Shown here: positions 1 through 64,000 of the stretch, piece by piece
How positions within the stretch are numbered: the first letter of the stretch is position 1
Layout of the letters: each line of letters starts with the position of its first letter
Source: Halorussus pelagicus
Lineage (GTDB): Archaea > Halobacteriota > Halobacteria > Halobacteriales > Haladaptataceae
Length of the DNA: 64,000 nucleotides
Direction: 5' to 3'
Assembly (NCBI RefSeq): GCF_004087835.1
Contig: NZ_CP035119.1
Location: 2,914,001 to 2,978,000, forward strand
Translations under genes and position numbers: made by a program
The notes under the pieces: generated by a model
Database searches by the model: none
What the model saw: only the letters and a program-made list of their open reading frames with translations
What the model was told of the DNA's origin: nothing

Positions 1-2
1 TG

Positions 3-746
3 ATGGCGAAAATCCTCGAAGGTGAACGATACATCGACGCCGAGACGGCCGCGATACTCTACGTTGACAACGCGTTTGGCGGCGGACTCGCCGACGAGAT
101 CGAGCGAGCCACGTCCGACGTGGAAACGGTCCGGATACCGTTCGACGGCGGGAAGGACTCGTACTCCGCGGAGGTCGGCGCGCTGATGGAGACCGACGCG
201 GACGCCGTCGCGTTCGTCAACGTCCCCGGAAACAACACGGTTATCGAAGCCCTCGGAAAGAGCGAGTACGACGGGCAGGCGGTGCTATCGACGGGGTATC
301 TGACTGGCGATATCCCCGACTACATGGACGGCATGTACAGCGCGTCGGTCGCGGAAGCCAACACCACGGGCGAAGTGACCCTCCGCCAGAAACTGCGCGA
401 CATCGAACCGTTGAGAGCCTACACGCTCCAGGGCTACGACGCGCTGTTCTTGCAGGCGCTCGCCATCGAGCGCGCCGGAGAAGCTAGTGGGACGGCGATC
501 AGCGAGAACCTGCGCGCGGTGTCCGGTGGCCGAGGCCACACCGTCTCGGTCGATGACTTCGAGCGCGCCGCGAACCTGTTCGAGGCGGGACGCGAGGTGA
601 ACTATCAGGGTGCGTCGAGCAGCGTCGATCTGAACGAGAACCTCGAACCGCTCAACCCCTACATCGTCGAGCGAGTCGAGGACGGAACGGTGAGGCAACT
701 AGAGCTACTGCAGGAGTCGTACTTCGAGGGAGGGCAAGGACAATGA
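3..746 (+). CDS. ABC-type branched-chain amino-acid-like substrate-binding protein, 3' part
   Basis: The reading frame is open from the window edge, so the first Met is probably internal and the N-terminus lies upstream. The visible 247 residues look like the C-terminal two thirds of a type I periplasmic binding protein of the LivJ/Peripla_BP_6 class. The segment AILYVDNAFGGGLADEI resembles the start of the second lobe, and further on there is a typical GYDALFLQALAIERAG helix. The stop codon overlaps the start of a chemotaxis transducer (ATGA). Known haloarchaeal pairs BasB-BasT and CosB-CosT have this arrangement, in which the binding protein presents a ligand to the transducer. I infer a chemoreceptor role rather than transport, because no permease follows. 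The ligand is unknown. Confidence 0.75.
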   Translation: MAKILEGERYIDAETAAILYVDNAFGGGLADEIERATSDVETVRIPFDGGKDSYSAEVGALMETDADAVAFVNVPGNNTVIEALGKSEYDGQAVLSTGYLTGDIPDYMDGMYSASVAEANTTGEVTLRQKLRDIEPLRAYTLQGYDALFLQALAIERAGEASGTAISENLRAVSGGRGHTVSVDDFERAANLFEAGREVNYQGASSSVDLNENLEPLNPYIVERVEDGTVRQLELLQESYFEGGQGQ

Positions 747-3154
747 CCAAACCGAGCCGGAAGTGGCTGGACGAACTCACGACCCGCATCGAGGGACTGT
801 TACCCGCGCGAATCCGGCGGAGCTACTCGGCAAAGTTCGGTGCGGTGTTACTCGGGGTGTTGGTCCTCATGCTCCTTGTCGGGGCCTACGTGCAGCTACA
901 GTCGGGTGCCATCGTCCGCGAGGACACCCGCACACAGATCAGCGGGACCGCGGACAGCGAGGCCGAAGCGTTGCAAAAGTGGGTCACGAAACAGCGCTCC
1001 ACGACGCGGTTCCTCGCGGACATGGTCGGTCGAAATATGTCCGCGACCGAGCGCCAAGCGCTCGTCGAGCAGGAGTTCATCGACTTGCCGAGCGAGGCGC
1101 AGGCGATTCATTACGTCGATACCGAGAGCGGCGAAATACTGGCGAGTACGACGGATAGCTCGGTCGGGACGACGCCGAGCGCGTCGGACGTTGGCTGGGC
1201 CGGAGACTCGCTGTCGTTCGACTCGCCGAACGAGGTGGTCGTCTCCGCGCCGTACGAAGTCGGCGACGAACCGGTCGTCGCGTTCGCCACGCCGACCGGC
1301 GAGTCCGGCCGACTGCTCGTCCTGACCGCCTCGCTCGCCGAGCGGTCCCACGAACTCTCCTCGCCGATGGCGACCGGCGACATCAAGGTCGTGAACGGCG
1401 AGGGAACGATACTCTTCGACAACCGGAACAATCGACTGCTCGAACCCTACGAGGGCGATTCGAGCGCCATCGAGCAGGGACTGGTCGGGGAGAGTGGCAT
1501 TAGCGAGATGCCGATTCTACCGAGGTTGGACAACAGCGGGAACGTCCGTGCCTACACGCCGGTCGTCGGCACCGATTGGGTGCTGACGTATCGCGTTCCG
1601 ACCAGCGACGCGCTCGCGGTCCAGTCGAAGGTCATCGAGAACATCCTGCTGATGGTGTTCGCCACGACGTTGGGGCTGGCGCTCGTCGGAATTACCATCG
1701 GGCGCGGCACCGCGAAGTCCCTCGCCAAGGTCGCGGACACCGCCGACGAGATCGCCTCGGGGAAACTCGATGTCGATCTCCCCGACACGACGCGGGACGA
1801 CGAGATGGGCCAACTGTTCACGTCGTTCGAGTCGATGCAGCGGTATCTGAACACGGTCGCGGACCAAGCCGACGCGCTGGCAAACCAGAACTTCGACGCG
1901 GCCGCGTTCGACGAGTCCGTTCCGGGGACGTTCGGCGAGTCCTTAGAGCAGATGCGCCACGACCTCGAAGAGATGCTGACGAACATCGAACAGGCGCGCG
2001 CAGAGGCCCAGAACGCCAAGGCCGAGGCCGAGGAGATGAACGACGCGCTCGAACGCAAGGCCACCGAGTTCGGCAAGGTGATGGAGCGCGCGGCCGACGG
2101 CGACCTGACACAGCGCATGGACACCGACAGTCCGACCGAAGCGATGACCGAAATCGCCGAGGAGTTCAACGCGATGATCGCGGAACTCGAAACCACCATC
2201 GCGGACGTGAACCAGTTCGCCGAGACCGTCGCGGCGTCAAGCCAAGAAGTCACCGCGAGTACCGCGGAAATCGAGGACGCGAGCCAGCAGGTCAGCGAGT
2301 CAACGCAGGTGATGTCGTCGGCCGCCGAGGAACAGTCCGAGCGCCTCGATAGAACTGCCGGGGAGATGAACGACCTCTCGGCGACCATCGAGGAGGTCGC
2401 GGCCTCCGCCGACCAAGTTGCGAAGGCGGCGACCCACACCGAGGAGTTGGGCCAGCAGGGCCGCGAGGCCGCACAGGACGCAATCGACGAAATGCGGCGA
2501 ATCGAGAAGGGGACCGAATCGACGGTCGAACAGATGGAGGAGTTGGAGTCCGACATCGCCCGCATCGGCGAAGTCGTCGAACTCATCCGGTCCATCGCCG
2601 AGCAGACGAACATGCTCGCGCTGAACGCGAACATCGAGGCCGCCAACACCGGCGGTTCCAGCGACGGGTTCGAGGTCGTCGCAAACGAAATCAAGGACCT
2701 CGCCAACGAAACCAAGGAGGCGGTCGGCGACATCGACGACCGCATCGAGGACATCCAGTCCGGCGCGACCCAAACCGCCGAGGACGTTCGGGAAACCCGC
2801 GACGCGGTCTCCGGGGGTGCCCAGACGGTCCGCGAGGCCCAAGCGGCCTTGGAGGAAATCGTGGACAACGTCGAGGAGACGACCGACGGCGTCCGCGAAA
2901 TCAGCGACGCGGCCGACGACCAGTCGATGACGACCCAGGAGGTCGTCGGGATGGTCGATGAGATAACGGACATCAGCGACGAAACCGCCGACGAGGCCAC
3001 CAACGTTGCCGCCGCGGCCCAAGAGCAGACCGCCTCGCTCCAAGAGGTGTCCAGAAGCGCCGACGACTTGGCGGAGAAAGCCGAATCGCTTGCGGCCACG
3101 GTTGACCGGTTCGAGGTCCACCGCGAGCAGACCCCGAGCGCGACCCAAGACTGA
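743..3154 (+). CDS. methyl-accepting chemotaxis transducer (HAMP + MCP signalling domain)
   Basis: An 803-residue membrane receptor. It has a short cytoplasmic N-terminus and TM1 at about residues 32-52. An extracellular ligand domain of about 240 residues (Cache-like by size) follows, then TM2 at about 297-319 and HAMP at about 318-370. The remainder is a long Ala/Glu-rich coiled coil with the conserved hairpin tip IAEQTNMLALNANIEAANTG near residue 619. Gln-Glu/Glu-Glu pairs along the coil are likely methylation sites. It overlaps the preceding binding-protein gene by 4 bases, so the two are probably co-translated and act as a binding-protein-dependent receptor signalling to CheA/CheW at the membrane. 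The family assignment is firm; the stimulus is unknown. Confidence 0.93.
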   Translation: MTKPSRKWLDELTTRIEGLLPARIRRSYSAKFGAVLLGVLVLMLLVGAYVQLQSGAIVREDTRTQISGTADSEAEALQKWVTKQRSTTRFLADMVGRNMSATERQALVEQEFIDLPSEAQAIHYVDTESGEILASTTDSSVGTTPSASDVGWAGDSLSFDSPNEVVVSAPYEVGDEPVVAFATPTGESGRLLVLTASLAERSHELSSPMATGDIKVVNGEGTILFDNRNNRLLEPYEGDSSAIEQGLVGESGISEMPILPRLDNSGNVRAYTPVVGTDWVLTYRVPTSDALAVQSKVIENILLMVFATTLGLALVGITIGRGTAKSLAKVADTADEIASGKLDVDLPDTTRDDEMGQLFTSFESMQRYLNTVADQADALANQNFDAAAFDESVPGTFGESLEQMRHDLEEMLTNIEQARAEAQNAKAEAEEMNDALERKATEFGKVMERAADGDLTQRMDTDSPTEAMTEIAEEFNAMIAELETTIADVNQFAETVAASSQEVTASTAEIEDASQQVSESTQVMSSAAEEQSERLDRTAGEMNDLSATIEEVAASADQVAKAATHTEELGQQGREAAQDAIDEMRRIEKGTESTVEQMEELESDIARIGEVVELIRSIAEQTNMLALNANIEAANTGGSSDGFEVVANEIKDLANETKEAVGDIDDRIEDIQSGATQTAEDVRETRDAVSGGAQTVREAQAALEEIVDNVEETTDGVREISDAADDQSMTTQEVVGMVDEITDISDETADEATNVAAAAQEQTASLQEVSRSADDLAEKAESLAATVDRFEVHREQTPSATQD

Positions 3155-3192
3155 GACGGCCCGCTCTCGCGGCCGTCGGGTTTCGTTTTTCC
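3155..3192 (+). terminator. hairpin plus T-tract terminator of the transducer operon
   Basis: Directly after the transducer stop, GACGGCC (3155-3161) and GGCCGTC (3171-3177) form a 7-bp stem with a 9-base loop. A T-rich stretch follows, ending in TTTTT near 3187. Confidence 0.6.
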
Positions 3193-3284
3193 AGAGTTGA
3201 GAGCCGACCCGTTTCGGGCGATCGGCGACCCCGAACCACGACCGAGCGAGAGAACTAAGTCCCGGAGACGGCATACTCGGGACG

Positions 3285-3695
3285 ATGAAGTCGCCCGAAC
3301 ACGCCGCGCTGGGCACCGTCGCGTCGGGACTCCTCGTGGCGACGCTCCCGGTCTCGCTCCCGTTCGAAGCCGCGGTTCTGTTGGGCTACGGCGTCCTCCT
3401 GTCGGTCTTCGTGGACCTCGACCACTTCGTCGTCGCGCGCTATCTCGCGGGCGACTGGTCGCACCTCCGGCGCTGTGTCGCCGACCCCGTGTTCGCGTTC
3501 ACCGAACAGGAGCGGGTGTTCGACGGCGTAGATACGCAGACGCTCGAAACGCTCCGACTGCTCAGTCACCTCCTGCTCGGCGGCGCGTGGGTCGGCGCGC
3601 TCGCGCTGGTTCGGCCGGTGTACGCGCTGTTCACCGCGGGCGTCCTCTACGTCCACGTCGTCGCCGACCTGCTCCGGGACGCCGACGTGGCGTGA
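3285..3695 (+). CDS. small multi-pass membrane protein, DUF457/metal-dependent hydrolase-like
   Basis: A 136-residue protein with about four hydrophobic segments. It contains short His/Asp motifs in membrane context: SPEHAALG near the N-terminus, FVDLDHF, LLSHLLLGG and VHVVADLL. Their order resembles the membrane-bound DUF457/YdjM putative hydrolases, but the protein is shorter and I cannot identify a complete metal site. It stands alone between the transducer terminator and the DNA polymerase IV gene. Function unknown. Confidence 0.6.
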   Translation: MKSPEHAALGTVASGLLVATLPVSLPFEAAVLLGYGVLLSVFVDLDHFVVARYLAGDWSHLRRCVADPVFAFTEQERVFDGVDTQTLETLRLLSHLLLGGAWVGALALVRPVYALFTAGVLYVHVVADLLRDADVA

Positions 3696-3803
3696 GGGGA
3701 GGACGCACCGAGAGCGAAGGTGGGAGCGCACCGAGGGTGTGTGAGGAGGCGAACTCCGACCCCGAACTGAACCTTTATCCTGTCTCGGAATCCATCCTCG
3801 ACA

Positions 3804-5270
3804 GTGACTGAACGCGGGTCGCGCCTGCCGGGGACGCCCGACGAGGAGGGCGGCGACCCCATCGTCCTCCACGTCGATATGGACTGTTTCTACGCGGCCT
3901 GCGAGCGCCGCCGAGAGCCGAAGTTGGAGGGCGAACCCGTCGTCGTCGGGATGGGCTACGAGGAGGGCGAGAGCCACGGCGCGGTCGCCACCGCGAGTTA
4001 CGAGGCCCGCGAGTACGGCGTCGATAGCGCCCAAGCCATCTCCTCGGCTCTCGAACGACTGCCGCGTAAGGCCGAAGAAGGAGAGCAAGCCGACGACGCG
4101 GGCTACTACCGACCGGTGGACATGGACCACTACGAGTCGGTCAGCGCGGAGGTCAAGGAAATCCTCCACGAGTCGGCCGACGTGGTCCGAGAGGTCAGCA
4201 TCGACGAGGCGTACCTCGACGTGTCCGACCGGACCGCGTGGGAGGTCGCCGAGGGGTTCGCGCGCCACGTCAAACACCGCATCGACCGCGAGGTCGGCGT
4301 AACCGCCAGCGTCGGCGTCGCGCCGAACATGTCCGCCGCGAAGATAGCCAGCGACCACGACAAGCCCGACGGTCTCGTAGTCGTTTCCCCCGGCGAGGTC
4401 CGGGAGTTTCTGGCACCGCTCGACGTGGCCGAGTTGCACGGCGTCGGCCCGGTCACGGCCCGCGAGTTGACGGAGATGGGCATCGAGACGGCGGCGGACC
4501 TCGCGGCGGCCGACCGAGCGCAACTGGAGACCAGATTCGGTGAGCGCGGTGCGGAGATGCACCGCCGCGCGCGCGGCGAGGACCAGCGCGAGGTCACGCC
4601 CACAGGGCGACCCAAAAGCCTCTCGCGGGAGTCGGCGTTCACCGAGGCGACCGACGACGGCGAGCGAACGCGCGACCGGATTGGGACCTTGGCGGAGGCG
4701 GTGGCCGACCGCGCCTCCCGGCAGGGCGCGATGTACCGAACCATCGGCATCAAGGCCGTGACGCCGCCCTTCGACGTGAACACCCGCGCGAAGTCCCTGC
4801 CCGGCCCGGTGGACGAACCGGAACTGGTCGAAGAGGTCGCGCTCGACCTCTTCGAGGAGTTCGACGGCGTCGAGGTCCGGAAGGTCGGCGTGCGCGTCTC
4901 GAACCTCTCGTTCGCCGACGGCGAGCAGGCGAGTCTTGGCGACGGCTGGCAGTCAAGCGCGAGCGACGACGGGGCGGAGCGTTCGGACGGCCAACGTTCG
5001 CTCGGCCGCCAGTGGGACGACGATTCCGAGTCGGACGACAACTCCGGCGTCGAACGCGACGGAGCGACGGCGGAGACCGACCCGGACGGGCAACTCTCGC
5101 TCGGCCGCGAGTGGAACGAGTCGGACGGCGACACGAAGGTAGCGACGAGCCACGACGACACAGAGCAGTCGGGGGCGCACGACGGGGAAAGCGCGACGGA
5201 CGACGAGGCGAGCGCGGAAAGCGACGAGTCGGACCCCGACGGACAGGTCTCGCTGGGCGACTTCGAGTGA
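3804..5270 (+). CDS. dinB: DNA polymerase IV (Y-family translesion polymerase)
   Basis: A 488-residue Y-family polymerase, starting at GTG. Catalytic carboxylates are visible in HVDMDCFYAACE (D25, D27) and SIDEAYLD (D134, E135). A helix-hairpin-helix LHGVGPVTARELTEMGI and a little-finger domain follow. The family usually ends near residue 370. Here an acidic, disordered tail of about 115 residues carries four evenly built motifs of the form Q-x-x-L-G, each followed by an aromatic residue: Q375-W382, Q397-W404, Q430-W437 and Q481-F487. The last one (QVSLGDF) fits a canonical PCNA-interacting peptide, and the others resemble it. Error-prone synthesis past damage, recruited to the sliding clamp, is the expected role. 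Confidence 0.93.
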   Translation: MTERGSRLPGTPDEEGGDPIVLHVDMDCFYAACERRREPKLEGEPVVVGMGYEEGESHGAVATASYEAREYGVDSAQAISSALERLPRKAEEGEQADDAGYYRPVDMDHYESVSAEVKEILHESADVVREVSIDEAYLDVSDRTAWEVAEGFARHVKHRIDREVGVTASVGVAPNMSAAKIASDHDKPDGLVVVSPGEVREFLAPLDVAELHGVGPVTARELTEMGIETAADLAAADRAQLETRFGERGAEMHRRARGEDQREVTPTGRPKSLSRESAFTEATDDGERTRDRIGTLAEAVADRASRQGAMYRTIGIKAVTPPFDVNTRAKSLPGPVDEPELVEEVALDLFEEFDGVEVRKVGVRVSNLSFADGEQASLGDGWQSSASDDGAERSDGQRSLGRQWDDDSESDDNSGVERDGATAETDPDGQLSLGREWNESDGDTKVATSHDDTEQSGAHDGESATDDEASAESDESDPDGQVSLGDFE

Positions 5271-5366
5271 GTCGCTTCCGGACCGCGTTCCGCGGGGAGT
5301 CGTCGGCCCGCCCCGAATCGTGGCCCGACAGTTTATGAGGGACCGGTGAGAGGTAGCCCGCAAGGA

Positions 5367-6965
5367 ATGTCCCAAGAGACCATCGACGTGGCTGAGGTGA
5401 GCGCCGGGAAAGGGGGCGAGGACGGCGACCCCGGCGACCCCGTCGAGTTGCCGGTCGTGGAGGTACTGACCGGCCGGGCGTTCATCACCGGAAAAAGCGG
5501 CTCCGGGAAGTCGAACACGATGAGCGTCGTCGCCGAGAAGCTCTTAGACGGCGGATATCCGGTAATGCTTGTGGACACAGATGGTGAATACTACGGTCTC
5601 AAAGAAGAGTACGAACTTTTACACGCCGGGGCCGACGAGGAGTGCGACATTCAGGTCAACCCCGAACACGCGGAGCGACTGGCGTCGCTGGCGCTGGAGG
5701 ACAACGTCCCCATCATCCTCGACGTGTCGGGCTATCTGAACGAAGAGGACGGCAAGGAACTGCTGAAAGCGGTCGCCCAACAGTTGTTCGCCAAGGAAAA
5801 GAAGCTCAAGAAGCCGTTCCTGATGGTCGTCGAGGAAGTCCACGAGTACATTCCCGAGGGCGGCGGGATGGACGAGTGTGGCCGGATGCTCATCAAAATC
5901 GGCAAGCGCGGGCGCAAGCACGGTCTCGGCATCGCGGGTATCAGCCAGCGCCCCGCCGACGTGAAGAAGGACTTTATCACGCAGTGCGACTGGCTCGTGT
6001 GGCATCGACTGACGTGGAACAACGACACCAACGTCGTCGGCCGAATCCTCGGCACCGACTACGCCGACGCCATCGAGGACATGGGCGACGGCGAGGCGTT
6101 CATGACGACTGACTGGTCCGAGGAGACCCGCCGGGTGAAGTTCCACCGCAAGCAGACGTTCGACGCCGGGGCGACGCCCGGACTCGACGACTTCGAGCGC
6201 CCGGACCTCAAGTCGGTCAGCGACGACCTCGTGAGCGACCTCCGCCAGATTAGCGAGGAGGAAAGCCAGCGCGAGGACCGCATCGAGGAACTTCAACAGG
6301 AACTCCGCGAGAAGGAAAGCCACATCGAGGACCTCGAACGCCGACTAGAGGAGGCCCGCGAGATGGAAGAGGTCGCCGACAAGTTCGCCAAGGCGATGCT
6401 CGACACCTCGCGGAACCAGCGCGCGAACCCCTACGTCGAGACCAGCGGCGGGACGATAGAGCGCCCACGCGCCCCGCGAGGGCAACAAACTGGCGGGCGG
6501 GACCCGCAAGCCACCGGACGAGACCAGCAGGCGGACCTCGGCGGGTTCGAGCAGGACGATGCGGCGGACGGCGAGGAATCGGTCGAGACCGACAGCGACT
6601 CCGGAGCAAGCGAGGACCCCGAGCGCGACGACGAGGCGGCCAACCGGAACCCCACTGACGCCATTCGGGAGGAACTGGACGCCCTCGAACCGGTCGAGCG
6701 CGGAATGTTGGCCCACTACCTCCGGCAGGGTCCCGCGACGCCGACCGACGCCCACGTCGTCGCTGGCGGTCCCGAGGACCGCGAACTCGCGTACAACCAC
6801 AACCGGACGCTGCGCCAGCGCGGATTCGTCCAACACGCCGGGAGCGGCGAGTACGTCGCGGCTCTGCCGAGTCTGCTCGCGGCGCTGACCGACGGCGAGA
6901 TGGACGACGACACCCGGACCGAGGCGCTAGAAGCGGTGGCCGAGGAGTTGCCGGACGTGGAGTAA
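5367..6965 (+). CDS. HerA-like/DUF87 P-loop ATPase
   Basis: A 532-residue ATPase. I chose ATG at 5367, which lies about 35 bases after a TTTATG-like TATA element; an in-frame GTG at 5346 is possible. The Walker A motif is GKSGSGKS (residues 42-49), followed by VDTDGEYYGL. Walker B is FLMVVEEVHEY near residue 150. A charged coiled coil covers about 295-340, then a low-complexity acidic linker, and the last 90 residues look like a winged helix. It belongs to the HerA/VirB4-type hexameric translocase superfamily. No nurA is adjacent, so a role in end resection is not supported by context. The neighbouring dinB hints at DNA repair. Confidence 0.85.
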   Translation: MSQETIDVAEVSAGKGGEDGDPGDPVELPVVEVLTGRAFITGKSGSGKSNTMSVVAEKLLDGGYPVMLVDTDGEYYGLKEEYELLHAGADEECDIQVNPEHAERLASLALEDNVPIILDVSGYLNEEDGKELLKAVAQQLFAKEKKLKKPFLMVVEEVHEYIPEGGGMDECGRMLIKIGKRGRKHGLGIAGISQRPADVKKDFITQCDWLVWHRLTWNNDTNVVGRILGTDYADAIEDMGDGEAFMTTDWSEETRRVKFHRKQTFDAGATPGLDDFERPDLKSVSDDLVSDLRQISEEESQREDRIEELQQELREKESHIEDLERRLEEAREMEEVADKFAKAMLDTSRNQRANPYVETSGGTIERPRAPRGQQTGGRDPQATGRDQQADLGGFEQDDAADGEESVETDSDSGASEDPERDDEAANRNPTDAIREELDALEPVERGMLAHYLRQGPATPTDAHVVAGGPEDRELAYNHNRTLRQRGFVQHAGSGEYVAALPSLLAALTDGEMDDDTRTEALEAVAEELPDVE

Positions 6966-8126
6966 GTCGGGACTTTCCGACGATTATAGGGTGTATTCAA
7001 AAGTGTTGGCACATGCGAAAGCGAGTAACGTAACAGAAATCACTAAATCCGTAATTTAGTCCTTATTCACCCCCTCTTTTATCAGCTGTAGTAGCAAGTC
7101 TGAAAGAAATATGATGTTTTGAGATTGTCGCTGATCTATATTATCTAAATACCTATTCTTATCCGGATTCTGCTTCCGGTGCTTGAGAGGGTTAAACAAG
7201 CCTTGTATGGAGCCACTGAATAGGAGCATAACTCCTGTCTGTTCATTATCGCTCTCTCCCAACGTGAGTGGTCCATTATTCGGAGAGAATGCATGTTCCA
7301 TCAATGCCTTCCCATACTGATCGGTGAACTCTTCGCCTGTAAGTTCATCCACACGTTCCTCAACGATTTGTATCGCTGTTTCTGCGGCATCAGCATACTG
7401 GCCACTTTCAAAAGAAGGAGAACATCGTGCCTTCAATTCTTCGTCAATATGTTTGAATGGTAGTTGCACTTCTTCTGAAGAGTTGTTTTTGTGATTTTCT
7501 TTATATGAATCGATGACCTGAGAAACAAGGCTTTGAAGTGTTTTAAGATGGTCATTTCCCTTCTCCTCACCATCCTCAAGTCGCTCAGTTCGTGGAATAA
7601 GCCGTGTACCTAAGAGGTCACCGTCTTGAAAAGCTAATAAATGAACGCCACTTGAATTTATATCAACTATAATTTTATCCAATTCTGTTTCGCTATCTTT
7701 TTGACGGAATTGTCCGTTCAGATCCTGTATGTGTTTATTTATTGATGCATTTGTGTCATTATTTCTCGCCTCAATCAATACTTGTTCAAATTCTTGAAGC
7801 CAATTAATACCGTCTGAATAAATGAATATAGTGCTCTCACGTTTCGATTTTATGCCTCCATGGTATGATTCTTTTTTATACCGTCCTTGCGTGAGGAGAT
7901 AGGCACCTCCTTCATCATAACCGATGTCCACACGAGCAACATTCTCGCCAGCCCACTCCCCGCTTTGATACTTCTCTCTATTTAAGCGCTCGCTTAGTTC
8001 CATTGTGAGACGTATCCAGAAACACTATACTAATTAATATCTGTTCCGAATTAGAAAACCAGAACAAATAGTGGTAGGCCCTTTCAACTGGGCGGGCTTT
8101 TACTGCCGAGGGGACTACTACTGAGC
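6966..8126. other. low-GC accessory segment
   Basis: Base composition changes abruptly just after the HerA-like gene and returns to GC-rich before 8127. The segment uses A/T-ending codons and long A/T runs that are absent from its neighbours. It holds one gene on the minus strand. No integrase, terminal inverted repeats or target duplication were seen. It reads as horizontally acquired DNA. Confidence 0.7.
7056..8003 (-). CDS. TIGR02391/Ymh-like protein with degenerate HEPN-type motif
   Basis: A 315-residue protein from the low-GC segment, with Lys/Asn/Ile-rich composition unlike the acidic neighbours. Residues 1-135 form an uncharacterised, probably mixed alpha/beta region. Residues about 195-315 match my memory of the TIGR02391 (Hypoth_Ymh) domain: FESGQYADAAETAIQIVEER, then GKALMEHAF, then LFSGSIQGLFNPLKH. 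That family normally ends its third block with RNPxxH, an RX4H motif as in HEPN ribonucleases; here F270 replaces the Arg while H275 remains. Such proteins often occur in defence or restriction islands. A TATA-like AATTAGTATA lies upstream on the minus strand. Function unknown. Confidence 0.6.
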   Translation of the reverse strand: MELSERLNREKYQSGEWAGENVARVDIGYDEGGAYLLTQGRYKKESYHGGIKSKRESTIFIYSDGINWLQEFEQVLIEARNNDTNASINKHIQDLNGQFRQKDSETELDKIIVDINSSGVHLLAFQDGDLLGTRLIPRTERLEDGEEKGNDHLKTLQSLVSQVIDSYKENHKNNSSEEVQLPFKHIDEELKARCSPSFESGQYADAAETAIQIVEERVDELTGEEFTDQYGKALMEHAFSPNNGPLTLGESDNEQTGVMLLFSGSIQGLFNPLKHRKQNPDKNRYLDNIDQRQSQNIIFLSDLLLQLIKEGVNKD

Positions 8127-8399
8127 ATGAACACGCTGGCGCGGGCGGGCGACGACCGATGGCGTCTCCCCCAGCACGCCTACCTCGTGGTCTACGACGA
8201 GCGCGAGACCGAACTGCTGACCATCTACGACTGCGGCGCGGCCCAGAAACCGCCCTCGGCGCGAATCCTCGGAAACCTCGTCCGGGTGAAGGCCGACCAC
8301 GAGTTGGAGAACACCCCCACTGGTTACATCGTAAGGATGCGCGAGAAGTCGGTGCTGGAAAAACAGGACGAGGACCACTGGCGCATCCTCGCGGAGTGA
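8127..8399 (+). CDS. conserved hypothetical protein, 90 aa
   Basis: A small soluble protein with typical acidic, high-GC haloarchaeal composition. It begins MNTLARAGDDRWRLP and contains a beta-rich middle (AYLVVYDERETELLTIYDC). I do not recognise the family. It follows the low-GC segment, and a TATA-like element TTTTACTG lies about 30 bases before the ATG. Confidence 0.7.
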   Translation: MNTLARAGDDRWRLPQHAYLVVYDERETELLTIYDCGAAQKPPSARILGNLVRVKADHELENTPTGYIVRMREKSVLEKQDEDHWRILAE

Positions 8400-8614
8400 G
8401 ACGGAGGTCGGGCGAGGACCGGATGGAACGGGTGAGACCGCAAGATGGGACCAGCGGGCCGGACCGGACGAGTCAACGCGGCCGTAATCGGGTTTTTCGT
8501 GGTGGAAACGACGGCATAGCTCGCGTGAACGAGGGCATATTCTGCGGAACCGTGACGATACTGTACCCGAACGATACTTCCGGCTTATGTAGCGCAGTCA
8601 CGTCGGTCTCGAAG

Positions 8615-10516
8615 ATGTCGAGTAATAACTCAACCACCGACGAGAACCACGAGACCGACAACAACGGGGGACAGGTACGCGACCGCTCCTCACGACGGAC
8701 GTTCCTGAAGGCGACGGCGGCCACCGGTACCGCCGTCGGTCTCGGGCCGGTCGTCACAGCGGGACAGGAGCGACAGGAGTACCGATTCGGCGGGGAGGTC
8801 GCTGGCTGGCAGGGTCGCTCGCCGTCCCAAATCGGGGGGACGACGAACCCGACGCTCGAACTGTCCGAGGGCGAAGAGTACGCGTTTACCTGGCAGAACG
8901 TCGATGGGTTGCCCCACAACGTCGCCATCCTCAACGGCGAGGGCGAGGCTATCGAGCGCACCGAAATCATCTCCGAGCGGGGCGCGACCCAGACCTTGCA
9001 GTTCACCGCGACCACGGATATGGCCGAGTACGTCTGTGACGTTCACCCGGCGTCGATGCGCGGAACCATTCAGTTCGAGGGGGCCGCGACGACCACCGCG
9101 GCCGAGGAGACCGAGCGATTCATGCCCGTCGGTCCGGGCGTCGGCGTCGAGCGAATCGCCGACGGGTTCGTCTCCCCGGTCGGACTCGAAGTTCCGCCGG
9201 GCGACGACGACCGGCAGTTCATCCTCGACCAAGTCGGCCAAATATACGTCCACGGACCCGACGGCTTACAGGACGAACCGTTCATCGACATCGCCGACCG
9301 GATGGTAGACGTTGGCGGCCGTGAGGGGAGTGACTTCGACGAGCGGGGACTGCTCGGCGTGACGTTCCATCCCGACTTCCAGAACAACCGGCGGTTTTTC
9401 GTCCGATACAGCGCGCCCCTCGGGGAACCACCGTTCCTGAGTAGCGCCGACTGGAGCGACGTACCGGACCTACAGGAGTACGACCACATGGAGGTGCTGT
9501 CGGAGTTTCAGGCGAGCGAGGACCTGAGTAGCGGCACCCCCAACTCCGAGCGCAGGGTTCTGGAGATGCCGTCCCCGCAGTTCAACCACAACGCGGGCGA
9601 CCTCGCGTTCGGCCCGGACGGGTACCTCTACGTGCCGACCGGCGACGGCGGCGGTGCCGACGACGTTGGACTCGGCCACGTCGAGGACTGGTACGACCGC
9701 AACGAGGGCGGCAACGGACAGGACGTGACCGAGAACCTGATGGGCGGTGTCCTGCGTATCGACGTAGACCGCCTCCAAGGCGACCTGCCCTACGCGATTC
9801 CGGACGACAACCCCTTCGCGGAGGGCGGCGAGTTCGCGGATTACGACGGACTCCCCGAGCAGCACTCGTGGGGCTTCCGGAACCCGTGGCGGGCGTCGTT
9901 CGACGACGACGGCAACTTCCTCGTCGCGTCGAACGGCCAGAACCTCTTCGAGCAGGTGGACATCGCACAGTTGGGCGGCAACCACGGCTGGAACGTCAAG
10001 GAGGCGACCCGCTGTTTCAGCACGGAGAATCCCAACGAACCGCCCGAGCAGTGCCCGAACAGCACCCCCGACGACGTGCGCGGCGGCGAACAGTTCATCG
10101 ACCCCGTCATCGAGTACCCCCACACCTACGAGGGCCGGGGCGTCGGAGTCTCGGTTATCGGCGGGTATATGTACACGAATGACGCCATCGAGGGGGTTCA
10201 GGACAAGTACGTCTTCGGCGACTACAGTCGGACCGGGGCCGACCCTGCGGGGCGCATCTTCGCGGCGACGCCCTCCGAGAACGAGGACGAACTCTGGTCG
10301 CTGGAGGAGATACAGGTCGCCAACTCACCGAACGGGAAACTGAACCGATTCATCCTCGCGTTCGGACAGGACAATCAGGGCCGACTCTACGTCCTCGGCA
10401 ACGGCTCCGGGACCATCACCGGCGAGACCGGCGAGGTGTACCGCATCGTCCCGGCGGGCGAGGGCGAGCAGTTGGAGACCACCGAGGAGGAAACGACGAC
10501 GGAAGGAGGAAACTGA
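8615..10516 (+). CDS. Tat-exported cupredoxin + PQQ-type sugar (glucose/sorbosone) dehydrogenase-like protein
   Basis: 633 residues from ATG 8615. The frame is open further upstream, but this Met precedes the twin-arginine signal SRRTFLKATAATG (about residues 26-45). Residues 53-155 are a cupredoxin domain with a complete type-1 copper ligand set: H101, C141, H144, M148. Residues 165-610 form a six-bladed-propeller domain of the glucose/sorbosone dehydrogenase family. Landmarks are ERGLLGVTFHPDF, FNHNAGDLAFGPDGYLYV and QHSWGFRNPWRASFD. A Thr/Glu-rich tail ends the protein. The fused copper domain could pass electrons from sugar oxidation to another carrier outside the membrane; the substrate is not predictable. 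A promoter is not obvious in the 215-base gap upstream. Confidence 0.85.
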   Translation: MSSNNSTTDENHETDNNGGQVRDRSSRRTFLKATAATGTAVGLGPVVTAGQERQEYRFGGEVAGWQGRSPSQIGGTTNPTLELSEGEEYAFTWQNVDGLPHNVAILNGEGEAIERTEIISERGATQTLQFTATTDMAEYVCDVHPASMRGTIQFEGAATTTAAEETERFMPVGPGVGVERIADGFVSPVGLEVPPGDDDRQFILDQVGQIYVHGPDGLQDEPFIDIADRMVDVGGREGSDFDERGLLGVTFHPDFQNNRRFFVRYSAPLGEPPFLSSADWSDVPDLQEYDHMEVLSEFQASEDLSSGTPNSERRVLEMPSPQFNHNAGDLAFGPDGYLYVPTGDGGGADDVGLGHVEDWYDRNEGGNGQDVTENLMGGVLRIDVDRLQGDLPYAIPDDNPFAEGGEFADYDGLPEQHSWGFRNPWRASFDDDGNFLVASNGQNLFEQVDIAQLGGNHGWNVKEATRCFSTENPNEPPEQCPNSTPDDVRGGEQFIDPVIEYPHTYEGRGVGVSVIGGYMYTNDAIEGVQDKYVFGDYSRTGADPAGRIFAATPSENEDELWSLEEIQVANSPNGKLNRFILAFGQDNQGRLYVLGNGSGTITGETGEVYRIVPAGEGEQLETTEEETTTEGGN

Positions 10517-10588
10517 CGCTTCATTTTTCGGGGTGCTGTGGGCCGAACAACACCGAAACGCCGGAAATCGCCCGCTCGGTAGTCGCGG

Positions 10589-11233
10589 CTACAGCGGTGC
10601 AACTAAGTCTTTGAGCGCGGCCTCGGGGTCGTCGGCCTTCGCCACGCCGCTGGCCAGCAAGACACCCTCCGCGCCCAACTCTTGGGCCGCGGCCAGGTCC
10701 TCACCCGTCGAGATGCCCGCGCCGCAGTAGACCGCCACCGAGTCGTCTGCGTCCTCGGCGGCCGCGACGGCGTCGGTCACGATGTCGGGGTCGGCCTTGC
10801 TGACCGGCGTGCCGGTGCCGATGAGTTCCGGCGGTTCGACCGCCACGGCGTCCGGGCCGAGACCGGCCACGGCCCCGATTTGGTCGGGGTTGTTCGCGCA
10901 GATACAGGTCTCCAGTCCGACGCGCTCGGCCGCCGCGAGCGCGGCGTCGATATCTGCGAGTTTGAGTCGGCGCTCGGAGTGGTTGAGCATCGTTCCGGTC
11001 GCGCCTGCCTCGGCGGCGGCCTCCGCGAGCGTCGAACCGGTGTGACTGCCGTGTTCGACCGGGCTAACGTGCTGTGCCCACGTTTCGACGCCCGTCTCGG
11101 CGACGCGTTCGAGGTGGGCGGCCTGCGGCGCGACGGCGACGGGGACGCCCGACTCCTCGCTCACGTCGCGGGCGGCGGTGGCGATTTCGACCGGGTCACA
11201 GGGGTAGGCTTTGAGGTTGACGACGACTTTCAT
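10589..11233 (-). CDS. tpiA: triosephosphate isomerase, archaeal type
   Basis: 214 residues, the short length normal for archaeal TIM. It interconverts dihydroxyacetone phosphate and glyceraldehyde 3-phosphate in the cytoplasm. It shows the N-terminal NLKAYP with substrate-binding Asn and Lys, the catalytic His in NHSERR, the catalytic Glu in [11 protein letters not shown], and the phosphate loop YCGAGIST. I chose ATG 11233 ([11 protein letters not shown]) over an upstream in-frame GTG at 11248, which would add five residues not expected in the family. It is monocistronic and convergent with the upstream dehydrogenase gene. Confidence 0.96.
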
Positions 11234-11357
11234 ACGAGAACTGTCCACCGGGCCGGACTAATAGGTTGCGAGAGAAGGAAGCGGACGACCTCGGCTACGT
11301 CTCCGAGCGGTCGAGCGCAGGCGAACGGTTATACTGTTGGAAACACAACGTGACGCC

Positions 11358-11576
11358 ATGATAACACGTCTACTCGGCTGGCTTCGGTTCGGCGAGTCCT
11401 CCGACGGCGACAGCGGCGGCACGGTCTGGGACGCGATTCCGTCGTGGCAGTACCGGGGCCGTCACGTCGATTCTGGCGGGGTAACCCGCGACGAACAGGA
11501 GCGCGCGCTCGGCGAGGTCCAGCGACACGCCGAGGAGTTAGAGAAACAGAGCGAGGCGTTCGACAACCGGCCCTGA
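11358..11576 (+). CDS. small hypothetical protein, 72 aa
   Basis: Begins MITRLLGWLRFGESS. Two parts are visible: a short amphipathic start, then a charged helix (RDEQERALGEVQRHAEELEKQ) that could form a coiled coil. It is divergent from tpiA. I do not know the family. An upstream TTG would add seven residues but is less likely than the ATG. Confidence 0.6.
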   Translation: MITRLLGWLRFGESSDGDSGGTVWDAIPSWQYRGRHVDSGGVTRDEQERALGEVQRHAEELEKQSEAFDNRP

Positions 11577-11618
11577 GGATGACCTCGGTCCGGCCAAAAT
11601 GTCCCCCAACCGCTAGGA

Positions 11619-11636
11619 ATTTTGGCGAACCTAAAA
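11619..11636. promoter_or_regulatory. weak candidate iron box before the GT2 gene
   Basis: ATTTTGGCGAACCTAAAA matches 14 of 18 positions of the perfect palindrome at 47574-47591. It overlaps the BRE/TATA region (TATA-like AAGTACAAATAC follows) about 35-52 bases before the ATG at 11671. The right half-site is good and the left is degenerate, so this is only suggestive. Confidence 0.3.
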
Positions 11637-11670
11637 GTACAAATACGGCCCACGACAAGCGACGGATAGC

Positions 11671-12399
11671 ATGAATACGGACGTATCCGGGTCGGCGAAT
11701 TCCGCTGGCGCGGACGGGCCGACCGACGAGTACACGTTTGACGACGTAAGCATCGTGATGGGCACGTACAACGAGGAGGCGGCCATCGGGACGGTACTCG
11801 ACGACATCGAGCGCGTGACCGACGGGCGGGCAGAGGTCGTCTGCGTGGACGGGTCGTCGGACCGAACGGCCGAAATCGCCCGCGAGCGCGGCGCGCAGGT
11901 CATCGAACAGCGACCGCAGGGCTACGGCGTCGCGGTGCGCGAGGCGGTCCTGACTCCTGACCGGCCGGTGGTTGTGACGACCGACTGTGACGACACCTAC
12001 CCGATGGAGCAACTGCCGGAGTTCCTCGACTGGATAAACCGAGGCTACGACGTGGTGAGCGGCGACCGACTCTACTGGGGTGCCGAGGCGATGCCCGACC
12101 TCAATCGGTGGGGCAACCACGCGTTCGCCGCGCTGGCGAGTGTCCTGATGGGCGAGCGCGTCCACGACACGACGACCGGGATGCGGGCGTACCGCCGTCA
12201 CGTCGTCGAGGACATCCGGTGGACCGAGAACACGGGTCTCTCGGCGGAACTGCTGATTCGCCCGCTGATGCGGGGCTACGACGTGCGCGAGATTCCCATC
12301 GAGTACGACGAGCGCGCGGGCGAGACGAAGTTAGACCCCTTCGCGGGCGGCGCAGCCATCGTCAAATCCATCATCAAGGTCTGTCTGGCCGAACAGTAG
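11671..12399 (+). CDS. family 2 glycosyltransferase, dolichol-phosphate sugar synthase-like
   Basis: 242 residues with a single GT-A domain and no membrane segments. It starts VSIVMGTYNEEAAIG, followed by the nucleotide-sugar binding core VVCVDGSSDRTAEIA and a DxD-type TTDCDDTYP. The C-terminal part DTTTGMRAYRRHVVEDI is typical of polyprenyl-phosphate mannose/glucose synthases. It probably transfers a sugar from a nucleotide donor to dolichol phosphate at the cytoplasmic face of the membrane. A GT-C enzyme that would use such a donor is encoded convergently just downstream (12785-14899). A weak iron-box-like sequence overlaps its promoter. Confidence 0.85.
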   Translation: MNTDVSGSANSAGADGPTDEYTFDDVSIVMGTYNEEAAIGTVLDDIERVTDGRAEVVCVDGSSDRTAEIARERGAQVIEQRPQGYGVAVREAVLTPDRPVVVTTDCDDTYPMEQLPEFLDWINRGYDVVSGDRLYWGAEAMPDLNRWGNHAFAALASVLMGERVHDTTTGMRAYRRHVVEDIRWTENTGLSAELLIRPLMRGYDVREIPIEYDERAGETKLDPFAGGAAIVKSIIKVCLAEQ

Positions 12400-12650
12400 C
12401 ACGAGCGCCGGACCGAGGACCTCGCGGTCGCAGGTCCCGGAATCGTCTTCCCGTACGAGGGCGCGAAAGCGGTCCGGCGACATTGTCGTCCCGTTCCGTG
12501 ACCTCGACCGAGGGTTTACGTCCGATGGCGGGACGAACCCCGCCCGGACGCCTCGTGCGGTCGCCCGGCGGGCGGGGAACGGGGACCGCCAGTCTGGGTA
12601 GCCTTCAAACGGCCGAGCCAATATCGAGACGTATCTTCGAGTGGTAAAGA

Positions 12651-12779
12651 ATGAAAATTCGTTCTTCGAGAACGGATTTCCTGTCTCTTGTCGCCTCGAC
12701 CGGGGTCGTCGCTGGTTGGTCTCGCGGAGCGGCGGCGCTGTCGCGGAATCCGGGGCGTGGCGTGCGACTCGGAGAGTGA
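12651..12779 (+). CDS. possible 42-aa protein or remnant of a Tat leader
   Basis: The 385-base gap 12400-12784 has no other feature I can support. This frame reads MKIRSSRTDFLSLVASTG and so on. It resembles a twin-arginine leader with one Arg lost (SRTDFL) followed by a short hydrophobic stretch, then stops. AATATC about 33 bases upstream could be a TATA element. It may be a remnant of an exported protein or chance. Confidence 0.25.
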   Translation: MKIRSSRTDFLSLVASTGVVAGWSRGAAALSRNPGRGVRLGE

Positions 12780-12784
12780 CATCG

Positions 12785-14899
12785 TTACGGAGCGGTCGCG
12801 TTGCCGTCGTCGGCGACGCGACCGGACCGAGTCGCCCGGAGCGTCGTCTCCATGCGAACCTCGTTCGGGACCGCGTCCTCGACGTAGGCGGCCGCGCCGT
12901 TGCAGTTGTCCGGGACGAAACAGACTTCCCGGTAGGGCGTCAGCGCGGCGACCTCACCGTCTGCCTGCCGGACCGGCAGTTCGAGGCGGTAGGAGAACCC
13001 GCCGGACGCGCGGCTGACAAACACCTGCACGACGAGTTCGTCCTCGCGGGCGACCGGGACGGTGGCGTTCTCGCCGACGGGACTCACGCCCGGACCGCCG
13101 AGGCGCGCGGTCCCGTCGGCCACTCGAAGCCCGAGCGACACGTTTTTCGGCGTCCCATCGACCTCGTAGTAGCCCGACTCGTCGCCGGTCGAGACGCGGG
13201 CAGACACGCTCTCGGCGTACTCGGGCACCGCGAGCGTCGCGTTCAGGGTGACACGCTCGCCGCGGACCGCCCGGACGCGGTGAATCGCGGGGTTGACCGA
13301 CTCGCCGAGGAACGGCGTCCACTCGCCGCGGTAGACGTACCGGTAGTAGTCGCGGTCGGGGTACGCCGCGACCACGTCGAGGTCGTCGGGACCGTCCGAG
13401 AGCGCGTAGACGCGCTCGCCGTCGAAGCCGGGGTCGTTCCGGAGGTGCTGGAACGGGTGGTTGAGCCAGTCGCCGTACGGCGTCGGGAGGAACACCACCG
13501 AGTCGGAGAGCTGTCGGTCCTCGAAGGGCTGGTAGGCCCGTTCGTAGGAGTCGGTAATCTCGGCGTGGTCGGCGACGGTCGGCGCGAGGACGCCCGCCGT
13601 CGCGCCCGCGAGCAGAACCGCGCCGACGAGCGCGACGCCCGCGACGACCGCTCGCGGGCGTCGAGTGCGCTCGCCAGCGAGCGCACGCACGCGGTCGAAT
13701 CCGAGGAAGGCGGCGTGGGCCGCGAACGCCGCGGTCGGCACCAACAGGTCGAAGTGGTAGTACGGCCCGAGCGTGTCGATGAGTCCGTCCGCCGGGTCCG
13801 CCAGCGCCCCGAGGATGTTGAGGTTGCCCCAGAAGTAGACGTTGCCCGCGAGTACCGAGACGAACAGGCCCGCCAGCATCGCTCTGGCCTGCACGTCGGT
13901 GAGGTCGGCGGTCTTCCCGACGGAAGCGTGGCGCAGGAACGCGCCGACGCCGACCGCGGCGAGTAGACTTCCGACCGGCCCGGCGACGACCCACTCGGTG
14001 AACAGCACCGACGCCACCTCGGCGTTTGCCCGAAGCGCCAGTTCGGGGGTGTAGTTGCGCGCGTAGCCCAGAATCTCGCGGTGGCCGAACCCGAGACCGT
14101 CCTGAGGCGCGAACGCGGCGTAGGGGAAAACCATCGGCGACCCCGTCATCGCGGCGTTGTACGCCAGCGCCGCCCCGACGCCAGCCCCCCCGCCGAGCGC
14201 GGTCAGCGAGAGGCGCGTCAGGCGCGTCGCCGACGGACCGGCCCACAGCGAGTAGAGCGCGTGGGCGATAAACGGCGCGGCGAACAGCACCGACGTGTAC
14301 GGTCGCGCGAAGAACGCCGCGCCGATTGCGAGACCCGCGAGCAGGGCGTAAGCGTGGGTTGCTCGGATCCTCGCGCCCGCGGCTTTTACCGCTCCCTCGC
14401 GCCGGGCAGACCGGAGGTACGCGAACGCGAACAGCAGGTTCCAGAACGTCGTCGGCGCGTAGGGGAGGAACACCGACGAGTCTATGAGGAACAGCGGCGA
14501 CGCGAGCAGGAAGACTCCCGCGAGCAGGCCGGTCCGCCGGTCGAAGGCCTCGGCTACAATCGCGGTCGTCAGCGCCACGTTCGCCGCCCCAATCCCGGCC
14601 AGCGCGAGGCGCGCGCCGCCGAGCAACTTCCCGACGGCGAACATCGCGGCCGGAACCGGCGCGTACTTGGGGTAGAGTTCCGCCCCGTCCCGGACGAAGA
14701 ACCACGGCCGGAACGAGTCGGGAACCGGCGGGGACACCGAGAGTTGCCCCTCCAACAGCATCCCGGCCTGCTGGAGATACACCGCCTCGTCGTGATTGGT
14801 CGTGTGGTACGGGAACAGTTCGGTCGCAAGCAGGAGGACGATTGCGCCGCCAACCATCGCAACCGCCGCGGAGAAGAGCCGAAATCGCCGTCGGTTCAT
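12785..14899 (-). CDS. GT-C membrane glycosyltransferase (ArnT/PMT-like)
   Basis: 704 residues from the ATG that overlaps the stop of the upstream ABC ATPase gene (ATGA). The N-terminal TM is followed by the GT-C signature NHDEAVYLQQ (D37, E38) in the first extracytoplasmic loop. About ten further hydrophobic segments run to near residue 440. A soluble extracytoplasmic domain of about 250 residues, beta-rich by appearance, completes the protein. GT-C enzymes use polyprenyl-phosphate sugars and glycosylate proteins or lipids outside the membrane. Its place as the last gene of an iron-importer operon is unusual. Acceptor and sugar are unknown. Confidence 0.8.
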   Translation of the reverse strand: MNRRRFRLFSAAVAMVGGAIVLLLATELFPYHTTNHDEAVYLQQAGMLLEGQLSVSPPVPDSFRPWFFVRDGAELYPKYAPVPAAMFAVGKLLGGARLALAGIGAANVALTTAIVAEAFDRRTGLLAGVFLLASPLFLIDSSVFLPYAPTTFWNLLFAFAYLRSARREGAVKAAGARIRATHAYALLAGLAIGAAFFARPYTSVLFAAPFIAHALYSLWAGPSATRLTRLSLTALGGGAGVGAALAYNAAMTGSPMVFPYAAFAPQDGLGFGHREILGYARNYTPELALRANAEVASVLFTEWVVAGPVGSLLAAVGVGAFLRHASVGKTADLTDVQARAMLAGLFVSVLAGNVYFWGNLNILGALADPADGLIDTLGPYYHFDLLVPTAAFAAHAAFLGFDRVRALAGERTRRPRAVVAGVALVGAVLLAGATAGVLAPTVADHAEITDSYERAYQPFEDRQLSDSVVFLPTPYGDWLNHPFQHLRNDPGFDGERVYALSDGPDDLDVVAAYPDRDYYRYVYRGEWTPFLGESVNPAIHRVRAVRGERVTLNATLAVPEYAESVSARVSTGDESGYYEVDGTPKNVSLGLRVADGTARLGGPGVSPVGENATVPVAREDELVVQVFVSRASGGFSYRLELPVRQADGEVAALTPYREVCFVPDNCNGAAAYVEDAVPNEVRMETTLRATRSGRVADDGNATAP

Positions 14900-16113
14900 C
14901 GAGGTCGTACGGACTCCGAAACGCGCTCGGTGGCCGATTCCTCGTCGTCCTCGGGCGGGTACCACGCCAGCGTGTGGTCAGCGTCGAGTTCGACCCGGAC
15001 CGGTTTGCCGATGTCGAGTTCCTTGACGTGGTTGTGCTGACAGTGGACCAGATCGCCGTTGTCGAGTTCAACCCGGTAGACGAAGGAGGGACCGGTGTAC
15101 TGGCGGTGGATGATGTGGCCGTCGGCCTCCGATTCGTCCACGACGGTCGCCCGGAGGTCGTCGGGCCGGACCAGCACGTCGAGGTCGGTGCCCGCGTACT
15201 CCGTCGTCAGGCCGTTGAGACGCTGGGGCGCGAAGTTACCGATGGGCGTGACGACCGTCCCCTCCTCGTGCCACGCCGAGAGGAATCCGGCCTGTCCGAG
15301 GAAGGAGGCGACGAACCGCGACTCGGGGTGTTCGAAGACGCTCTCGGGGCGGCCGACCTGCTCCATCTCCCCGTCGTTCATCACGGCCACGCGGTCGGAG
15401 ATGGAGAGCGCCTCCTCTTGGTCGTGAGTGACCGATACCGCCGTGACGCCCGCCTCCTTCAGAATTCGGCGAACCTCCTCGCGCATCTCGACGCGCAGGC
15501 GAACGTCGAGGTTCGAGAACGGCTCGTCGAGCAGTAGAATTTCGGGTTCGGGCGCGAGCGAGCGCGCGAGGGCGACGCGCTGTTGCTGGCCGCCCGACAG
15601 TTCGTCGGGCGTGGCGTCGCGGTGGCCCGCGAGGTCTACGAGGTTCAGCAGTTCGGAGACGCGGCGCTCGGTCTCGCGCTCGTCGGTCTCGGTGAGACCG
15701 AACGCGACGTTCTCGAAGACCGTGAGGTGGGGAAACAGCGCGAAGTCCTGAAAGACGAGTCCTACGTTGCGATTCTCGGGCTTGACCGACCCGGTTTCGT
15801 CGGCGACGACTTCGCCGCCGAGTCGCACCGTCCCGCCGTCGGGGCGTTCGAGTCCGGCCATCATCCGGAGGGTCGTGGTCTTGCCACACCCGGAGGGACC
15901 GAGCAGCGTGAGCAGTTCGCCCTCGCGGACCGACAGCGACAGCGAGTCCACCGCGGTTTCGGCGGCGTACTCCTTGACGACGCCGTCGAGGTCGAGAACG
16001 GTCTCGTGGTCGGCTTCCGCGTCGTCGCTCTCGTGTCGCGGTGCGGTCGCCGTCTCGTCGCGGTGCGTTCGGTCCATGGTTTCGGAGTCATCGTGTTGGG
16101 TTCGTCTAGGCAT
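14896..16113 (-). CDS. fbpC: iron(III) ABC transporter ATP-binding protein
   Basis: 405 residues starting at ATG 16113, which overlaps the permease stop by eight bases (ATGCCTAG). An acidic leader of about 35 residues precedes the ATPase. Walker A is GPSGCGKTT (72-80), the signature is LSGGQQQR, and Walker B is ILLLDEPFSN. A TOBE-type domain occupies about 280-380, as in FbpC/PotA/MalK. It energises the importer encoded by the two upstream genes. The next gene, a GT-C enzyme, overlaps its stop codon. Substrate assignment rests on the operon and the iron box upstream of fbpA. Confidence 0.9.
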   Translation of the reverse strand: MPRRTQHDDSETMDRTHRDETATAPRHESDDAEADHETVLDLDGVVKEYAAETAVDSLSLSVREGELLTLLGPSGCGKTTTLRMMAGLERPDGGTVRLGGEVVADETGSVKPENRNVGLVFQDFALFPHLTVFENVAFGLTETDERETERRVSELLNLVDLAGHRDATPDELSGGQQQRVALARSLAPEPEILLLDEPFSNLDVRLRVEMREEVRRILKEAGVTAVSVTHDQEEALSISDRVAVMNDGEMEQVGRPESVFEHPESRFVASFLGQAGFLSAWHEEGTVVTPIGNFAPQRLNGLTTEYAGTDLDVLVRPDDLRATVVDESEADGHIIHRQYTGPSFVYRVELDNGDLVHCQHNHVKELDIGKPVRVELDADHTLAWYPPEDDEESATERVSESVRPR

Positions 16114-17761
16114 CGTTCTCTCCTTCCTGTCGCACGAGGCTTCCGTCCTGCTTGAGCAGGACCAGCATCGAGAGCGCGGACACGCCGACGAGGACGAGCG
16201 CCGGAACCGCGGCCTGTCCGTAGTAACCCGCGTCCTGTACGCGCCAGATGTACGTGACGAGGGTTTCAAAACCTGTCGGACGAAGGATGAGGGTTGCCGG
16301 GAGTTCCTTCATCGTCGTCAGGAACACCAGCGCCGCACCCGCAACGACGCCCGGACGGACGAGTGGGAACGTCACGCGCCGGAACGCCGACCCCGGCGAC
16401 TCGCCGAGTGTCCGCGCGGCCTCGGTCAGTTTGGGGTCAACCTGTAGGATTGACGACTGAACCGCACCGACCGCCTGCGGGAGGAACCGGACGACGTAGG
16501 CGAACACCAGCAGGGGAATCGTCTGGTAGAGGTTGAGTTCGACGCCGAGGAGTTCCGGCGTGTTCGACGACGCGAAGTACACCAGCGCGAGACCCAACAC
16601 GACGCCGGGGGTCGCGTAGCCGACGTAACTCGCGCGCTCGAACAGCGTGGCGAGTCGGGAGTCCGACCGCCCCGAGAAATACGCCACGGGGAGCGCCCCG
16701 AGCGTCGCGGCCAGCGCGGCGAGCAACGCGACCCATCCGGAGTTGAGACCGTATATCCACGAGAAGTCGAACCCGCCGCCAGTGTAGGCCGGGTTACTCC
16801 GGAACAGCCACATGAACAGGATGGCGACCGGGACGACCAGACAGAGCGCGGCGACGAGCGCGCAGAACAGCAGCGCCGGACCCTTCCAGTATCCCAGCGA
16901 GATGCGGACCGACCCCGACCCGCGCGAGACGTGGGCACCGTCCTCGCTTCGGGAGATGCGGTTTTCCAGTGCGAGGATGACCGCCGCGAACGCGAGGAGT
17001 TGAAGCGACAGCAGCGCGGCGTAGTTCGGTTCCCACATCGAGACGTACACCTGCTGGGTGAACACCTCGAAGCGCATGATGGAGGGCGTGCCGAAGTCCG
17101 AGAGCGCGTAGAGCGCGACCAGCAGACTCCCGGCCGCGATACCCGGCGCGATTTGGGGGAGCGTGACCTTCCGGAAGGCCGCCCATCGACCGTGATTCAG
17201 CGTCCGGGCGGCCTCCATCAGTCGCCCGTCGAACGACAGCAGCGAGGCTCTGGTCGTCAGAAAGACGTAGGGGTACGTAAATAGCGTCAGGACCAGCGTC
17301 GCGCCCTTGAAACCGTAGATGGTCGGAATCGATTGGACGCCGAGCGGCGCGAGCAGGTCCGAGAGAACGCCGTGCGGGCCAAACGCCGAGACGAACGCGA
17401 ACGCGCCGATGTAGCTCGGGACGACCAGCGGCAGGGAGACGACGACGGTCCAGAACCGCCGGAACGGGAGGTCGGTCTGGACCGTGAGAACCGCGAGCGG
17501 GACGCCTATCAGGACCGACCCGAGCGTGACGCCCCCAACGAGCGCGACGCTGTTGGTCACGACTTCGAGCGTCGAGGGCTGAAACAGCAGGTCGAGTGCC
17601 TGCTGGAAGCCGATTTCGAGCGACCGCAAGATGAGCCACACCAAGGGGAACGCGACGGCGGCAGCCACCGCACCCGACAGCAGGACGAGCGAAACCGGTG
17701 GCGACTCCTCGTCTCCACCGAACTTCGCGGTGGCCTCGCGGATGCGGTCGCTGGTGGACAT
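16106..17761 (-). CDS. fbpB: iron(III) ABC transporter permease, fused double-domain
   Basis: 551 residues with about twelve hydrophobic segments arranged as two homologous permease halves, the usual FbpB/SfuB architecture. EAA-type cytoplasmic loops are visible in both halves: EAARTLNHGRWAAFRKVTLPQ and EAARTLGESPGSAFRRVTFP. It lies 2 bases after the binding-protein gene and overlaps the ATPase start. It forms the membrane channel of the importer. Confidence 0.93.
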   Translation of the reverse strand: MSTSDRIREATAKFGGDEESPPVSLVLLSGAVAAAVAFPLVWLILRSLEIGFQQALDLLFQPSTLEVVTNSVALVGGVTLGSVLIGVPLAVLTVQTDLPFRRFWTVVVSLPLVVPSYIGAFAFVSAFGPHGVLSDLLAPLGVQSIPTIYGFKGATLVLTLFTYPYVFLTTRASLLSFDGRLMEAARTLNHGRWAAFRKVTLPQIAPGIAAGSLLVALYALSDFGTPSIMRFEVFTQQVYVSMWEPNYAALLSLQLLAFAAVILALENRISRSEDGAHVSRGSGSVRISLGYWKGPALLFCALVAALCLVVPVAILFMWLFRSNPAYTGGGFDFSWIYGLNSGWVALLAALAATLGALPVAYFSGRSDSRLATLFERASYVGYATPGVVLGLALVYFASSNTPELLGVELNLYQTIPLLVFAYVVRFLPQAVGAVQSSILQVDPKLTEAARTLGESPGSAFRRVTFPLVRPGVVAGAALVFLTTMKELPATLILRPTGFETLVTYIWRVQDAGYYGQAAVPALVLVGVSALSMLVLLKQDGSLVRQEGENDA

Positions 17762-17763
17762 TC

Positions 17764-18912
17764 CTACAGCACCCCGACCTCTCGCATCAGTTCGAGGGTC
17801 GGTTCGAGGTTCGAGAGCTTCGAGAGGTCTATCTCCGGCGGTTCGAGTTGGTCAACCGTCGGGAGCGGGCCGACGGGCGACACCTCCGGAATCATCGGGT
17901 ACGCGAACGTCTGGGTGGCGAAGAACTCCTGTGCCTCCGCAGAGAGCAGGTGGCGGACGAAGTCGGCACCGAGTTCCTGCTTGTCGGAACTTTCCAGAAG
18001 CTCACACCCCGAGACGTTGACCAGCGCGCCCGCGTCGCCTTTCGTGAACGCGAGGTCGATGGGCGCGTTCTCGCGCGAGGCGATGACTCGAAGCGCGTAG
18101 TAGTGGTTGGCGAACCCGGCCTGCAGTTCGCCGTCGGCGACGGCGTTCGACACTTGGAACTCGTCGGGATACCGCGAGACGTTGTGGTCCTGCATCCCTC
18201 TGAGCCACTGTTTGGTCGTCTCGGGACCTTCGAGTAGTCGCATCGCCGTGACAAACGACTTGAACGCGCCGTAGGTCGGTGCCCAGCCCATCGAACCCTC
18301 CAGCGCGGCGGTCTGCGGCAGCTGTTGGACCTTGTCCGGGATGTCGGACTCCGAAAGCTCGTCGGTGTTGTACGGAATCGAACGCGCACGCCCGGCGACG
18401 CCGACCCACGCGCCGTTCGAGTCTCGGAAGCCCGACGGAACCGGGTCCAGAACGCGCTGGGGGAGTTGGCTCGTGATGTCGGCGTCGGCGACGAGACCGA
18501 GCGACGTGGAGTCGATGGACCAGAACACGTCGGCGTTGGTTTCGCCGCCCTTCTCGACCTCGATAATTTCGTTGGCCAACTGGGTCGAGCCAGCCATCCG
18601 GACGTTGGCGTCGAAGTTGGAGTATTTCTGTTCGAGGAGGCGGACCAGATTCTCGTAGAGTCCGCCCTCACCGCCGCCGAGATATATCTCCAGGGACCCT
18701 TCGAGGTCCGGGAGATCGTCCATCGAGGTGCCGCCCGGCGCGGACCGGGACTCGACGAGCGGACCCGACCCGCGGAAGTCCGAGATGCTGAGTGCCGAAC
18801 TACTCTCTTGTTCGCCGGTAAACTGCGACAGACAGCCGCCGAGGCTCGCAGTCGCGCCGACCGCACTCGACGCGAGGAGACGACGACGTGTCCAGAACTG
18901 ACGCTCGCTCAT
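17764..18912 (-). CDS. fbpA: iron(III) ABC transporter substrate-binding lipoprotein
   Basis: 382 residues. The leader has twin arginines (TRRRLLASS, residues 8-16) and a lipobox SLGGC with the lipid-modified Cys at 27, so it is a Tat-exported, lipid-anchored binding protein. The mature part resembles FbpA/IdiA-type ferric-binding proteins. Landmarks are LEIYLGGGEGGLYENLVRLLE near the N-terminus and the conserved EGSMGWAPTYGAFKSFVTAMR segment. It is the first gene of the operon fbpA-fbpB-fbpC-GT-C. An iron box lies between its TATA element and start codon, so repression in iron-replete cells is expected. Confidence 0.9.
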   Translation of the reverse strand: MSERQFWTRRRLLASSAVGATASLGGCLSQFTGEQESSSALSISDFRGSGPLVESRSAPGGTSMDDLPDLEGSLEIYLGGGEGGLYENLVRLLEQKYSNFDANVRMAGSTQLANEIIEVEKGGETNADVFWSIDSTSLGLVADADITSQLPQRVLDPVPSGFRDSNGAWVGVAGRARSIPYNTDELSESDIPDKVQQLPQTAALEGSMGWAPTYGAFKSFVTAMRLLEGPETTKQWLRGMQDHNVSRYPDEFQVSNAVADGELQAGFANHYYALRVIASRENAPIDLAFTKGDAGALVNVSGCELLESSDKQELGADFVRHLLSAEAQEFFATQTFAYPMIPEVSPVGPLPTVDQLEPPEIDLSKLSNLEPTLELMREVGVL

Positions 18913-18920
18913 ACTTAGAA

Positions 18921-18934
18921 TTAGGCTTGCCTAA
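18921..18934. promoter_or_regulatory. iron box (DtxR/SirR/Idr-type operator) of fbpABC
   Basis: TTAGGCTTGCCTAA is a perfect inverted repeat of 6-bp arms, located 9-22 bases upstream of the fbpA ATG on the minus strand. A TATA-like GTATAAG sits about 28 bases before the ATG, so the operator falls on the transcription start region of a leaderless mRNA. The sequence resembles DtxR-family iron boxes; Halobacterium has such regulators (Idr1, Idr2, SirR). Confidence 0.85.
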
Positions 18935-18973
18935 AACTCTTATACTTACCGATTTCGGCGTCGGCGGATCAGT

Positions 18974-20137
18974 TCAATCGTCGGCCGGAGTCGGGGTGGA
19001 CTCGATTGCGCGGAGTTCGTCCAGCGCCGAAAGCCAATCGAGCATGTACTCGCCGACGTAGTTGAAGAACGCGCCGTTCTCGTACTCCTCGAAGTCGCCC
19101 TCGGCGAGTTCGGTCGCCATCGCCTCGAAGACGCCCGCGTAACTGTCGGCGTCGCCACCGGTCCCGTCGATGACTTCCCAGAGGTGTTCGTTGAGTTCGA
19201 GTCCCGGAACCTCGTTGTTCAAGTCGCCGAACGTCGAGCGCGGGGCCTTGTTGTGTTCGCAGAGCGGCGTACCGTTGTAGATGCGCTTGCCCAACACGTC
19301 GCAGGCGCGCTTGAGGAAGACGCCCGACCAGATGTCGTCGAACCGGCCAACGTCCCAGCGGTTGTCGTCCATCGGAAGCTGGTAGAACGCCGGGATGACC
19401 TCGCGCTCGAACGCGAGGTTCATCGAGCAGACCGTGAGATAGTTGTCGCGGGCCGCGACGAAGTCGCCGTCGTAGTCATCGGTCGTGGTGCGGGTCTGGG
19501 CCTGTCCCTGCAGGTCGCCGTCCATCAGGATACGGACCGCGTCGAGGTCCGGCACGTTGGTCCAGAGTCCTTGAGAGGCCACCACGTCCGAGATTTCGGT
19601 CGTCTCGGTCTCGACGCTCTCGTCCATCGCGGCGTAGGGGTAGCCGCGGGGGTAGAGTCCGTGTTCCTCGAAGTTCTGGTAGAGGACGTTGACCCAGTTC
19701 TCGTCGGAGGATACTTCCTCGATTTCGCCCTCGAAATCGAGATTTCGCATGTGACTGCCGAAGAAGTCGAACTCCTCGTGGGGTAAGGTGTCGTCGTCGA
19801 TGAAAAAGCCGTAGTCGAAGTCGTTGGCCCAGACGTACAGCAGGCCGAAACTCGTCTCGGCGTGACTCGCCGCGGGGACGAGGTGGTCGTACTCCGCGAT
19901 GCCCTGCTCGTCGTACCACTCCGCGCGTCTACTCGCGTCGAACACCTCGCCCGAGACGCCCTCGTCGGCCAGCATCGCGGCCATCTCGTCGGTGTCGCAG
20001 AAGTCCTCGGTCACCAGCACGACATGGAGTCGGTCCAAGTCGAAGCCGTGTTCGCGGGCGTTCTCGAAGTACGCCCGCATGCACTCGTACTCCCGAATCG
20101 TCGGGACGACGACGCAAATGTCTGCTGTTGCGCTCAT
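18974..20137 (-). CDS. reversibly glycosylated polypeptide (RGP/UDP-arabinopyranose mutase-like) family protein
   Basis: 387 residues, soluble and strongly acidic. It has a GT-A-like core: ICVVVPTIREYECMRAYF at the N-terminus and FFIDDDTLPHEEFDFFG with a DDD motif at 114-116. Later come GYPYA and SQGLWTNVPDLDAVRIL, which match what I remember of the RGP family (PF03214). Plant members interconvert UDP-arabinopyranose and UDP-arabinofuranose and self-glycosylate; archaeal members are uncharacterised. It has its own perfect 16-bp iron box and lies directly upstream of fbpA in the same direction. I infer iron-dependent nucleotide-sugar metabolism, possibly feeding surface glycans. The activity itself is unproven. 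Confidence 0.75.
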   Translation of the reverse strand: MSATADICVVVPTIREYECMRAYFENAREHGFDLDRLHVVLVTEDFCDTDEMAAMLADEGVSGEVFDASRRAEWYDEQGIAEYDHLVPAASHAETSFGLLYVWANDFDYGFFIDDDTLPHEEFDFFGSHMRNLDFEGEIEEVSSDENWVNVLYQNFEEHGLYPRGYPYAAMDESVETETTEISDVVASQGLWTNVPDLDAVRILMDGDLQGQAQTRTTTDDYDGDFVAARDNYLTVCSMNLAFEREVIPAFYQLPMDDNRWDVGRFDDIWSGVFLKRACDVLGKRIYNGTPLCEHNKAPRSTFGDLNNEVPGLELNEHLWEVIDGTGGDADSYAGVFEAMATELAEGDFEEYENGAFFNYVGEYMLDWLSALDELRAIESTPTPADD

Positions 20138-20155
20138 TCGTTACCCGAGAGTTGG

Positions 20156-20171
20156 TTTAGGTATACCTAAA
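20156..20171. promoter_or_regulatory. iron box of the RGP-family gene
   Basis: TTTAGGTATACCTAAA is a perfect 16-bp palindrome 19-34 bases upstream of the ATG at 20137 on the minus strand. It overlaps the likely TATA element (TTTTTAGG) and shares the TTAGG...CCTAA arms with the boxes at 18921 and 47574. Confidence 0.8.
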
Positions 20172-20315
20172 AAGTTGTCTATCCGCGCTGGTCGGGCCGG
20201 TGGAAGCGTGTTTCGGGCGGCCCGTCTGGGCGACGCCCGCCGCCAGCGCCATCCGTCGCAACCGACCACGCCAGCGACACCCGAAGCTAAGTGTCTCGGC
20301 GTTGCGACGCGGGGC

Positions 20316-20495
20316 ATGGACGACAAGACACAACTCTGGGGCGGGACCGCCCTCCTCGTCTTCGGTGCGGTGGTCCTGTTCGCACCGCTGGTTATCAGAC
20401 TGCGGTACACGACGCTGTTGCTCGCCGCCGCCGTCCTCGTTCTCGCGGCGGGCGCGCTGTTGGTCGGTCTCTCGCGGCGCGGCCGGGCGGTCTGA
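20316..20495 (+). CDS. small two-helix membrane protein, 59 aa
   Basis: Two clear hydrophobic helices at about residues 9-28 and 32-51, with a basic C-terminus (SRRGRAV) that should lie inside. No family is recognised. It sits between the iron-regulated block and the acyl-CoA synthetase. Confidence 0.6.
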   Translation: MDDKTQLWGGTALLVFGAVVLFAPLVIRLRYTTLLLAAAVLVLAAGALLVGLSRRGRAV

Positions 20496-20572
20496 CTGCG
20501 GGGACCGAAATCGGCCGTGAAATGTGAGAACTTGCGACACACTCAAATAACTGACCAACGAGGATATCGAAC

Positions 20573-22219
20573 ATGTCCGTCGATTACGAGCGCGAACGCG
20601 ACAGTTTCGAGTGGGCGATTCCCGACGACTACAACCTCCCGGCGGTGCTGGAAGCCCATGCCGACTCGTTCGGCGACCGACTCGCGGTCCGGTTCCGCGA
20701 CGCCGAGGGCGGCGAGACCGAGCGGACCTACGCCGACGTGCGAGACGACGCGAACCGCTTCGCGTCGGCGCTGGCCGACCTCGGCGTCAGCGAGGGCGAC
20801 CGCGTGATGCACCTGTTCCCGCGCCACCCCGACGCGTTCGCTATTCAGGTCGGGGCGCTGGCCCGCGGCGCGTTGCTGGTTCCCTGTTCGGCCATGCTCA
20901 AACCCAAGGACCTCGCGTTCCGGGCGAACGACTGCGAGGCCGAAACCGTCGTCGTCCACGAGGGCCTGACCGAAATGGTCGAACCGATTCTTGAGGAGAC
21001 GCCGCTTGAGCGCGTGGTCGTACTGGACGCCGAGGAGGACGACGAAATCGCCGACAGCAAGAACTGGCACGCCTTTTCGGCCCTGCTGGAGGGCCGGAGC
21101 GCCGACCACGAGGGACCGAACCTCGGCGCGGACGACCCGATGTCCATCAACTACACCAGTGGGACGACCGGGCAACCGAAACCGGTCCTCCACCGCCACC
21201 GCTGGCTCCGCTGTTTCGAGCTAATCAACGCGCCCTACTGGTGGGGCGTCACGCAGGAGACGGACTTCTCTGACGAACTGCTGTGGGCGACCACGGGGAC
21301 CGGATGGGCCAAGTGGTTCTGGAGTCCGGTCGGCGTCGCCCTGACGACCGGCGCGCCCCAGTTCGTCTACGAGGGGGAGTTCGACGCCGAGACGTTCCTC
21401 GACCTGATGGACGAGGAGGGCGTGACGCGACTCTGTGCGGTCCCGACCCAGTACCGGATGTTCACGCAGGTCGATGAGTTGGCCGACTACGACCTCGCGC
21501 TAACCGAGGCCGTCTCGGCGGGCGAACCGCTCAACCGCGAACCGATTCAGGAGTTCGAGGAGGCGTTCGGCGTGACGCCGCGGGACGGCTACGGCCAGAC
21601 CGAGACGGTCGCGCTGGTGACGAACTACCCCGGCATCGACGTGCGGCCCGGTAGCATGGGCAAGCCCGTGCCGGGCATCGACGTGACCCTGCTCGACACG
21701 CAAGACGAGGAGGAAGTCGAACCGGGCGAGACCGGCGAGATTGCAGTTCCGGTGGACTCGCCCGCTATCTTCGACGGCTACTACGAAAAGCCCCAACTGG
21801 ACGAGAAGACGTTCTACGGCGACTACTACCGGACCGGCGACCTCGCCCGGATGGACGAGGAGGGCTACTTCTTCTTCGAGGGCCGCGCCGACGATATCAT
21901 CATCTCGTCGGGCTACCGCATTGGTCCCTTCGAGGTTGAGGACGCGCTCGTGGGCCACGAGGCGGTCGCCGAGGCCGCGGCGGTCGCCAGTCCCCACGAC
22001 GAGCGGGGCAACGTTGTCAAGGCCTACGTCGTTCTCGCGGACGGCCGCGAAGGGAGCGAAGAGCTGACCGACGAGTTGCAAGAGTACATGAAGGCGGAGA
22101 CGGCCCCGTACAAGTACCCCCGACGCATCGAGTACGTCGAAGAGCTACCGACGACCTCCAGCGGGAAGATTCGCCGGATAGAATTGCGCAAACAGGAGAA
22201 ACAGCAGTTCGGGGAGTGA
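20573..22219 (+). CDS. AMP-forming acyl-CoA synthetase (acetyl/medium-chain type)
   Basis: 548 residues with the full adenylate-forming enzyme signature. The phosphate loop YTSGTTGQPKP lies near residue 195 and GYGQTETV near 340. YRTGDLARMDEEGYFFFEGR follows near 420, and the catalytic Lys sits in SSGKIRRIEL near 533. The insert WWGVTQETDFSDELLWATTGTGWAK places it nearer to acetyl-CoA synthetase/ACSM (MACS) enzymes than to long-chain ligases. It activates a carboxylic acid to its CoA thioester in the cytoplasm. Monocistronic; a purine-rich stretch precedes the ATG. Confidence 0.9.
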   Translation: MSVDYERERDSFEWAIPDDYNLPAVLEAHADSFGDRLAVRFRDAEGGETERTYADVRDDANRFASALADLGVSEGDRVMHLFPRHPDAFAIQVGALARGALLVPCSAMLKPKDLAFRANDCEAETVVVHEGLTEMVEPILEETPLERVVVLDAEEDDEIADSKNWHAFSALLEGRSADHEGPNLGADDPMSINYTSGTTGQPKPVLHRHRWLRCFELINAPYWWGVTQETDFSDELLWATTGTGWAKWFWSPVGVALTTGAPQFVYEGEFDAETFLDLMDEEGVTRLCAVPTQYRMFTQVDELADYDLALTEAVSAGEPLNREPIQEFEEAFGVTPRDGYGQTETVALVTNYPGIDVRPGSMGKPVPGIDVTLLDTQDEEEVEPGETGEIAVPVDSPAIFDGYYEKPQLDEKTFYGDYYRTGDLARMDEEGYFFFEGRADDIIISSGYRIGPFEVEDALVGHEAVAEAAAVASPHDERGNVVKAYVVLADGREGSEELTDELQEYMKAETAPYKYPRRIEYVEELPTTSSGKIRRIELRKQEKQQFGE

Positions 22220-22368
22220 CGCTCGCGCGTGACGACCGAATCGACACCGACCACGGGATGCGCCCGCGATTGTCCGCTCGCGCTCAGTCGCGGACGGGGA
22301 CACGCGGCGCGAGTCGCGGTGCCGTCGCTGTCCGTGAGGGCTGACGAGTAGCGGTATAATCGACAGAC

Positions 22369-23376
22369 TCACTCTGTCGCGTTTGAGAAATACTCCGAGA
22401 CGGTCGTCGAATCGTCCACCGCGTCCAACGCCAGCGCGAGTTTCACCCGCGCCTTCCACGGCGCGAGGTCGCCGCCCGGAATCGCGCCCCGGTCCTGCAA
22501 CGTCTGGCCGCCGCCCTCGGTGCCGTAGACCGCGCCCGTGCTTCCCGCGCCGGTTCTGGACGTGAGAACGACGGGCACGCCCGCGTCGATGGCGTCCGCG
22601 ATAGTCTCGCCGAGGTCGCTGGTCGCATTCCCCAAGCCCGTGCCCGCGACGACGACGCCGTCTACACCGGATTCGACCGCGCGCTCGACTTGTCTGCCAT
22701 CGACTCCGGCGGCAGAGACGACAATCTCGACGCGAGCGTCGGGTTCGGTGGCGGAGACCGACACCGACTCGCTTTCCGGTTCCCGGTGGAAGCGAACCCC
22801 GGCGCGGGTCAGCGTGGCGACCGGGCCGTCGTTGGGTGAGGCGAAGGCCGCGAGTTTGTGGCTGTGGACTTTTCGCACGTCGCGGGCCGCGTGGAGTTCG
22901 TCGTCGAACACGAGGAAGACGCCTCCATCGACCCGCTGGTGGGTGGCCGCGCGGACCGCCGCGAGCAGGTTCGCGGGCGCGTCGGAACTCGGTTCGTCGA
23001 GGCGGCGCTGTGCGCCCGTGACGACGACCGGAATCGGGAGCGAGCAGACCAAATCGAGAAAGTACGCGGTCTCGGCCATCGTGTCCGTGCCGTGGGTCAC
23101 GACGATTGCGTCGGGCGAGTCGTTTGTGGCGGAGTCGCCTGAGCCGTCCGCGGCGACCGCCTCGCGTGCGCGCTCGGCGACCGCGGCCATGATTTCGAAA
23201 TCCACGTCGAACCCCGGAACCTGTGCCACGGATTCGACGCTGAGGTCGGCGTGAGAGGCGAGTTCCGGAACGGAGACGAGGAGGTCCTCGCCGTCGAGAT
23301 TCGGCGCGGCTCCGTCCTCGTCGGGCGTGCTTGCGATGGTGCCGCCAGTTGCGACGACGTGAACTTGCGGGAGCAT
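22369..23376 (-). CDS. L-asparaginase
   Basis: 335 residues of the asparaginase/glutaminase fold. The first catalytic Thr is in TGGTIAST (T13). The second triad element, THGTDTMAE, contains T94, H95 and D98 followed by the family's helix, and a catalytic Lys is expected in the segment VRKVHSHKL. The enzyme hydrolyses asparagine to aspartate and ammonia. No signal peptide is present, so it is cytoplasmic. A small hairpin CGACAG/CTGTCG (22361-22379) spans the stop codon and may help termination. Confidence 0.93.
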   Translation of the reverse strand: MLPQVHVVATGGTIASTPDEDGAAPNLDGEDLLVSVPELASHADLSVESVAQVPGFDVDFEIMAAVAERAREAVAADGSGDSATNDSPDAIVVTHGTDTMAETAYFLDLVCSLPIPVVVTGAQRRLDEPSSDAPANLLAAVRAATHQRVDGGVFLVFDDELHAARDVRKVHSHKLAAFASPNDGPVATLTRAGVRFHREPESESVSVSATEPDARVEIVVSAAGVDGRQVERAVESGVDGVVVAGTGLGNATSDLGETIADAIDAGVPVVLTSRTGAGSTGAVYGTEGGGQTLQDRGAIPGGDLAPWKARVKLALALDAVDDSTTVSEYFSNATE

Positions 23377-23627
23377 ATCTCCATTCCCGCCCGAGACGAC
23401 AAGAGCGTACGGGTTGGGGAGAGTGTTGTCACGCTCCCGCGAGTCGCCTACCCCTCGACTCGAAAGCCCTCGTCGATTCCGAGTTCGTCCGGCCCGATCA
23501 GCCTTCCCCGAAGACGACCGCGAGAACCCGGTCGGTCCTCACCGGTGTTCAGTCCGAGCGACCCCGTCCGGAGCGAACTGGCTGACCAGCTATCGCCTCC
23601 CTGAAACCTCCATTGCGTCATCCCCGG

Positions 23628-23635
23628 CATATAAA
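23628..23635 (+). promoter_or_regulatory. TATA element of the thiolase operon
   Basis: CATATAAA is centred about 28 bases before the ATG at 23660, consistent with a leaderless transcript. The rest of the 283-base gap 23377-23659 shows nothing else I can support. Confidence 0.6.
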
Positions 23636-23659
23636 CCCCTCCTGCGCCTTCTGGCAGGC

Positions 23660-24817
23660 ATGGACCGAGTCGCAATCATCGGAGCCTCGATGACCGAGTT
23701 CGGGGAGCGCGAGGCGTGGTTGCGCGAGTTGCTCGCACAGGCGGGCCGCGAGTGTCTCGCCGACGCCGACGTTTCCCCCGACGAGGTAGACCACCTGTAC
23801 GTCTCGAACATGGCCAGCGGCGAGTTTGAGGGCCAGACCGGCGCGCCGAACGCGCTGGCCCACGACCTCGGCGCGATACCGGCCTACACCCAGCGCGTGG
23901 ACCAGACCAGCGCGTCGGGCGGCGCGGGCATCTACGCCGCGTGGCAGTCGGTTGCCTCCGGCGCGAGCGAGATGACCCTGCTGGTCGGCGGCGAGAAGAT
24001 GACCCACAAGACGACGGCGGAGGCGACCGACGTTATCGCGTCGCTGACCCACCCCGTCGAGTACAAGCACGGCGTGACCCTCCCGAGTTTCGCGGGTCTC
24101 ACCGCGCGCAGGTATCTCCACGAGTACGACGCGCCCCGCGAGAGTCTGGCGAAGGTCGCGGTGAAGAACCACAAGAACGGACTGGACAACCCCCACGCGC
24201 AGTTCCGCAAGGAAGTCGATTTAGAGACCGTCATGGAGTCGCCCATCGTGGCCGACCCCCTGCGACTCTACGACTTCTGCCCGATTACCGACGGGAGCGC
24301 AGGCCTGCTGTTCTGCCCCGAGGAAGTCGCCAAGGAGTACGTCCCCGAGGACGAATACACGGTCATCTCGGGCATCGGCGGCGCGACCGACACCCACGTC
24401 GTCCACGAGCGCGACGACCCGACCGTGATGGGCGGCGCGGTGGATAGTTCCGACGACGCCTACGAGATGGCCGACCGCGACCCCGAGGACGTGGACGTGG
24501 CGGAACTCCACGACATGTTCACCATCCTCGAATTCCTCCAGAGCGAGGCCGTCGGCTTCTTCGAGCAGGGTGAGGGTTGGAAGGCCGTCGAGGAGGGCGT
24601 CACCGACCGGGACGGCGAGTTGCCCATCAACACCTCGGGCGGCCTCAAGTCGAAGGGCCACCCCTTGGGCGCGAGCGGCGTCGCACAGGTGTACGAACTG
24701 CACCGACAACTGCTCGGCGACGCGGGCGACCGGCAGGTCGAGGCCGAGGTCGGTCTCGCCTGCAACGTCGGCGGGTTCGGCAACTGCGTGACAACCACGA
24801 TTCTGGAGGAGCCATAG
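23660..24817 (+). CDS. archaeal thiolase-superfamily protein lacking the usual nucleophilic Cys
   Basis: 385 residues starting at MDRVAIIGASMTEFGERE; the longer upstream frame lacks family similarity. It has the SCP2-type archaeal thiolase fold with SGGLKSKGHPLGASG (catalytic His) and NVGGFGNCV near the end. Where thiolases have the acyl-accepting Cys in a CASGG motif, this protein reads TSASGG, with S84 in that position. It is followed without a gap (TAGATG) by a DUF35 zinc-ribbon/OB protein, which in archaeal mevalonate synthesis bridges thiolase and HMG-CoA synthase. A role in acyl-CoA condensation or cleavage is likely, but the chemistry is uncertain given the Ser. Confidence 0.85.
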   Translation: MDRVAIIGASMTEFGEREAWLRELLAQAGRECLADADVSPDEVDHLYVSNMASGEFEGQTGAPNALAHDLGAIPAYTQRVDQTSASGGAGIYAAWQSVASGASEMTLLVGGEKMTHKTTAEATDVIASLTHPVEYKHGVTLPSFAGLTARRYLHEYDAPRESLAKVAVKNHKNGLDNPHAQFRKEVDLETVMESPIVADPLRLYDFCPITDGSAGLLFCPEEVAKEYVPEDEYTVISGIGGATDTHVVHERDDPTVMGGAVDSSDDAYEMADRDPEDVDVAELHDMFTILEFLQSEAVGFFEQGEGWKAVEEGVTDRDGELPINTSGGLKSKGHPLGASGVAQVYELHRQLLGDAGDRQVEAEVGLACNVGGFGNCVTTTILEEP

Positions 24818-25183
24818 ATGACGATGTACGCCTACCGGTGCCCGAACGGGCACGTAACCTATCCGGGCCACGAACTGTGTCCCGAATGCGGCGAGGAACA
24901 GACCGATGAAATCGACCTAAGCGACCGGACCGCGGAGGTCGTGACGTGGACGACGAACACCGCGACGCCGCCGGGCGTCCGGCAACCGAACTCGTTGGCC
25001 ATCGTGGAGTTCGAAGTGGAAGACGAGTCGGTGCGCGCCATCGGCCAACTCGCCGAGGACGCCGAAGTCGAAATCGGCGACGAAGTGCGGCCGGTCTACG
25101 CCGAGGAACTGCGCGACCCCGACGCCGGAATCCGCGAGAAGGCGAGTCAGGAGTGGGACGGGTATCGGTTCGACCCGGTGTGA
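24818..25183 (+). CDS. DUF35 zinc-ribbon/OB-fold acyl-CoA-binding partner protein
   Basis: 121 residues. An N-terminal zinc ribbon has C8, C21 and C24 with nearby His residues, followed by an OB-fold (VEFEVEDESVRAIGQLAEDAEVEIGDEVRPVY). Such proteins pair with thiolase-superfamily enzymes and position CoA intermediates. It starts directly after the thiolase stop and is followed after seven bases by a broken MaoC hydratase gene. The three look like one former beta-oxidation-like or biosynthetic operon. Confidence 0.88.
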   Translation: MTMYAYRCPNGHVTYPGHELCPECGEEQTDEIDLSDRTAEVVTWTTNTATPPGVRQPNSLAIVEFEVEDESVRAIGQLAEDAEVEIGDEVRPVYAEELRDPDAGIREKASQEWDGYRFDPV

Positions 25184-25190
25184 GAATCGA

Positions 25191-25573
25191 ATGACTCCGC
25201 CCTCCGTAGGCGACACCCGGACCTTCGAGCGCACCTTCACCCCCGAGGACGTTCGCCGGTTCGCCGAACTCTCGGGCGACTAGCAACCCCGCCATGTTGA
25301 ACCCGACGACGAGGACCGCCTGCTCGTTCACGGTCTACGGCGACGATGCCGACGAAAATCGGGAGCGACTTGGAAGGTCTCGGGCACTCGATGGCCTTCA
25401 ACTTCGATAACCCCGTCTACACCGGCGAGACCGTGACCTGCGAGGTGACCGTCGCGGAAGTCGCCGAGCGCGCGGACCGCTACGACCTCTCGGCGGCCGT
25501 CGCCTGCGAGAACGAGGGTGGCGAGACAGTGATGACCGGCACGGTTGAGGGATTAGTCTGGAAAAACGTGTGA
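25191..25573 (+). pseudogene. MaoC-like (R)-hydratase, broken by a stop codon and a frameshift
   Basis: Frame 1 reads MTPPSVGDTRTFERTFTPED and continues to AELSGD. An in-frame TAG follows at 25281-25283 (codon 31), then QPRHVEPDDEDRLLVHG in the same frame. Right after that Gly the frame is lost near 25335. The correct continuation (TATMPTKIGSDLEGLGHSMA to EGLVWKNV) lies in another frame up to the stop at 25571-25573. This needs loss of 1 or 4 bases. Joined, the pieces make a hot-dog MaoC hydratase of about 127 residues. Two independent lesions mean the gene is dead. Confidence 0.85.
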
Positions 25574-25641
25574 CGGTCGGGGGTTCGATACCGTACTGTG
25601 GAGCGTAGTACCCCCCGACGGACGGAATTAGATACACCAAC

Positions 25642-26901
25642 ATGAGCACTAATGCGACGCTGAAATGCCAATTGTCGCTAATCACGGCGCTCTGTCTCGG
25701 GAACGCGACAGCCCTTGCCAGCGTCCTCGTCTTCGATTGGAGCGTTACCCTCTTGCTCGTTCTCTACTGGTTGGAGGCCGGAATACTACTCGTCCGGACA
25801 GGTGTTGAAGGACTACTCGCAGAAGTACCGACCGAACCATTTCGGGATGGATACCGTATCAAACTGTTCGAGCGCTTGGAACTGGGGAGCAAACGCGGGA
25901 CGGTCGAGATTCACGACGACTTGCCACCAGTACACCCCCGAAATACTCCGGCAGTACTTTCGCTGCTCCGCCGTGTCGCCGTTTTCTGGGTCCCGACCGG
26001 CGTGGTCCTCCTGTTCGTCGTCCCCGACTCGCTCGCGTTCGACCCAGTTGCGGTCGCACTGGTCTCGGTCGGCACTCTCGCGTTCGCGTACCGACACTGG
26101 TCGGCGTTTCGTCGTAGCTTCCTCGACGACCGACGATACGAGGAGGTCTCGGCGTCGGTCGTCTGGCCTCGGCGACGGTTTCTCTGGCTCGCGTTCCTCA
26201 CCTTCTCCGCCGCGGTCTACGGCAACCCGGCCGTCGTCTCGTCTGCCGACGCCTCCGGGTCGGTACGCACCAGCGTCGGAGCGATGTTCCTCTTCGTCGC
26301 TTGTTGTAAACTCGCCTACGAAACCTACCGGGTGACGATAGTGGGGTATCCGACTCGATACGAACATCGATCCGGTCTCCTCTCGTTCGATTGGGTATCC
26401 GGCAGCATCGGCGAGGAGCGGACAGCGATAGAATCGCCCGAGAGCGAACCCACGGCTGTATTCCGGACTGAGCGACGAGCAGTCCGGGTAGATGGAATCT
26501 TATACGGACTCGGCTACGGCATCTTGTACCCCGGTAGCGTCGGTATCGCCGGTATCGTTCTCCTGATCCTCGCCGACGTAATCGGTCCGGTGTTCGGTGG
26601 TCTACTGGTCGCCGGATTCGTCGGAAGCGTCGTCGCGGGACAAATTTGGCTGTTCGACACGCAGTACGGCCACCTCGAATATCGAGTGTACAGCGACGAA
26701 CTCGTCGTGTACGACCGGAAAACAGACGAGCCACAGTTACATGTCACGTCTTCCGACTTCCGAGAAGTATCCGTCTCGCGTGGAATAACGCAGCGACTAT
26801 CTGGAGTCGGTCGATTGAAGCTGACCCAAATCAACGGTGACGTTCACGTCTTTAGATACCTTGCAGAACCGGATGAGTTGGCGGAGAAATTCCGATTGTA
26901 A
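25642..26901 (+). CDS. multi-pass membrane protein (DUF6498-like)
   Basis: 419 residues. The N-terminal half has five or six hydrophobic segments, including VTLLLVLYWLEAGILLVRTG, which resembles my memory of DUF6498 proteins. Two more hydrophobic segments lie near residues 290-335. The last 70 residues read as a soluble beta-rich domain like a bacterial PH domain (EYRVYSDELVVYDRKTDEP). Base composition is slightly less GC-rich than the flanks. It starts at ATG 25642. Function unknown. Confidence 0.7.
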   Translation: MSTNATLKCQLSLITALCLGNATALASVLVFDWSVTLLLVLYWLEAGILLVRTGVEGLLAEVPTEPFRDGYRIKLFERLELGSKRGTVEIHDDLPPVHPRNTPAVLSLLRRVAVFWVPTGVVLLFVVPDSLAFDPVAVALVSVGTLAFAYRHWSAFRRSFLDDRRYEEVSASVVWPRRRFLWLAFLTFSAAVYGNPAVVSSADASGSVRTSVGAMFLFVACCKLAYETYRVTIVGYPTRYEHRSGLLSFDWVSGSIGEERTAIESPESEPTAVFRTERRAVRVDGILYGLGYGILYPGSVGIAGIVLLILADVIGPVFGGLLVAGFVGSVVAGQIWLFDTQYGHLEYRVYSDELVVYDRKTDEPQLHVTSSDFREVSVSRGITQRLSGVGRLKLTQINGDVHVFRYLAEPDELAEKFRL

Positions 26902-27064
26902 CCGAGGGAGTAAACGGTCTCGTCCGAGACTCACGTCGTCCGTTCTCGGTCAAGCGCGCGAGTTTCGGGAGTTTGTTCGCGCCGAACAGCAGGACGGCGA
27001 CGAGCAGAAGTATCATCATCTCTATCCCGCCCGGAACGGGACCGAACAGCGGTGTCGGAAGCAT
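26852..27064 (-). CDS. TatA-like twin-arginine translocase subunit, truncated or degenerate
   Basis: 70 residues. The first 35 are clearly TatA-like: a short leader ending GPVPGGIEMMI, one membrane helix, and the hinge LLFGANKLPKLAR. In typical haloarchaeal TatA the amphipathic helix continues with a Gly/Glu-rich stretch. Here it changes to TENGRRESRTRP and runs on, antisense, into the 3' end of the DUF6498-like gene. I read it as a TatA whose 3' part has been lost or replaced. It may still be expressed. Confidence 0.5.
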   Translation of the reverse strand: MLPTPLFGPVPGGIEMMILLLVAVLLFGANKLPKLARLTENGRRESRTRPFTPSVTIGISPPTHPVLQGI

Positions 27065-27168
27065 ACCGACGCTCCTACGCGGCGAGTCGGTAACAACTTC
27101 TCGGGCGTCACCGCGCTGGCACCTCAAAAACCGATAGATTCACATTGAATCCGCGGTCGCTTCGGAGT

Positions 27169-27723
27169 GTGTTTCCGCCGGGCCATTACGGGTTGGCACT
27201 CGCGCTCTACGCCGTGGTCGGGTACGCCCTGCTCTCGCGGGGGTACGCCCGCGACGCGCTCTCGGGCGGCGGCGTCGTCCTCGCCTACGCGCTGTTCCCT
27301 GACCTCGACGGCCAGTTCGCGTTTCTGGTCCACCGGGGCGTGACTCACACCCTCTGGTTCGCGCTCGCGGTGGGTGGTCTCTGCGTGCTGGTCGTCGCGT
27401 CGTCGCTTCGGGAGCGTCCCCGTCGAGAAGCCCTCCGCGGGGCGCTCTGGGCGTTCTTCCTCGGAAGCTTCGCGGTGGTCTCGCACCTGCTCGCGGACCT
27501 GCTCAACCCGTGGGGCGTGATGCCCGTCTACCCGGTCTCACCCGCGCTCTACTCGCTGGACCTCGTGCGCGCGACCAACGACGCCGCGAACTACGCGATG
27601 CTCGCGTTCGGCGTCGGATGCGCAACGGCCGCGTGGATTGCGGGCCGCGCTTCCGAGACCGACCGCTCGCTGGTCCAGCGACTGTACCGCAGAGTTCGTC
27701 GCAGAGAGAGCGTCAGGGAGTAG
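27169..27723 (+). CDS. membrane-bound metal-dependent hydrolase family protein (DUF457/YdjM)
   Basis: About 185 residues with five hydrophobic segments and the family's ordered polar motifs: PPGHYGL at the start, LFPDLDGQF, HRGVTHTLW, and SHLLADLLNPWGVMPVYPVS. These His/Asp residues are thought to form a metal site at the membrane. No ATG is available. I prefer GTG 27169; TTG 27145 would add eight residues. It is convergent with a charged coiled-coil protein gene, with only one base between the stop codons. Confidence 0.8.
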   Translation: MFPPGHYGLALALYAVVGYALLSRGYARDALSGGGVVLAYALFPDLDGQFAFLVHRGVTHTLWFALAVGGLCVLVVASSLRERPRREALRGALWAFFLGSFAVVSHLLADLLNPWGVMPVYPVSPALYSLDLVRATNDAANYAMLAFGVGCATAAWIAGRASETDRSLVQRLYRRVRRRESVRE

Positions 27724-28695
27724 TCACTCGTCGTCGTCGGTTGCGTCGGCGTCGTCGGAATGCTCCGAACCGGCGTCGTCCGAGTCGTCCGCGTCGGCGT
27801 CCTCCGCGCCGGAGTCTTCTAGGTCGCTCCCGGCGTCGCCGTCCTCGGAATCGTCCTCCGTCGGGGCGACGCCCCCGGAGTCGTTGTTCCGGCGTTCCAT
27901 CTCGTCCTTGATGGATTCGAGTTCGGCCTCCACGTCCACCTCGGCGCGGTCGTCGTCCTCCGAGGCGTCCGCCCCGTCGGCGCGTTCGCTCTCGTCGGTA
28001 AGTTCGATGGTCGTTGCGCCCCGGAGGTCCTCGTCGTCGCCGCCGGACCGGTCGTTCGAGTCGTCGCCCTCGCTGGGCTCGTCGCGCCCTCGCTCGCGGT
28101 CGATGTCGCGCTCGCGCTGGCGGGACTCCTCGACTTCGCTCCGCTCGCGGTCCACGCGGTCCCGAATCTCGCGGTTGATGCGCCGGGCGTCGTCGAGGAT
28201 GTCGCGCGCGGCGTCTTCGCGCGGCAGGTCGCTCTCCCGAATCGTCGTCTCCACGTCTTCGAGCGCCGATTCGAGGCGGTCGAGGGTGAGTCTGCTCGCG
28301 TCGGCGGCCCGGCCTTGGAGTCGCTCGCGCTCCTCGTTCACGACGCTCCGCTCGGGGTCGAGCAGGCGGATGACCTGTTGGAGCGCCTTCAACGCCCGGA
28401 CGTTGGCCTCAAGCATGGCGATGGCGGTCGGAATCGCGTACTCGCCGGTGAACGACAACACCTCGCGCGGCGTCGGCGGGCGCGGCAGGCCGAGCGGACC
28501 CTCGGGCGGGCGGCCAAGTTCGTCCCGGAGTTCCCGGACGCGGCCCTCCAACTCCTCGACGCGCTCGTCGATTCGCTCGGGGTCTCGGTCGCGGGAATCA
28601 GGTCGGTCGGCGGAACCGGTTCGGTCGTCGGAGGTGCGGCGGTCGTCGGACCGTCGCGGGTCGCCGTCGCGTCGGTCGTCGCGGTCATCTCTCAT
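27724..28695 (-). CDS. conserved haloarchaeal coiled-coil protein with long acidic tail
   Basis: 323 residues from ATG 28695. Residues 1-45 are a low-complexity Arg/Asp stretch, then a short coiled coil (RIDERVEELEGRVRELRDEL). A conserved central part contains PTPREVLSFTGEYAIPTAIAM and helices. The last 120 residues are almost only Asp, Glu, Ser and Ala. The repeats of GAC/GAG codons make this region prone to slippage. I recall similar haloarchaeal proteins of unknown function but no proven role. Confidence 0.65.
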   Translation of the reverse strand: MRDDRDDRRDGDPRRSDDRRTSDDRTGSADRPDSRDRDPERIDERVEELEGRVRELRDELGRPPEGPLGLPRPPTPREVLSFTGEYAIPTAIAMLEANVRALKALQQVIRLLDPERSVVNEERERLQGRAADASRLTLDRLESALEDVETTIRESDLPREDAARDILDDARRINREIRDRVDRERSEVEESRQRERDIDRERGRDEPSEGDDSNDRSGGDDEDLRGATTIELTDESERADGADASEDDDRAEVDVEAELESIKDEMERRNNDSGGVAPTEDDSEDGDAGSDLEDSGAEDADADDSDDAGSEHSDDADATDDDE

Positions 28696-28847
28696 GGCCG
28701 GGTCTACGTGTCGCGTCCTAAAGAGTTTGGCCGCTTTCGGGATGACTGGGAAGTCGTTATCGGCGAGGGTCGGTGGTCCGGGCCGTCGTCGCAAAACGAC
28801 GACGAACGTCGGAGGGAAGCTAGCTTCAGAGTTGAACTAATCGTACA

Positions 28848-28969
28848 GCACCGCAACCGCCCAGCACCGCCCCGCATCACCCTCACGCCTCCCCAACCTC
28901 CTCACTCCTTCGCTACGCTCAGTCGTTCGTCCCTCGCGCGGAAGGGCGCGTCGCCGACGGCGACGCGCC
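28848..28969 (+). repeat. modular intergenic repeat, copy 1
   Basis: In the 457-base gap 28696-29152. Ordered modules are GCACCGCAACCGC (28848-28860), CCTCACGCCTCCCCAACC (28881-28898), and CCCTCGCGCGGA (28931-28942). An 11-bp hairpin with a 3-base loop (28945-28969) closes the element. The same modules in the same order, on the other strand, occur at 32759-32865. The rest of the gap shows no gene I can support. Confidence 0.65.
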
Positions 28970-29152
28970 GTCGGACAACCCGCGTCCGACGAGCCATGCG
29001 CTCACGTCCGTTCGCGCAGACGCCCCCACGCGCCACGATTCAAACGTTCGCCTGCCGAAACTCCCGACGTTCGGAACTCTTCGCTCTATGGACGCCAACC
29101 ACTCTCGCGTCGCTTGCGAAGGATTTTCCTCGCCCGCGTGACACTCTGAAAT

Positions 29153-29383
29153 ATGTCAGTCTCCGCACGCGACGCCCTCGAATACGCCACGCGAGACGAG
29201 TTTCTGAAACTCTACGCGGTCCTCGCTCTCGGGTACGTCCTGACCATTTTCAGCACGTCGTTCGCTGGAACCGCGGTGACGGCTTTCGGATTTCTCCTCG
29301 TAAGCCTCGTCGCCCTCGCGGGTCTGCTTGCGATGTTGGTCGCCGCGGTGGGCGTCCTCCACAAGATTATCGCCGAAAGCTGA
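29153..29383 (+). CDS. small two-helix membrane protein, 76 aa
   Basis: A charged N-terminus (SVSARDALEYATRDEFLK) and two long hydrophobic helices at about 20-38 and 42-68. No family is recognised. It ends 15 bases before the convergent old-yellow-enzyme gene. Confidence 0.6.
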   Translation: MSVSARDALEYATRDEFLKLYAVLALGYVLTIFSTSFAGTAVTAFGFLLVSLVALAGLLAMLVAAVGVLHKIIAES

Positions 29384-29398
29384 CGGTCTCGCGCCGTT

Positions 29399-30490
29399 CT
29401 ACTGGGTCGCGCGCCGGTACTGAACCGGCCACTCAACGCGGTCGCCCGCTCCCAGCTCCTCGGCGGCGTGGAGCGTGAAGTACGGGTCCCGGAGGTGTTC
29501 CCGGCCGACGATGGCGAGGTCCGCGCGGTCGTTGCGAATCAGCGCGTCGGCCTGCTTGGGTTCGGTGATGCCGCCGACGGCGCCGACCAGCGCGTCGGTC
29601 GCCTCGCCGACGCGCTCGGCGTAGCGCACCTGATAGTTCGGTCCCGTCTGGGGAATCTGCTGGTCGGGGTGGATGCCGCCGGAACTCACGTCCACGAGGT
29701 CCGCGCCTGCCTCCGCGAGCAGGGGCGCGAGTTCCGCGGTGTCGTCGAGAGTCCACGACTCACGGTCCGGTAGCCAGTCGCTCGCCGAGAGGCGGACGAA
29801 AACGGGCTTGTCGTCGGGCCACACCTCTCGGACCGCGGCGGTGACCTCGCGGACGAGACGAGTTCGTCCCTCGAAGTCACCGCCGTACTCGTCGTCGCGG
29901 TCGTTCGTCACCGGCGAGAGGAACTCGTGGAGCAGGTAGCCGTGGGCGGCGTGGACCTCCGCGATTTCGAAGCCCGCGTCGAGCGCGCGCTCGGCCCCCG
30001 CCGCGAAGGCGTCCACGACCGACTCGATATCGTCGTCGTCCATCTTCCGGGTCTCGGTCTCGCCCTCCTCGTAGGGGTAGGGGTCGGCGCTCGGCGCGAC
30101 GGTCTCCCACCCGCCCTCGTCGGGACCGAGTGGGTCGCTTCCCTCCCACGGACTGTTCTTGCTGGCCTTCCGGCCCGCGTGGGCGAGTTGGATTGCGGGG
30201 GTTGCGCCGCGCTTCGAAATAAAGTCGGCGACGGGCGCGAGCGCGTCGCCGTGGTCGTCGCTCCAGATTCCGAGGTCGTTGGGCGTGATTCGACCCCGCG
30301 GTTCGACTGCGGTCGCCTCGGTCATCACGACGCCAGCGCCACCGGTCGCGCGACTCCCGAGGTGGACCTCGTGCCAGTCGGTGGCGAGACCGTCGCGGTC
30401 GCAGGAATATTGACACATCGGCGATACCATCACGCGATTTCGGAGTTCCGTCTCCCGAATCGACAGCGAATCAAACAGGTCGTCAGTCAT
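29399..30490 (-). CDS. NADH:flavin oxidoreductase, old yellow enzyme YqjM type
   Basis: 363 residues starting at MTDDLFDSLS. It is a TIM-barrel FMN enzyme. The YqjM-type marker Cys is in SPMCQYS (C26). Active-site and FMN residues are seen in QLAHAGRK, HAAHGYLLHEFLSP and DEYGGDFEGRTR. It would reduce activated C=C bonds of enals or quinones using NAD(P)H in the cytoplasm. An upstream in-frame start at 30583 would add 31 residues without family support. Monocistronic. Confidence 0.92.
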   Translation of the reverse strand: MTDDLFDSLSIRETELRNRVMVSPMCQYSCDRDGLATDWHEVHLGSRATGGAGVVMTEATAVEPRGRITPNDLGIWSDDHGDALAPVADFISKRGATPAIQLAHAGRKASKNSPWEGSDPLGPDEGGWETVAPSADPYPYEEGETETRKMDDDDIESVVDAFAAGAERALDAGFEIAEVHAAHGYLLHEFLSPVTNDRDDEYGGDFEGRTRLVREVTAAVREVWPDDKPVFVRLSASDWLPDRESWTLDDTAELAPLLAEAGADLVDVSSGGIHPDQQIPQTGPNYQVRYAERVGEATDALVGAVGGITEPKQADALIRNDRADLAIVGREHLRDPYFTLHAAEELGAGDRVEWPVQYRRATQ

Positions 30491-30615
30491 CGGTTGCCTC
30501 TCGGAACTCCGGCCCCGAAAGGTCTCGGCTCCCCCCGTTTCTTGCCGAAGGTTCGGAGACCGCGTTTTGCACCCCCGAAACACTTATTGTATACGTTGAC
30601 GTTATTAGTGAAGCA

Positions 30616-31359
30616 ATGTGTGGGGAGCAAGGAAAGGGGAGTCCGGAAGCGGTAGCCAGATTTCGACATCGACTCGCGGACCTCAAGCGCAACGGGTGTA
30701 ACGTGTTGCTCGTCGGCACCGACGCGCTGGACGCCGCCTGCGAGCGTCTGCTCGGCGAGTCGAGCGCTGGACCGCGCTATCGCCTGTTCGTGACCAGCGA
30801 CGCGAGACCGCCGACCGCCTACGCGAGGTTGCAGTCGGCCCAGTCAGGAGCGTACAGCGACGAGGCCGCGGTCGTGAACTGGCAGACCGATGTTCGCAGT
30901 GGGAGTGCGACCGACGACGCCTCGCTCGGGGGCGACTCCTTGGACGGCCCGGCAGGCGTGCGCAACGCCTCGGACTCGTCGCTCCGGCACGTCACCGTCG
31001 AGAGCGACGACCTGCGGGAATTCGGGACGGCTATCGAGGAGACTATCGAGCGGTTCGACGCCAAAACGGGTGGCTTCTCGCCCGCGGAGCTACGGCTCTG
31101 TTTCGATTCGCTCGTCCCGCTAGTCGCCGATTACGAGGAGCGAGACGTTCGCCGGTTTTTGCTCGGCCTGACCGAGACCGTCGAGCGATTCGACGGGATG
31201 GCCCACTACCACCTCCCCGCGCGCTACGACTCCGAGACGGTCGAATCGGTCGAGGCGCTGTTCGACGCGGTCGTCGAAGTTCGGCGCGGCGAAGAGGAGA
31301 TCGAACAGCGGTGGCACCTCTCGGAGTCCGAGATGGCGACCGACTGGCTCGCGCTGTAG
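30616..31359 (+). CDS. conserved haloarchaeal protein (DUF7504-like)
   Basis: 247 residues, cytoplasmic. The N-terminal half NVLLVGTDALDAACERLLG followed by YRLFVTSDA resembles a RecA/KaiC-like fold without a functional Walker A. The C-terminal half contains VESDDLREFGTAIEETIERF and a predicted helical-strand domain ending in TDWLAL. I recall such proteins as a haloarchaeal family near signalling or transcription genes, but I assign no function. A promoter TTATTGTATAC lies about 30 bases before the start. Confidence 0.65.
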   Translation: MCGEQGKGSPEAVARFRHRLADLKRNGCNVLLVGTDALDAACERLLGESSAGPRYRLFVTSDARPPTAYARLQSAQSGAYSDEAAVVNWQTDVRSGSATDDASLGGDSLDGPAGVRNASDSSLRHVTVESDDLREFGTAIEETIERFDAKTGGFSPAELRLCFDSLVPLVADYEERDVRRFLLGLTETVERFDGMAHYHLPARYDSETVESVEALFDAVVEVRRGEEEIEQRWHLSESEMATDWLAL

Positions 31360-31443
31360 GAGCGCCAGCCGCGATTCTCCGGTTCGACTGCTACCCTTCG
31401 AGTTCGACTACCCCTCCGATTCGACCGACCTTTTCGAGTTCGA

Positions 31444-31986
31444 CTACCCCCTCGAACGACTCCGCGCGGCCGTGGACTGCTCGCGCTCGTGACCGACGTA
31501 CCAGTCGTACTTTTCGAGCAGTCGCTTCCAGATTTGGGGGTCACCGCCGGGCGACTCCCGGTTAACGTGGCGAATCCGCCGCAGGTCGTCCTCGCCTGAT
31601 TCGGTGCGCTCGACTTGTTCGACCGCGGCATCAACGAGCGCGTCGTGGGGCGATAGCACCGCGTGGAGGTCGTCCACCAAATCGCCGAGTCGCTCGGCGG
31701 TCTTGATTCGGAAGCGGCACTCGGCGCGCTTGTCGTGTTTCAGATACTTGCCTTTGGCGTCGTCCTCGTCCTCGCGGGCGGCGGAGTAGTCCTCATCGAG
31801 TTTCACGAGCGTCTTCAGGTAGCGAGATTTCCGGTCGTCGGCGTCAACCGGAAGGTCAACGACGCGCTGGCCCGCCATCGAGAGCGCCTTCAGAAATCGC
31901 TTGCCGTTGAGACGAAAGTAGTCGTGACGGCCGTCGTTGTCTTCGACGAGGTACTTCGACCCCGTGAAAAACGCTTTCGACACCAT
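31444..31986 (-). CDS. conserved hypothetical protein, 180 aa
   Basis: Starts MVSKAFFTGSKYLVEDNDGRH. It is Lys/Arg-rich in the middle for a haloarchaeal protein (KSRYLKTLVKLDEDYSAA) and largely helical. No motif is recognised. A TATA-like AAATTTATT lies about 33 bases upstream on the minus strand, so it is probably leaderless. Confidence 0.65.
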   Translation of the reverse strand: MVSKAFFTGSKYLVEDNDGRHDYFRLNGKRFLKALSMAGQRVVDLPVDADDRKSRYLKTLVKLDEDYSAAREDEDDAKGKYLKHDKRAECRFRIKTAERLGDLVDDLHAVLSPHDALVDAAVEQVERTESGEDDLRRIRHVNRESPGGDPQIWKRLLEKYDWYVGHEREQSTAARSRSRG

Positions 31987-32081
31987 CGGCGCTACGTCTC
32001 CCGAATCACCCCTCGCCAATAAATTTCTCGTGGATTATCACCGGCGAGAATCATCACGTAGAGTGAATGTCACATCGCGCC

Positions 32082-32615
32082 TCACCACTCGGTCAGCGAA
32101 TCACGCGCGAGCAGGCCGTCGATGGCGCTCGCGCGCCGTTCGAGGTCCGCGAGATGGTCCCGAAGCAGGTGGCCGGTGGCGTGGTCGCCGAGGCTCTCGG
32201 CGAGTTCGATGTGACTGCTGACGCTCTCGATTGCGTCGCCGTAGGCGTCGAGGTCGTTGGCCAGCGAGGTCCGAGCGTCGTACACGTCTTCGCCTTCGAA
32301 GGGGACCCGACTGTGGCGCTCGAACGCGGCGGGACCGCTCAGGGGGACGCCGCCGATTTCCCCGATTCGGCGCGCCAGCCCGTCGGCGTGACGCTCGGAC
32401 TCGGCGGCGGCCTCGCCGAGAAATCGGGCGAGTTCGCCCGATTCGGGACCGGCGACGGTCCACCGATGCTTGCGAAGTTGGTGATAGCGGACGACGCTCG
32501 CCGCCAAATCGAGGTTCAGGGCTTCGACGACCTGTTCGGCTTTCTCGGCGTCGAAACGGACCGCGTTGCCCTCGACGGTGCCCGCCTGCTGGAGTACCTG
32601 TCGCTGTTGGCTCAT
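32082..32615 (-). CDS. Dps/DpsA-like ferritin family protein with altered ferroxidase ligands
   Basis: 177 residues of the Dps four-helix type: LNLDLAASVVRYHQLRKHRW, then a second helix ending IGGVPLSGP, then EDVYDARTSLANDLDAYGD and LGDHATGHLLRDHL. Compared from memory with Halobacterium DpsA and E. coli Dps, the first His of the ferroxidase site is Arg (KHRW), the second is Ala (ELARFL) and the distal Glu is Arg (DGLARR). It should still fold and form a shell. Iron oxidation at the normal dinuclear site looks impaired. No iron box was found upstream. Confidence 0.8.
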   Translation of the reverse strand: MSQQRQVLQQAGTVEGNAVRFDAEKAEQVVEALNLDLAASVVRYHQLRKHRWTVAGPESGELARFLGEAAAESERHADGLARRIGEIGGVPLSGPAAFERHSRVPFEGEDVYDARTSLANDLDAYGDAIESVSSHIELAESLGDHATGHLLRDHLADLERRASAIDGLLARDSLTEW

Positions 32616-32758
32616 GGGTAATCGCCTCCGAGTCGGCTACCACCGGCGGGCGCTTAAGTGTACTCGCGGGTCGGTCCGAGAGATTCGGCGTCGGTTCTCG
32701 CGTCGGGCGTTTTGGAGGCAGGGGTGCGCTCGGTCAGTTCTCCATCTCGGCGCGTGCG

Positions 32759-32865
32759 GGCGCGGCGCGCAGTCGCGCGCCGCGCCTATCCGCGCGAGGG
32801 ATGAGTAGCGCAGTGAAACGAGCAACGCAATCGGTTGGGAGGTGTGAGGCTCGCGGTTGCGGTGC
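32759..32865 (-). repeat. modular intergenic repeat, copy 2
   Basis: In the 377-base gap 32616-32992. Read on the minus strand it has GCACCGCAACCGC (32865-32853), CCTCACACCTCCCAACC (32849-32833), and CCCTCGCGCGGA (32800-32789). A 12-bp GC hairpin with a 4-base loop (32786-32759) closes the element. Module order matches copy 1, while the hairpin stem sequence differs. Nothing else was identified in the gap. Confidence 0.65.
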
Positions 32866-32992
32866 GGTGCAGTCATTGATTGGCGTCGGCAGTAGCTAGC
32901 TCCGACGACTTTCCGACAGCAATCAAACCGGACTCAAACCGTTGCCGTACTCGAACCACAATCCACAGAATAACCGACGAACCGCCTATCCC

Positions 32993-33913
32993 TCAGTCCT
33001 CCAAAACCGGAATGAACTCCCGACACTCCGCCAGCACCGCGGGGTCCAACCTCGCCACCAAGTCCCGCTCGCCGCGGTTCAGACCCGCCTGTACGCTCCC
33101 GTCGGGGCGGACGACCCGCGAGCGCCCGGCGTACTCCGTCGGGTCGCCGACCGTACTTTGCCCGGTCCGACCCGCGCCGACCACCCACCGAACGCCGTCG
33201 AGCGCGCGAGCGCGCAGGAGGAGTTTCCAGTTTTGGCTGTGGGCCGCGGGCCACGCGCCGCCGACGAACAGCGCGTCCACGTCGGGCGTTGCGAACGCCG
33301 CGCTCTCGCCGACGAAGTTGAGGTCGTAGCAGGTCAGCAGGGCCGCGGTGCCGACCGGCGTCTCGACCGTGACGCGCTCGTCGCCGGGCACGAGGACTTC
33401 GGACTCGTTCGCCCAGAGGTGGCGCTTGCGGTAGATGGTGGTCTCGACGGGTCGGCCCCTCTCTCCGACCGCTTCACCCTCGCCGTGAGGGTCAAGGTAC
33501 GCCGTCGCGTTGTAGTACGCCTCGCCCGCGTCGGACGCTTCGCCAGCGTCCGCGCCGGACGCCTCCGCGCGCTCGACGAAGCCGACGAGGAGCGCGGTGT
33601 CGGTCTCGGCCGCGACCGCGCGCAGACGCTCCAGCGTCTCGCCGTCACGGGCCAGCGCGACCTCGCGGACGCGCTCGTCGGCGACGAACCCCGTCAGCGC
33701 GTACTCGGGGAAGAGCGCGACATCGACTTCCGGCGGAAGAGCGGCGACGCGCTCCTCGATAGTCGCCAGATTTGCGGCCACGTCGAGGTCGGCGACGGCT
33801 ATCTGGCAGGCCGCGACGGTCGGCGTTCCTGTGGCAGTCGTCGTCCGCGCGGCGTTCGGCGGCGTCTGCGAGACAGTCGGCGGCGTCTCGCTGAGTCGTG
33901 AGTCCTCTGGCAC
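32993..33913 (-). CDS. carbon-nitrogen hydrolase (nitrilase superfamily)
   Basis: 306 residues from a GTG start. A Thr/Pro-rich leader of about 30 residues precedes VAACQIAVADLDV, so the real start may be further in. The catalytic triad is visible: Glu in FPEYALTG, Lys in IYRKRHLW, Cys in LLTCYDLNF. It would hydrolyse an amide or nitrile in the cytoplasm; the substrate is not predictable. Monocistronic. Confidence 0.88.
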   Translation of the reverse strand: MPEDSRLSETPPTVSQTPPNAARTTTATGTPTVAACQIAVADLDVAANLATIEERVAALPPEVDVALFPEYALTGFVADERVREVALARDGETLERLRAVAAETDTALLVGFVERAEASGADAGEASDAGEAYYNATAYLDPHGEGEAVGERGRPVETTIYRKRHLWANESEVLVPGDERVTVETPVGTAALLTCYDLNFVGESAAFATPDVDALFVGGAWPAAHSQNWKLLLRARALDGVRWVVGAGRTGQSTVGDPTEYAGRSRVVRPDGSVQAGLNRGERDLVARLDPAVLAECREFIPVLED

Positions 33914-34036
33914 GTCCAGCGACTCGGAGCGACGGGAGAAAAACGACCGGGATTCCCGAGAGCGGAGGAGTCGGCGAACCCGTCGTTAATCCAATCGTGA
34001 GTAAATATTTTACCCTCGGAGCGACAAGAGGGGTGT

Positions 34037-35467
34037 ATGTCCCAACAACCACTCCAGCGTCGAGAGCGCCTCTACATCGACGGCGAATGGCTCGACGCCG
34101 ACGACGTTCTCGAAGTCACCGACCTCGCGGACGGCGGTTCGTTCGCGCAGGTCGCGGCCGCCAGTCCCGAGCAGGCCGACGACGCGCTCGCCGCGGCCGA
34201 GCGCGTCCAATCGGAACTGCGCGAGACGACCATTCCTCAGCGCGCCGACTGGCTCGACGCCATCGCCGACGGACTGCTTGACCGCAAGGAGGAACTCGCG
34301 GAGGTCATCGTCCGCGAGGCTGGCAAACCCATCTCCTCGGCCCGCGGCGAGGTCGAGTCCGCCGCCGAGCGATTCCGACGCGCGAAAGAGGAAGTCCGCT
34401 CGCTGAAGGGCGAGTTCCGCGAGGGCACCACCGCCGGACACGAGGGCTGGGAGGCCATCGTCAAGCACGAACCGATGGGCACGGTGCTGGCCATCACGCC
34501 GTACAACTACCCGGTGGCGACCACCGCGCTCTCGGTCGCGCCTGCGATTGCCACCGGGAACGCCGTCATCCTCAAGCCCGCGAGCGACACGCCGGTCAGC
34601 GCGGCGATTCTCGCCGCCGTGATTTCGGAACTCGACATGCCGGACGGCGCGTTCAACTTCGTGCCGGGCCGGGGGAGCGTCATCGGCGACGTGCTCTCGG
34701 GCGACGACCGAATCGACGTTATCTCGATGACCGGCTCCAGCGGAGCGGGCAAGCACGTCGCCAAGGAGAGCGGCATGGTGAACCTCCACATGGAACTCGG
34801 CGGGAACGCTCCGGCCGTGGTCTTCCCCGACGCCGACTTGGCCGACGTGGCTGGCCAGTGCGCCAAGGGGTCGTTCAAGTACGCCGGTCAGCGCTGTTCG
34901 GCCGTGAGCAGGGTGCTGGCCCACGAGTCGGTTCACGACGAGGTCGTGGACCTGCTCGAAGCCGAGATGGATAGCTGGCAACCCGGCGACCTCTTCGAGG
35001 AGGAGACCACGATGGGACCGCTCATCAACGAGGGGCAGGCCGAGTGGGTCGAGGAACTGGTCGAGGACGCCGTCGAGAAGGGTGCCGACCTCGTGCGCGG
35101 CGGCGAGCGCGACGGCACGGAGTTCGAACCGACCCTGCTGGCGAACGTGCCCCACGACGCCCGCATCGTCCACGAGGAGCAGTTCGGCCCGGTCGCGGTC
35201 GTCACGACCTTCGAGGACGAGGAGCAGGCCCTCGACATCGCCAACCACGGCGACCTCGCGCTCGACGCCTCGGTGTTCACCAGCGACTACGACCGCGCGA
35301 TGGACCTGAGCGACCGGTTGGACGCCGGTGCGGTCCGCATCAACGGCGCTCCGAGCCACGGTCTCGGCGACATCCCGTTCGGCGGGAACAAGTCCTCGGG
35401 CATCGGTCGGCAGGGCCTGCACACGACCATCGAGGAGATGGTCCGCAAGAAGAGCATCATACTGTAG
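34037..35467 (+). CDS. NAD(P)-dependent aldehyde dehydrogenase, GapN/lactaldehyde-dehydrogenase-like
   Basis: 476 residues, the normal ALDH length. The catalytic Cys is C287 in GQRCSAVSR, and the general base Glu is E253 in MELGGNAP. Cofactor motifs ITPYNYPV and TGSSGAGKHV and the C-terminal PFGGNKSSGIGRQG are present. The GQRCS context resembles non-phosphorylating glyceraldehyde-3-phosphate dehydrogenase and lactaldehyde dehydrogenase, but the substrate is not fixed by this. TAAATATTTTA about 30 bases before the ATG is a good TATA element. Confidence 0.9.
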   Translation: MSQQPLQRRERLYIDGEWLDADDVLEVTDLADGGSFAQVAAASPEQADDALAAAERVQSELRETTIPQRADWLDAIADGLLDRKEELAEVIVREAGKPISSARGEVESAAERFRRAKEEVRSLKGEFREGTTAGHEGWEAIVKHEPMGTVLAITPYNYPVATTALSVAPAIATGNAVILKPASDTPVSAAILAAVISELDMPDGAFNFVPGRGSVIGDVLSGDDRIDVISMTGSSGAGKHVAKESGMVNLHMELGGNAPAVVFPDADLADVAGQCAKGSFKYAGQRCSAVSRVLAHESVHDEVVDLLEAEMDSWQPGDLFEEETTMGPLINEGQAEWVEELVEDAVEKGADLVRGGERDGTEFEPTLLANVPHDARIVHEEQFGPVAVVTTFEDEEQALDIANHGDLALDASVFTSDYDRAMDLSDRLDAGAVRINGAPSHGLGDIPFGGNKSSGIGRQGLHTTIEEMVRKKSIIL

Positions 35468-35545
35468 CCTCGACGCAGGGACGCTCGCTCCCGGTGACGC
35501 GAGTGTTACCTGAACCCTATACTCTCAGGCCGACTACCTCGACGT

Positions 35546-36175
35546 ATGGCAAACGACCGCCGACCGGCAGACGACTTCGAAGTCACCTCCGACCTCCCGG
35601 ACAGTCCGATGCACACGACCGGAACCGACCACGTCACCCTCATCGGGAGCAACGCCGAGGACACCATCGAGTTCTATCGGGACCTGTTGGGCATGCCGCT
35701 GGTCCTCCGGCAACCAAACTTAGACGACCCCTCCCAGACGCACCTGTTTTTCGACTCGGGCGACGGCCGCATCGTCACGTTCTTCGTGAACGACGAGCGC
35801 GACTCGGACCCTCGGCCCCAGCGAACGGGCGTCGGCGGGGTACATCACCTCTCGTTTAGCATCGACCCCGAGCGATTCGTGGAGATACGCGAAGCCCTCG
35901 AAGACGCGGGCCGGGGGTACAACGAGTTCGACAGGGGCATCTTCCACTCGCTGTACACGCAGGACCACAACGGTCTCGTCATCGAACTCTCGACGGACAA
36001 GTGGGCGATTCCGGACGACCGGAGAGGAGAGGTGCTGGCGACGGCCCAGCGCATCCGCGAGGAGGACGGCGCGGACTTCGCCGAGGAGCGCCACCTCGAA
36101 GCGGCGCTGGACGAACTCGGTATCGACGCCGAGAAGTTCGACCTGCCGGACGCGTCGGCGGGCGCTGGCGTGTAG
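35546..36175 (+). CDS. VOC (glyoxalase/extradiol dioxygenase) superfamily protein
   Basis: 209 residues. A beta-alpha-beta-beta-beta module is seen twice: TGTDHVTLIGSNAEDTIEFY and GVGGVHHLSFSIDPERFVEI. Metal-ligand candidates are His in TDHVT and VHHLS and Glu in LVIELST. A helical tail of about 60 residues follows. A Met at residue 22 is an alternative start. A divalent-metal-dependent lyase or dioxygenase is likely; the substrate is unknown. Confidence 0.82.
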   Translation: MANDRRPADDFEVTSDLPDSPMHTTGTDHVTLIGSNAEDTIEFYRDLLGMPLVLRQPNLDDPSQTHLFFDSGDGRIVTFFVNDERDSDPRPQRTGVGGVHHLSFSIDPERFVEIREALEDAGRGYNEFDRGIFHSLYTQDHNGLVIELSTDKWAIPDDRRGEVLATAQRIREEDGADFAEERHLEAALDELGIDAEKFDLPDASAGAGV

Positions 36176-36246
36176 GGAACGAGCAACTGCGCGGGGTCGC
36201 TCAGGGCAGAAAATACGTTTTCCGTCGTCGCGGACCGACGCGCCGA

Positions 36247-36435
36247 TTACGCGTTCTGCTCGGCGACGACTCGCTTCAACAACTGCGGCACGAACACGAT
36301 TTCGAAGACCGCGAGACCCAACACGACCCACCGGGTAATTCCGTCGAGGAAGGTGAGCGCGATGAAAGTGAGTATCGCGGCGCTACTCAGACCCATACCG
36401 TAGCGGATAAGCGGACTAGCGAACGGGGATGACAT
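36247..36435 (-). CDS. small membrane protein, 62 aa
   Basis: Two hydrophobic helices (about residues 14-31 and 34-54), with Arg and Glu only at the ends. It is convergent with the VOC gene. The 71-base gap holds an AT-rich palindrome (GAAAATACGTTTTC) that may terminate both. Family unknown. Confidence 0.6.
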   Translation of the reverse strand: MSSPFASPLIRYGMGLSSAAILTFIALTFLDGITRWVVLGLAVFEIVFVPQLLKRVVAEQNA

Positions 36436-36515
36436 ACCTCAACGAGCTTACTGCTACGGTTTAATCGTTGCTCTCTCGGCCCGCGCGTCGAGCGCGGCAA
36501 AAACCGCAAAATCGC

Positions 36516-36782
36516 TTATATTCGGCCGACGTTCTCGACTTCGACGCTCTCGACGCCCTCGACGGTCGAGAAGCCTTCCTCGACGGCTTCCGTCCCGCCG
36601 GTGTCGTCGGGGACGATGACGGTCGGCAGGAGCGCGACCAGACCGAACGCGACTTCATCGCGCTCGAAGCCGTTGATTTTGGCTCCCTCAGGGAGCGACT
36701 CTTCGAGTCGGTCCTGAAGCTCGTCGAGGTCGATTTCGGGGCTTTGCGGCATGACCTTGATTTTAGCGGCTACTTTTCCCAT
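36516..36782 (-). CDS. ef1B: translation elongation factor aEF-1 beta
   Basis: 88 residues starting [18 protein letters not shown], the full length of the archaeal nucleotide-exchange domain. Conserved [20 protein letters not shown] is present. It exchanges GDP for GTP on aEF-1 alpha. It lies two bases after a zinc-ribbon micro-protein gene, a gene pair conserved in haloarchaea. Confidence 0.95.
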
Positions 36783-36784
36783 GT

Positions 36785-36964
36785 TTACGGTCCCATGAAT
36801 CCGCAGTCGGGGCACTCGTAGAGGTTGCTCTGCTTGCGGCACTTCGCACAGCGGTAAATCTGTTGTCCGCAGTCGGGGCACTTGAACGACGCCGCGTTCG
36901 TCCCGGAGATGTTAATCCCACAGGAGACGCATCGTCGCGCCTGCTTTTGTTTCGACTGACTCAT
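36785..36964 (-). CDS. double zinc-ribbon micro-protein (HVO_2753-like), 59 aa
   Basis: Translation from ATG 36964 gives [20 protein letters not shown] and so on. It contains four CxxC knuckles: CVSC, CPDC, CAKC and CPDC, enough for two zinc sites. Length (59) and position directly before ef1B match the Haloferax HVO_2753 micro-protein, which has a known zinc-finger structure. It was missed by simple length cut-offs. The basic N-terminus suggests RNA contact, but that is inference. Confidence 0.92.
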
Positions 36965-37154
36965 ACCTCCCTGTACCCGACCACGACTTTAAATCGTTTC
37001 GATAGGGCCTCCGGACCCGACGCGCCAGTGGTTCGCAAGCGACTCGACGGCGGTTACGGCCCGTTTCCGCCCGTCGGCGAGCGACTCGCGCCCCTATCGA
37101 GCGCGTGCGGTCAGAAACGTGATTCTTAAGAGGCGAACGGGCGACGTTTTGGGT

Positions 37155-38099
37155 ATGAGTGAAGAACAAGAGGCCGACGTGGCCGACGACGAGAACGCGG
37201 ATGTCGAAGACGAGAGCAACGAGGGACTTCAGCAGGGCGACTTCGTTCGCCTCGACTACACCGCACGCACCGTAGAGGACGGCGACATCGTGGACACGAC
37301 CGACCCCGAAGTCGCCGAGGAAGAGGGTCTCGACGAGGAAGAGCGCGAGTTCGAGCCGCGAACCATCGTTCTTGGCGAGGGTCACATCTTCGAGAGTGTC
37401 GAGGACGCCGTCATCGGCGAGGAGATCGGTCACTCCGGTAACACGACCATCCCCGCCGAGGAGGCCTTCGGCGAGTACGACAACGACGAGGTCCGGACCG
37501 TCAGCGCCAACAAGATTCCGGAAGACGACCGCTACCCCGGCGCACACGTCGATGTTGACGGCGAACACGGTCACGTCGAGACCATCATCGGCGGCCGCGC
37601 TCGCGTGGACTTCAACCACCCGCTCGCCGGTGAGGACATCGAGTACGACTACGAAATCGTCGGCGAGGTCGAGGACCGCGTCGAGCAGGCCCAGGGCCTC
37701 ATCTCGATGTACCTCGACGCCGACCTCGACATGTGGATTCAGACCGACGAGGTCGAAGAGGAGACCGTCGTCGAGTCCGACGACGAGGACGAAGACGCTG
37801 AACCCGAAACCGAGACCGAGACCGTCGAGAAGGAGACGCTCTACATCGAGAGCACGCCCCAGCTGGCGATGAACCAGCAGTGGATGTTCCAGAAGCAACA
37901 GATCGCTCAGAACGTCATCGACCAGCTCGGTCTCGACCGCGTCATCGTTCAGGAGACCATCGACGGCGGCGGCATGGGACCGATGGGCGGCATGATGGGC
38001 GGCGGCATGGGCGGCGCTGACCTCGAAGAAGCCCTCGAAGACGCCGACGTTGACGAAGAGGAAATCGTCGAAGAACTCGAAGACGCCGACGAAGAGTAA
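37155..38099 (+). CDS. FKBP-type peptidyl-prolyl isomerase (SlyD-like), long acidic form with Gly-Met tail
   Basis: 314 residues from ATG 37155. An acidic leader of about 28 residues precedes the FKBP domain (GDFVRLDYTARTVEDGDIVDTT), with an insert-in-flap domain ending in the SlyD signature FNHPLAG. A C-terminal extension of about 120 residues contains an acidic linker, a helical part (QQWMFQKQQIAQNVIDQLG) and MGPMGGMMGGGMGG before a last acidic helix. The isomerase/chaperone role is firm. The Gly-Met segment resembles chaperonin tails and is unusual for FKBPs. A TTTT-rich terminator follows. Confidence 0.9.
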   Translation: MSEEQEADVADDENADVEDESNEGLQQGDFVRLDYTARTVEDGDIVDTTDPEVAEEEGLDEEEREFEPRTIVLGEGHIFESVEDAVIGEEIGHSGNTTIPAEEAFGEYDNDEVRTVSANKIPEDDRYPGAHVDVDGEHGHVETIIGGRARVDFNHPLAGEDIEYDYEIVGEVEDRVEQAQGLISMYLDADLDMWIQTDEVEEETVVESDDEDEDAEPETETETVEKETLYIESTPQLAMNQQWMFQKQQIAQNVIDQLGLDRVIVQETIDGGGMGPMGGMMGGGMGGADLEEALEDADVDEEEIVEELEDADEE

Positions 38100-38116
38100 C
38101 GCCGACTCGTTCCTGC

Positions 38117-38130
38117 TTTCTTTTTTTTTT
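38117..38130 (+). terminator. T-tract terminator of the FKBP gene
   Basis: Seventeen bases after the stop codon there is a run TTTCTTTTTTTTTT, the strongest T-tract in the window. It is a typical intrinsic archaeal termination signal. Confidence 0.75.
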
Positions 38131-38299
38131 CCGGACAGCGGCGCGGCCGTCGCTCGGTGAGCAAGGAACACGACCGACGCCGGAGGGATATCGTTGGCGG
38201 GTATGGAGGAAGGGCGGAGTGGTGTCGCTGGAGGGCCGAGAGGCGTCGTCGGTCGGTGGGTGTGTCAGAGGCGAACGGAGCGCCGAAGCGTCAGTGGGG

Positions 38300-38423
38300 A
38301 CCGCGGGCGATGCCGCGGTGGAGGGCTGGCCGGGCGAGGCCAGCGGGGGTGGGCGGCTCTGACTGGTTGGGGCGACGGCCGGTCGGGCAACCGGCCGACT
38401 CGGGGAGGTCGTGTGTGACCTCC
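38300..38423. ncRNA. candidate structured element: four tandem hairpins, each with a 6-base loop
   Basis: In the 490-base gap 38100-38590, between convergent genes. The stems are ACCGCGG/CCGCGGT (38300-38319), GCTGGCC/GGCCAGC (38325-38344), CGGCCGGT/ACCGGCCG (38376-38397) and GGAGGTC/GACCTCC (38404-38423). All are perfect, 7 or 8 bp, and every loop is exactly 6 bases. No coding frame here looks real. An AT-rich inverted repeat follows at 38473. Whether this is an RNA, a DNA-level structure or a mobile-element relic is unknown. Confidence 0.45.
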
Positions 38424-38472
38424 ACTTCTGTCTACACCGGCGATTATATTCAATTCTATCACGATACTATTC

Positions 38473-38497
38473 ATACTATCGAAACAACCGATAGTAT
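38473..38497. repeat. AT-rich inverted repeat ATACTATCG / CGATAGTAT
   Basis: Perfect 9-bp arms with a 7-base loop. It lies in an AT-rich patch (about 38440-38560) where TATCGATAC-like words recur (38463, 38494 and 38511). It is in the non-coding gap before the 3' end of the CARF regulator gene and may act as a terminator or protein-binding site. Confidence 0.45.
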
Positions 38498-38590
38498 CGA
38501 TACAACCCATACTTTCGATACTGACGGAACTATCAAGACTATTTGCACGGAACCGCCATATTCAGGCGAACGCGACGCCAGAGAAATCGT

Positions 38591-39337
38591 TTAGCGGTCG
38601 CGGAGTTTGTGGCGGAACGCGCGGAGAGCGTCGCTCCCGGTGTCGGTGAGAACGACCTGTTTGCGCCGCCCCACATCCTCGATTTCGACGTAGCCGTCTT
38701 CGAGCAGGGGTTCGACGATGTTGGCGTTCAGGAGCGCGAACTTCGCCTTGTCGTTGGCGGGGTCGTTGTCGGCGACGAACGCCAGCCCCTGCTCTTCGGC
38801 GTACTCGATGATGTCTTTCTTTTTCACGGTGTAGGTCTCGGTGTTCGTCTCCGCGAGGAAGTCCATCACCGCGACTTGGTCGGTCGTGGGCGACTCGATT
38901 GGGTAGGACGGAAGCACCTCGTCGCCCGCGTAGCCGTAGCTCTGGCGCTCGCGGCGGTCGGCCGCGGGGTAGTCCGTCGGGTGGACGTAGTAGGCCGTCG
39001 CGTCGGTGGCCATGCAGGCGATGGCCGCGCCGACCGCCGAGAGCTTCGACCCGCTGGAGACGTTCACGCGAACGATGTCTTCGGTGTGGTCGGCTGTCAG
39101 GGTCGTCACGACGCCCAGCACGTCGTAGATGTCGAACACGTCCACGCTCCGCGAGCGGATTTCGACGCCGAAGTCGTCCAACTCCGCGCGCAGGTCGTCG
39201 TGGTAGTCGGGACCCTCTCCTGGGTCGTCGTGTTCGAGCAGGTAGAGAATATCGACGTTGTGTTCGCGGACGGGACCGACGATGCGGTCGTACTCGTAGC
39301 CGAGCGCGGCGATGTGAACCTCGTCTATCGTCTGCAT
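38591..39337 (-). CDS. CARF-domain transcriptional regulator (HFX_2341/DUF6293-like)
   Basis: 248 residues. The N-terminal 150 residues are Rossmann-like with the CARF hallmark NVSSGSKLSAVG (92-103) after VHIAALGYEYDRIVGPV at the start. The C-terminal 90 residues are a winged helix-turn-helix ending KQVVLTDTGSDALRAFRHKL. CARF domains bind cyclic oligoadenylates or similar nucleotides in CRISPR-linked regulators. This family is widespread in haloarchaea without CRISPR, and none is seen here. I infer ligand-responsive transcription control. Confidence 0.8.
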   Translation of the reverse strand: MQTIDEVHIAALGYEYDRIVGPVREHNVDILYLLEHDDPGEGPDYHDDLRAELDDFGVEIRSRSVDVFDIYDVLGVVTTLTADHTEDIVRVNVSSGSKLSAVGAAIACMATDATAYYVHPTDYPAADRRERQSYGYAGDEVLPSYPIESPTTDQVAVMDFLAETNTETYTVKKKDIIEYAEEQGLAFVADNDPANDKAKFALLNANIVEPLLEDGYVEIEDVGRRKQVVLTDTGSDALRAFRHKLRDR

Positions 39338-39456
39338 GGCGGGTTATCTTCGATGCCCGTATGCGTCCGTCTTAAGTTCTCGGCATCGAGTCTCGGACGA
39401 TGGTTGGGAAGTCTTGGGAGTACGAAGCGGGAGGGGAAATCCGCGGCCCGCGCTCG

Positions 39457-40083
39457 TCACGCGATGTCCCGACTCGTGTCGATACGGACCGACTCCGCGA
39501 GTTCGAGTTTGATCGTCTCGGGGAGCGCGCGGCCGCCCCGGAACTTCGGCACTGCGAGGCGCGTCTCGACCGTGTCGCCCGAATACTCGGTGTGAAGCTG
39601 AAACACCACGTCGGCGATGTGTTCGGTCACGTCGCGGGTGTCGGACACGCTGCGACCGTCGAGGCAGTGGAGGAAGGCGACGCCGTCGGTGTTGTGGAGG
39701 TGGTTCTGAAGGTCGTTGAGGAAGTTCCGATACCGGTCCTCGTCGCAGTCCTCCAGCAGGTCCACCGGGTCCACGATGAGGTTCGAGTCCTCGGGGAGAC
39801 GCCGGAAGAGCCGCTGGGAGTGGTCCAGCGGCGCGTCGCCGGGGACGCGGCGCACGTCGGGCGACCCGGTGTGTCCCGGCGCGCGCTCCAGCGCCTCGGC
39901 GACGGCCGCCTCGTCGCGGTCGGTCGAGAGGTACAGCGTCTGGCGCGCGGCGGTGAACTCGTAGAGTAGTAGCTCGGCCTGACTCGCGGGCGGTGCCGAG
40001 AGCGCGACGACGCTCCCCTTCGGTAGCCCCCCGTCGAGTTTTCTGTCTAACACGTCGATGCCGGTCGAGAGACGCCGTGGCAC
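39457..40083 (-). CDS. RecA/KaiC-superfamily protein without a functional Walker A
   Basis: 208 residues from a GTG start, with a TATA-like AAATACTTAT about 30 bases upstream. RLSTGIDVLDRKLDGGLPKGS is the classic KaiC/FlaH entry. The phosphate loop that should read GxxGxGKT is SAPPASQAE here, so ATP binding in the usual way is unlikely. NLIVDPVDLLED sits where Walker B is expected. It lies directly downstream of a MinD-like ATPase gene on the same strand. A regulatory or scaffold role is plausible. Confidence 0.75.
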   Translation of the reverse strand: MPRRLSTGIDVLDRKLDGGLPKGSVVALSAPPASQAELLLYEFTAARQTLYLSTDRDEAAVAEALERAPGHTGSPDVRRVPGDAPLDHSQRLFRRLPEDSNLIVDPVDLLEDCDEDRYRNFLNDLQNHLHNTDGVAFLHCLDGRSVSDTRDVTEHIADVVFQLHTEYSGDTVETRLAVPKFRGGRALPETIKLELAESVRIDTSRDIA

Positions 40084-40110
40084 GTACTTGCACGATTTGG
40101 AATCGTTGTT

Positions 40111-40812
40111 TCATAAGTATTTGGGCTGAAGCACTGACACGATACGGTCGTGTGCGGTCCGAACTCTTTCGTCGTCGAGCGGTCCGACGCCACTCTCGAC
40201 GCCGTCGGTGCGCGAGTCGATTCCGGCGTCGGGCACGACGCCGAGGACCGGACAGTCCAGCAGTCGCTCGATGCCCGCCGGAGTCTCGTCGGCGCGCGAG
40301 ACGACTGCGCCCGCGACCGGCGCGTCGAGTTCGCGCGCCATCGCGGCCGTCTTCGCGGCGTCGCGCAGGCAGGCGGGGTCGGTCGTCGTCACGACCACCG
40401 CGGCGTCGGCCGCCCGGAGCGGTGCCACGGCGTCCGGTCCCGCGCCCGCGGGGCAGTCAAGCAGAACGGCGTCGGCAACGCCTCGAACGCGCGCCAGCGG
40501 GACCGACGCGCGGGGTCGTGTGTCGTCGTTGGCCGCGGACCCGGCCGACGGCGGGCCGGTCCCCGCCGGGAGAACGTCAATTCCTGCGGTCGGGCGGTCG
40601 GCGCTCCCGGCGACGAGGTCGGGGGGCCACCCCTCTGCGACGGCGTCGAGACCGGGCGTTCGCGCGACCCCGGCCATCGCGTGCAGGTCGGGCATCTCCC
40701 GGTCGGCGTCCACCGCGACGACGCGCCTGCGTTGGCGGCCGAGCGCGGCCGCGAGACCGAGCGTCGTGGTCGTTTTCCCGGCACCTCCCTTCCCTCCGGC
40801 GACGGCGAGCAT
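40111..40812 (-). CDS. MinD/ParA-like deviant Walker ATPase
   Basis: 233 residues. It has the deviant Walker A KGGAGKTTTT (residues 8-17) with the signature Lys, VVAVDADREMPDLHAMAG, and a switch-II-like VLLDCPAGAGPD. Relatives position proteins at membranes or poles. The usual C-terminal membrane-targeting helix is not obvious, so it may act on another partner. The degenerate KaiC-like gene follows after 27 bases. Confidence 0.85.
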   Translation of the reverse strand: MLAVAGGKGGAGKTTTTLGLAAALGRQRRRVVAVDADREMPDLHAMAGVARTPGLDAVAEGWPPDLVAGSADRPTAGIDVLPAGTGPPSAGSAANDDTRPRASVPLARVRGVADAVLLDCPAGAGPDAVAPLRAADAAVVVTTTDPACLRDAAKTAAMARELDAPVAGAVVSRADETPAGIERLLDCPVLGVVPDAGIDSRTDGVESGVGPLDDERVRTAHDRIVSVLQPKYL

Positions 40813-40929
40813 GGCGTTGGCTTGTCCCGGCTTCCGGTTTCAACGTTCGGACGAACTCGCGGCCGTCCCGTAGTTGATAGATAGTCAATAGATTCAATAT
40901 CGTACAGAGGAAACGGAGCAAGTATCCGA

Positions 40930-41412
40930 ATGCTCTCACTTCGAACGCTGGTGGCGGACCTGACCGACGAGTCGTTGCGAACCGCGACGCTCGTCGGTCT
41001 CGCTTCGATTCCGTTCACCGTCGCCCTCTCTTGGGACTCCATAACGCTCCCCCACGAGATACTGTCGAACGGCGGAATAAACTTCGACGCGACGATTTCC
41101 GCAACGGCCATATTCTTCGCTGGCGCGGTCGTCGGCTACCTCTACGCCGGACGACCGGTGGAGGTCGAACGCGCCAGTACCCGAGCGGGGGTCGTCGGTT
41201 CTGCCCCCATGATGGTGCTGGTTCTTTTGGCCCTGCCCGTGGTCGTCTGGCACGGTTCATCGGTCCTACGCGTCGCCATCGTGGTCCTGACCCCGCTCTT
41301 GGTCGTCATGGGTGCCGGATTCTGTGCGGTAGTGTCACTTCTCGGGTCGATACTCGGAAAATGGGTGGCCGAGCAAATCGGGCGAGGACGACCGGCCAGC
41401 GTCGAGAACTGA
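40930..41412 (+). CDS. four-helix membrane protein (DUF5518-like)
   Basis: 160 residues with four hydrophobic segments (about 20-36, 58-76, 90-108, 112-140) and a Gly-rich last helix. It resembles small haloarchaeal DUF5518 proteins in length and layout, but I cannot confirm this. It is divergent from the MinD-like gene. Confidence 0.65.
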   Translation: MLSLRTLVADLTDESLRTATLVGLASIPFTVALSWDSITLPHEILSNGGINFDATISATAIFFAGAVVGYLYAGRPVEVERASTRAGVVGSAPMMVLVLLALPVVVWHGSSVLRVAIVVLTPLLVVMGAGFCAVVSLLGSILGKWVAEQIGRGRPASVEN

Positions 41413-41429
41413 GTCGGGGGTTCTCGACG

Positions 41430-41600
41430 CTACTCCCGAACCGGGCGATACGCGCCGTTGATGTCCCACTCGTGGATGCAGTGAGGGTTCCCGATTCGCT
41501 CTTGGCCGTCGATTCGCCACGTCGTCGCATCGGCGTCCCACACGTCCCGACGACCGCACTGCTGACACTCCCGTTCGTCCGGCGGGTCCAGTTCGACCAT
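41430..41600 (-). CDS. HEWD family zinc-ribbon protein, 56 aa
   Basis: Starts MVELDPPDERECQQCGRRDVW and contains CQQC plus a later HC pair (NPHCIHEWD), enough for one zinc site. The HEWD tetrapeptide near the end names a small haloarchaeal family of unknown function. Confidence 0.8.
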   Translation of the reverse strand: MVELDPPDERECQQCGRRDVWDADATTWRIDGQERIGNPHCIHEWDINGAYRPVRE

Positions 41601-41699
41601 TAGACGAGTAGATGCGCGCAGGCCTGATAAATGGGCGTTCTGCCGCGGGGTTTGCCGCAAATCCGTAATCGCTCGCTTCGCGGTCCGAACTCTCGCGGG

Positions 41700-43508
41700 T
41701 TACTCGCGCTTGCCGACTTTCGCGTGGTTGTACTTGTGCTTCGAGAACCCGGCCGCGCCGGTTTTGGCCACGTCCACCCAGTCGTAGTAGAACCCCTCGC
41801 CGATGGGGTGGTAGACGGGGAGTGCGACTACGTCCTCCCAGTTGGCGCGCTCCATCTCGCGGTAGGCCTCGGTCCGCGCTTGTCGGTCGCTCTCGCTCCC
41901 CGACGAGTTGTCGAGGACACGCTCCCACGCGCGCTCCGCTCGGTCGGCCGCGGACGTGCCGCCCCACCGGAAGAAGTAGTCCTCGGAGGTGGGCGGGTAG
42001 AGAATCTTGAGGAACGTGTCGGGCGAGGGGTAGTCCATCGTCCACCCGTAGGAGAAGGCGTCGAGTTCGCCGTTCCGACCGCGCTCGGCGATAGATGCGA
42101 ACGTGGTCTGCTCGACGGTTAAATCGACGCCCACGCTGGCCAGTTTATCCCGGAGGAGCGTCGCCGTCTCGTTCCACGCCTCGCCCTCGTAGACCGTGAG
42201 TCGGACCTCCGTGGGGTTCTCTGGACCGTAGCCAGCGTCCGCGAGGACCGCCTTGGCGTCCTCGAAGCGCGACTCGGTGAGGTTGTAGGGGTACGCCTCG
42301 GCGTCGTCTCGATACGCCGCGTTGCCGCCGGGGTAGAGGTTGGGCGGCGTGATGTGGGCCGCGCTCGACCCGCGGCCGTCGTGGACTTCCGCTATCTGGG
42401 TCTGCTGGTTCAGGACGTAGGCGATGGCCTGCCGGACCGGTTTCTCGACCTGCTCGGTGTTGAATCCGATGTAGTAGGTCCACGTCAGCGGGACTTGCAG
42501 GTACTGAATCGTCCTGCCGTTTTCGGGGAGCGGCCCGTAGGTGCCGACGTTCCGTCCCTTCTCGTCGGTGGTCTCGATGGAGACGAGACTCGAATCGAAC
42601 GTCCCACTGGGGACCCAGAAGATGTCGGCGTTCTCGTTGGTGGCGTAGGTGTACGCAGCCGCGGGGTCGCTCGTGACCTGCCAGTGAATCCCGGCGACGT
42701 ACGGGCCGTCGCCGTAGTAGTCGTCGCGCGCCGAGACGGCGTACTCCACGTCCTTCTGCCAGTTCTTCAGCGTGAAGGGACCCGCGCCAATGGGGTTTTC
42801 GGTGGCGAACTCGTCTTGGCTCATCTCGCCGTCGTAGCCCGGTACGTCGCCGACGACGCCCTCCGGGACTATGCCGAAGGAGGGGTAGGCCAGCACGCCC
42901 AGCGCGGCGTGGAACGGTTCGGTCAGGTGTATCTCGACAGTTTGGTCGTCCACCGCCTCGACGCCGAGCGTTCCTGGGTCGTACTCCTCGGCGGTACCGT
43001 CGCCGGTTTCGACCGTCCGAGTCTCGTGTTCGACGCCCAGAACGTCGAGGAGGTCGCTCGCCGACGTGGAGTTCTCGGAGGCGGCGACGCGCTCGAAGGA
43101 GTAGACCACGTCGTCGGCCCGAACGGGTCGCCCGTCGGAGAACGTCGCTTCGGGGTGCAACTCGAAGGTGTGGACCGTCCCGTCGTCGGAGACGCTGTGG
43201 TCGTCGGCGAGTAGCAACTCGGGATCGAGGTCGCCCTTCGGGTAGTGGGCCAACCCGTCGAACAACTGCGAGATGACGGTGGTTGACTCCGAGTCGTTCG
43301 CCGCCGCGGGGTCGAGCGTCCGGATGGAACTGCCGACCATCTGGAGCGTCCGCTCGGCGGACGAGCCTTCGGCTTTCGGTGCGCTCCCGGTACAACCCGC
43401 CAGACCGACGCCGACCGCGACGGTCCCGGCGGTGCCCAGAAACGCGCGGCGGGACCGACCGACAGAACTGTCGCGGGGACGCGTGTTGGAGGACTGATTA
43501 GGTGTCAT
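41700..43508 (-). CDS. ABC transporter substrate-binding lipoprotein, peptide/nickel (SBP_bac_5) family
   Basis: 602 residues with a Tat leader (SRRAFLGTAG, R20-R21) and lipobox LAGC (C39). It is the DppA/OppA type: LQMVGSSIRTLDPAAANDSES, LLADDHSVSDDGTVHTFELH, and VRQAIAYVLNQQTQIAEVHD. It binds peptides or other small ligands outside the membrane. No permease or ATPase genes are adjacent, so it is an orphan in this window and may serve a transporter elsewhere. Confidence 0.9.
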   Translation of the reverse strand: MTPNQSSNTRPRDSSVGRSRRAFLGTAGTVAVGVGLAGCTGSAPKAEGSSAERTLQMVGSSIRTLDPAAANDSESTTVISQLFDGLAHYPKGDLDPELLLADDHSVSDDGTVHTFELHPEATFSDGRPVRADDVVYSFERVAASENSTSASDLLDVLGVEHETRTVETGDGTAEEYDPGTLGVEAVDDQTVEIHLTEPFHAALGVLAYPSFGIVPEGVVGDVPGYDGEMSQDEFATENPIGAGPFTLKNWQKDVEYAVSARDDYYGDGPYVAGIHWQVTSDPAAAYTYATNENADIFWVPSGTFDSSLVSIETTDEKGRNVGTYGPLPENGRTIQYLQVPLTWTYYIGFNTEQVEKPVRQAIAYVLNQQTQIAEVHDGRGSSAAHITPPNLYPGGNAAYRDDAEAYPYNLTESRFEDAKAVLADAGYGPENPTEVRLTVYEGEAWNETATLLRDKLASVGVDLTVEQTTFASIAERGRNGELDAFSYGWTMDYPSPDTFLKILYPPTSEDYFFRWGGTSAADRAERAWERVLDNSSGSESDRQARTEAYREMERANWEDVVALPVYHPIGEGFYYDWVDVAKTGAAGFSKHKYNHAKVGKRE

Positions 43509-43658
43509 AATGTAGCATGCCGCCTCCCGAGGCGACTGTGTGCGGCTGTTCTCGTCTCTGAATAAAGACAGTGGCTACTTAGTACCATCCGTGTCAGAGA
43601 GTAACAATCGTGAAAAGAGGCCCCAAACCGCTTTATCGACAACGCCGAACCAGTTGCC

Positions 43659-44303
43659 ATGCGCAGACGCACGTTACTGCGCTCGGCCGCGGCGGCCGCG
43701 ACGATTTGGGGGACCGGAGCGATGCCCGCGAGTGGGACCCGCGACGGGCAGGAGACCACGACTGGAGAACAGGCGACGACGACCGAAGGCGAGCAGACCA
43801 CTACCGAAGACGGCGGCGAGTTCGCGCTCTCGACGGACGCCTGGGAGAACGGCGAGACGATTCCGACGCGGTACACCTGCGACGGGGAGAACGTCTCGCC
43901 ACCGCTCTCCATCTCGAACCCGCCGGAGGGGACCGAGGCGTTCGCGCTGGTGATGGACGACCCGGACGCGCCGAGTCCGCCGTTCGTCCACTGGTTGCTC
44001 TGGAACGTTCCGGCCGACGCCCGCGAACTCCCCGAGGGCCTTCCCGCGAGCGAGACGCTTGACGACCTCGGGGGCGCGGTGCAGGGAGCGAACGGAACCG
44101 AAGAACTGGGCTACGTCGGTCCCTGCCCGCCGGAGGGCGACCCGCGACACACCTACCTCTTCAGTCTCTACGCGCTCGACGCGCCGCTGGAGTTGGACCC
44201 CGGTGCGGAGTACCAGCAGGTCGTGGACGCCGTGTTGCAGAACGCAATCGCACGCTCGCAGTACGTCGGGCAGTACGCTCGGAGCGCCACAACGACGACC
44301 TAA
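43659..44303 (+). CDS. Tat-exported YbhB/YbcL (PEBP/Raf-kinase-inhibitor-like) protein
   Basis: 214 residues. The leader has MRRRTLLRSAAAAATIW (Tat-type), then a Thr/Glu-rich linker, then the PEBP domain with VMDDPDAPSPPFVHWLLWNVP and YVGPCPPEGDPRHTY. Family members bind phosphorylated or lipid-like ligands; the archaeal role is unknown. It is the first of three consecutive Tat-exported genes on the plus strand. Confidence 0.88.
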   Translation: MRRRTLLRSAAAAATIWGTGAMPASGTRDGQETTTGEQATTTEGEQTTTEDGGEFALSTDAWENGETIPTRYTCDGENVSPPLSISNPPEGTEAFALVMDDPDAPSPPFVHWLLWNVPADARELPEGLPASETLDDLGGAVQGANGTEELGYVGPCPPEGDPRHTYLFSLYALDAPLELDPGAEYQQVVDAVLQNAIARSQYVGQYARSATTTT

Positions 44304-44424
44304 TAAGGCGACAAGCGAGCGACAGACCGAGCAAGCTCCCAGTCGGACCGAACCACCGACCGACGCCACGGAACGTGAGGTGCCCGAACCCTTTTGCCGG
44401 ATAGAACCGACGATACTGTCGGTT

Positions 44425-45312
44425 ATGGGGGGAGAAAGCGGTGCGAGCGACGGAGGCGAATCGACCGTCAGCGAGGAGTTGAGCGAAGCGACCGACAGGC
44501 GAAGCCTCCTGTGCGCGCTCGGCGGCGCGGCCGCGCTGTCGGCCGCGCCGCCGCTCGTTTCGGGCGACGCGGCCGCACAGGACGACCGGACAACTATCGT
44601 CCTCGGGGCGCGGCGCGACTACTGGGTCGGGCTTCAGCCACAGGCGATAGAGGGCCAGCGGAATCCGGCGCTCCGACTGCGGCAGGGCGACGCCTACCGG
44701 GTCGTTTGGGTGAACCTCGACGGAGCGCGACATCGGTTGCGACTGCTCGACCCCGACGGCAACGTCGCCAGCCAGACCGGGCCGTCCAACCGGCAGGGCG
44801 CGACGCGGGGGACCCGGTTCCGAGCGCGCGAGCGGTTGGCCAGCTACGAGTGTGAGTTCCATCCCGACGAGATGCGGGCCGCGGTCGAACTGGGCGAGGG
44901 GTACCCGACGACCGAAAGCGAAGAGACGACACAGGAGACCAGGACGACCGAAAGCGGCGAAACGACGGCCGATGGCGCGTCCGGCGACGTGGCGGCAGAA
45001 GTCGCGGCCGGACCGTCGGGCAACTACTTCCGGTTCGTCCCCGAGCGCGTCGAGATTCCGGTCGGTGGAACGGTGCGCTGGCGCTTCGAGAGCGCCGGAC
45101 ACAACGTCTCGGCGCGACCCGAGGCCGCCCGACAGGTGAGTCTCCCCGAGGACGCAGAGCCGTTCTCGTCGTACCCCGAGGGCGAGTCGTTCCGCGTCGT
45201 CTCCGAGGGCGAGACTTACGCCCACACCTTCTCGGTGCCCGGCGAGTACGTCTACGTCTGCGTCCCGCACGTCGGCGAAGGGATGATAGGCACGGTCGTC
45301 GTGGCCGAATAG
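44425..45312 (+). CDS. Tat-exported double-cupredoxin (halocyanin-like) protein
   Basis: 295 residues from ATG 44425. The Tat signal is around DRRSLLCALGG (25-34). Domain 1 (about 55-160) keeps the type-1 copper ligands H103, C143, H146, M150. Domain 2 (about 198-295) keeps H226, C279, H282, M287. A Thr/Glu-rich linker joins them. It probably carries single electrons at the outer membrane face. The next gene is a sulfite-oxidase-type enzyme, for which it is a reasonable electron acceptor. Confidence 0.88.
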   Translation: MGGESGASDGGESTVSEELSEATDRRSLLCALGGAAALSAAPPLVSGDAAAQDDRTTIVLGARRDYWVGLQPQAIEGQRNPALRLRQGDAYRVVWVNLDGARHRLRLLDPDGNVASQTGPSNRQGATRGTRFRARERLASYECEFHPDEMRAAVELGEGYPTTESEETTQETRTTESGETTADGASGDVAAEVAAGPSGNYFRFVPERVEIPVGGTVRWRFESAGHNVSARPEAARQVSLPEDAEPFSSYPEGESFRVVSEGETYAHTFSVPGEYVYVCVPHVGEGMIGTVVVAE

Positions 45313-45401
45313 TTCTCCCGAAAAAGTGATTCGATTTATCACTTCGCTCCGGACACCTCAGGCGGAACGTTAAGCCCGAATCGGCCGAACCAGTTGGTCG
45401 T

Positions 45402-46886
45402 ATGTCAGGGGGAGACAGGGGAACGGGAGACGACGGGAGAACTGACAACCCGAAAACGCCAGACGGCGAGCGAATGACAGACAGCGAGCGAGCGAGAGAC
45501 GACGCGGGTTCGCGCGACCGGTATCTGAACAGACGGCGCTTTCTGATGGCTTCGGGGACGCTGGCCGGGGTCGGCGTCCTCGCGGGCAACGTCGGCGGAC
45601 AGGAGACGACGGAGGGCGGCCAGCAGGAACCGCCGCTTGCAGAGCAGTATCCGGGCCTGCGAATTATCTCGGCGGACCCGCAGAACGCGGAGGCCGCCTC
45701 GCGCAGTACCTACGAGAGTTTCGTCACGCCCCGCGAGGAACACTACATCCGGAACCACTACTCGACGCCCGAGATAGACGAAGACGAGTGGACCGTCTCG
45801 CTGACCGGCATGGTAGACGAGGAGGTCGAACTCTCGATGGAGGAGATAAAGCGAGAGTATTCGACCGAGACGGTTACCCACACGATGCAGTGTTCGGGCA
45901 ACGGGCGGGCCTACTTCGAACCGCAGGTCGGCGGCAACCCGTGGACCTTCGGCGCGGTCGGGAACACGGTCTGGACCGGCACGCCCATCAGCGAGATTTT
46001 GGAGGAGTACGGCGCGAACACCGACCAGAATATGTGGCTCTCGGTGATGGGCGGAGACGCCCCCGAGGGCGAGGACATCTTCACACGCTCGATTCCGATG
46101 CGGAAGGTGATGAGCGACTGCCTGCTGGCCTACGAGATGAACGGTGCGCCGATGAACGACGACCACGGCTTTCCGGTGCGACTGCTCGTGCCCGGTTGGT
46201 TCGGCAACAACAACGTCAAGTGGGTAGACCGGATGCACGTCATGGACCGGATGGTGTTCGGCGAGGAGTGGGAGGAGGGCGACCAGCAACTCTACACCCA
46301 CTGGCAGCAGTATTCGTACCGCATCATCCCGGCGGGCGAGGAGGCCAACACTCGACCCCGCATCGGCGTCTTCGACACACAGCGCCAGATGGACTCGCAG
46401 GGAATCGACCAGCCGTTCCTCTACGACCAGATAGTCAAGTCGCTCATCGGCTACCCGACGCTTGACTCGACGGTCTCGCCCGGTCCGGACGGCCAGATAG
46501 AGGTCCTCGGCGTGGCGTGGGCGGGCGACGACCGAGTTGAGCGCGTCGAAATCTCGACCGACGGCGGCGAGACGTGGAACGACGCGGAGTTTTTCGGTCC
46601 CCGACAGGGACCGTACTCGTGGCGGCAGTTCCGGTACGTCTGGGACGCGAGTCCCGGCGAGTACACGCTCTACTCGCGGGCGACCGACGGGAAGGGCCGG
46701 ACCCAACCGGCGACCATCTCGAACCCGGACCAAGGTCTGCGCGAGATTCGGGACGGCATGTTTCCGTGGAACGTGGACGGCTACGCTAACACCGCCTACG
46801 AACCGCACGGCGTGAACGTGACCGTCCAGTCCGACCGCGGTGGTCAGATGACTACCGAGGGTGAACGAACGACGACATCGTCGTAG
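45402..46886 (+). CDS. Tat-exported sulfite oxidase-type molybdopterin oxidoreductase
   Basis: 494 residues. The Tat signal is NRRRFLMASG (43-52). The molybdenum-coordinating Cys is C164 in HTMQCSGNGR. Cofactor residues GFPVRLLVPGWFGNNNVKWV follow. A C-terminal Mo-co dimerisation domain has VAWAGDDRVERVEISTDGG. No haem or cytochrome domain is present, so an external acceptor such as the upstream double cupredoxin is expected. It oxidises sulfite or a related substrate outside the membrane. Confidence 0.9.
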   Translation: MSGGDRGTGDDGRTDNPKTPDGERMTDSERARDDAGSRDRYLNRRRFLMASGTLAGVGVLAGNVGGQETTEGGQQEPPLAEQYPGLRIISADPQNAEAASRSTYESFVTPREEHYIRNHYSTPEIDEDEWTVSLTGMVDEEVELSMEEIKREYSTETVTHTMQCSGNGRAYFEPQVGGNPWTFGAVGNTVWTGTPISEILEEYGANTDQNMWLSVMGGDAPEGEDIFTRSIPMRKVMSDCLLAYEMNGAPMNDDHGFPVRLLVPGWFGNNNVKWVDRMHVMDRMVFGEEWEEGDQQLYTHWQQYSYRIIPAGEEANTRPRIGVFDTQRQMDSQGIDQPFLYDQIVKSLIGYPTLDSTVSPGPDGQIEVLGVAWAGDDRVERVEISTDGGETWNDAEFFGPRQGPYSWRQFRYVWDASPGEYTLYSRATDGKGRTQPATISNPDQGLREIRDGMFPWNVDGYANTAYEPHGVNVTVQSDRGGQMTTEGERTTTSS

Positions 46887-46889
46887 ACG

Positions 46890-46921
46890 CACCGAACGGT
46901 CCTCTTTTTTGGGAAAGAAAA
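46890..46921. terminator. bidirectional terminator
   Basis: Between convergent genes: a TTTTTT run (46905-46910) faces an AAAGAAAA run (46914-46921), giving a U-tract on either strand. Confidence 0.55.
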
Positions 46922-46925
46922 CGCC

Positions 46926-47405
46926 TCAACCGTCCTCGTAGCGATTCAGCAGTTTTACGTCGAACTCGACGGGCAGGCCCGCGAGTTCGTGGTTGAAGTC
47001 CACCGTGACCGACTCGTCGCCGACCGCGACTATCCACCCCGTCTCGCCGGTCTCCGCGCGGACGAGTTCGCCAGTCTGGGCGGTCACGTCGCTCCGGTCT
47101 TCGAGGTCGGCCCGCGGGAACTCGACGACTTTCTCCTCGTCGCGCTCGCCGAACGCGCGCTCGGGGGCGACCGTGACGGTGCGCTCGTCGCCGACCGCCA
47201 TCTCCCGAACCGCATCGTCCAACCCCGGCACGACGTTCCGGTCGCCGACCCGGAACTCCAGCGGTTTGTAGTCGCGGTGACCGTGATAGATGCTCGACTC
47301 CATCGCCACGTCCACGTCCGTCGTGTCGAAAACCGCTCCGGCGTCTTCGCCCCCAGCGATGCGCCCCGTGAAGTGTACGACCGCGATGTCTCCTTTCGAC
47401 GCCAT
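46926..47405 (-). CDS. FKBP-type peptidyl-prolyl isomerase, short SlyD-like
   Basis: 159 residues. The FKBP core is GDIAVVHFTGRIAGGE; there is an insert-in-flap domain and the SlyD signature FNHELAGLPVEFDVKLL at the end. It lacks the acidic and Gly-Met tails of the second FKBP at 37155-38099. A protein-folding helper in the cytoplasm. Confidence 0.93.
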   Translation of the reverse strand: MASKGDIAVVHFTGRIAGGEDAGAVFDTTDVDVAMESSIYHGHRDYKPLEFRVGDRNVVPGLDDAVREMAVGDERTVTVAPERAFGERDEEKVVEFPRADLEDRSDVTAQTGELVRAETGETGWIVAVGDESVTVDFNHELAGLPVEFDVKLLNRYEDG

Positions 47406-47573
47406 ACGATACCACTCGACGCTCTCTCCCTTGAACCTGCGGGAGCGTTCAGCGAGTGGCGGAGCCGAATCGGCCGGAAACGGGCGATTGGTGCGACGCC
47501 GAGTGCGTTCGTAGTGCGCACGGACGTGCCAAACTCCAGCAGAGAAGAACCGGAATTTACTTTTCCCGCGAAG

Positions 47574-47591
47574 TTTTAGGCAAGCCTAAAA
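47574..47591. promoter_or_regulatory. perfect 18-bp iron box overlapping a start codon
   Basis: TTTTAGGCAAGCCTAAAA is fully palindromic and its last base is the A of the ATG at 47591. A TATA-like TTTAC lies about 31 bases before the ATG. A bound repressor would cover the transcription and translation start together. Confidence 0.88.
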
Positions 47592-48490
47592 TGGTCGGTG
47601 GAACACTGCGGGACCTGCGAGAGCGCATCGCGGACCGTCACGACGAGAGCGGTCGTTACTACGTGAGCTGTGCCCGAACCGGCGAACGGCCGGTTCCGGT
47701 CGCCGGAAAGCGCTTCGAGACGCGCGAGACCGCGGCGAGGGCGGCCGAACTCGCCGCCGAGTACCGGGCTGAACTCCGGTGCTACGACCCCCGCCTCCCT
47801 CACTACGACCTCGTGGTCTCGGAGGACCCCGGCCCGAGCGGCCCGGTTGACCCGGTTCCGGTGGTCGAGGAGACCGACGCCACGCGGGTCTCGGACTTCT
47901 GTCACGACGTTGCCGCCGCGGTGTTCGAGGCACTCTCGGAACTCGACGAGAAAGCCGTCGAGCGGGCCGTGCTGGAGGCGTATCTCCACTCTGCCGAGTC
48001 GGTGACCGACCCCGACGAACTCTGTTTGGTCTTGCTCTCGACGGCGGCGGTCGAACTCGACGACCGACTCGAACCCGACCGGCAGGGCGAGGTCCTGCGA
48101 GTCGCCGCGGACCGACTCGGCGCTCGCTCGGACTCCGCGGCGTCGGGCGCGGCCGACCCCGTGGACGCCGCGCTGTCGCGCTTGGACGGACTTTCGCTGG
48201 TCGGCGATTACGCGGTGGACCGGAACGGCGGACGCGAGCGGACCAGCCTGTTCGAGGACGGTCGCGCCGGGCGCTCGTGGACGGTCACGGTCGAGGAGTA
48301 CGCCTTCGACAGCGTGGACGGCCGGGTGCCGACGCTCCCGTTCGCCGTCGAACTGCTCCGGCGACTGCCCGGCGAGCGCATCGCGGTCTCCGATCTCCGA
48401 GCGACCGGCGAGTCGGGGTGGACGTTCGTCGTCTCGGCCGACGCTGCGAGTTCGCGGGCGGTCAGCCTCGCCGTGCCGGAAAACGCCTGA
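47591..48490 (+). CDS. iron-box-controlled conserved haloarchaeal protein, 299 aa
   Basis: I chose ATG 47591 because the TATA element and iron box point to it; the longer frame reads through the promoter. The protein starts MVGGTLRDLRERIADRHDES and is acidic and cytoplasmic. An N-terminal part (about 1-85) contains RYYVSCARTG and RFETRETAARAAELAAEYRA. A helical middle (about 100-185) follows, then a beta-rich end (WTVTVEEYAFDSVDG). I recall it as a haloarchaeal family of unknown function. The operator suggests a role when iron is scarce. Confidence 0.75.
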   Translation: MVGGTLRDLRERIADRHDESGRYYVSCARTGERPVPVAGKRFETRETAARAAELAAEYRAELRCYDPRLPHYDLVVSEDPGPSGPVDPVPVVEETDATRVSDFCHDVAAAVFEALSELDEKAVERAVLEAYLHSAESVTDPDELCLVLLSTAAVELDDRLEPDRQGEVLRVAADRLGARSDSAASGAADPVDAALSRLDGLSLVGDYAVDRNGGRERTSLFEDGRAGRSWTVTVEEYAFDSVDGRVPTLPFAVELLRRLPGERIAVSDLRATGESGWTFVVSADAASSRAVSLAVPENA

Positions 48491-48520
48491 ATCGGAAGAG
48501 GTCGCAGAGAAAGAGTCCGG

Positions 48521-48985
48521 TCAGGTCTCGAAGTCCGGTAGGTCCTCCGGGGCGTCGTACTCGGCCTCCCAGTCGATGTAGTCGGTCTCCAGCGTGTCGC
48601 AGACGACCTGTCCGAGTTCGGTCATCGCGGCGTTGATTCCCGAGACGGTGTTCCACGAGTCGAGGTCGGGGTGGTAGTCCCTCGCTTTCCAGTCCTCGGG
48701 GATGCCCGGCGCGTGGTAGCCAACTCGGTCGGCGAAATCGTCCCAGAAAAAGTCGTACTCGCGGAACAGGCCGAGTTCGCGGGCGATTTCGAACTCCGAT
48801 TCGTCGAGGTCGGTGTGTTCGGCCCACTCCTCGAAGGCGTCGTCCCACGCGCCGTCGGACAGGAACTCCTCCAGTTCCTCCCGGCGGTAGTCGGTGTCGC
48901 CCTGCACCTCCACGTCGTCGTACTCCTGTAGGTCCCTCGCGTCCGCCAGTTCGGGCGGGTCCGGAACCGCTACGTCGAGTCCCAT
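48521..48985 (-). CDS. conserved hypothetical protein, 154 aa
   Basis: Starts MGLDVAVPDPPELADARDLQ. It is very acidic and rich in Trp, Tyr and Phe. The segment WDDAFEEWAEHTDLDESEFE and a C-terminal WEAEYDAPEDLPDFET stand out. No family is recognised. It is convergent with the iron-box gene; the 30-base gap is too short for more features. Confidence 0.65.
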   Translation of the reverse strand: MGLDVAVPDPPELADARDLQEYDDVEVQGDTDYRREELEEFLSDGAWDDAFEEWAEHTDLDESEFEIARELGLFREYDFFWDDFADRVGYHAPGIPEDWKARDYHPDLDSWNTVSGINAAMTELGQVVCDTLETDYIDWEAEYDAPEDLPDFET

Positions 48986-49230
48986 GCCCGAGCGATACGC
49001 CCGCGACGCCGATAAGCGTTCCTTCCGGCCGCAGGAGGGCGATTCGCTCGGTCCGAACTCGGCGCGTCGAGGTCGAACCGCCGAGTTAGGACCGGCTTTC
49101 TCCGGGGTCGCGTTCCGGCGTGCGTGCAATACGCTCGCCGTAATCCGGGTTTCCGACGCCTCTACGACTCGTTACGCCGTGGAGCGTCGTGTCGATTTAT
49201 GTTCGTCTCGTCCCGAGATTCGTCCGCAGT

Positions 49231-50022
49231 ATGGGTAACACACTATCAGACGTACGAACGCGGATGGCGACGGTCGGCGTCGCCCTGCTGGTGATGATGA
49301 GTTTCGCGGGGGTCGGGGTAGCGACAGTCGCGGCGAGTAACTCGGGCGCACAGGACGGCGAGGCCCAGGTCAGGGTGGCGCACATGTCACCCGACGCGCC
49401 CGCCGTGGACGTACTGGTAGACGGCGAACCGGTCGTCGAGGGCGTCGAGTTCGGGGCCGTCAGCGACTACCTGGCCCTCTCGGAAGGCCACCACGACATA
49501 ACGGTTCAAACGAGCGAGGACGAGACGGTCGTTATCGAGGAGAACGTCACGGTCGAGGCTGACACCGCCTACACCGCGGCGGCGGTCGGCGAAGTGTCCG
49601 AGGAGACCCTCGAACTGGCCGTCTTCGAGGACGACTTCGAGACGCCGAGCGACGAGAACACCTCGGTGCGCCTGGTCCACGTCTCGCCCGACGCGCCCGC
49701 GGTGGACGTGACTGTCGCGGGCACCGACACGGTGCTGTTCGACAACGTCTCGTTCGGTAACGCCACCGACTACGTGGAGATTCCGGCGGACGACTACGAG
49801 CTAGAAATCCGGGGCGCGACCGAAGACAACGACGGTGAGGTCGTGACCACGGTCAACGTCTCGGCAGAGGGCGGCACGGTCTACTCGGCGTTCGCCGCCG
49901 GATACCTCTCGCCCGACGAGGCACCCGCCGACACGCCCTTCGAGGTCATCTTCGCCACCGACGCTGGCGGCGAGATGACGGAGATGATGGATAGCGAAAA
50001 CGAAACCACGGCGGAAGCGTAA
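49231..50022 (+). CDS. secreted DUF4397 protein with two repeats
   Basis: 263 residues from ATG 49231, with TTTATG about 35 bases upstream. A Sec-type signal peptide (about residues 12-34, ending in VAAS) is followed by two DUF4397 repeats marked by RVAHMSPDAPAVDVLVDG and RLVHVSPDAPAVDVTVAG. A short Thr/Glu-rich end has no PGF-CTERM anchor. Probably released or loosely attached; ligand unknown. Confidence 0.85.
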   Translation: MGNTLSDVRTRMATVGVALLVMMSFAGVGVATVAASNSGAQDGEAQVRVAHMSPDAPAVDVLVDGEPVVEGVEFGAVSDYLALSEGHHDITVQTSEDETVVIEENVTVEADTAYTAAAVGEVSEETLELAVFEDDFETPSDENTSVRLVHVSPDAPAVDVTVAGTDTVLFDNVSFGNATDYVEIPADDYELEIRGATEDNDGEVVTTVNVSAEGGTVYSAFAAGYLSPDEAPADTPFEVIFATDAGGEMTEMMDSENETTAEA

Positions 50023-50076
50023 CGCGCTAACCACGGCAGAAGCGTAACGCGCTGCAGACGGGAGTTCCGCGGTGAC

Positions 50077-50571
50077 TCACTCGTCGCCGTTTTCCTCGAT
50101 TTTTTCGGCGACCGCGGCCAACTGCTCGCGGCGCTGGTCGCGCGCGGCGTCTCTGAGCGCACGCTGGTTCTCGGTTGGGCAGTCGAGGTCCGGTACCTCG
50201 GTCGGCGTGCCGTCGTCGTCCAGCGCGACGAAGGTGAAAAAGGAGGTGGTCGTCTCACGCTCCTCGCCGGTCCGGGGGTCCTCGGCGCGCACGTCAACTT
50301 TCACCTCGATGCTCGTCCGACCGGTCTCGAAGACGAACGCCTCGACGACGGCGACTTCTCCGAGGTCGATAGCGGAGATGAAATCGACGTGGTCCATCGA
50401 GGCGGTGACACACTGGTAGTTCGAGAACCGCATCGCGGCGATGGCTCCGCAGATGTCCATCCAGTGGAGGACCGCACCCCCGAGCGCCCGGCCGAGGTTG
50501 TTGGTATCGTTTGGCAACAGGAGTTCGGTCATCTCGGTGTAGGAGTCCATCAGCGTCGCTGTGTCCGACAT
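50077..50571 (-). CDS. acyl-CoA thioesterase, hot-dog fold
   Basis: 164 residues starting MSDTATLMDSYTEMTELLLP. The BACH/YciA-type core NNLGRALGGAVLHWMDICGAIAAM has the expected Asp, and VFETGRTSIEVKVDV follows. A charged helical tail ends the protein. It hydrolyses acyl-CoA in the cytoplasm. Confidence 0.88.
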   Translation of the reverse strand: MSDTATLMDSYTEMTELLLPNDTNNLGRALGGAVLHWMDICGAIAAMRFSNYQCVTASMDHVDFISAIDLGEVAVVEAFVFETGRTSIEVKVDVRAEDPRTGEERETTTSFFTFVALDDDGTPTEVPDLDCPTENQRALRDAARDQRREQLAAVAEKIEENGDE

Positions 50572-50781
50572 CGTTCGGACCGTCACGCTCGGGGGCAATC
50601 CCGTTTTCGCCTCGCGCGTTCGGCGTCGAGTCGGGCGTTCCGCGCTCGGCGTCGGGTCCGGCGTTCGCGTCCGAGCGCGACGCGAACATTCGTCGGAGAA
50701 CTCCCGATGCGGAACTCTCGGCTGGCTGGTATTTATCTCGGCACCGACAACGGTAAAAAGGGATAGCGTGTAAGGCGAACG

Positions 50782-52083
50782 ATGAGCGATTCAGCCGAGT
50801 TAGACGCCGGAGACGGCGAGGGCAGCGTCCGCGTCGTCGGGACCGCCCACGTCTCCGCCGACAGCGTCGAGGAGGTCCGCGAGACCATCGACGAGGAGCG
50901 CCCCGACGTGGTCGCGGTCGAACTCGACGAGGGGAGGTATCGCCAGATGCAGGGCGAAGTGGCCCAAGACCTCGAACCCTCGGACCTGCTCGAAGGGAAC
51001 ACCGTCTTCCAGTTCATCGCCTACTGGATGCTGTCGTACGTGCAGGCCCAGATGGGCGAGCAGTTCGACATCGAACCCGGCGCGGACATGCAGGCCGCAA
51101 TCGAGACCGCCGAGGCGGTCGGGAGCGAGGTCGCGCTGGTTGACCGAGACATCCAGACCACCATCCAGCGCTTCTGGGCGCGGATGAGTTTCTTCGAGAA
51201 ACTTCGGATGGTCTGGGAACTCTGTCTGGTGATGGTCGGCATCGGCGAACCCGACGAGGACGAGGAGTTCGACATCGAGGAGATGACCGACGGCGACGTG
51301 GTGACGGCGATGATGGAGGAGTTCCGCCAGTTCTCCCCCGGCGGCGCGGAGGCGCTCATCGACGAGCGCGACGCCTTCATCGCTCACCGACTCGTCGCCC
51401 TGCGGCGGGCGGGCCACGATGTCGTCGCAATCGTCGGCGCGGGCCACCGCGCGGGCATCGAGGAGTATCTCGACCACCCCGAGCGCCTGCCGCCGATGGA
51501 GGAGTTGGTCGGAACGGAATCAGGACGGCGGTTCTCGCTGTTCAAGATTTTCGGCTACGTGATGGCGCTGGGCTTTCTCACGTTCTTCTTCCTGCTGTTC
51601 ATGGCCGGTGTGCGGAACGTTCTCCTCCTGAAGGTGTTCGCGGCGTGGTTCCTGTTCAACGGCATCTTCGCGTTCGGACTGGCGAAACTGGCGGGCGCGC
51701 GCTGGACTTCGGCGGGCGTCGGCGGCGCGGTGGCGTGGCTAACGAGCGTCAACCCCCTGCTCGCGCCGGGGTGGTTCGCGGGCTACGTCGAGTTGAAGTA
51801 CACCTCGGTCAACGTCGGCGACATCTCCAAACTTAACGAGATTCTGGCCGACGAGGAGAGTCCGCTCCGGGACATCATGCGTCGAATGCTCGACGTGCCG
51901 CTGTTCCGCCTCATCGCCATCGTGGCGATGACGAACGTCGGAAGCATGATTGCGAGTTTCGCCTTCCCGTTCGTCGTGTTGCCCCTGCTCGGGTCCCAAG
52001 TCGGCGGCGTCGGGCAGGTGACCGACCTGATGATACAGGGCGCGCAGAACAGCGCAGACCTCATCATCCGGACGTTGACATGA
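50782..52083 (+). CDS. TraB/PrgY family membrane protein
   Basis: 433 residues. The N-terminal soluble domain has GTAHVSADSVEEVRE and VVAVELDEGRY, the conserved TraB/GumN metal-peptidase-like motifs; a later GAGHRAGIEEYL completes the set. The C-terminal part has four or five membrane helices. Its stop overlaps the start of an M50-type metalloprotease gene (ATGA). The pair may act in membrane proteolysis. Confidence 0.88.
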   Translation: MSDSAELDAGDGEGSVRVVGTAHVSADSVEEVRETIDEERPDVVAVELDEGRYRQMQGEVAQDLEPSDLLEGNTVFQFIAYWMLSYVQAQMGEQFDIEPGADMQAAIETAEAVGSEVALVDRDIQTTIQRFWARMSFFEKLRMVWELCLVMVGIGEPDEDEEFDIEEMTDGDVVTAMMEEFRQFSPGGAEALIDERDAFIAHRLVALRRAGHDVVAIVGAGHRAGIEEYLDHPERLPPMEELVGTESGRRFSLFKIFGYVMALGFLTFFFLLFMAGVRNVLLLKVFAAWFLFNGIFAFGLAKLAGARWTSAGVGGAVAWLTSVNPLLAPGWFAGYVELKYTSVNVGDISKLNEILADEESPLRDIMRRMLDVPLFRLIAIVAMTNVGSMIASFAFPFVVLPLLGSQVGGVGQVTDLMIQGAQNSADLIIRTLT

Positions 52084-52697
52084 AAGTCGGTGACATTCGG
52101 TTCGGCACGCGCGAGGTATTCGATATCGCCGTCGCGTGGGCGGCCCTCGGACTCGCCTTCGCGCTGTTCTTCGGCGGCGGCGGTCGGACGATTCTGCGTC
52201 GTCCGGGCGTCCTGCTCGGACTGCTCCCCGCGAGTCTCGTGACCGCGGGGTTAGGGTTTCTGCTCCACGAGATGGCTCACAAAATCACCGCGATTCGGTT
52301 CGGGCAGATAGCGGAGTTCCGCGCCGACTACGGCATGCTCTTTCTCGCCGTCGTGGGCGCGCTGGCTGGCTTTCTCTTCGCCGCGCCCGGCGCGGTGTAC
52401 CATCAGGGCCGCGCGACGCTCCGAGAGAACGGTCTCATCGCGCTCGCCGGACCGCTGACCAACGTTGCGCTCGGGATGGTGTTTTTCGTGCTAGAACTGC
52501 TGTTCGGCGGCACACTTGGGAGCATCGCGGCGCTCGGCGTCCGCATCAACTTCCTGCTGGCTGGCTTCAACATGATTCCGTTCGGACCGCTCGACGGCAA
52601 CACGGTCAAGGAGTGGAGCGTCCCCGCGTTCGCCGGGTTCGGCCTGCCCTGCTTCGCGCTGGCGGCGTGGGCGCTCTTTGGCTTCTCAGTCCTCTGA
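52080..52697 (+). CDS. M50 (site-2) family metalloprotease-like membrane protein
   Basis: 205 residues, about six membrane segments. Zinc motif HEMAH (H63, E64, H67) and the second-half motif NMIPFGPLDG with the third ligand Asp are both present, so it may be an active intramembrane protease. It overlaps the TraB gene and is probably translated with it. Confidence 0.88.
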   Translation: MKVGDIRFGTREVFDIAVAWAALGLAFALFFGGGGRTILRRPGVLLGLLPASLVTAGLGFLLHEMAHKITAIRFGQIAEFRADYGMLFLAVVGALAGFLFAAPGAVYHQGRATLRENGLIALAGPLTNVALGMVFFVLELLFGGTLGSIAALGVRINFLLAGFNMIPFGPLDGNTVKEWSVPAFAGFGLPCFALAAWALFGFSVL

Positions 52698-52805
52698 GTT
52701 CGTGTAGACGCCAGCGCGCCGAATCGGAGGCCCACAGAATTCAGACGCGCTCCCTCCCGACGCGCAAACGGTGGAACTTTACTCGCCGACCGCCCCATTC
52801 TCACC

Positions 52806-53780
52806 ATGACCGAAGACGAGGAACTCACCTACGCGGACGCCGGGGTGGACATCGAGGCGAGCGAGGCCGCGACGGCGGCGCTGGTCGGCGCTGTCGGCGA
52901 CATCGACGAGAGCGAATACGCGGGCCTGCTGGACATCGGCGACCGCTACCTCGCGCTTGCGACCGACGGCGTAGGCACGAAACTGCTCGTGGCTGAGGCG
53001 TTGGGCGACTACTCGACGGTCGGCATCGACTGCATCGCCATGAATGCCAACGACCTCGTGGCGTCAGGCGTCGAACCGGTCGCGTTCGTGGATTACCTCG
53101 CCGTAGACGAACCCAGCGAGGAGTTCTCCGAGCAGGTCGGCGACGGACTCGCCGCGGGTGCCGAGGAGGCCGACATCGCGCTGGTCGGCGGCGAGACGGC
53201 GGTGATGCCCGAGGTAATCAAGGGGCTAGACCTCGCGGGCGCGTGCGTCGGTCTCACACCGAAAGACGCCGTTTTTCCCGGCGAGGCCGAGGTCGGCGAC
53301 GCGCTGGTCGGGTTCCCCGCCAGCGGCATCCACTCGAACGGCCTGACCCTCGCACGGGAGGCCGCGACGCGCGACCACGAGTACACCGACCCCTTCCCGC
53401 TCGGCGACGGCGAGGAGTCCATCGGCGAGGTCCTGCTCGAACCGACCCGCATCTACACGTACCTGCTCGACCACCTGCGGGACCGCGAGGTTCACGCCGG
53501 GGCCCACGTCACCGGCGGCGGGTGGACCAACCTCTCGCGGATGGGTGAGTTCCGCTACGAAATTGCCGACCCGTTCGACGCCCATCCGATTTTCCAGTTC
53601 GTGCAGGAGGAGGGCAACATCGGCGACGAGGAGATGCACCGGACGTTCAACATGGGCACCGGGTTCGTCGTTGCGCTTCCCCCAGACGAGGCAGAGACGC
53701 TGGCCGACGAGACGGACGGCCGAATCGTCGGCGAGGTCCGCGAGGGCGACTGCGTGGCGATTCGCGGTCTCGAACTGTAG
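52806..53780 (+). CDS. purM: phosphoribosylformylglycinamidine cyclo-ligase (AIR synthetase)
   Basis: 324 residues. YADAGVDIEASEAATAAL at the start, the ATP-grip region LATDGVGTKLLVAEAL, GIDCIAMNANDLVASGVEP and HVTGGGWTNLSRM are typical of PurM. It catalyses the fifth step of purine synthesis, closing FGAM to AIR with ATP. It ends with TAG, showing that TAG is a normal stop here. Monocistronic. Confidence 0.96.
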   Translation: MTEDEELTYADAGVDIEASEAATAALVGAVGDIDESEYAGLLDIGDRYLALATDGVGTKLLVAEALGDYSTVGIDCIAMNANDLVASGVEPVAFVDYLAVDEPSEEFSEQVGDGLAAGAEEADIALVGGETAVMPEVIKGLDLAGACVGLTPKDAVFPGEAEVGDALVGFPASGIHSNGLTLAREAATRDHEYTDPFPLGDGEESIGEVLLEPTRIYTYLLDHLRDREVHAGAHVTGGGWTNLSRMGEFRYEIADPFDAHPIFQFVQEEGNIGDEEMHRTFNMGTGFVVALPPDEAETLADETDGRIVGEVREGDCVAIRGLEL

Positions 53781-53802
53781 CGGGGCGCGGTCCTCGAAGC
53801 GT

Positions 53803-53878
53803 GACGTGTCCCAGACCGCATTGGCGCGCCGACGCGTTTTGTGGCTACAAGACGCTACACGGGACACGTCGTAGCGTC
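53803..53878 (+). promoter_or_regulatory. candidate H-type pseudoknot leader of the dodecin gene
   Basis: Two perfect interleaved pairings: S1 GACGTGTCCC (53803-53812) with GGGACACGTC (53861-53870), and S2 GACGCTAC (53851-53858) with GTAGCGTC (53871-53878). The order S1-S2-S1'-S2' is that of an H-type pseudoknot, or of two mutually exclusive hairpins. It ends seven bases before the dodecin ATG. The two repeats could instead be DNA operators. Confidence 0.4.
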
Positions 53879-53885
53879 GCTGCCC

Positions 53886-54098
53886 ATGACGGCAGTCAAA
53901 GTGATCAAGGTCCTCGGCACCTCCGAGGAAGGGTGGGAGCAGGCCGCCCACGAAGCGGTCGAACAGGCGAGCGAGACTATTGAGGACATCCACGGCGTCG
54001 AAGTGGAGGACTAGACCGCGGACGTGGAGAACGGCCGGATTCAGGAGTACAAGACGACTGTCGAAGTCGCGTTTCCGGTCCACCAACAGCAGGAGTGA
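53886..54098 (+). pseudogene. dodecin, interrupted by an in-frame TAG
   Basis: Frame MTAVKVIKVLGTSEEGWEQA to HGVEVED (42 residues), then TAG at 54012-54014. It continues in the same frame TADVENGRIQEYKTTVEVAF to the TGA at 54096-54098. Together this is a full 70-residue dodecin, a flavin-binding dodecameric protein. The TAG is one base from CAG (Gln) or TGG (Trp). Termination there would remove the last two beta strands. No other lesion is present, so the mutation is recent, strain-specific or a sequencing error. Confidence 0.8.
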
Positions 54099-54130
54099 GC
54101 GGCGGCCGGGCGGTCGGGCGGTCGATTTTT

Positions 54131-54173
54131 CACCCGAACTTGTCCGGTTTCAGGAGCGACACCAGTCCGACCA
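54131..54173. repeat. 43-bp direct repeat, left copy
   Basis: Identical to 55601-55643 at 41 of 43 positions and in the same orientation. On the minus strand it would encode the last 14 residues (LVGLVSLLKPDKFG) and stop codon of a paralogue of the membrane protein at 55600-56139. The halocin C8-like gene lies between the copies. Sequence beyond the repeat differs. Confidence 0.85.
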
Positions 54174-54315
54174 CAGCGAGGTGACTGCGAGCGAATGGAC
54201 TCGACTGACTACCGGACCGTGAGCCGGTAACGAAGCGATATCTCCGGCTTACCCGTCATGGCCGTGATTCTACAGGATACTTTGAGATTCAAGCAGCGAA
54301 GATTACTCAAAATAC

Positions 54316-54340
54316 GAAGAGTATTTTATAAATATTCTTC
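54316..54340 (+). promoter_or_regulatory. AT-rich promoter with near-palindrome before the halocin-like gene
   Basis: A 25-base near-palindrome with arms GAAGA..TATTT and AAATA..TCTTC centred on a TATA-like TTTTATAAA, 42-66 bases before the ATG. The whole stretch 54280-54381 is very AT-rich compared with its surroundings. It may bind a dimeric regulator over the TATA box. Confidence 0.5.
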
Positions 54341-54381
54341 AGTCGAAAATATTATCTCTGTATATTTCATCCTTTCAGCTG

Positions 54382-55491
54382 ATGTCTGAGAAAGATGATG
54401 AGATGGGTGGAATAAATCGGAGAAACCTCATCAAGAGCTCTGCCGCCGCAGGTGCGCTCGGTACGAGCGGCGGAGCGCTGAGTTCGGTGTTCGGTACTGT
54501 CCGGGCGGAAGAGGCCACGGCCAGCGACATCGAGCAGATCAAGCAGGCACCGGGCGTCCAACAGATTCTTGACGAACTCGGCGTCGAATCGCTTCCGGAC
54601 CCCGAGAAAGTCGAGAAGCGACGCCTCGAAGGCGACGGCGAGGTCACGGACGGCGAACTCGTCATGATGAAAGTCGAGTTGAAGTACGGGACGCTCCTCG
54701 CCGCAAAGCGGAACGGTCAGATCGGGACCGTCTTTACGTTCGATAGGGACCTCTCGTCGGCACCGACCAACTACTCGATAGTGACTGAGACGGGCGGGTC
54801 GATAGCGAGTACCCGCTCCGACGTTGAGTTCGCGCGGGGCGTTACCGACGCCGAGGAGGAACGCGTCCTGTCAACGCTCGACGTTGACGGTAAGATCGAG
54901 CGAACGAGGATACAGGCGACCACGGCCATCGACGGGTTCCGCGTGAAGTTGGCAGTGACCGACCCGGAAACCGACGAACTGGAAACGCCGGAGTACCTCG
55001 TCAACGTCGGCCGAGGGTTCGACCCGAAATCCGAGGAGTTCACTGGGCCATCGGCTAGTCTGCGCTCCGTCTCCGCGTCCGGCCACACCTCCCAGCGCGT
55101 CACGACGGAGGGCATCGGAACCAAAATAATCGCGGACATCCTCAAGGATTGGCTCCTCGCCAACGTCATCAGTGGGACGCTCGACGAACTCGGCATCGAG
55201 TGTGACGACACCTGTACTAACTGTGGGCTGTGGATTTACGACGTAGTGACTGCCTGCGGGACGTGTGTCGGCTTCTGTTCGAGCAGCGTGAGTGGCGTCG
55301 GTGCGATCCTGTGCGTCGCTTGTTTCTACGCGTTCTGTAGCAAGCCCATCAGCGGTGAGGCGAACTGCGCGGCCTGTATGGCGTGTCTCCTCACGGGCGA
55401 CGAACCCGACGTTCCCCCGAACCCGCCGAACGCCTTCCTCAACTGGGTCTGGGACGAACTGCCGTCGCCGCCGTCGCTCCCGTCCATCTGA
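54382..55491 (+). CDS. halocin C8-like antimicrobial peptide precursor
   Basis: 369 residues. Tat signal INRRNLIKSSAAAGALG (11-27). Residues about 45-270 form a soluble domain in the position of the HalI immunity part of the halocin C8 precursor. Residues about 271-340 are a Cys-rich hydrophobic core with 12 Cys (274, 278, 281, 292, 295, 299, 311, 314, 319, 329, 332, 335) set in Gly/Ala/Val-rich helices. A Pro-rich tail of about 30 residues ends ...PSLPSI. Halocin C8 itself has 10 Cys and no such tail (from memory). I infer export as a folded precursor and cleavage near residue 270. The gene lies between 43-bp direct repeats. Confidence 0.78.
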   Translation: MSEKDDEMGGINRRNLIKSSAAAGALGTSGGALSSVFGTVRAEEATASDIEQIKQAPGVQQILDELGVESLPDPEKVEKRRLEGDGEVTDGELVMMKVELKYGTLLAAKRNGQIGTVFTFDRDLSSAPTNYSIVTETGGSIASTRSDVEFARGVTDAEEERVLSTLDVDGKIERTRIQATTAIDGFRVKLAVTDPETDELETPEYLVNVGRGFDPKSEEFTGPSASLRSVSASGHTSQRVTTEGIGTKIIADILKDWLLANVISGTLDELGIECDDTCTNCGLWIYDVVTACGTCVGFCSSSVSGVGAILCVACFYAFCSKPISGEANCAACMACLLTGDEPDVPPNPPNAFLNWVWDELPSPPSLPSI

Positions 55492-55548
55492 CGATAACTG
55501 GCGCGTTTGTCGTCCTCCGGTTTCTCGCCGTCATTTCACCGAGCAAAC

Positions 55549-55575
55549 GGACCCGAAAGCGGCGCTTTCGGGTCC
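55549..55575. terminator. 12-bp hairpin between convergent genes
   Basis: GGACCCGAAAGC and GCTTTCGGGTCC form a perfect 12-bp stem with a 3-base loop, 58 bases after the halocin-like stop and 25 bases beyond the stop of the opposing membrane gene. It probably terminates both. Confidence 0.65.
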
Positions 55576-55599
55576 AGTTCCCGTCCGGCATCGATTCGG

Positions 55600-56139
55600 T
55601 CACCCGAACTCGTCCGGTTTCAGGAGCGACGCCAGTCCGACCAGTCCAAGGATAACCCCGAAAACCGCCGCGTCCGCGGCGGCCCAGAGCGAGTCCGCCA
55701 GAAACGCGTCGGCTGCGAAACCGAGGAGTCCGATTCCGAGGAGGAGACCGACCGCGCCGACCGGTCGCGCTGGTCCCATCGGAAGCGACGGCCCGACGAG
55801 GTGAGCGAGCGCAAACGCGACCAGTGCGACGAACCCCGCGAATAACTCTCTGTTAAGAAAGGACTGGCCCTCCGGGCCGACGAGCGCCAGCACGCCGAGT
55901 GAGACGGCCCCCGCGAGCAGGACGGCGACGCCTTCCTGTCGGGTCGAGAGTCGGTTCGAGACCCGCGAAAGGTGGAGGTAGCCGAACCAGACGACGACGA
56001 GAACGGCGACGCCAGCTACCTTCGCCAACACGTCGGGGTCCGTGAAGTCCTCGAACGAACGGAGGACCATGGCGAGGAAGATGAGACCGACAAGTGCGTA
56101 CCCGTACGGACGAAGTCGGTCGAACGTGTTCGCTACCAT
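55600..56139 (-). CDS. six-helix membrane protein, 179 aa
   Basis: Six hydrophobic helices spread evenly over the protein (about 14-30, 40-56, 71-88, 98-114, 125-145, 153-175). It ends LLKPDEFG. It lies tail to tail with the halocin-like gene, and its 3' end is duplicated on the other side of that gene. It could be a host gene used as an insertion site or a membrane immunity factor; nothing in the sequence decides this. The start at 56139 has TTATTATCGC about 25 bases upstream. Confidence 0.7.
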   Translation of the reverse strand: MVANTFDRLRPYGYALVGLIFLAMVLRSFEDFTDPDVLAKVAGVAVLVVVWFGYLHLSRVSNRLSTRQEGVAVLLAGAVSLGVLALVGPEGQSFLNRELFAGFVALVAFALAHLVGPSLPMGPARPVGAVGLLLGIGLLGFAADAFLADSLWAAADAAVFGVILGLVGLASLLKPDEFG

Positions 56140-56217
56140 ATTCTGCCTTTGTCTCTGCGATAATAATACCTTTTTCTGTCGGGGATAAAACAGTGGGGCG
56201 AATTCGGTCTGACTTGC

Positions 56218-56997
56218 CTACAACTTCACGGCCATCATCACTTCGTCCACGTACTCGCCGTCGATTTTGTAGTGATCTTCGCGGACCGCCTCGGTCTCCC
56301 AGCCGTGTCCTTCGAGGAACTCGATGGCGTACTCGTTGGTCGAGGGCGCGCTCTGGTAGAGTTTTTCGTAGCCGTTCGAGGCCGCCCACGCCACGCCGCG
56401 TTCGAGCAGGTGGCTCCCGATGCCGAAGCCCTGATACTCGTCCAGCACGCCGACGGTCAACTCCGCGGTGTGGGCCAGTTTGTCGAGTTCCGGCGCGTAG
56501 AGATGGACCCACCCGACCACGTCCTCGCCCGGCCTGACGCCAGTCGAACCGTCCGAGGCGCTCCGCCCCTCGCCGCCGACCGTGGCGACGAAGAACATCC
56601 GCGACTCGATTTCGTTGTGTCGCAACAGGGCCTCGTCGTGGTCTATCTCGTCGGCGACGCTCTCGGCGACGATGTAGCTTCCCTGCTCGGCGACTCGGCG
56701 AATCGCGCCGACGATGCCCGAGAGGTCCTCCTGTCGGGCGGGCCGGATGGTGAACGCCACGCCGTCCACGTCGTACTCCTCGGCCACGCCCTCCTCGAAG
56801 GAGGCCCGGAGTCTCCCCTCGCGCTCTTCCAGATAGCCGTCGCGCTTGAGGATGGCGACGTGGTGGCGGAATCCGCCGGGGTCAACGCCCAGCGCGTCGC
56901 GGGCCGCCTCGAAGTCCACTTCGCCGCGACTCTCGACGTACTCGTAGATTCGCTTGCGGTCCTCGTGTCCGAATTCGAGCGCTTCTGAGAACTTCAT
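56218..56997 (-). CDS. GNAT acetyltransferase with N-terminal winged helix
   Basis: 259 residues from ATG 56997. Residues 1-70 are a winged helix-turn-helix (EDRKRIYEYVESRGEVDFEA to HHVAILKRDGYL). Residues 85-259 are a GNAT domain with the acetyl-CoA loop DEYQGFGIGSHLLERGV. Such fusions can couple DNA binding to N-acetylation of a protein or small molecule. Target unknown. Confidence 0.88.
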   Translation of the reverse strand: MKFSEALEFGHEDRKRIYEYVESRGEVDFEAARDALGVDPGGFRHHVAILKRDGYLEEREGRLRASFEEGVAEEYDVDGVAFTIRPARQEDLSGIVGAIRRVAEQGSYIVAESVADEIDHDEALLRHNEIESRMFFVATVGGEGRSASDGSTGVRPGEDVVGWVHLYAPELDKLAHTAELTVGVLDEYQGFGIGSHLLERGVAWAASNGYEKLYQSAPSTNEYAIEFLEGHGWETEAVREDHYKIDGEYVDEVMMAVKL

Positions 56998-57025
56998 GAA
57001 CAATGGTAACACACCCCGCGACTCC

Positions 57026-57418
57026 TTAACTGTTTCTCGAACCCCACGCCACGCTCCGGTCGCGCTCGGGGATGGCCGTCAGGAGTCGCGCGCTCTCGAC
57101 CACGTCGCGGGTCTTGATGACTAACTCAGCGACTTCGCGGACCGTGAACTCGGCGTCGATGGCGCGGCCGTGACACCGCGCGTAGAGTTCGAGCCAGTCG
57201 TTCAGTGCAGTCTCTAAGTCGGACATCTCCGCGCGGTCGAGGGGTGCGAACTCGCCGGTCCGGGTCTCGACGTAGACCGCGACCACCTCGCCGACGCCGT
57301 CTCGGAGGTAGGTCAGCGCGCGCTCCTCGGCGGGCGGGTTCGCTGGCGGGTCGAACTCTCGGCGGTCCTCGCGGGCGCGCGCCGCGAGGGCGTCGATTCG
57401 GTCGCGGTAGTCGCTCAT
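57026..57418 (-). CDS. conserved hypothetical protein next to the electron-transfer operon, 130 aa
   Basis: Starts MSDYRDRIDALAARAREDRR. It is acidic and helical with one strand pair (VGEVVAVYVETRTGEFAPL). It begins 15 bases after the FixCX-like stop, so it is probably the last gene of that operon. No family is recognised. Confidence 0.7.
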   Translation of the reverse strand: MSDYRDRIDALAARAREDRREFDPPANPPAEERALTYLRDGVGEVVAVYVETRTGEFAPLDRAEMSDLETALNDWLELYARCHGRAIDAEFTVREVAELVIKTRDVVESARLLTAIPERDRSVAWGSRNS

Positions 57419-57433
57419 GCGCTCCTCACGGGG

Positions 57434-59125
57434 TTACCCTTGCTCGAACTCGACACCCTTGCCGCCCCGCGGGTGTTCCCAGTCGGTGTCGGCGACGACC
57501 GCACAGGTACCACACTCGACGCAGGGTTGGGTGTCGAGGCTGACGCGCTTCTGTTCGCTCCCGTTAGTCTTGACCGTCTCCTCGCGGTAGCATCCGCCGC
57601 CGAAGTCCTTCGCGCTGACCGGGCAGGCGGTGACGGCCGCGCCGCTGGCCGCCACGGAGTCGTCCAGCAGTTCGATGTGCGGGTTGCCAACGTCGGTGTC
57701 GTAGGTCAGGTCGCCGATTCTGGTGGCGAGGTCCTTCGGTTCGAAGTCGGCCTCGCCCGCGACGCGCTCGCCCAACTCCTCGGCGATGACGGTCGGCAGG
57801 GTGACGTAGGGCGTCTGCGTGTCGGGCACGATTTGGGAAAGATACGGTGACGAGTAGAGGTCTTCGAGGCGGTCGCCCAGCAGGCGCACGCCGAGTCGGC
57901 CGACTGGCGAGGTGAGAAGCGAGTCGGTCGCGTTCGCCACCGGTTCGCGTTCGCCGAGCGCGCTGGCGACCCGATACCCTTTCGGCCGGAGTTTACCCAT
58001 GACGCCCTCCTCGCGGAGTTTTCGCTCGTAAAGGTCGCCCGCCTGCTCGGGCTTGCCGCGCAATTTCGCCTCGGCGAACGCCTCGCCAGCGAGCGCCCCG
58101 GCCGAGACGGCGTGGTTCATCCCCTTGATGATGGGACCTTGGGCCTGCATCTGGCCCGCGGCGTCGCCCACCGCGAGCAGTCGCCCCTCGTGAGGCGAGG
58201 GGTTCGCGGCCTTCTTCGAGTCTGGCACCAGTTTGGCGCTGTACTCCACTTCGTCGTAGTGGCCCTCCAACCAGTCCGCCAGCAGGGGATGAGTCAACAG
58301 GTTGTCGAGCAGTTGGTGGGGTTCGGCCTCCTGTTCCACGATGCTGTCGAGGTGGAACACCGAGCCAATCGACAGCGAGTCCTCGTTGGTGTAGACGAAC
58401 CCGCCGCCACGAACGCCCTCGAACAGGTCGCCCGAGAAGAGGTGGGCCTCACCTTCGTCGTCGCCGACCCCGAACCGCTCGGCGATGATTTCGGAGGGCA
58501 CGTCCACGACGGCCTTGACGCCTTGGAACCACTCGTCGGGGTCGTCCCAGTCCATCAGGCCCGCGTCGCGGGCCAACTCGGAGTTTACTCCGTCCGCCGC
58601 GATTACGAGGTCGGCCCAAATCGGGTCGAGTTCGTCGCAGGTCACGCCGACGATTTCTCCGCCGTCACGCAGGAGTCCGTTCACCCGAACGTCGGTCAGC
58701 AGGCCGCCGCCGGTCTCGCTGGCCAACTCGTGAACTCGGTCGGCCATCCACGAGTCCATCTCCCGGCGAAGCACGGCGTCGGACCACTCGGTGTCGTGTT
58801 CGTGCAGGTCGGTGATGTCGAAGGTCTCGACCTGCTCGCCCGCGACGTTGTGGAGGTAGTAGTCGGTGACGGGTCGTTCCGTGGCCTCCTCGCGGAAGTC
58901 CGGAAAGAGCGCGTCCACCGTGTAGGGCGCGGACTCCTCGGCGTAGACGAGACCGCCCGTCACGTTCTTCGACCCGGCTTCGACCCCGCGTTCGAGGACA
59001 AGGGTCTCCACGCCGTTTCGCGCCAGTACCGCGGCCGCCGCGGCCCCGCCGGGTCCCGCCCCGACCACGACCGCCTCGTAGTGTTCGTGTTCGTCGGTCA
59101 TCGTTCGTCCGGTTTCGTCAGTCAT
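57434..59125 (-). CDS. fixC: ETF-quinone oxidoreductase-like flavoprotein fused to a ferredoxin domain (FixCX)
   Basis: 563 residues. The FAD fold is AVVVGAGPGGAAAAAVLARN (about 18-37). FixC features include WSDAVLRREMDSWMADRV and LAVGDAAGQMQAQGPIIKG. The last 60 residues are a FixX-like ferredoxin with Cys in ACPVSAKDFGGGC and PCVECGTC, enough for one [4Fe-4S] cluster. In most FixABCX systems FixC and FixX are separate. It passes electrons from the flavoprotein FixAB to quinone or ferredoxin. Its start overlaps the fixB stop. Met 9 is an alternative start. Confidence 0.9.
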   Translation of the reverse strand: MTDETGRTMTDEHEHYEAVVVGAGPGGAAAAAVLARNGVETLVLERGVEAGSKNVTGGLVYAEESAPYTVDALFPDFREEATERPVTDYYLHNVAGEQVETFDITDLHEHDTEWSDAVLRREMDSWMADRVHELASETGGGLLTDVRVNGLLRDGGEIVGVTCDELDPIWADLVIAADGVNSELARDAGLMDWDDPDEWFQGVKAVVDVPSEIIAERFGVGDDEGEAHLFSGDLFEGVRGGGFVYTNEDSLSIGSVFHLDSIVEQEAEPHQLLDNLLTHPLLADWLEGHYDEVEYSAKLVPDSKKAANPSPHEGRLLAVGDAAGQMQAQGPIIKGMNHAVSAGALAGEAFAEAKLRGKPEQAGDLYERKLREEGVMGKLRPKGYRVASALGEREPVANATDSLLTSPVGRLGVRLLGDRLEDLYSSPYLSQIVPDTQTPYVTLPTVIAEELGERVAGEADFEPKDLATRIGDLTYDTDVGNPHIELLDDSVAASGAAVTACPVSAKDFGGGCYREETVKTNGSEQKRVSLDTQPCVECGTCAVVADTDWEHPRGGKGVEFEQG

Positions 59126-60608
59126 CGCTGGCCTCCGCTTTCCCCGTCAGTTCGCCCGCCTCGATGGAGTCGGTGAGGCGGGGAAGCACCTCGAAGAGGT
59201 CGCCCTCCACGAAGTAGTCGCTGAAGTCCCGAATCCGGGCGTCTGAATCGGTGTTGACCGCGACGATGGTGTCGGACTCGTCCATCCCGACCTTGTGCTG
59301 GACCGCGCCGGAGATTCCGGCCGCGACGTAGAGCGTGGGTGCGACCTCTTGGCCGGTCTCGCCGATTTGGCGCTCCTCGGCGACGTAGTCGGCGACGTGG
59401 CCGTCCACGTCGTAGGAGGCCGTAACGACGCCCCGCGAGAGTCCGAGCGCGGCGTCCTCGAAGGCGTCCACGAGGTCGAGACCCAACTCGATGCCCCGCG
59501 TCGGGTCGTCGCCGATGCCCCGACCGAGCGCGACGACGACTTCGTGACCCGTGAGGTCCACGCCCTCGTCCAGTCGGTCGAAGTCGGTCACGTCCACCCG
59601 GAACCAGTCGTCCGAGAGGTCAAGGTCGTGTTCGACCACCTCACCCTCGCGCTCGTAGTCGGGGTCGATGGGTTCGAAGCTCCCCGGTATCACCGAACAG
59701 CCCTGCGGATGGAACTCCCGGCTGGGGTTGTCGAGACAGAGAATCGTGGAATACTCGAACCCCGAGAAATCCGGGCGCTTCATGTGCAGAACGCGCTCGA
59801 ACTCTACTTTCTCGCCGGGTTCGCCGGTCTTGACGGGATTCGAAATAAGCTCCTCCTCGATGAACAGTCCCGAGCAGTCCGACGCGAGGCCGGAGTCGAG
59901 TTCGGCCTGCACCTGCGCCGAGAGGTCCCGGCCGTTGTTCGTCGCCGGGAAGAGGAAGTAGCGGGGCTTGTCGTAGTCGCGCCACTCGGCAGTGGGGTCG
60001 CTTCCGGGGTTGCCCGTCTCCCAGTTGGGCGGGTCGGCCCCGCCCCGCGCCATGTCCGCGACGATTTCGGTGTAGGGCTTGTGGCGGAAGCGTTCGAGTC
60101 GGTCGTCCTCGTGGTAGATTGCCACGTCCGCGCCGCGCGCCACTACCTCGTCGGTAAGTCCCGTCGTCGCGTCCGCGTCGCCGACGAGGACGCCGACGAC
60201 GCGCTCCGATTCGTACTCGTCGTTGTACTCGTCCATCAGTTCGCGGGCCTTCCCGAGCATCTCCGTGGACACGTCGAGCAGTTCGCCGCCTTGAGTCTCG
60301 CAGTAGACCCACATGTCGCGGTACTCCCCGCCCTTGAGCGCGCGGACGTGCTTCTTGTCGCGGGTTCGGGTCTGGACCTCGTAACTGATTTCCTCGTCGT
60401 CGGCCGCGGGCGCGGTCTCGTCGCTCAACTCGTCGATGCGCCGCCGAATCGCCTCGCTGGCGGTCTTGCGGTCCTTGCCCGCCTGCTCGGCCGCGAGTAC
60501 CGCGTCGAGTTTTGCGGGGTCGTCGGCCGCCGCGAGTTTCTGTTTCAGTTCCGCGACCGTGTATTCGCTCGGGTTCAGGTCCACGTCGTTGTCGTCGGCC
60601 ACGCTCAC
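59118..60608 (-). CDS. fixB: electron transfer flavoprotein alpha subunit (FixB)
   Basis: 496 residues from a GTG that overlaps the fixA stop (GTGA). An N-terminal extension of about 110 residues (VAELKQKLAAADDPAKLDAV and acidic linker) precedes the ETF-alpha domain. The C-terminal FAD-binding part GISGAVQHKVGMDESDTIVA is complete. It is longer than bacterial FixB (about 360) because of the extension. It works with FixA as the electron-accepting, possibly bifurcating, flavoprotein. Confidence 0.92.
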   Translation of the reverse strand: MSVADDNDVDLNPSEYTVAELKQKLAAADDPAKLDAVLAAEQAGKDRKTASEAIRRRIDELSDETAPAADDEEISYEVQTRTRDKKHVRALKGGEYRDMWVYCETQGGELLDVSTEMLGKARELMDEYNDEYESERVVGVLVGDADATTGLTDEVVARGADVAIYHEDDRLERFRHKPYTEIVADMARGGADPPNWETGNPGSDPTAEWRDYDKPRYFLFPATNNGRDLSAQVQAELDSGLASDCSGLFIEEELISNPVKTGEPGEKVEFERVLHMKRPDFSGFEYSTILCLDNPSREFHPQGCSVIPGSFEPIDPDYEREGEVVEHDLDLSDDWFRVDVTDFDRLDEGVDLTGHEVVVALGRGIGDDPTRGIELGLDLVDAFEDAALGLSRGVVTASYDVDGHVADYVAEERQIGETGQEVAPTLYVAAGISGAVQHKVGMDESDTIVAVNTDSDARIRDFSDYFVEGDLFEVLPRLTDSIEAGELTGKAEASDD

Positions 60609-61474
60609 TCACCCCCCGCGAGGGGTCGCATCTCGTCTATCAGTTGCTCCATCTCTTCCTCGTCGTCGGGAGCCACCGTCGTCGCCTCGCGCTCGGAGGG
60701 TGCCTTCGGAATCGGGTCCACGCCCGAGACGATGGTCGGCGACCCGTCGAGACCGATGAAGTCGGGGTCCAAATCGAGGTCCTCGGCGCTCCACGTCGTG
60801 AGATGCTCGTCGTACTCCTCGACGCGCTCCTCGGTCTCGGCTTTGAGTCGCTTGTGCCGGAGTCGGTGTTCGGCCCGCCGGTAGGAGGGTTCGAAATCCG
60901 GGTCGGTCACGACGAACGCGGGCAGGGGTGCCTCGACGGTCTCTATCTCGTTGGCGTCGCCCTCCACGAGTCGCTTGGCGCGGAGCGTCTCCTCCTCGTC
61001 GTCCACGGTCAGCGAGATGACGTGGGTCACTATCGGCCGGTCGAGACACCAACTGGTCTGCGGGCCGGTCTGGCCTGTCTCGCCGTCTGCGGTCTTGAAC
61101 CCCGCGAACACGAGGTCCGGTTCGCCCGACTGCCCATCACGCTCGGCTATCTTCTCGACGCCGCCCGAGAGCGTAATCGCGGTGGACCACGTATCGGCCG
61201 CGGCCATCTCGCGGTCCGAGAGGAGATAGAGGTCGTCGGCGTAGACGCTCATGGCCTCCTCCAGTACGCTCTCGTAGCCCGGCGGTCCCATGCTCATCAC
61301 GCTGACTTGCCCGCCCTGCTTGACTTTGGTCTGAAGGGCGGCCTCCAGCGCGAACTCGTCGTTAGGGTTCATCACCGTGGGGGTCGCCCCGCGTTCGAGG
61401 TGGCCGTCCTCGTCGAACGACACCTGCCCCTCTCGGAAGTCGGGGACGCCCTTCGTGAGCACTACCGAGTGCAT
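60605..61474 (-). CDS. fixA: electron transfer flavoprotein beta subunit (FixA)
   Basis: 289 residues starting MHSVVLTKGVPDFREGQVSF. ETF-beta features include NPNDEFALEAALQTK and GFKTADGETGQTGPQ. It is the first gene of fixA-fixB-fixCX, followed by the 130-residue protein. In the 219-base gap upstream, a TACTTTGA stretch about 35 bases before the start on the minus strand could be the TATA element; no operator was seen. Confidence 0.92.
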   Translation of the reverse strand: MHSVVLTKGVPDFREGQVSFDEDGHLERGATPTVMNPNDEFALEAALQTKVKQGGQVSVMSMGPPGYESVLEEAMSVYADDLYLLSDREMAAADTWSTAITLSGGVEKIAERDGQSGEPDLVFAGFKTADGETGQTGPQTSWCLDRPIVTHVISLTVDDEEETLRAKRLVEGDANEIETVEAPLPAFVVTDPDFEPSYRRAEHRLRHKRLKAETEERVEEYDEHLTTWSAEDLDLDPDFIGLDGSPTIVSGVDPIPKAPSEREATTVAPDDEEEMEQLIDEMRPLAGGE

Positions 61475-61693
61475 CGACACCACCTGATACGATTGTGTCT
61501 CTCTCCCATACGCCCTCAAAGTATCATCGTCAATGTTTATTACAGTAACCCCGAAATCGCGCTCTCAGGTTCGCGCTATCGACTCCAAAAGTGGGCGAAA
61601 AGCCGTCGAAACGACCGTAAGCCGCCGAAACTGCCGAATTACCCGGAGAACCGCTATCGAGTCGGCGCTCTCTGGAACATCGGCGGCGAAAAA

Positions 61694-62809
61694 CTACTCG
61701 TCGGTCGGACGCTCGCTCTCGGGGACCTCGGTGTCGGCGTCGAATTTGAAGATATCTCCGGCGTCGGCGGTCGTCTCGGAGTCGCTATTCTCGCCGGAAT
61801 CGCTCTCCGACCGGAAATCGTTGCTCTCGCCGGACTGCGTTTCCGAGTCCTCCGCGTCGGCGCGTTCCGCGCCGACGCTCGCGGCGGTACTGCCGTCCTC
61901 GCCCGCGCTCACGGCGTCGCCGTGGAATCGCTTGCGACCGCCGTCGCCGTCGGCGGCTATCTGCTCGTGGGTTCCGGCTTTCACCATCGACATCTCGCCG
62001 CTCGCGCGCATCGTTCCGTCCACGATTGCGCCCTCGTGGAAGTGGAGGTCCTCGCAGGAAACGTCGCCCCGAACCTCCACATCGTCGGCGAGTTCGACCG
62101 TCCCGTTCCGAGTCGTCACGTCGCCGTGGATGACCGTCCCGCCGCCGACCGAGATGTCGCCGCGAGCGCGCAGGCTGCCGAACACGTCGTTTCGCTGGCC
62201 CACCTCGATGGACTCGGCGCGGATGTTGCCGTGGAGTCGGCAGTCGTCGCCGATGGCCGCGGGCGTCGAGACGCGCCACGAGTCGTCGGAGACGTGGCCG
62301 TTCCGCGGGACGACCACGGGGTCGGCCTCGACCTCTTCGTTTTCGAGTAGTTCGGAGACGACTTCCTCTGCGGCCTCCTCCTCGCCGATGCGAAGCAGTT
62401 GCTGGAGGTAGACGAAGACGAAGACGATTGTCGGCATCGGATTCCGGATAACTATCCACCCGTTCGCCTCGAACCCCTCTTCGATGTCCACGTCGTCGCC
62501 GATGTCGAGGTCGCCACTGACCATCAGGCGACCACCGACGTGGACGCGCTCGCCGAGGTAGGCGTCCCGGCCGACCAATACGTTGTCGGCCACGTCTGAC
62601 CACATGTCGAGGCGGAGGTCGGCCTCGGCCTCGATGTGGCCGCCAAACCGGACGCGCTCTCCGGCGATGACGTTGTGACCTCGGACGCCGAACTCGACCG
62701 TACTCTGCCCGCCGACGATAACGTCGCCGTCGGTCACGAGGTCGTGTTCCTCGACGGTCGTTCCGTCGGGAATCGCAAGCTCGTCCAAGGGGTCCGAACC
62801 AAGCGACAC
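61694..62809 (-). CDS. bactofilin-like polymer-forming / beta-helix protein
   Basis: 371 residues from a GTG. There are two right-handed-beta-helix-like blocks of short repeats: TTVEEHDLVTDGDVIVGGQ to about residue 115, and DDCRLHGNIRAESIEVGQR to about residue 265. A single hydrophobic segment (MPTIVFVFVYLQQLL, near residue 130) lies between them, and the tail is acidic and disordered. It resembles bactofilins and haloarchaeal polymer-forming cytoskeletal proteins. It probably forms a membrane-linked scaffold. Confidence 0.75.
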   Translation of the reverse strand: MSLGSDPLDELAIPDGTTVEEHDLVTDGDVIVGGQSTVEFGVRGHNVIAGERVRFGGHIEAEADLRLDMWSDVADNVLVGRDAYLGERVHVGGRLMVSGDLDIGDDVDIEEGFEANGWIVIRNPMPTIVFVFVYLQQLLRIGEEEAAEEVVSELLENEEVEADPVVVPRNGHVSDDSWRVSTPAAIGDDCRLHGNIRAESIEVGQRNDVFGSLRARGDISVGGGTVIHGDVTTRNGTVELADDVEVRGDVSCEDLHFHEGAIVDGTMRASGEMSMVKAGTHEQIAADGDGGRKRFHGDAVSAGEDGSTAASVGAERADAEDSETQSGESNDFRSESDSGENSDSETTADAGDIFKFDADTEVPESERPTDE

Positions 62810-62923
62810 ACCGGTTGGTTCTGGTCGAACCCTAATAAACTTCAGTCAGACACCTGCCGGAAATCGAACACTCGCCGTCGAAATTCGGAGGGGTTTTTAA
62901 ATAGCGCCCTCAAATGCGGGGGT

Positions 62924-63121
62924 ATGACGACGCTCGCGTTCGACGAGGACGGTGTGGACGTGGTGTACGAGGGGACCGAGTTCCGCCTCTCGAAGGACCT
63001 CATCGAGGGAGCGACAGGCAAGTCCTACTTCGACGTGACCGACCACGAGGTGCTTCGAATCGTGGAGAAGAACCCGAACCTCGACGGTGACGCCCGCCAA
63101 ATCAAGGACATCATCGGGTAG
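62924..63121 (+). CDS. DUF5800 family protein, 65 aa
   Basis: Starts MTTLAFDEDGVDVVYEGTEF and ends in ARQIKDIIG. It matches my memory of the small haloarchaeal DUF5800 family. GTTTTTAAATAG about 25 bases before the ATG is a strong TATA element. Function unknown. Confidence 0.8.
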   Translation: MTTLAFDEDGVDVVYEGTEFRLSKDLIEGATGKSYFDVTDHEVLRIVEKNPNLDGDARQIKDIIG

Positions 63122-63192
63122 ACGAGGAGGGCCGAGCGGTCCTCCGGCCGGTTTCAGGTAGGGTTAAGGGCCGCTGGCCCGACGAGTCGAAC

Positions 63193-63330
63193 ATGAACCT
63201 GCCCGCCGACTTCGAACACCCCTCGTGGCTGACCGCGTTCGGAACGCTTGCCGGTTACGGCGCGATTCTGCTGGCGATGTTCGTCGTGCTGTTTCTCCTG
63301 CCCTACGCGGCGTTTCTCGCTCTCGGCTAA
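63193..63330 (+). CDS. 45-aa single-helix membrane micro-protein
   Basis: ATG at 63193 gives MNLPADFEHPSWLTAFGTLA followed by a long hydrophobic stretch ending in FLALG and TAA. One or two membrane helices fit. The Pro-Ser-Trp-Leu lead into the helix and a Pro-Tyr break look like a designed membrane protein rather than chance. Family unknown. Confidence 0.6.
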   Translation: MNLPADFEHPSWLTAFGTLAGYGAILLAMFVVLFLLPYAAFLALG

Positions 63331-63400
63331 GGCTATCGGCTCGCCGATAGTTCCGAATAGCTAAGCCTGCCGCGGTCGGTTCTCAGCCGGGGGAATGGGA

Positions 63401-64000
63401 ATGACCGTCACGAATCCGTGGGCGACCAGAACCACGACCGACCACGACGAGATACGCGAGTGGATCGAGGCGCGCGACGCCGACCCTGCACACGTACAGC
63501 AGACCGGCGAGGGCGACGACCTCGGGGTCCTGCGCATCGACTTCCCGGACGACGGCCCGGACCGAAATCTCGAACCAGTCCCGTGGGACCGGTTTTTCGG
63601 GAAGTTCGAGGAGGCCGACCTCGCGTTTCGCTACCAGAACGAGAAGAAGAACGGCGAGGAGAGCTACTTCCATCGGTTCGTGAACCGCGAGGCGACCGGC
63701 GTGGCCGACGTGCCCGACGCGGCGGTGTCGGTCGTCGCCGTGGAGTCGGTGCCGGTCGCCGGAGATGAGTCGAAGACCGACCGCGACGCGGCCGAGGAAG
63801 CCGACCGCGAAGCGGACGACGAGACGAATCCGGAGACCGACCCTGCTCGCGGTCCGACCGCCGAGGGCGTCCCCGACGAGGTGCTGGGCAACCGCCGCCC
63901 GCGAGTACCGAGACTCACCGCGGGGCTGGTCGTAGACGAGATTCACGAGAACGCGCGGGGGTACGACCACTGGAACAAGAACGGCGAGTACGTCGTCCTC
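63401..64000 (+). CDS. conserved haloarchaeal hypothetical protein, 3' end beyond the window
   Basis: Starts MTVTNPWATRTTTDHDEIRE (an ATG two codons earlier, at 63395, is also possible) and is open to the last base, giving 200 visible residues. The first 100 residues look like a compact domain (VLRIDFPDD, PWDRFFGKFEEADLAFRYQN). A Glu/Asp-rich linker follows. The visible end is DEIHENARGYDHWNKNGEYVV. I recall this as a common haloarchaeal family without assigned function. Confidence 0.8.
   Translation, partial: MTVTNPWATRTTTDHDEIREWIEARDADPAHVQQTGEGDDLGVLRIDFPDDGPDRNLEPVPWDRFFGKFEEADLAFRYQNEKKNGEESYFHRFVNREATGVADVPDAAVSVVAVESVPVAGDESKTDRDAAEEADREADDETNPETDPARGPTAEGVPDEVLGNRRPRVPRLTAGLVVDEIHENARGYDHWNKNGEYVVL

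Follow-up and report, generated by a model that had tools for sequence, protein, structure and literature searches.

A repeated membrane-gene end around a halocin-like gene of Halorussus pelagicus: a possible scar of acquisition by recombination

The effector-immunity modules of type VI secretion and Rhs/CDI systems offer one close precedent for the locus described here; the likeness would lie in an antagonistic gene and its partner being gained by recombination. For these modules, the available portion of PMC5361080 proposes homology-facilitated illegitimate recombination, with displaced 3' ends and orphan immunity genes left behind. The present locus differs in that its product is a secreted halocin-like protein, its host is an archaeon, its stub is the 3' end of the partner gene itself, and the partner (memb) has an immunity role as a candidate only. 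A second precedent is provided by thaumarchaeal integrated elements in the 3' ends of protein-coding genes, whose direct repeats keep the end of the target gene intact (PMC6563490, in the text accessible to us). A hallmark of integrative elements, direct repeats that overlap the target gene at its 3' end, is also present here. The elements analyzed there are described as complex and carrying many genes, whereas the DNA enclosed here is 1.4 kb long, contains one gene and no recombinase, and has a repeat that ends at the stop codon of the partner. The third comparison is halocin C8, for which production and immunity come from one gene according to a title cited in PMC12893001; the loci of the halocin-like gene (hal) have a separate, recurring membrane partner instead. 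Titles and abstract openings on halocins with direct repeats, integration or genomic islands, and immunity or membrane proteins, an incomplete sample of the literature, contained no report of gene-end repeats flanking halocin genes or of this partner.

The repeat and the DNA it encloses

The locus lies in the window, by which we mean the whole 64-kb stretch of DNA that was analyzed. Its features are as follows.

53886 to 54098, plus strand: dodecin gene, left neighbor of the stub; TGG-to-TAG nonsense codon relative to G007, G009, and G013
54130 to 54173, minus strand: left repeat copy (the stub), the isolated last 44 bp of a memb gene, 13 full codons and the stop; reads VGLVSLLKPDKFG and then stop
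54174 to 55599: enclosed DNA, 1,426 bp, with hal as its sole gene; single copy in the genome
54174 to 54381, plus strand: AT-rich leader of hal, 44% GC versus 65% for the window; TATA-like TTTTATAAATATT at 54324
54382 to 55491, plus strand: hal, 369-aa halocin-like precursor with a twin-arginine type N-terminus and a Cys-rich C-terminal domain
55549 to 55575: palindrome, 96% match to its own reverse complement, between the 3' ends of hal and memb
55600 to 55643, minus strand: right repeat copy, the 3' end of intact memb; reads VGLASLLKPDEFG and then stop
55600 to 56139, minus strand: memb, 179-aa multi-pass membrane protein gene, convergent with hal

The initial annotation had reported agreement at 41 of 43 bases between 54131-54173 and 55601-55643, and this count was reproduced; with one more base on the left (54130-54173 and 55600-55643), the copies are identical at 42 of 44. 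The mismatches (54141/55611 and 54161/55631) are both nonsynonymous and none is synonymous, with memb ending in LASLLKPDEFG-stop and the stub in LVSLLKPDKFG-stop. The outer edge of the right repeat coincides exactly with the memb stop codon, and identity in the flanks outside the pair falls to background (19/60 and 20/60). Continuation of the repeat beyond the stop codon was rejected; a gapped alignment gains little and the ungapped identity is background. A chance origin is excluded because the pair aligns with a BLAST E of 5.5e-15 and the stub sequence is matched at just two places in the genome, both in the window. A search for exact 20-mer direct repeats across the whole window found none, the 44-bp pair escaping it because the mismatches interrupt it. 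The description of the right copy as the end of a membrane protein gene, and of the left as an isolated end with its stop codon, was likewise borne out: the left copy has the frame and stop of memb, is preceded by no gene sequence, and now abuts dodecin. The dodecin TAG is in frame, replaces a Trp codon, and lies right beside the stub; it looks like a recent nonsense mutation.

The same annotation had placed only a bacteriocin-like gene and its AT-rich promoter between the copies, and the contents of the insert agree, the TATA-like box being situated ~58 bp ahead of the hal ATG. The palindrome is a possible two-way terminator. No recombinase or transposase was found between the repeats, where hal is the sole plausible gene, and inspection by eye of 40 bp at each end of the insert revealed no matching terminal inverted repeats. 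hal shares with halocin C8 (TIGR04449) a twin-arginine type leader, a long N-terminal part, and a Cys-rich C-terminal domain. Its match to PF10518 (21.2 bits) is slightly below the 22.7 cut-off; across 14 homologues, six Cys are invariant and the RR pair is nearly so. At the level of profiles, the likeness is narrower: TIGR04449 gave no match to the window hal up to E 10 and has no place at the window, and an hhalign comparison of the hal profile with TIGR04449 aligned 62 columns, in the leader region only (probability 95). The label "halocin-like" given initially is therefore retained as a statement on architecture, with the activity putative.

Matches to hal at E ≤ 0.001, several of them short or weak, were found in 26 of 392 genomes of the order, counting that of the window. 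One Haloferax larsenii plasmid encodes a full-length homologue that is 49% identical. Phage records gave no hal match, viral contigs contained neither the stub pattern nor hal, a plasmid search returned no memb homologue, and scans of genome contigs for memb and hal gave no match. Carriage by a virus or plasmid was rejected on this basis, the single hal plasmid homologue notwithstanding. Codon usage is uninformative as a sign of separate origins, the codon adaptation index of hal (0.616) not separating it from memb (0.588).

Among the 17 other genomes of the genus, none has memb at this site, and two have distant memb homologues elsewhere. The purM-dodecin-GNAT order is kept in three of them: G013 has ~84 bp and no gene in the dodecin-GNAT interval, where G007 and G009 have an unrelated gene of ~300 aa. 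Because the syntenic sites lack hal and no relative has memb here, both genes are extra at this site. Neither an empty site with a single memb end nor a full left memb copy was found among the 17. An exact 35-bp direct repeat flanks purM in G002, with no hal nearby (L034 1741-1775 and 3215-3249).

memb-type genes recur beside hal, mostly in convergent orientation

memb had no match in Pfam and none over threshold in NCBIfam; a simple hydropathy scan of its product, initially described as having six helices, gave five segments above 1.6. It is rare, being found in 10 of 392 genomes. In G241 (contig C22), from another haloarchaeal family, a memb homologue (~33% identical) is convergent with a hal homologue ~80 bp away. 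A memb profile was built from nine sequences and compared with 94 loci, namely 72 TIGR04449 places (one of 73, G382, was left out as it lies at a contig edge), 21 hal places, and the window. Nine matches within about 2 kb of hal were obtained in 8 of the 94 hal or halocin loci versus 0 of 21 comparison stretches; two of the eight (window and G241) contain training sequences, and the L081 matches have their orthologue in a third training sequence (G186). No match came from the 72 TIGR04449 loci. In six of the eight loci, the match is 80-220 bp from hal; those in L081 (G251) are 0.6-0.75 kb away and belong to a resident copy that is broken, and that in L232 is 1.9 kb away. The L084 match is weak and biased (E 0.0015), and on the H. 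larsenii plasmid the match (L052 9282-9566), adjacent to hal, falls where no gene is listed. Collectively, hal and memb-type genes are shown to be a recurring, mostly convergent pair, and memb is a candidate immunity protein for the hal product. A membrane protein with no Pfam or over-threshold NCBIfam match is thereby named as the partner that recurs with a family of halocin-like precursors and as their candidate immunity factor.

Direct repeats around hal in other genomes

The 94 loci were scanned for direct repeats of 35-450 bp, 0.9-3.5 kb apart, at E ≤ 1e-7, thresholds that were chosen after examples had been seen; among hal loci L068-L076, only G019 had 7-kb flanks and the others were scanned with 1.5-kb flanks. 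The scan gave 17 repeat pairs, of which six, in six loci, bracket hal, versus 1.6 expected under random placement (P 0.002 / 0.001). With the window left out, five bracketing pairs remained versus 1.5 expected (P 0.005). Repeat pairs are as dense or denser in non-hal DNA (10 in 303 kb, 29 stretches) than in these loci (17 in 1,294 kb), and the unusual feature is the placement of repeats around hal, not their density. By our own reading of the open frames, four of the five bracketing pairs outside the window are gene 3' ends, from rfcS, proC, a permease gene, and a small membrane gene. Repeat lengths across loci are 44, 73, 66, 55, and about 400 bp, and the target genes differ. tRNA attachment sites were rejected, since a search of 13 hal loci found no tRNA gene. 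The initial comparison with mobile elements at tRNA genes thus fails in its details, given also the absence of a recombinase and the varying repeat lengths and targets. In L175, L176, and L180, the repeats of ~37-39 nt resemble signal peptides or coding sequence of a repetitive kind. L172 (G056) has a 118-bp repeat (77%; 6274-6391 and 8203-8320) on either side of a halocin gene that is situated at a contig end; this repeat could not be tied to a gene end.

One analogue has an empty counterpart. The rfcS 3' end is present twice in G251 (73 bp, 84%), and the DNA between the copies contains a hal homologue and a convergent small membrane gene that scores weakly against the memb profile (E 0.11). 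The search of its genus covered 29 genomes with an rfcS match, partial in two of those other than G251, and in G251 alone was hal matched within ~1.5 kb downstream of rfcS. In G186, the closest to G251, the rfcS end runs directly into the sequence that flanks the isolated copy of G251. At the informative sites of the repeat, the intact G251 copy follows G186 first and the isolated copy follows it afterwards, giving one native/foreign switch, and the odds of so clean a switch among 15 sites are 0.0007. A single switch of this kind is expected after one crossover with an incoming rfcS end. Integration by recombination is therefore supported by both the empty site and the switch, and since the right copy is also chimeric, a single crossover fits better than one-sided joining. 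For integration at a gene 3' end, as initially suggested for the window, support is thus by analogy with G251; at the window itself, no genome of the genus supplied the memb-bearing site for comparison. Thirteen of the 18 differences between the G251 copies are at third codon positions. G186 has no hal there but an intact memb homologue, convergent with rfcS; this gene looks broken in G251 (L081 ~6690-7110 compared with L094/L101), and the hal module of G251 sits between rfcS and this broken resident.

The permease 3' end of G228 is repeated (about 400 bp, 88%) around a halocin gene in the geometry of the window: an isolated 3' fragment with its stop, the halocin gene on the plus strand, and the intact gene on the minus strand. 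The copies show 12, 8, and 37 differences at first, second, and third codon positions, thus mainly at the third (37/57), and the bias in G228 and G251 resembles that of alleles from different lineages. The isolated copy is 94% identical to G337, the nearest of ten species compared by rfcS (94.8%). The intact permease gene is a mosaic of three parts, the middle one similar to G397, G400, and G391. The comparison demonstrates recombination between lineages, yet not one simple event.

Two further loci repeat other gene ends. G348 has a 55-bp repeat (89%) of the end of a small membrane gene, with the stub before hal and the intact copy downstream. The stub region is colinear with G241 contig C17 (81% over 816 bp), where a complete 120-aa membrane gene is situated directly upstream of hal, in the same direction and not convergent; its assignment to the memb family was unsupported by the memb profile (E 15). 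In G348, the stub is the remnant of a complete gene, the outcome that the initial annotation had set as refuting its reading, though here in a distant relative. In G318, the repeated gene, which we take to be proC, has its 3' end around a halocin gene (66 bp, 79%), and a further 43-bp copy matches at 98%. The three copies (L192 602-644, 5985-6050, and 8265-8337) are distributed around halocin DNA in the proC-proB interval, as would result from two tandem insertions of elements. On the H. larsenii plasmid, one insertion sequence end, presumably of IS6-like type, occurs as two direct copies (L052 7843-7868 and 9690-9715) with the hal homologue between them, and a transposase gene similar to that type is located directly upstream of hal on G241 C22.

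Origin of the repeat

We lean, with reserve, toward the 44-bp repeat being a recombination scar of hal acquisition anchored in memb, in which the resident 3' end was left as the stub. The ancestor would have had memb convergent with dodecin and no hal, and the incoming DNA would have carried hal next to memb from a close relative. Homologous recombination with the resident memb would have occurred on the memb side, and on the other side an illegitimate joint would have formed within the resident gene, 44 bp in, as in homology-facilitated illegitimate recombination; alternatively, a circle with hal and a memb 3' end might have integrated by one crossover. Either route would leave memb intact with the incoming 3' end, hal gained, and the resident 3' end and stop as a stub beside the old neighbor. 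A homologous anchor on one side and a junction within the resident gene on the other is a geometry that fits both the window and G228. Acquisition anchored in memb is favored because the hal-memb pair recurs, including in another family (G241 C22), because G228 has the same stub geometry, because G251 and G186 provide one switch and an empty site, and because repeats bracket hal more than expected, copies differ mostly at third codon positions, and the insert has no recombinase. Since microhomology-mediated joining occurs in Haloferax (PMC7521656) and one halocin promotes DNA uptake (PMC6759562), both as stated in the portions available, haloarchaea may offer conditions suited to such a mechanism in the window. 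Points against it are the lack of an empty or donor-like site among the relatives searched, the chimeric right copy of G251, a permease mosaic in G228 that exceeds one event, repeat density that is not raised, post hoc thresholds, and codon usage that does not separate hal from memb.

Duplication and loss is a possible though rather doubtful alternative. Two full memb genes, arising by tandem duplication or integration of a hal-memb circle, would once have flanked hal, and the left one would have been deleted save its last 44 bp. The initial annotation had raised loss of a second paralogue, and G348 and G241 supply a direct precedent, with a complete membrane gene in G241 C17 where the 55-bp stub of G348 stands and an intact copy downstream in G348. 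The precedent is from a distant relative, though, and concerns a gene whose membership in the memb family is not demonstrable and whose direction is the same as that of hal; the window would need both a duplication and a deletion, and no relative has two memb copies. We regard as unlikely a small element integrated site-specifically by an integrase acting in trans, with the memb 3' end as its attachment site. The location of the repeat at a gene 3' end suits such an element, and the end repeated three times around the halocin gene in G318 is as in tandem integration. The repeats lack a recombinase gene between them, however, their lengths and targets vary among loci, and memb, being rare (10/392 genomes), would be a poor fixed target. 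As reported in the accessible text of PMC6563490, 14 of 68 thaumarchaeal elements are in protein-gene 3' ends and crenarchaeal att sites span 29-69 bp, a range that includes 44 bp; the haloarchaeal elements described in the corresponding part of PMC7921747 use tRNA genes and carry XerC/D. Transposition or staggered-break insertion of hal, with the 44 bp as a target-site duplication, would account for one cargo gene enclosed by direct repeats and has a parallel in the insertion sequence ends flanking the H. larsenii homologue. It is highly improbable, given an insert that is single copy, has no transposase, and has no matching terminal inverted repeats by eye, and it would make the adjacency of hal and memb a coincidence.

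Beyond the scar itself, a tentative generalization is conceivable in which halocin-like genes move among haloarchaea as cassettes without a recombinase, using nothing but homology to enter ordinary genes at their 3' ends, with orphan memb copies as landing pads. If so, an immune-only cell would become a producer in one step and keep the stub as a scar. A local oddity would then become a testable rule for the movement of archaeal antimicrobial genes, with gene 3'-end stubs as footprints of acquisition.

The genome of the window encodes a second hal paralogue (29%) at G000:C1:425203-426195 and three TIGR04449 halocin C8-type genes elsewhere (G000:C1 417137, 1557201, and 2303422).

Follow-up and report, generated by a model that had tools for sequence, protein, structure and literature searches.

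The window analysed here, a stretch of 64,000 nucleotides from the haloarchaeon Halorussus pelagicus (NZ_CP035119.1, positions 2,914,001 to 2,978,000), carries a gene for a Cys-rich protein of 369 residues with the build of a secreted precursor and, converging on it from downstream, a gene for a small hydrophobic membrane protein (Table 1). The first of these had been singled out in an initial annotation as a halocin C8-like precursor, and the outline drawn there, namely a Tat signal, a middle domain and a hydrophobic core of 12 Cys followed by a Pro/Trp-rich extension, is borne out by the open reading frame, a TAT_signal match and homologues that keep the core. As these homologues run the full length of the protein and retain both core and tail, the gene is no chance reading frame.

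Table 1. Features of the precursor locus (positions within the window)
Feature	Position	Strand	Evidence
Putative remnant of a second partner 3' end, VGLVSLLKPDKFG*	54130..54173	-	Direct repeat with 55600-55643; 95% identity over 44 nt
AT-rich upstream region	54240..54381	+	GC 0.366 vs 0.652 window-wide
25-bp near-perfect palindrome GAAGAGTATTTTATAAATATTCTTC over TATA-like box	54316-54340		41 bp ahead of start codon
Precursor gene, 369 aa	54382..55491	+	ORF, ATG start; homologues 42-53% identical over full length
Predicted Tat signal, residues 1-42	54382..54507	+	Pfam TAT_signal, E 2.7e-4 (slightly short of model cut-off); 25 relatives all keep R13 and R14
Middle domain, about residues 43-215	54508..55026	+	Alignment A1; G103, R152, T155 and E158 invariant
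VTTEG, residues 240-244, candidate release site	55099..55113	+	Query form of the V-x-[TIA]-Q motif
12-Cys hydrophobic core, residues 274-335	55201..55386	+	Cys positions, alignment, dN/dS
Pro/Trp-rich tail, residues 336-369, motif WVWDELPSPPSLPSI	55387..55488	+	Confined to one clade; dN/dS
179-aa membrane protein with some 5 TM segments, a candidate for immunity	55600..56139	-	BLAST homology to neighbours in relatives

The Tat motif reads INRRNLIKSSAAAGALG, and the TAT_signal match (residues 11-28), together with the invariant Arg pair, gives the protein the opening of a precursor that would be Tat-exported on the halocin C8 plan, with signal cleavage predicted near VRA/EEA. The core Cys (positions 274, 278, 281, 292, 295, 299, 311, 314, 319, 329, 332 and 335) follow a spacing of 3-2-10-2-3-11-2-4-9-2-2 that is unlike that of halocin C8, as had been claimed; they form CxxC and CxxCxxC motifs and sit in Gly/Ala/Val-rich hydrophobic segments devoid of His. 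Past the last Cys the Pro-rich tail, LLTGDEPDVPPNPPNAFLNWVWDELPSPPSLPSI, continues for 34 residues with two Trp and is conserved in homologues. AlphaFold2, run on the precursor with four sequences as input, returned a mean pLDDT of 38.6, which is too low for the model to be relied on. The palindrome ahead of the gene is absent upstream of the relatives, and is thus not a conserved element.

The precursor family and its tail-bearing clade

Homologues were recovered from 26 of 391 haloarchaeal genomes by protein searches and from 43 by profile searches (25 of 86 genera), in a patchy distribution and with a gene tree cutting across families; among 393 genomes sampled from the phylum none was seen outside the haloarchaea, every match falling within the order of the genome itself, and scans of genome contigs returned two loci only. 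On alignment A1, which comprises 25 members, we define here a family of predicted Tat-exported, Cys-rich precursors by its middle domain and its C-terminal Cys-rich core, and both alignment and profile place the window protein within this TGxGA-core family. The C terminus keeps the pattern [ST]GxGA-x2-C-x2-C-x4-C, the number and spacing of Cys vary widely, and most members stop at, or shortly past, the last Cys. Apart from Tat-type models and isolated weak matches, the 25 members match no Pfam or NCBIfam family. PADLOC and PHROGs returned nothing for the window protein, and a profile search of the PDB found Tat signals only; PDB matches from a separate search, to zinc fingers of the glucocorticoid receptor (E 3-9), were discarded as Cys-driven chance. 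A viral origin is not supported, with no relative among phage records or viral contigs. A published survey of archaeal antimicrobial peptides (Makarova et al. 2019, cited in PMC10105419) may already cover the present family. Some distant members lie next to one another, two or a few at a time (L124, L131, L134 and L116, in G390, G225, G346 and G139:C17).

Seven members bear the tail: the window protein, those of Haloferax larsenii NCIM 5678 and JCM 13917 (the latter gene interrupted; its assembly contains an ambiguous base), that of Natronolimnohabitans sp. A-GB9, and those of genomes G214, G131 and G203. In a tree the six intact ones form a single clade with 100/100 support. The closest relative of the window gene there is a Haloferax plasmid gene from a different family of organisms, so lateral transfer is likely and the precursor gene has probably spread by this route. 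One pair of clade members, 87% identical, gave dN/dS values of 0.056 (tail), 0.062 (core), 0.105 (middle domain) and 0.63 (linker); with a single pair and few sites, their order counts for more than the values themselves. Purifying selection is strong on core and tail and relaxed in the linker that leads into the core. Since selection holds the tail as tightly as the core, the tail is functional, either as part of the product or as something to be recognised, and the linker behaves like a segment destined for cutting. Furthermore, V-x-[TIA]-Q-like motifs, a pattern picked after the sequences had been seen, occur in the linkers of 21 of 46 precursors (the present family together with halocin C8-type proteins) against 6.4 in shuffled linkers, and at sevenfold lower density outside linkers.

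The convergent membrane-protein gene

Relevant accompanying genes had initially been thought missing; this was wrong, for 109 bp downstream sits a conserved gene for a membrane protein, in convergent orientation. A gene of this kind lies directly beyond the precursor at all seven tail-bearing loci, the window locus thus having both the tail and the neighbour that mark the clade, and at the six loci with longer partners the gap is 57-155 bp. Partner lengths are 179 aa (window), 182 (JCM 13917), 126 (G131), 132 (G203) and 117-118 (Natronolimnohabitans and G214); the partner in NCIM 5678 is a 95-codon open frame, truncated to two TM segments. By BLAST the window partner is related to the downstream neighbours in JCM 13917 (E 1e-20) and G131 (E 2e-7), and the G203 partner is linked to this group (E 1e-26); the 117-118 aa pair has just a similar end (VKPDLL vs KPDEF) and may be unrelated to the rest. 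Outside the clade a similar neighbour was found at only 2 of 20 testable family loci, one of them the clade's sister, L015. A profile built on the partner has its four top places beside the sample's four precursors, and about 11 further genomes have homologues with no precursor in the vicinity (at loci L159-L167, none within 1.5 kb), as has G005, of the same genus. Such orphans fit an immunity gene, but a generic membrane protein too. No lanthipeptide synthetase lies beside the precursor, whose nearest genes are TraB-like, M50-like, purM, GNAT and ETF.

Three genomes of the same genus have the gene order purM, dodecin, GNAT. In one of these, G007, dodecin and GNAT are about 85 bp apart with precursor and partner both absent; in the window the two genes fill this gap. 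The 44-nt repeat upstream of the precursor encodes VGLVSLLKPDKFG, where the partner's own end reads VGLASLLKPDEFG, and it is left over from a second copy of the partner or from a cassette exchange. Codon 43 of the dodecin gene in the window (53886-54098, + strand) is an in-frame TAG, in place of the TGG (Trp) of three relatives from the same genus; the TAG is either a nonsense mutation or a sequence error.

A candidate antimicrobial peptide

The window protein is probably the precursor of an antimicrobial peptide, Cys-rich and secreted, and the separate membrane protein encoded beside it would be of immunity type. The Tat pathway would export the precursor while the middle domain holds the C-terminal part folded and inactive, and a secreted or membrane protease would then cut the variable linker at about VTTEG. 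The product, of 126 residues and near 13.1 kDa (14 acidic and 3 basic residues), would consist of an amphipathic helix, a disulphide-stapled hydrophobic core and the tail, and would target competing haloarchaea at their membrane; the small convergent membrane protein would protect the producer. Several observations speak for this proposal: a conserved middle domain joined to a divergent Cys-rich C terminus across the 25 aligned members, a relaxed linker ahead of a constrained core and tail, the enrichment of V-x-[TIA]-Q in linkers here as in those of halocin C8-type precursors, a partner present at every tail-bearing gene, rare elsewhere in the family and with orphan homologues, a patchy occurrence with a gene tree across families, the absence of both genes from G007, and a closest named homologue in a strain reported to produce halocin HA3. 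Against it, homology to proven halocins is absent, the CxxC pairs would suit metal binding too, and the partners are short and diverse, with homology demonstrable for some only and the NCIM 5678 copy truncated.

To our knowledge, few halocins have been traced to their genes. A bolder form of the proposal, which we put forward tentatively, is that these genes represent a novel class of bacteriocins in archaea that has no kinship to halocin C8, with a Tat precursor, a functional tail and a dedicated, separately encoded membrane immunity protein, and whose H. larsenii member may be halocin HA3. If so, the locus would supply a second gene-level model of a halocin, built on a precursor family separate from halocin C8 and a conserved membrane partner, would open a route to many more halocins with an immunity question open to a single knock-out, and would offer a candidate gene for HA3.

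The rival that survives best, though we regard it as unlikely, is an exported cell-surface protein with a metal-binding or redox function and no antagonistic role, for which the hydrophobic core would be the anchor. The Tat pathway exports folded proteins and many secreted haloarchaeal proteins are Tat substrates, so that predicted Tat export suits such a protein as well as the CxxC and CxxCxxC motifs do; however, the Cys lie in hydrophobic Gly/Ala/Val-rich segments lacking His, their number and spacing differ widely across the family, and neither the sporadic, laterally spread occurrence and relaxed linker nor the convergent membrane partner favours this account.

Halocin C8 and halocin HA3

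Halocin C8 is the best described halocin, and its one precursor carries both toxin and immunity. The resemblance of the window protein to proC8 extends to a Tat signal, a large middle domain, a Cys-rich hydrophobic C-terminal core and a linker often furnished with V-x-[TIA]-Q; the plan of the precursor, as predicted, is that of halocin C8, but the sequences are not. TIGR04449, correctly named in the initial annotation as the NCBIfam model of the halocin C8-like domain (halocin_C8_dom), was there taken as the profile on which kinship of the core should turn, and it leaves the window protein unmatched even at E=10, the 25 relatives unmatched at E=1 and 10 more distant relatives likewise unmatched. 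The model works elsewhere, scoring above cut-off in 42 of the 391 haloarchaeal genomes; among the loci it brought in is one (L041) whose core matches halocin C8 exactly. Profile-profile comparison (hhalign) gave a probability of 0.8% between the two cores and of 0.2% between the middle domain and the HalI-like middle domain, against 0.1% for a reversed control, so the idea of a HalI-type, immunity-like middle domain finds no support, even if the two middle domains may have a common fold that profiles miss. A full-length hhalign match of 97% was discarded as a sign of kinship: the Tat region was its source and the signal vanished once this was removed. In place of ten Cys with C8 spacing the window protein has 12 otherwise spaced, a 34-residue tail and a conserved, separate membrane partner. 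What remains of the proposed new halocin subclass is thus a distinct group with its own Cys spacing and conserved tail, outside halocin C8.

That the gene is nonetheless a strongly diverged halocin C8 homologue, its middle domain conferring immunity as HalI does and the neighbouring membrane protein incidental, we consider improbable: the same plan, the linker motif common to many members of both families and the occurrence of TIGR04449 genes elsewhere in this genome and on the plasmid of H. larsenii accord with it, but core and middle domain lack profile similarity, the Cys spacing differs and the partner is conserved within the clade. The Halorussus genome itself has three true halocin C8-type genes (G000:C1:417137, 1557201 and 2303422; L059, L079 and L080) and, as its second member of the new family, a gene without the tail (425203-426195, L002), 8 kb from one of them. 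An additional N-terminal leader, approximately ELNxxVDxGGGCxETW, precedes the Tat signal in L025 and L007 of the new family and in L047 and L056 of the TIGR04449 set, which suggests a joint handling step or module swapping. Four halocin C8-type proteins (L054, L062, L063 and L064) have a short conserved tail past the last Cys that ends like IINVDIPYI.

Least probable is that M48 membrane metalloproteases are the general partner of the family, in maturation or immunity, and that the tail clade swapped it for another: an M48 gene lies within 1.5 kb at 6 of about 26 family loci (L010, L016, L019, L021, L030 and L037) and at no TIGR04449 locus, and with some six M48 genes per genome an estimated 0.2 linked family loci would be expected, but the linked proteins are of several kinds and none adjoins the window gene. 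M48 genes beside family genes (L010:6810-7820, L076:4974-5942, L083:4156-5421, L021, L030 and L037) are candidates for release or self-protection at their own loci.

The closest named homologue of the window precursor is KU306_RS16550 (WP_258303652.1), annotated as a hypothetical protein on plasmid pHl5678-1 of H. larsenii NCIM 5678. It is homologous over its full length (49% identity by tblastn), with the same 12 Cys and tail motif; its locus differs in an M48 protease gene upstream and in the truncated membrane protein downstream. This strain is listed in a review as the producer of halocin HA3, of 13 kDa (PMC11509114), to which no gene is assigned in the literature that we found. By calculation, a cut after VTTQ would give KU306_RS16550 a C-terminal part of 14.5 kDa, and a cut a little further on one of 13.3-13.9 kDa. 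Because the same plasmid also bears a true halocin C8-like gene, a TIGR04449 match 3.4 kb off whose product by an analogous cut would weigh 10.3 kDa, the link to HA3 is one of strain and approximate mass, and KU306_RS16550 may be taken as a lead to the HA3 gene. A comparable arrangement is described for HmHapP (HFX_0892) of Haloferax mediterranei, a secreted precursor activated by proteolysis; its active part, unlike that proposed here, lies at the N terminus and has two alpha helices (PMC12893001). The H. larsenii plasmid holds a third precursor-type gene, which encodes another member of the present family (L170:7005-7886; NZ_CP078064.1 233004-233885), 3.3 kb from a gene for a CAAX-type membrane protease.
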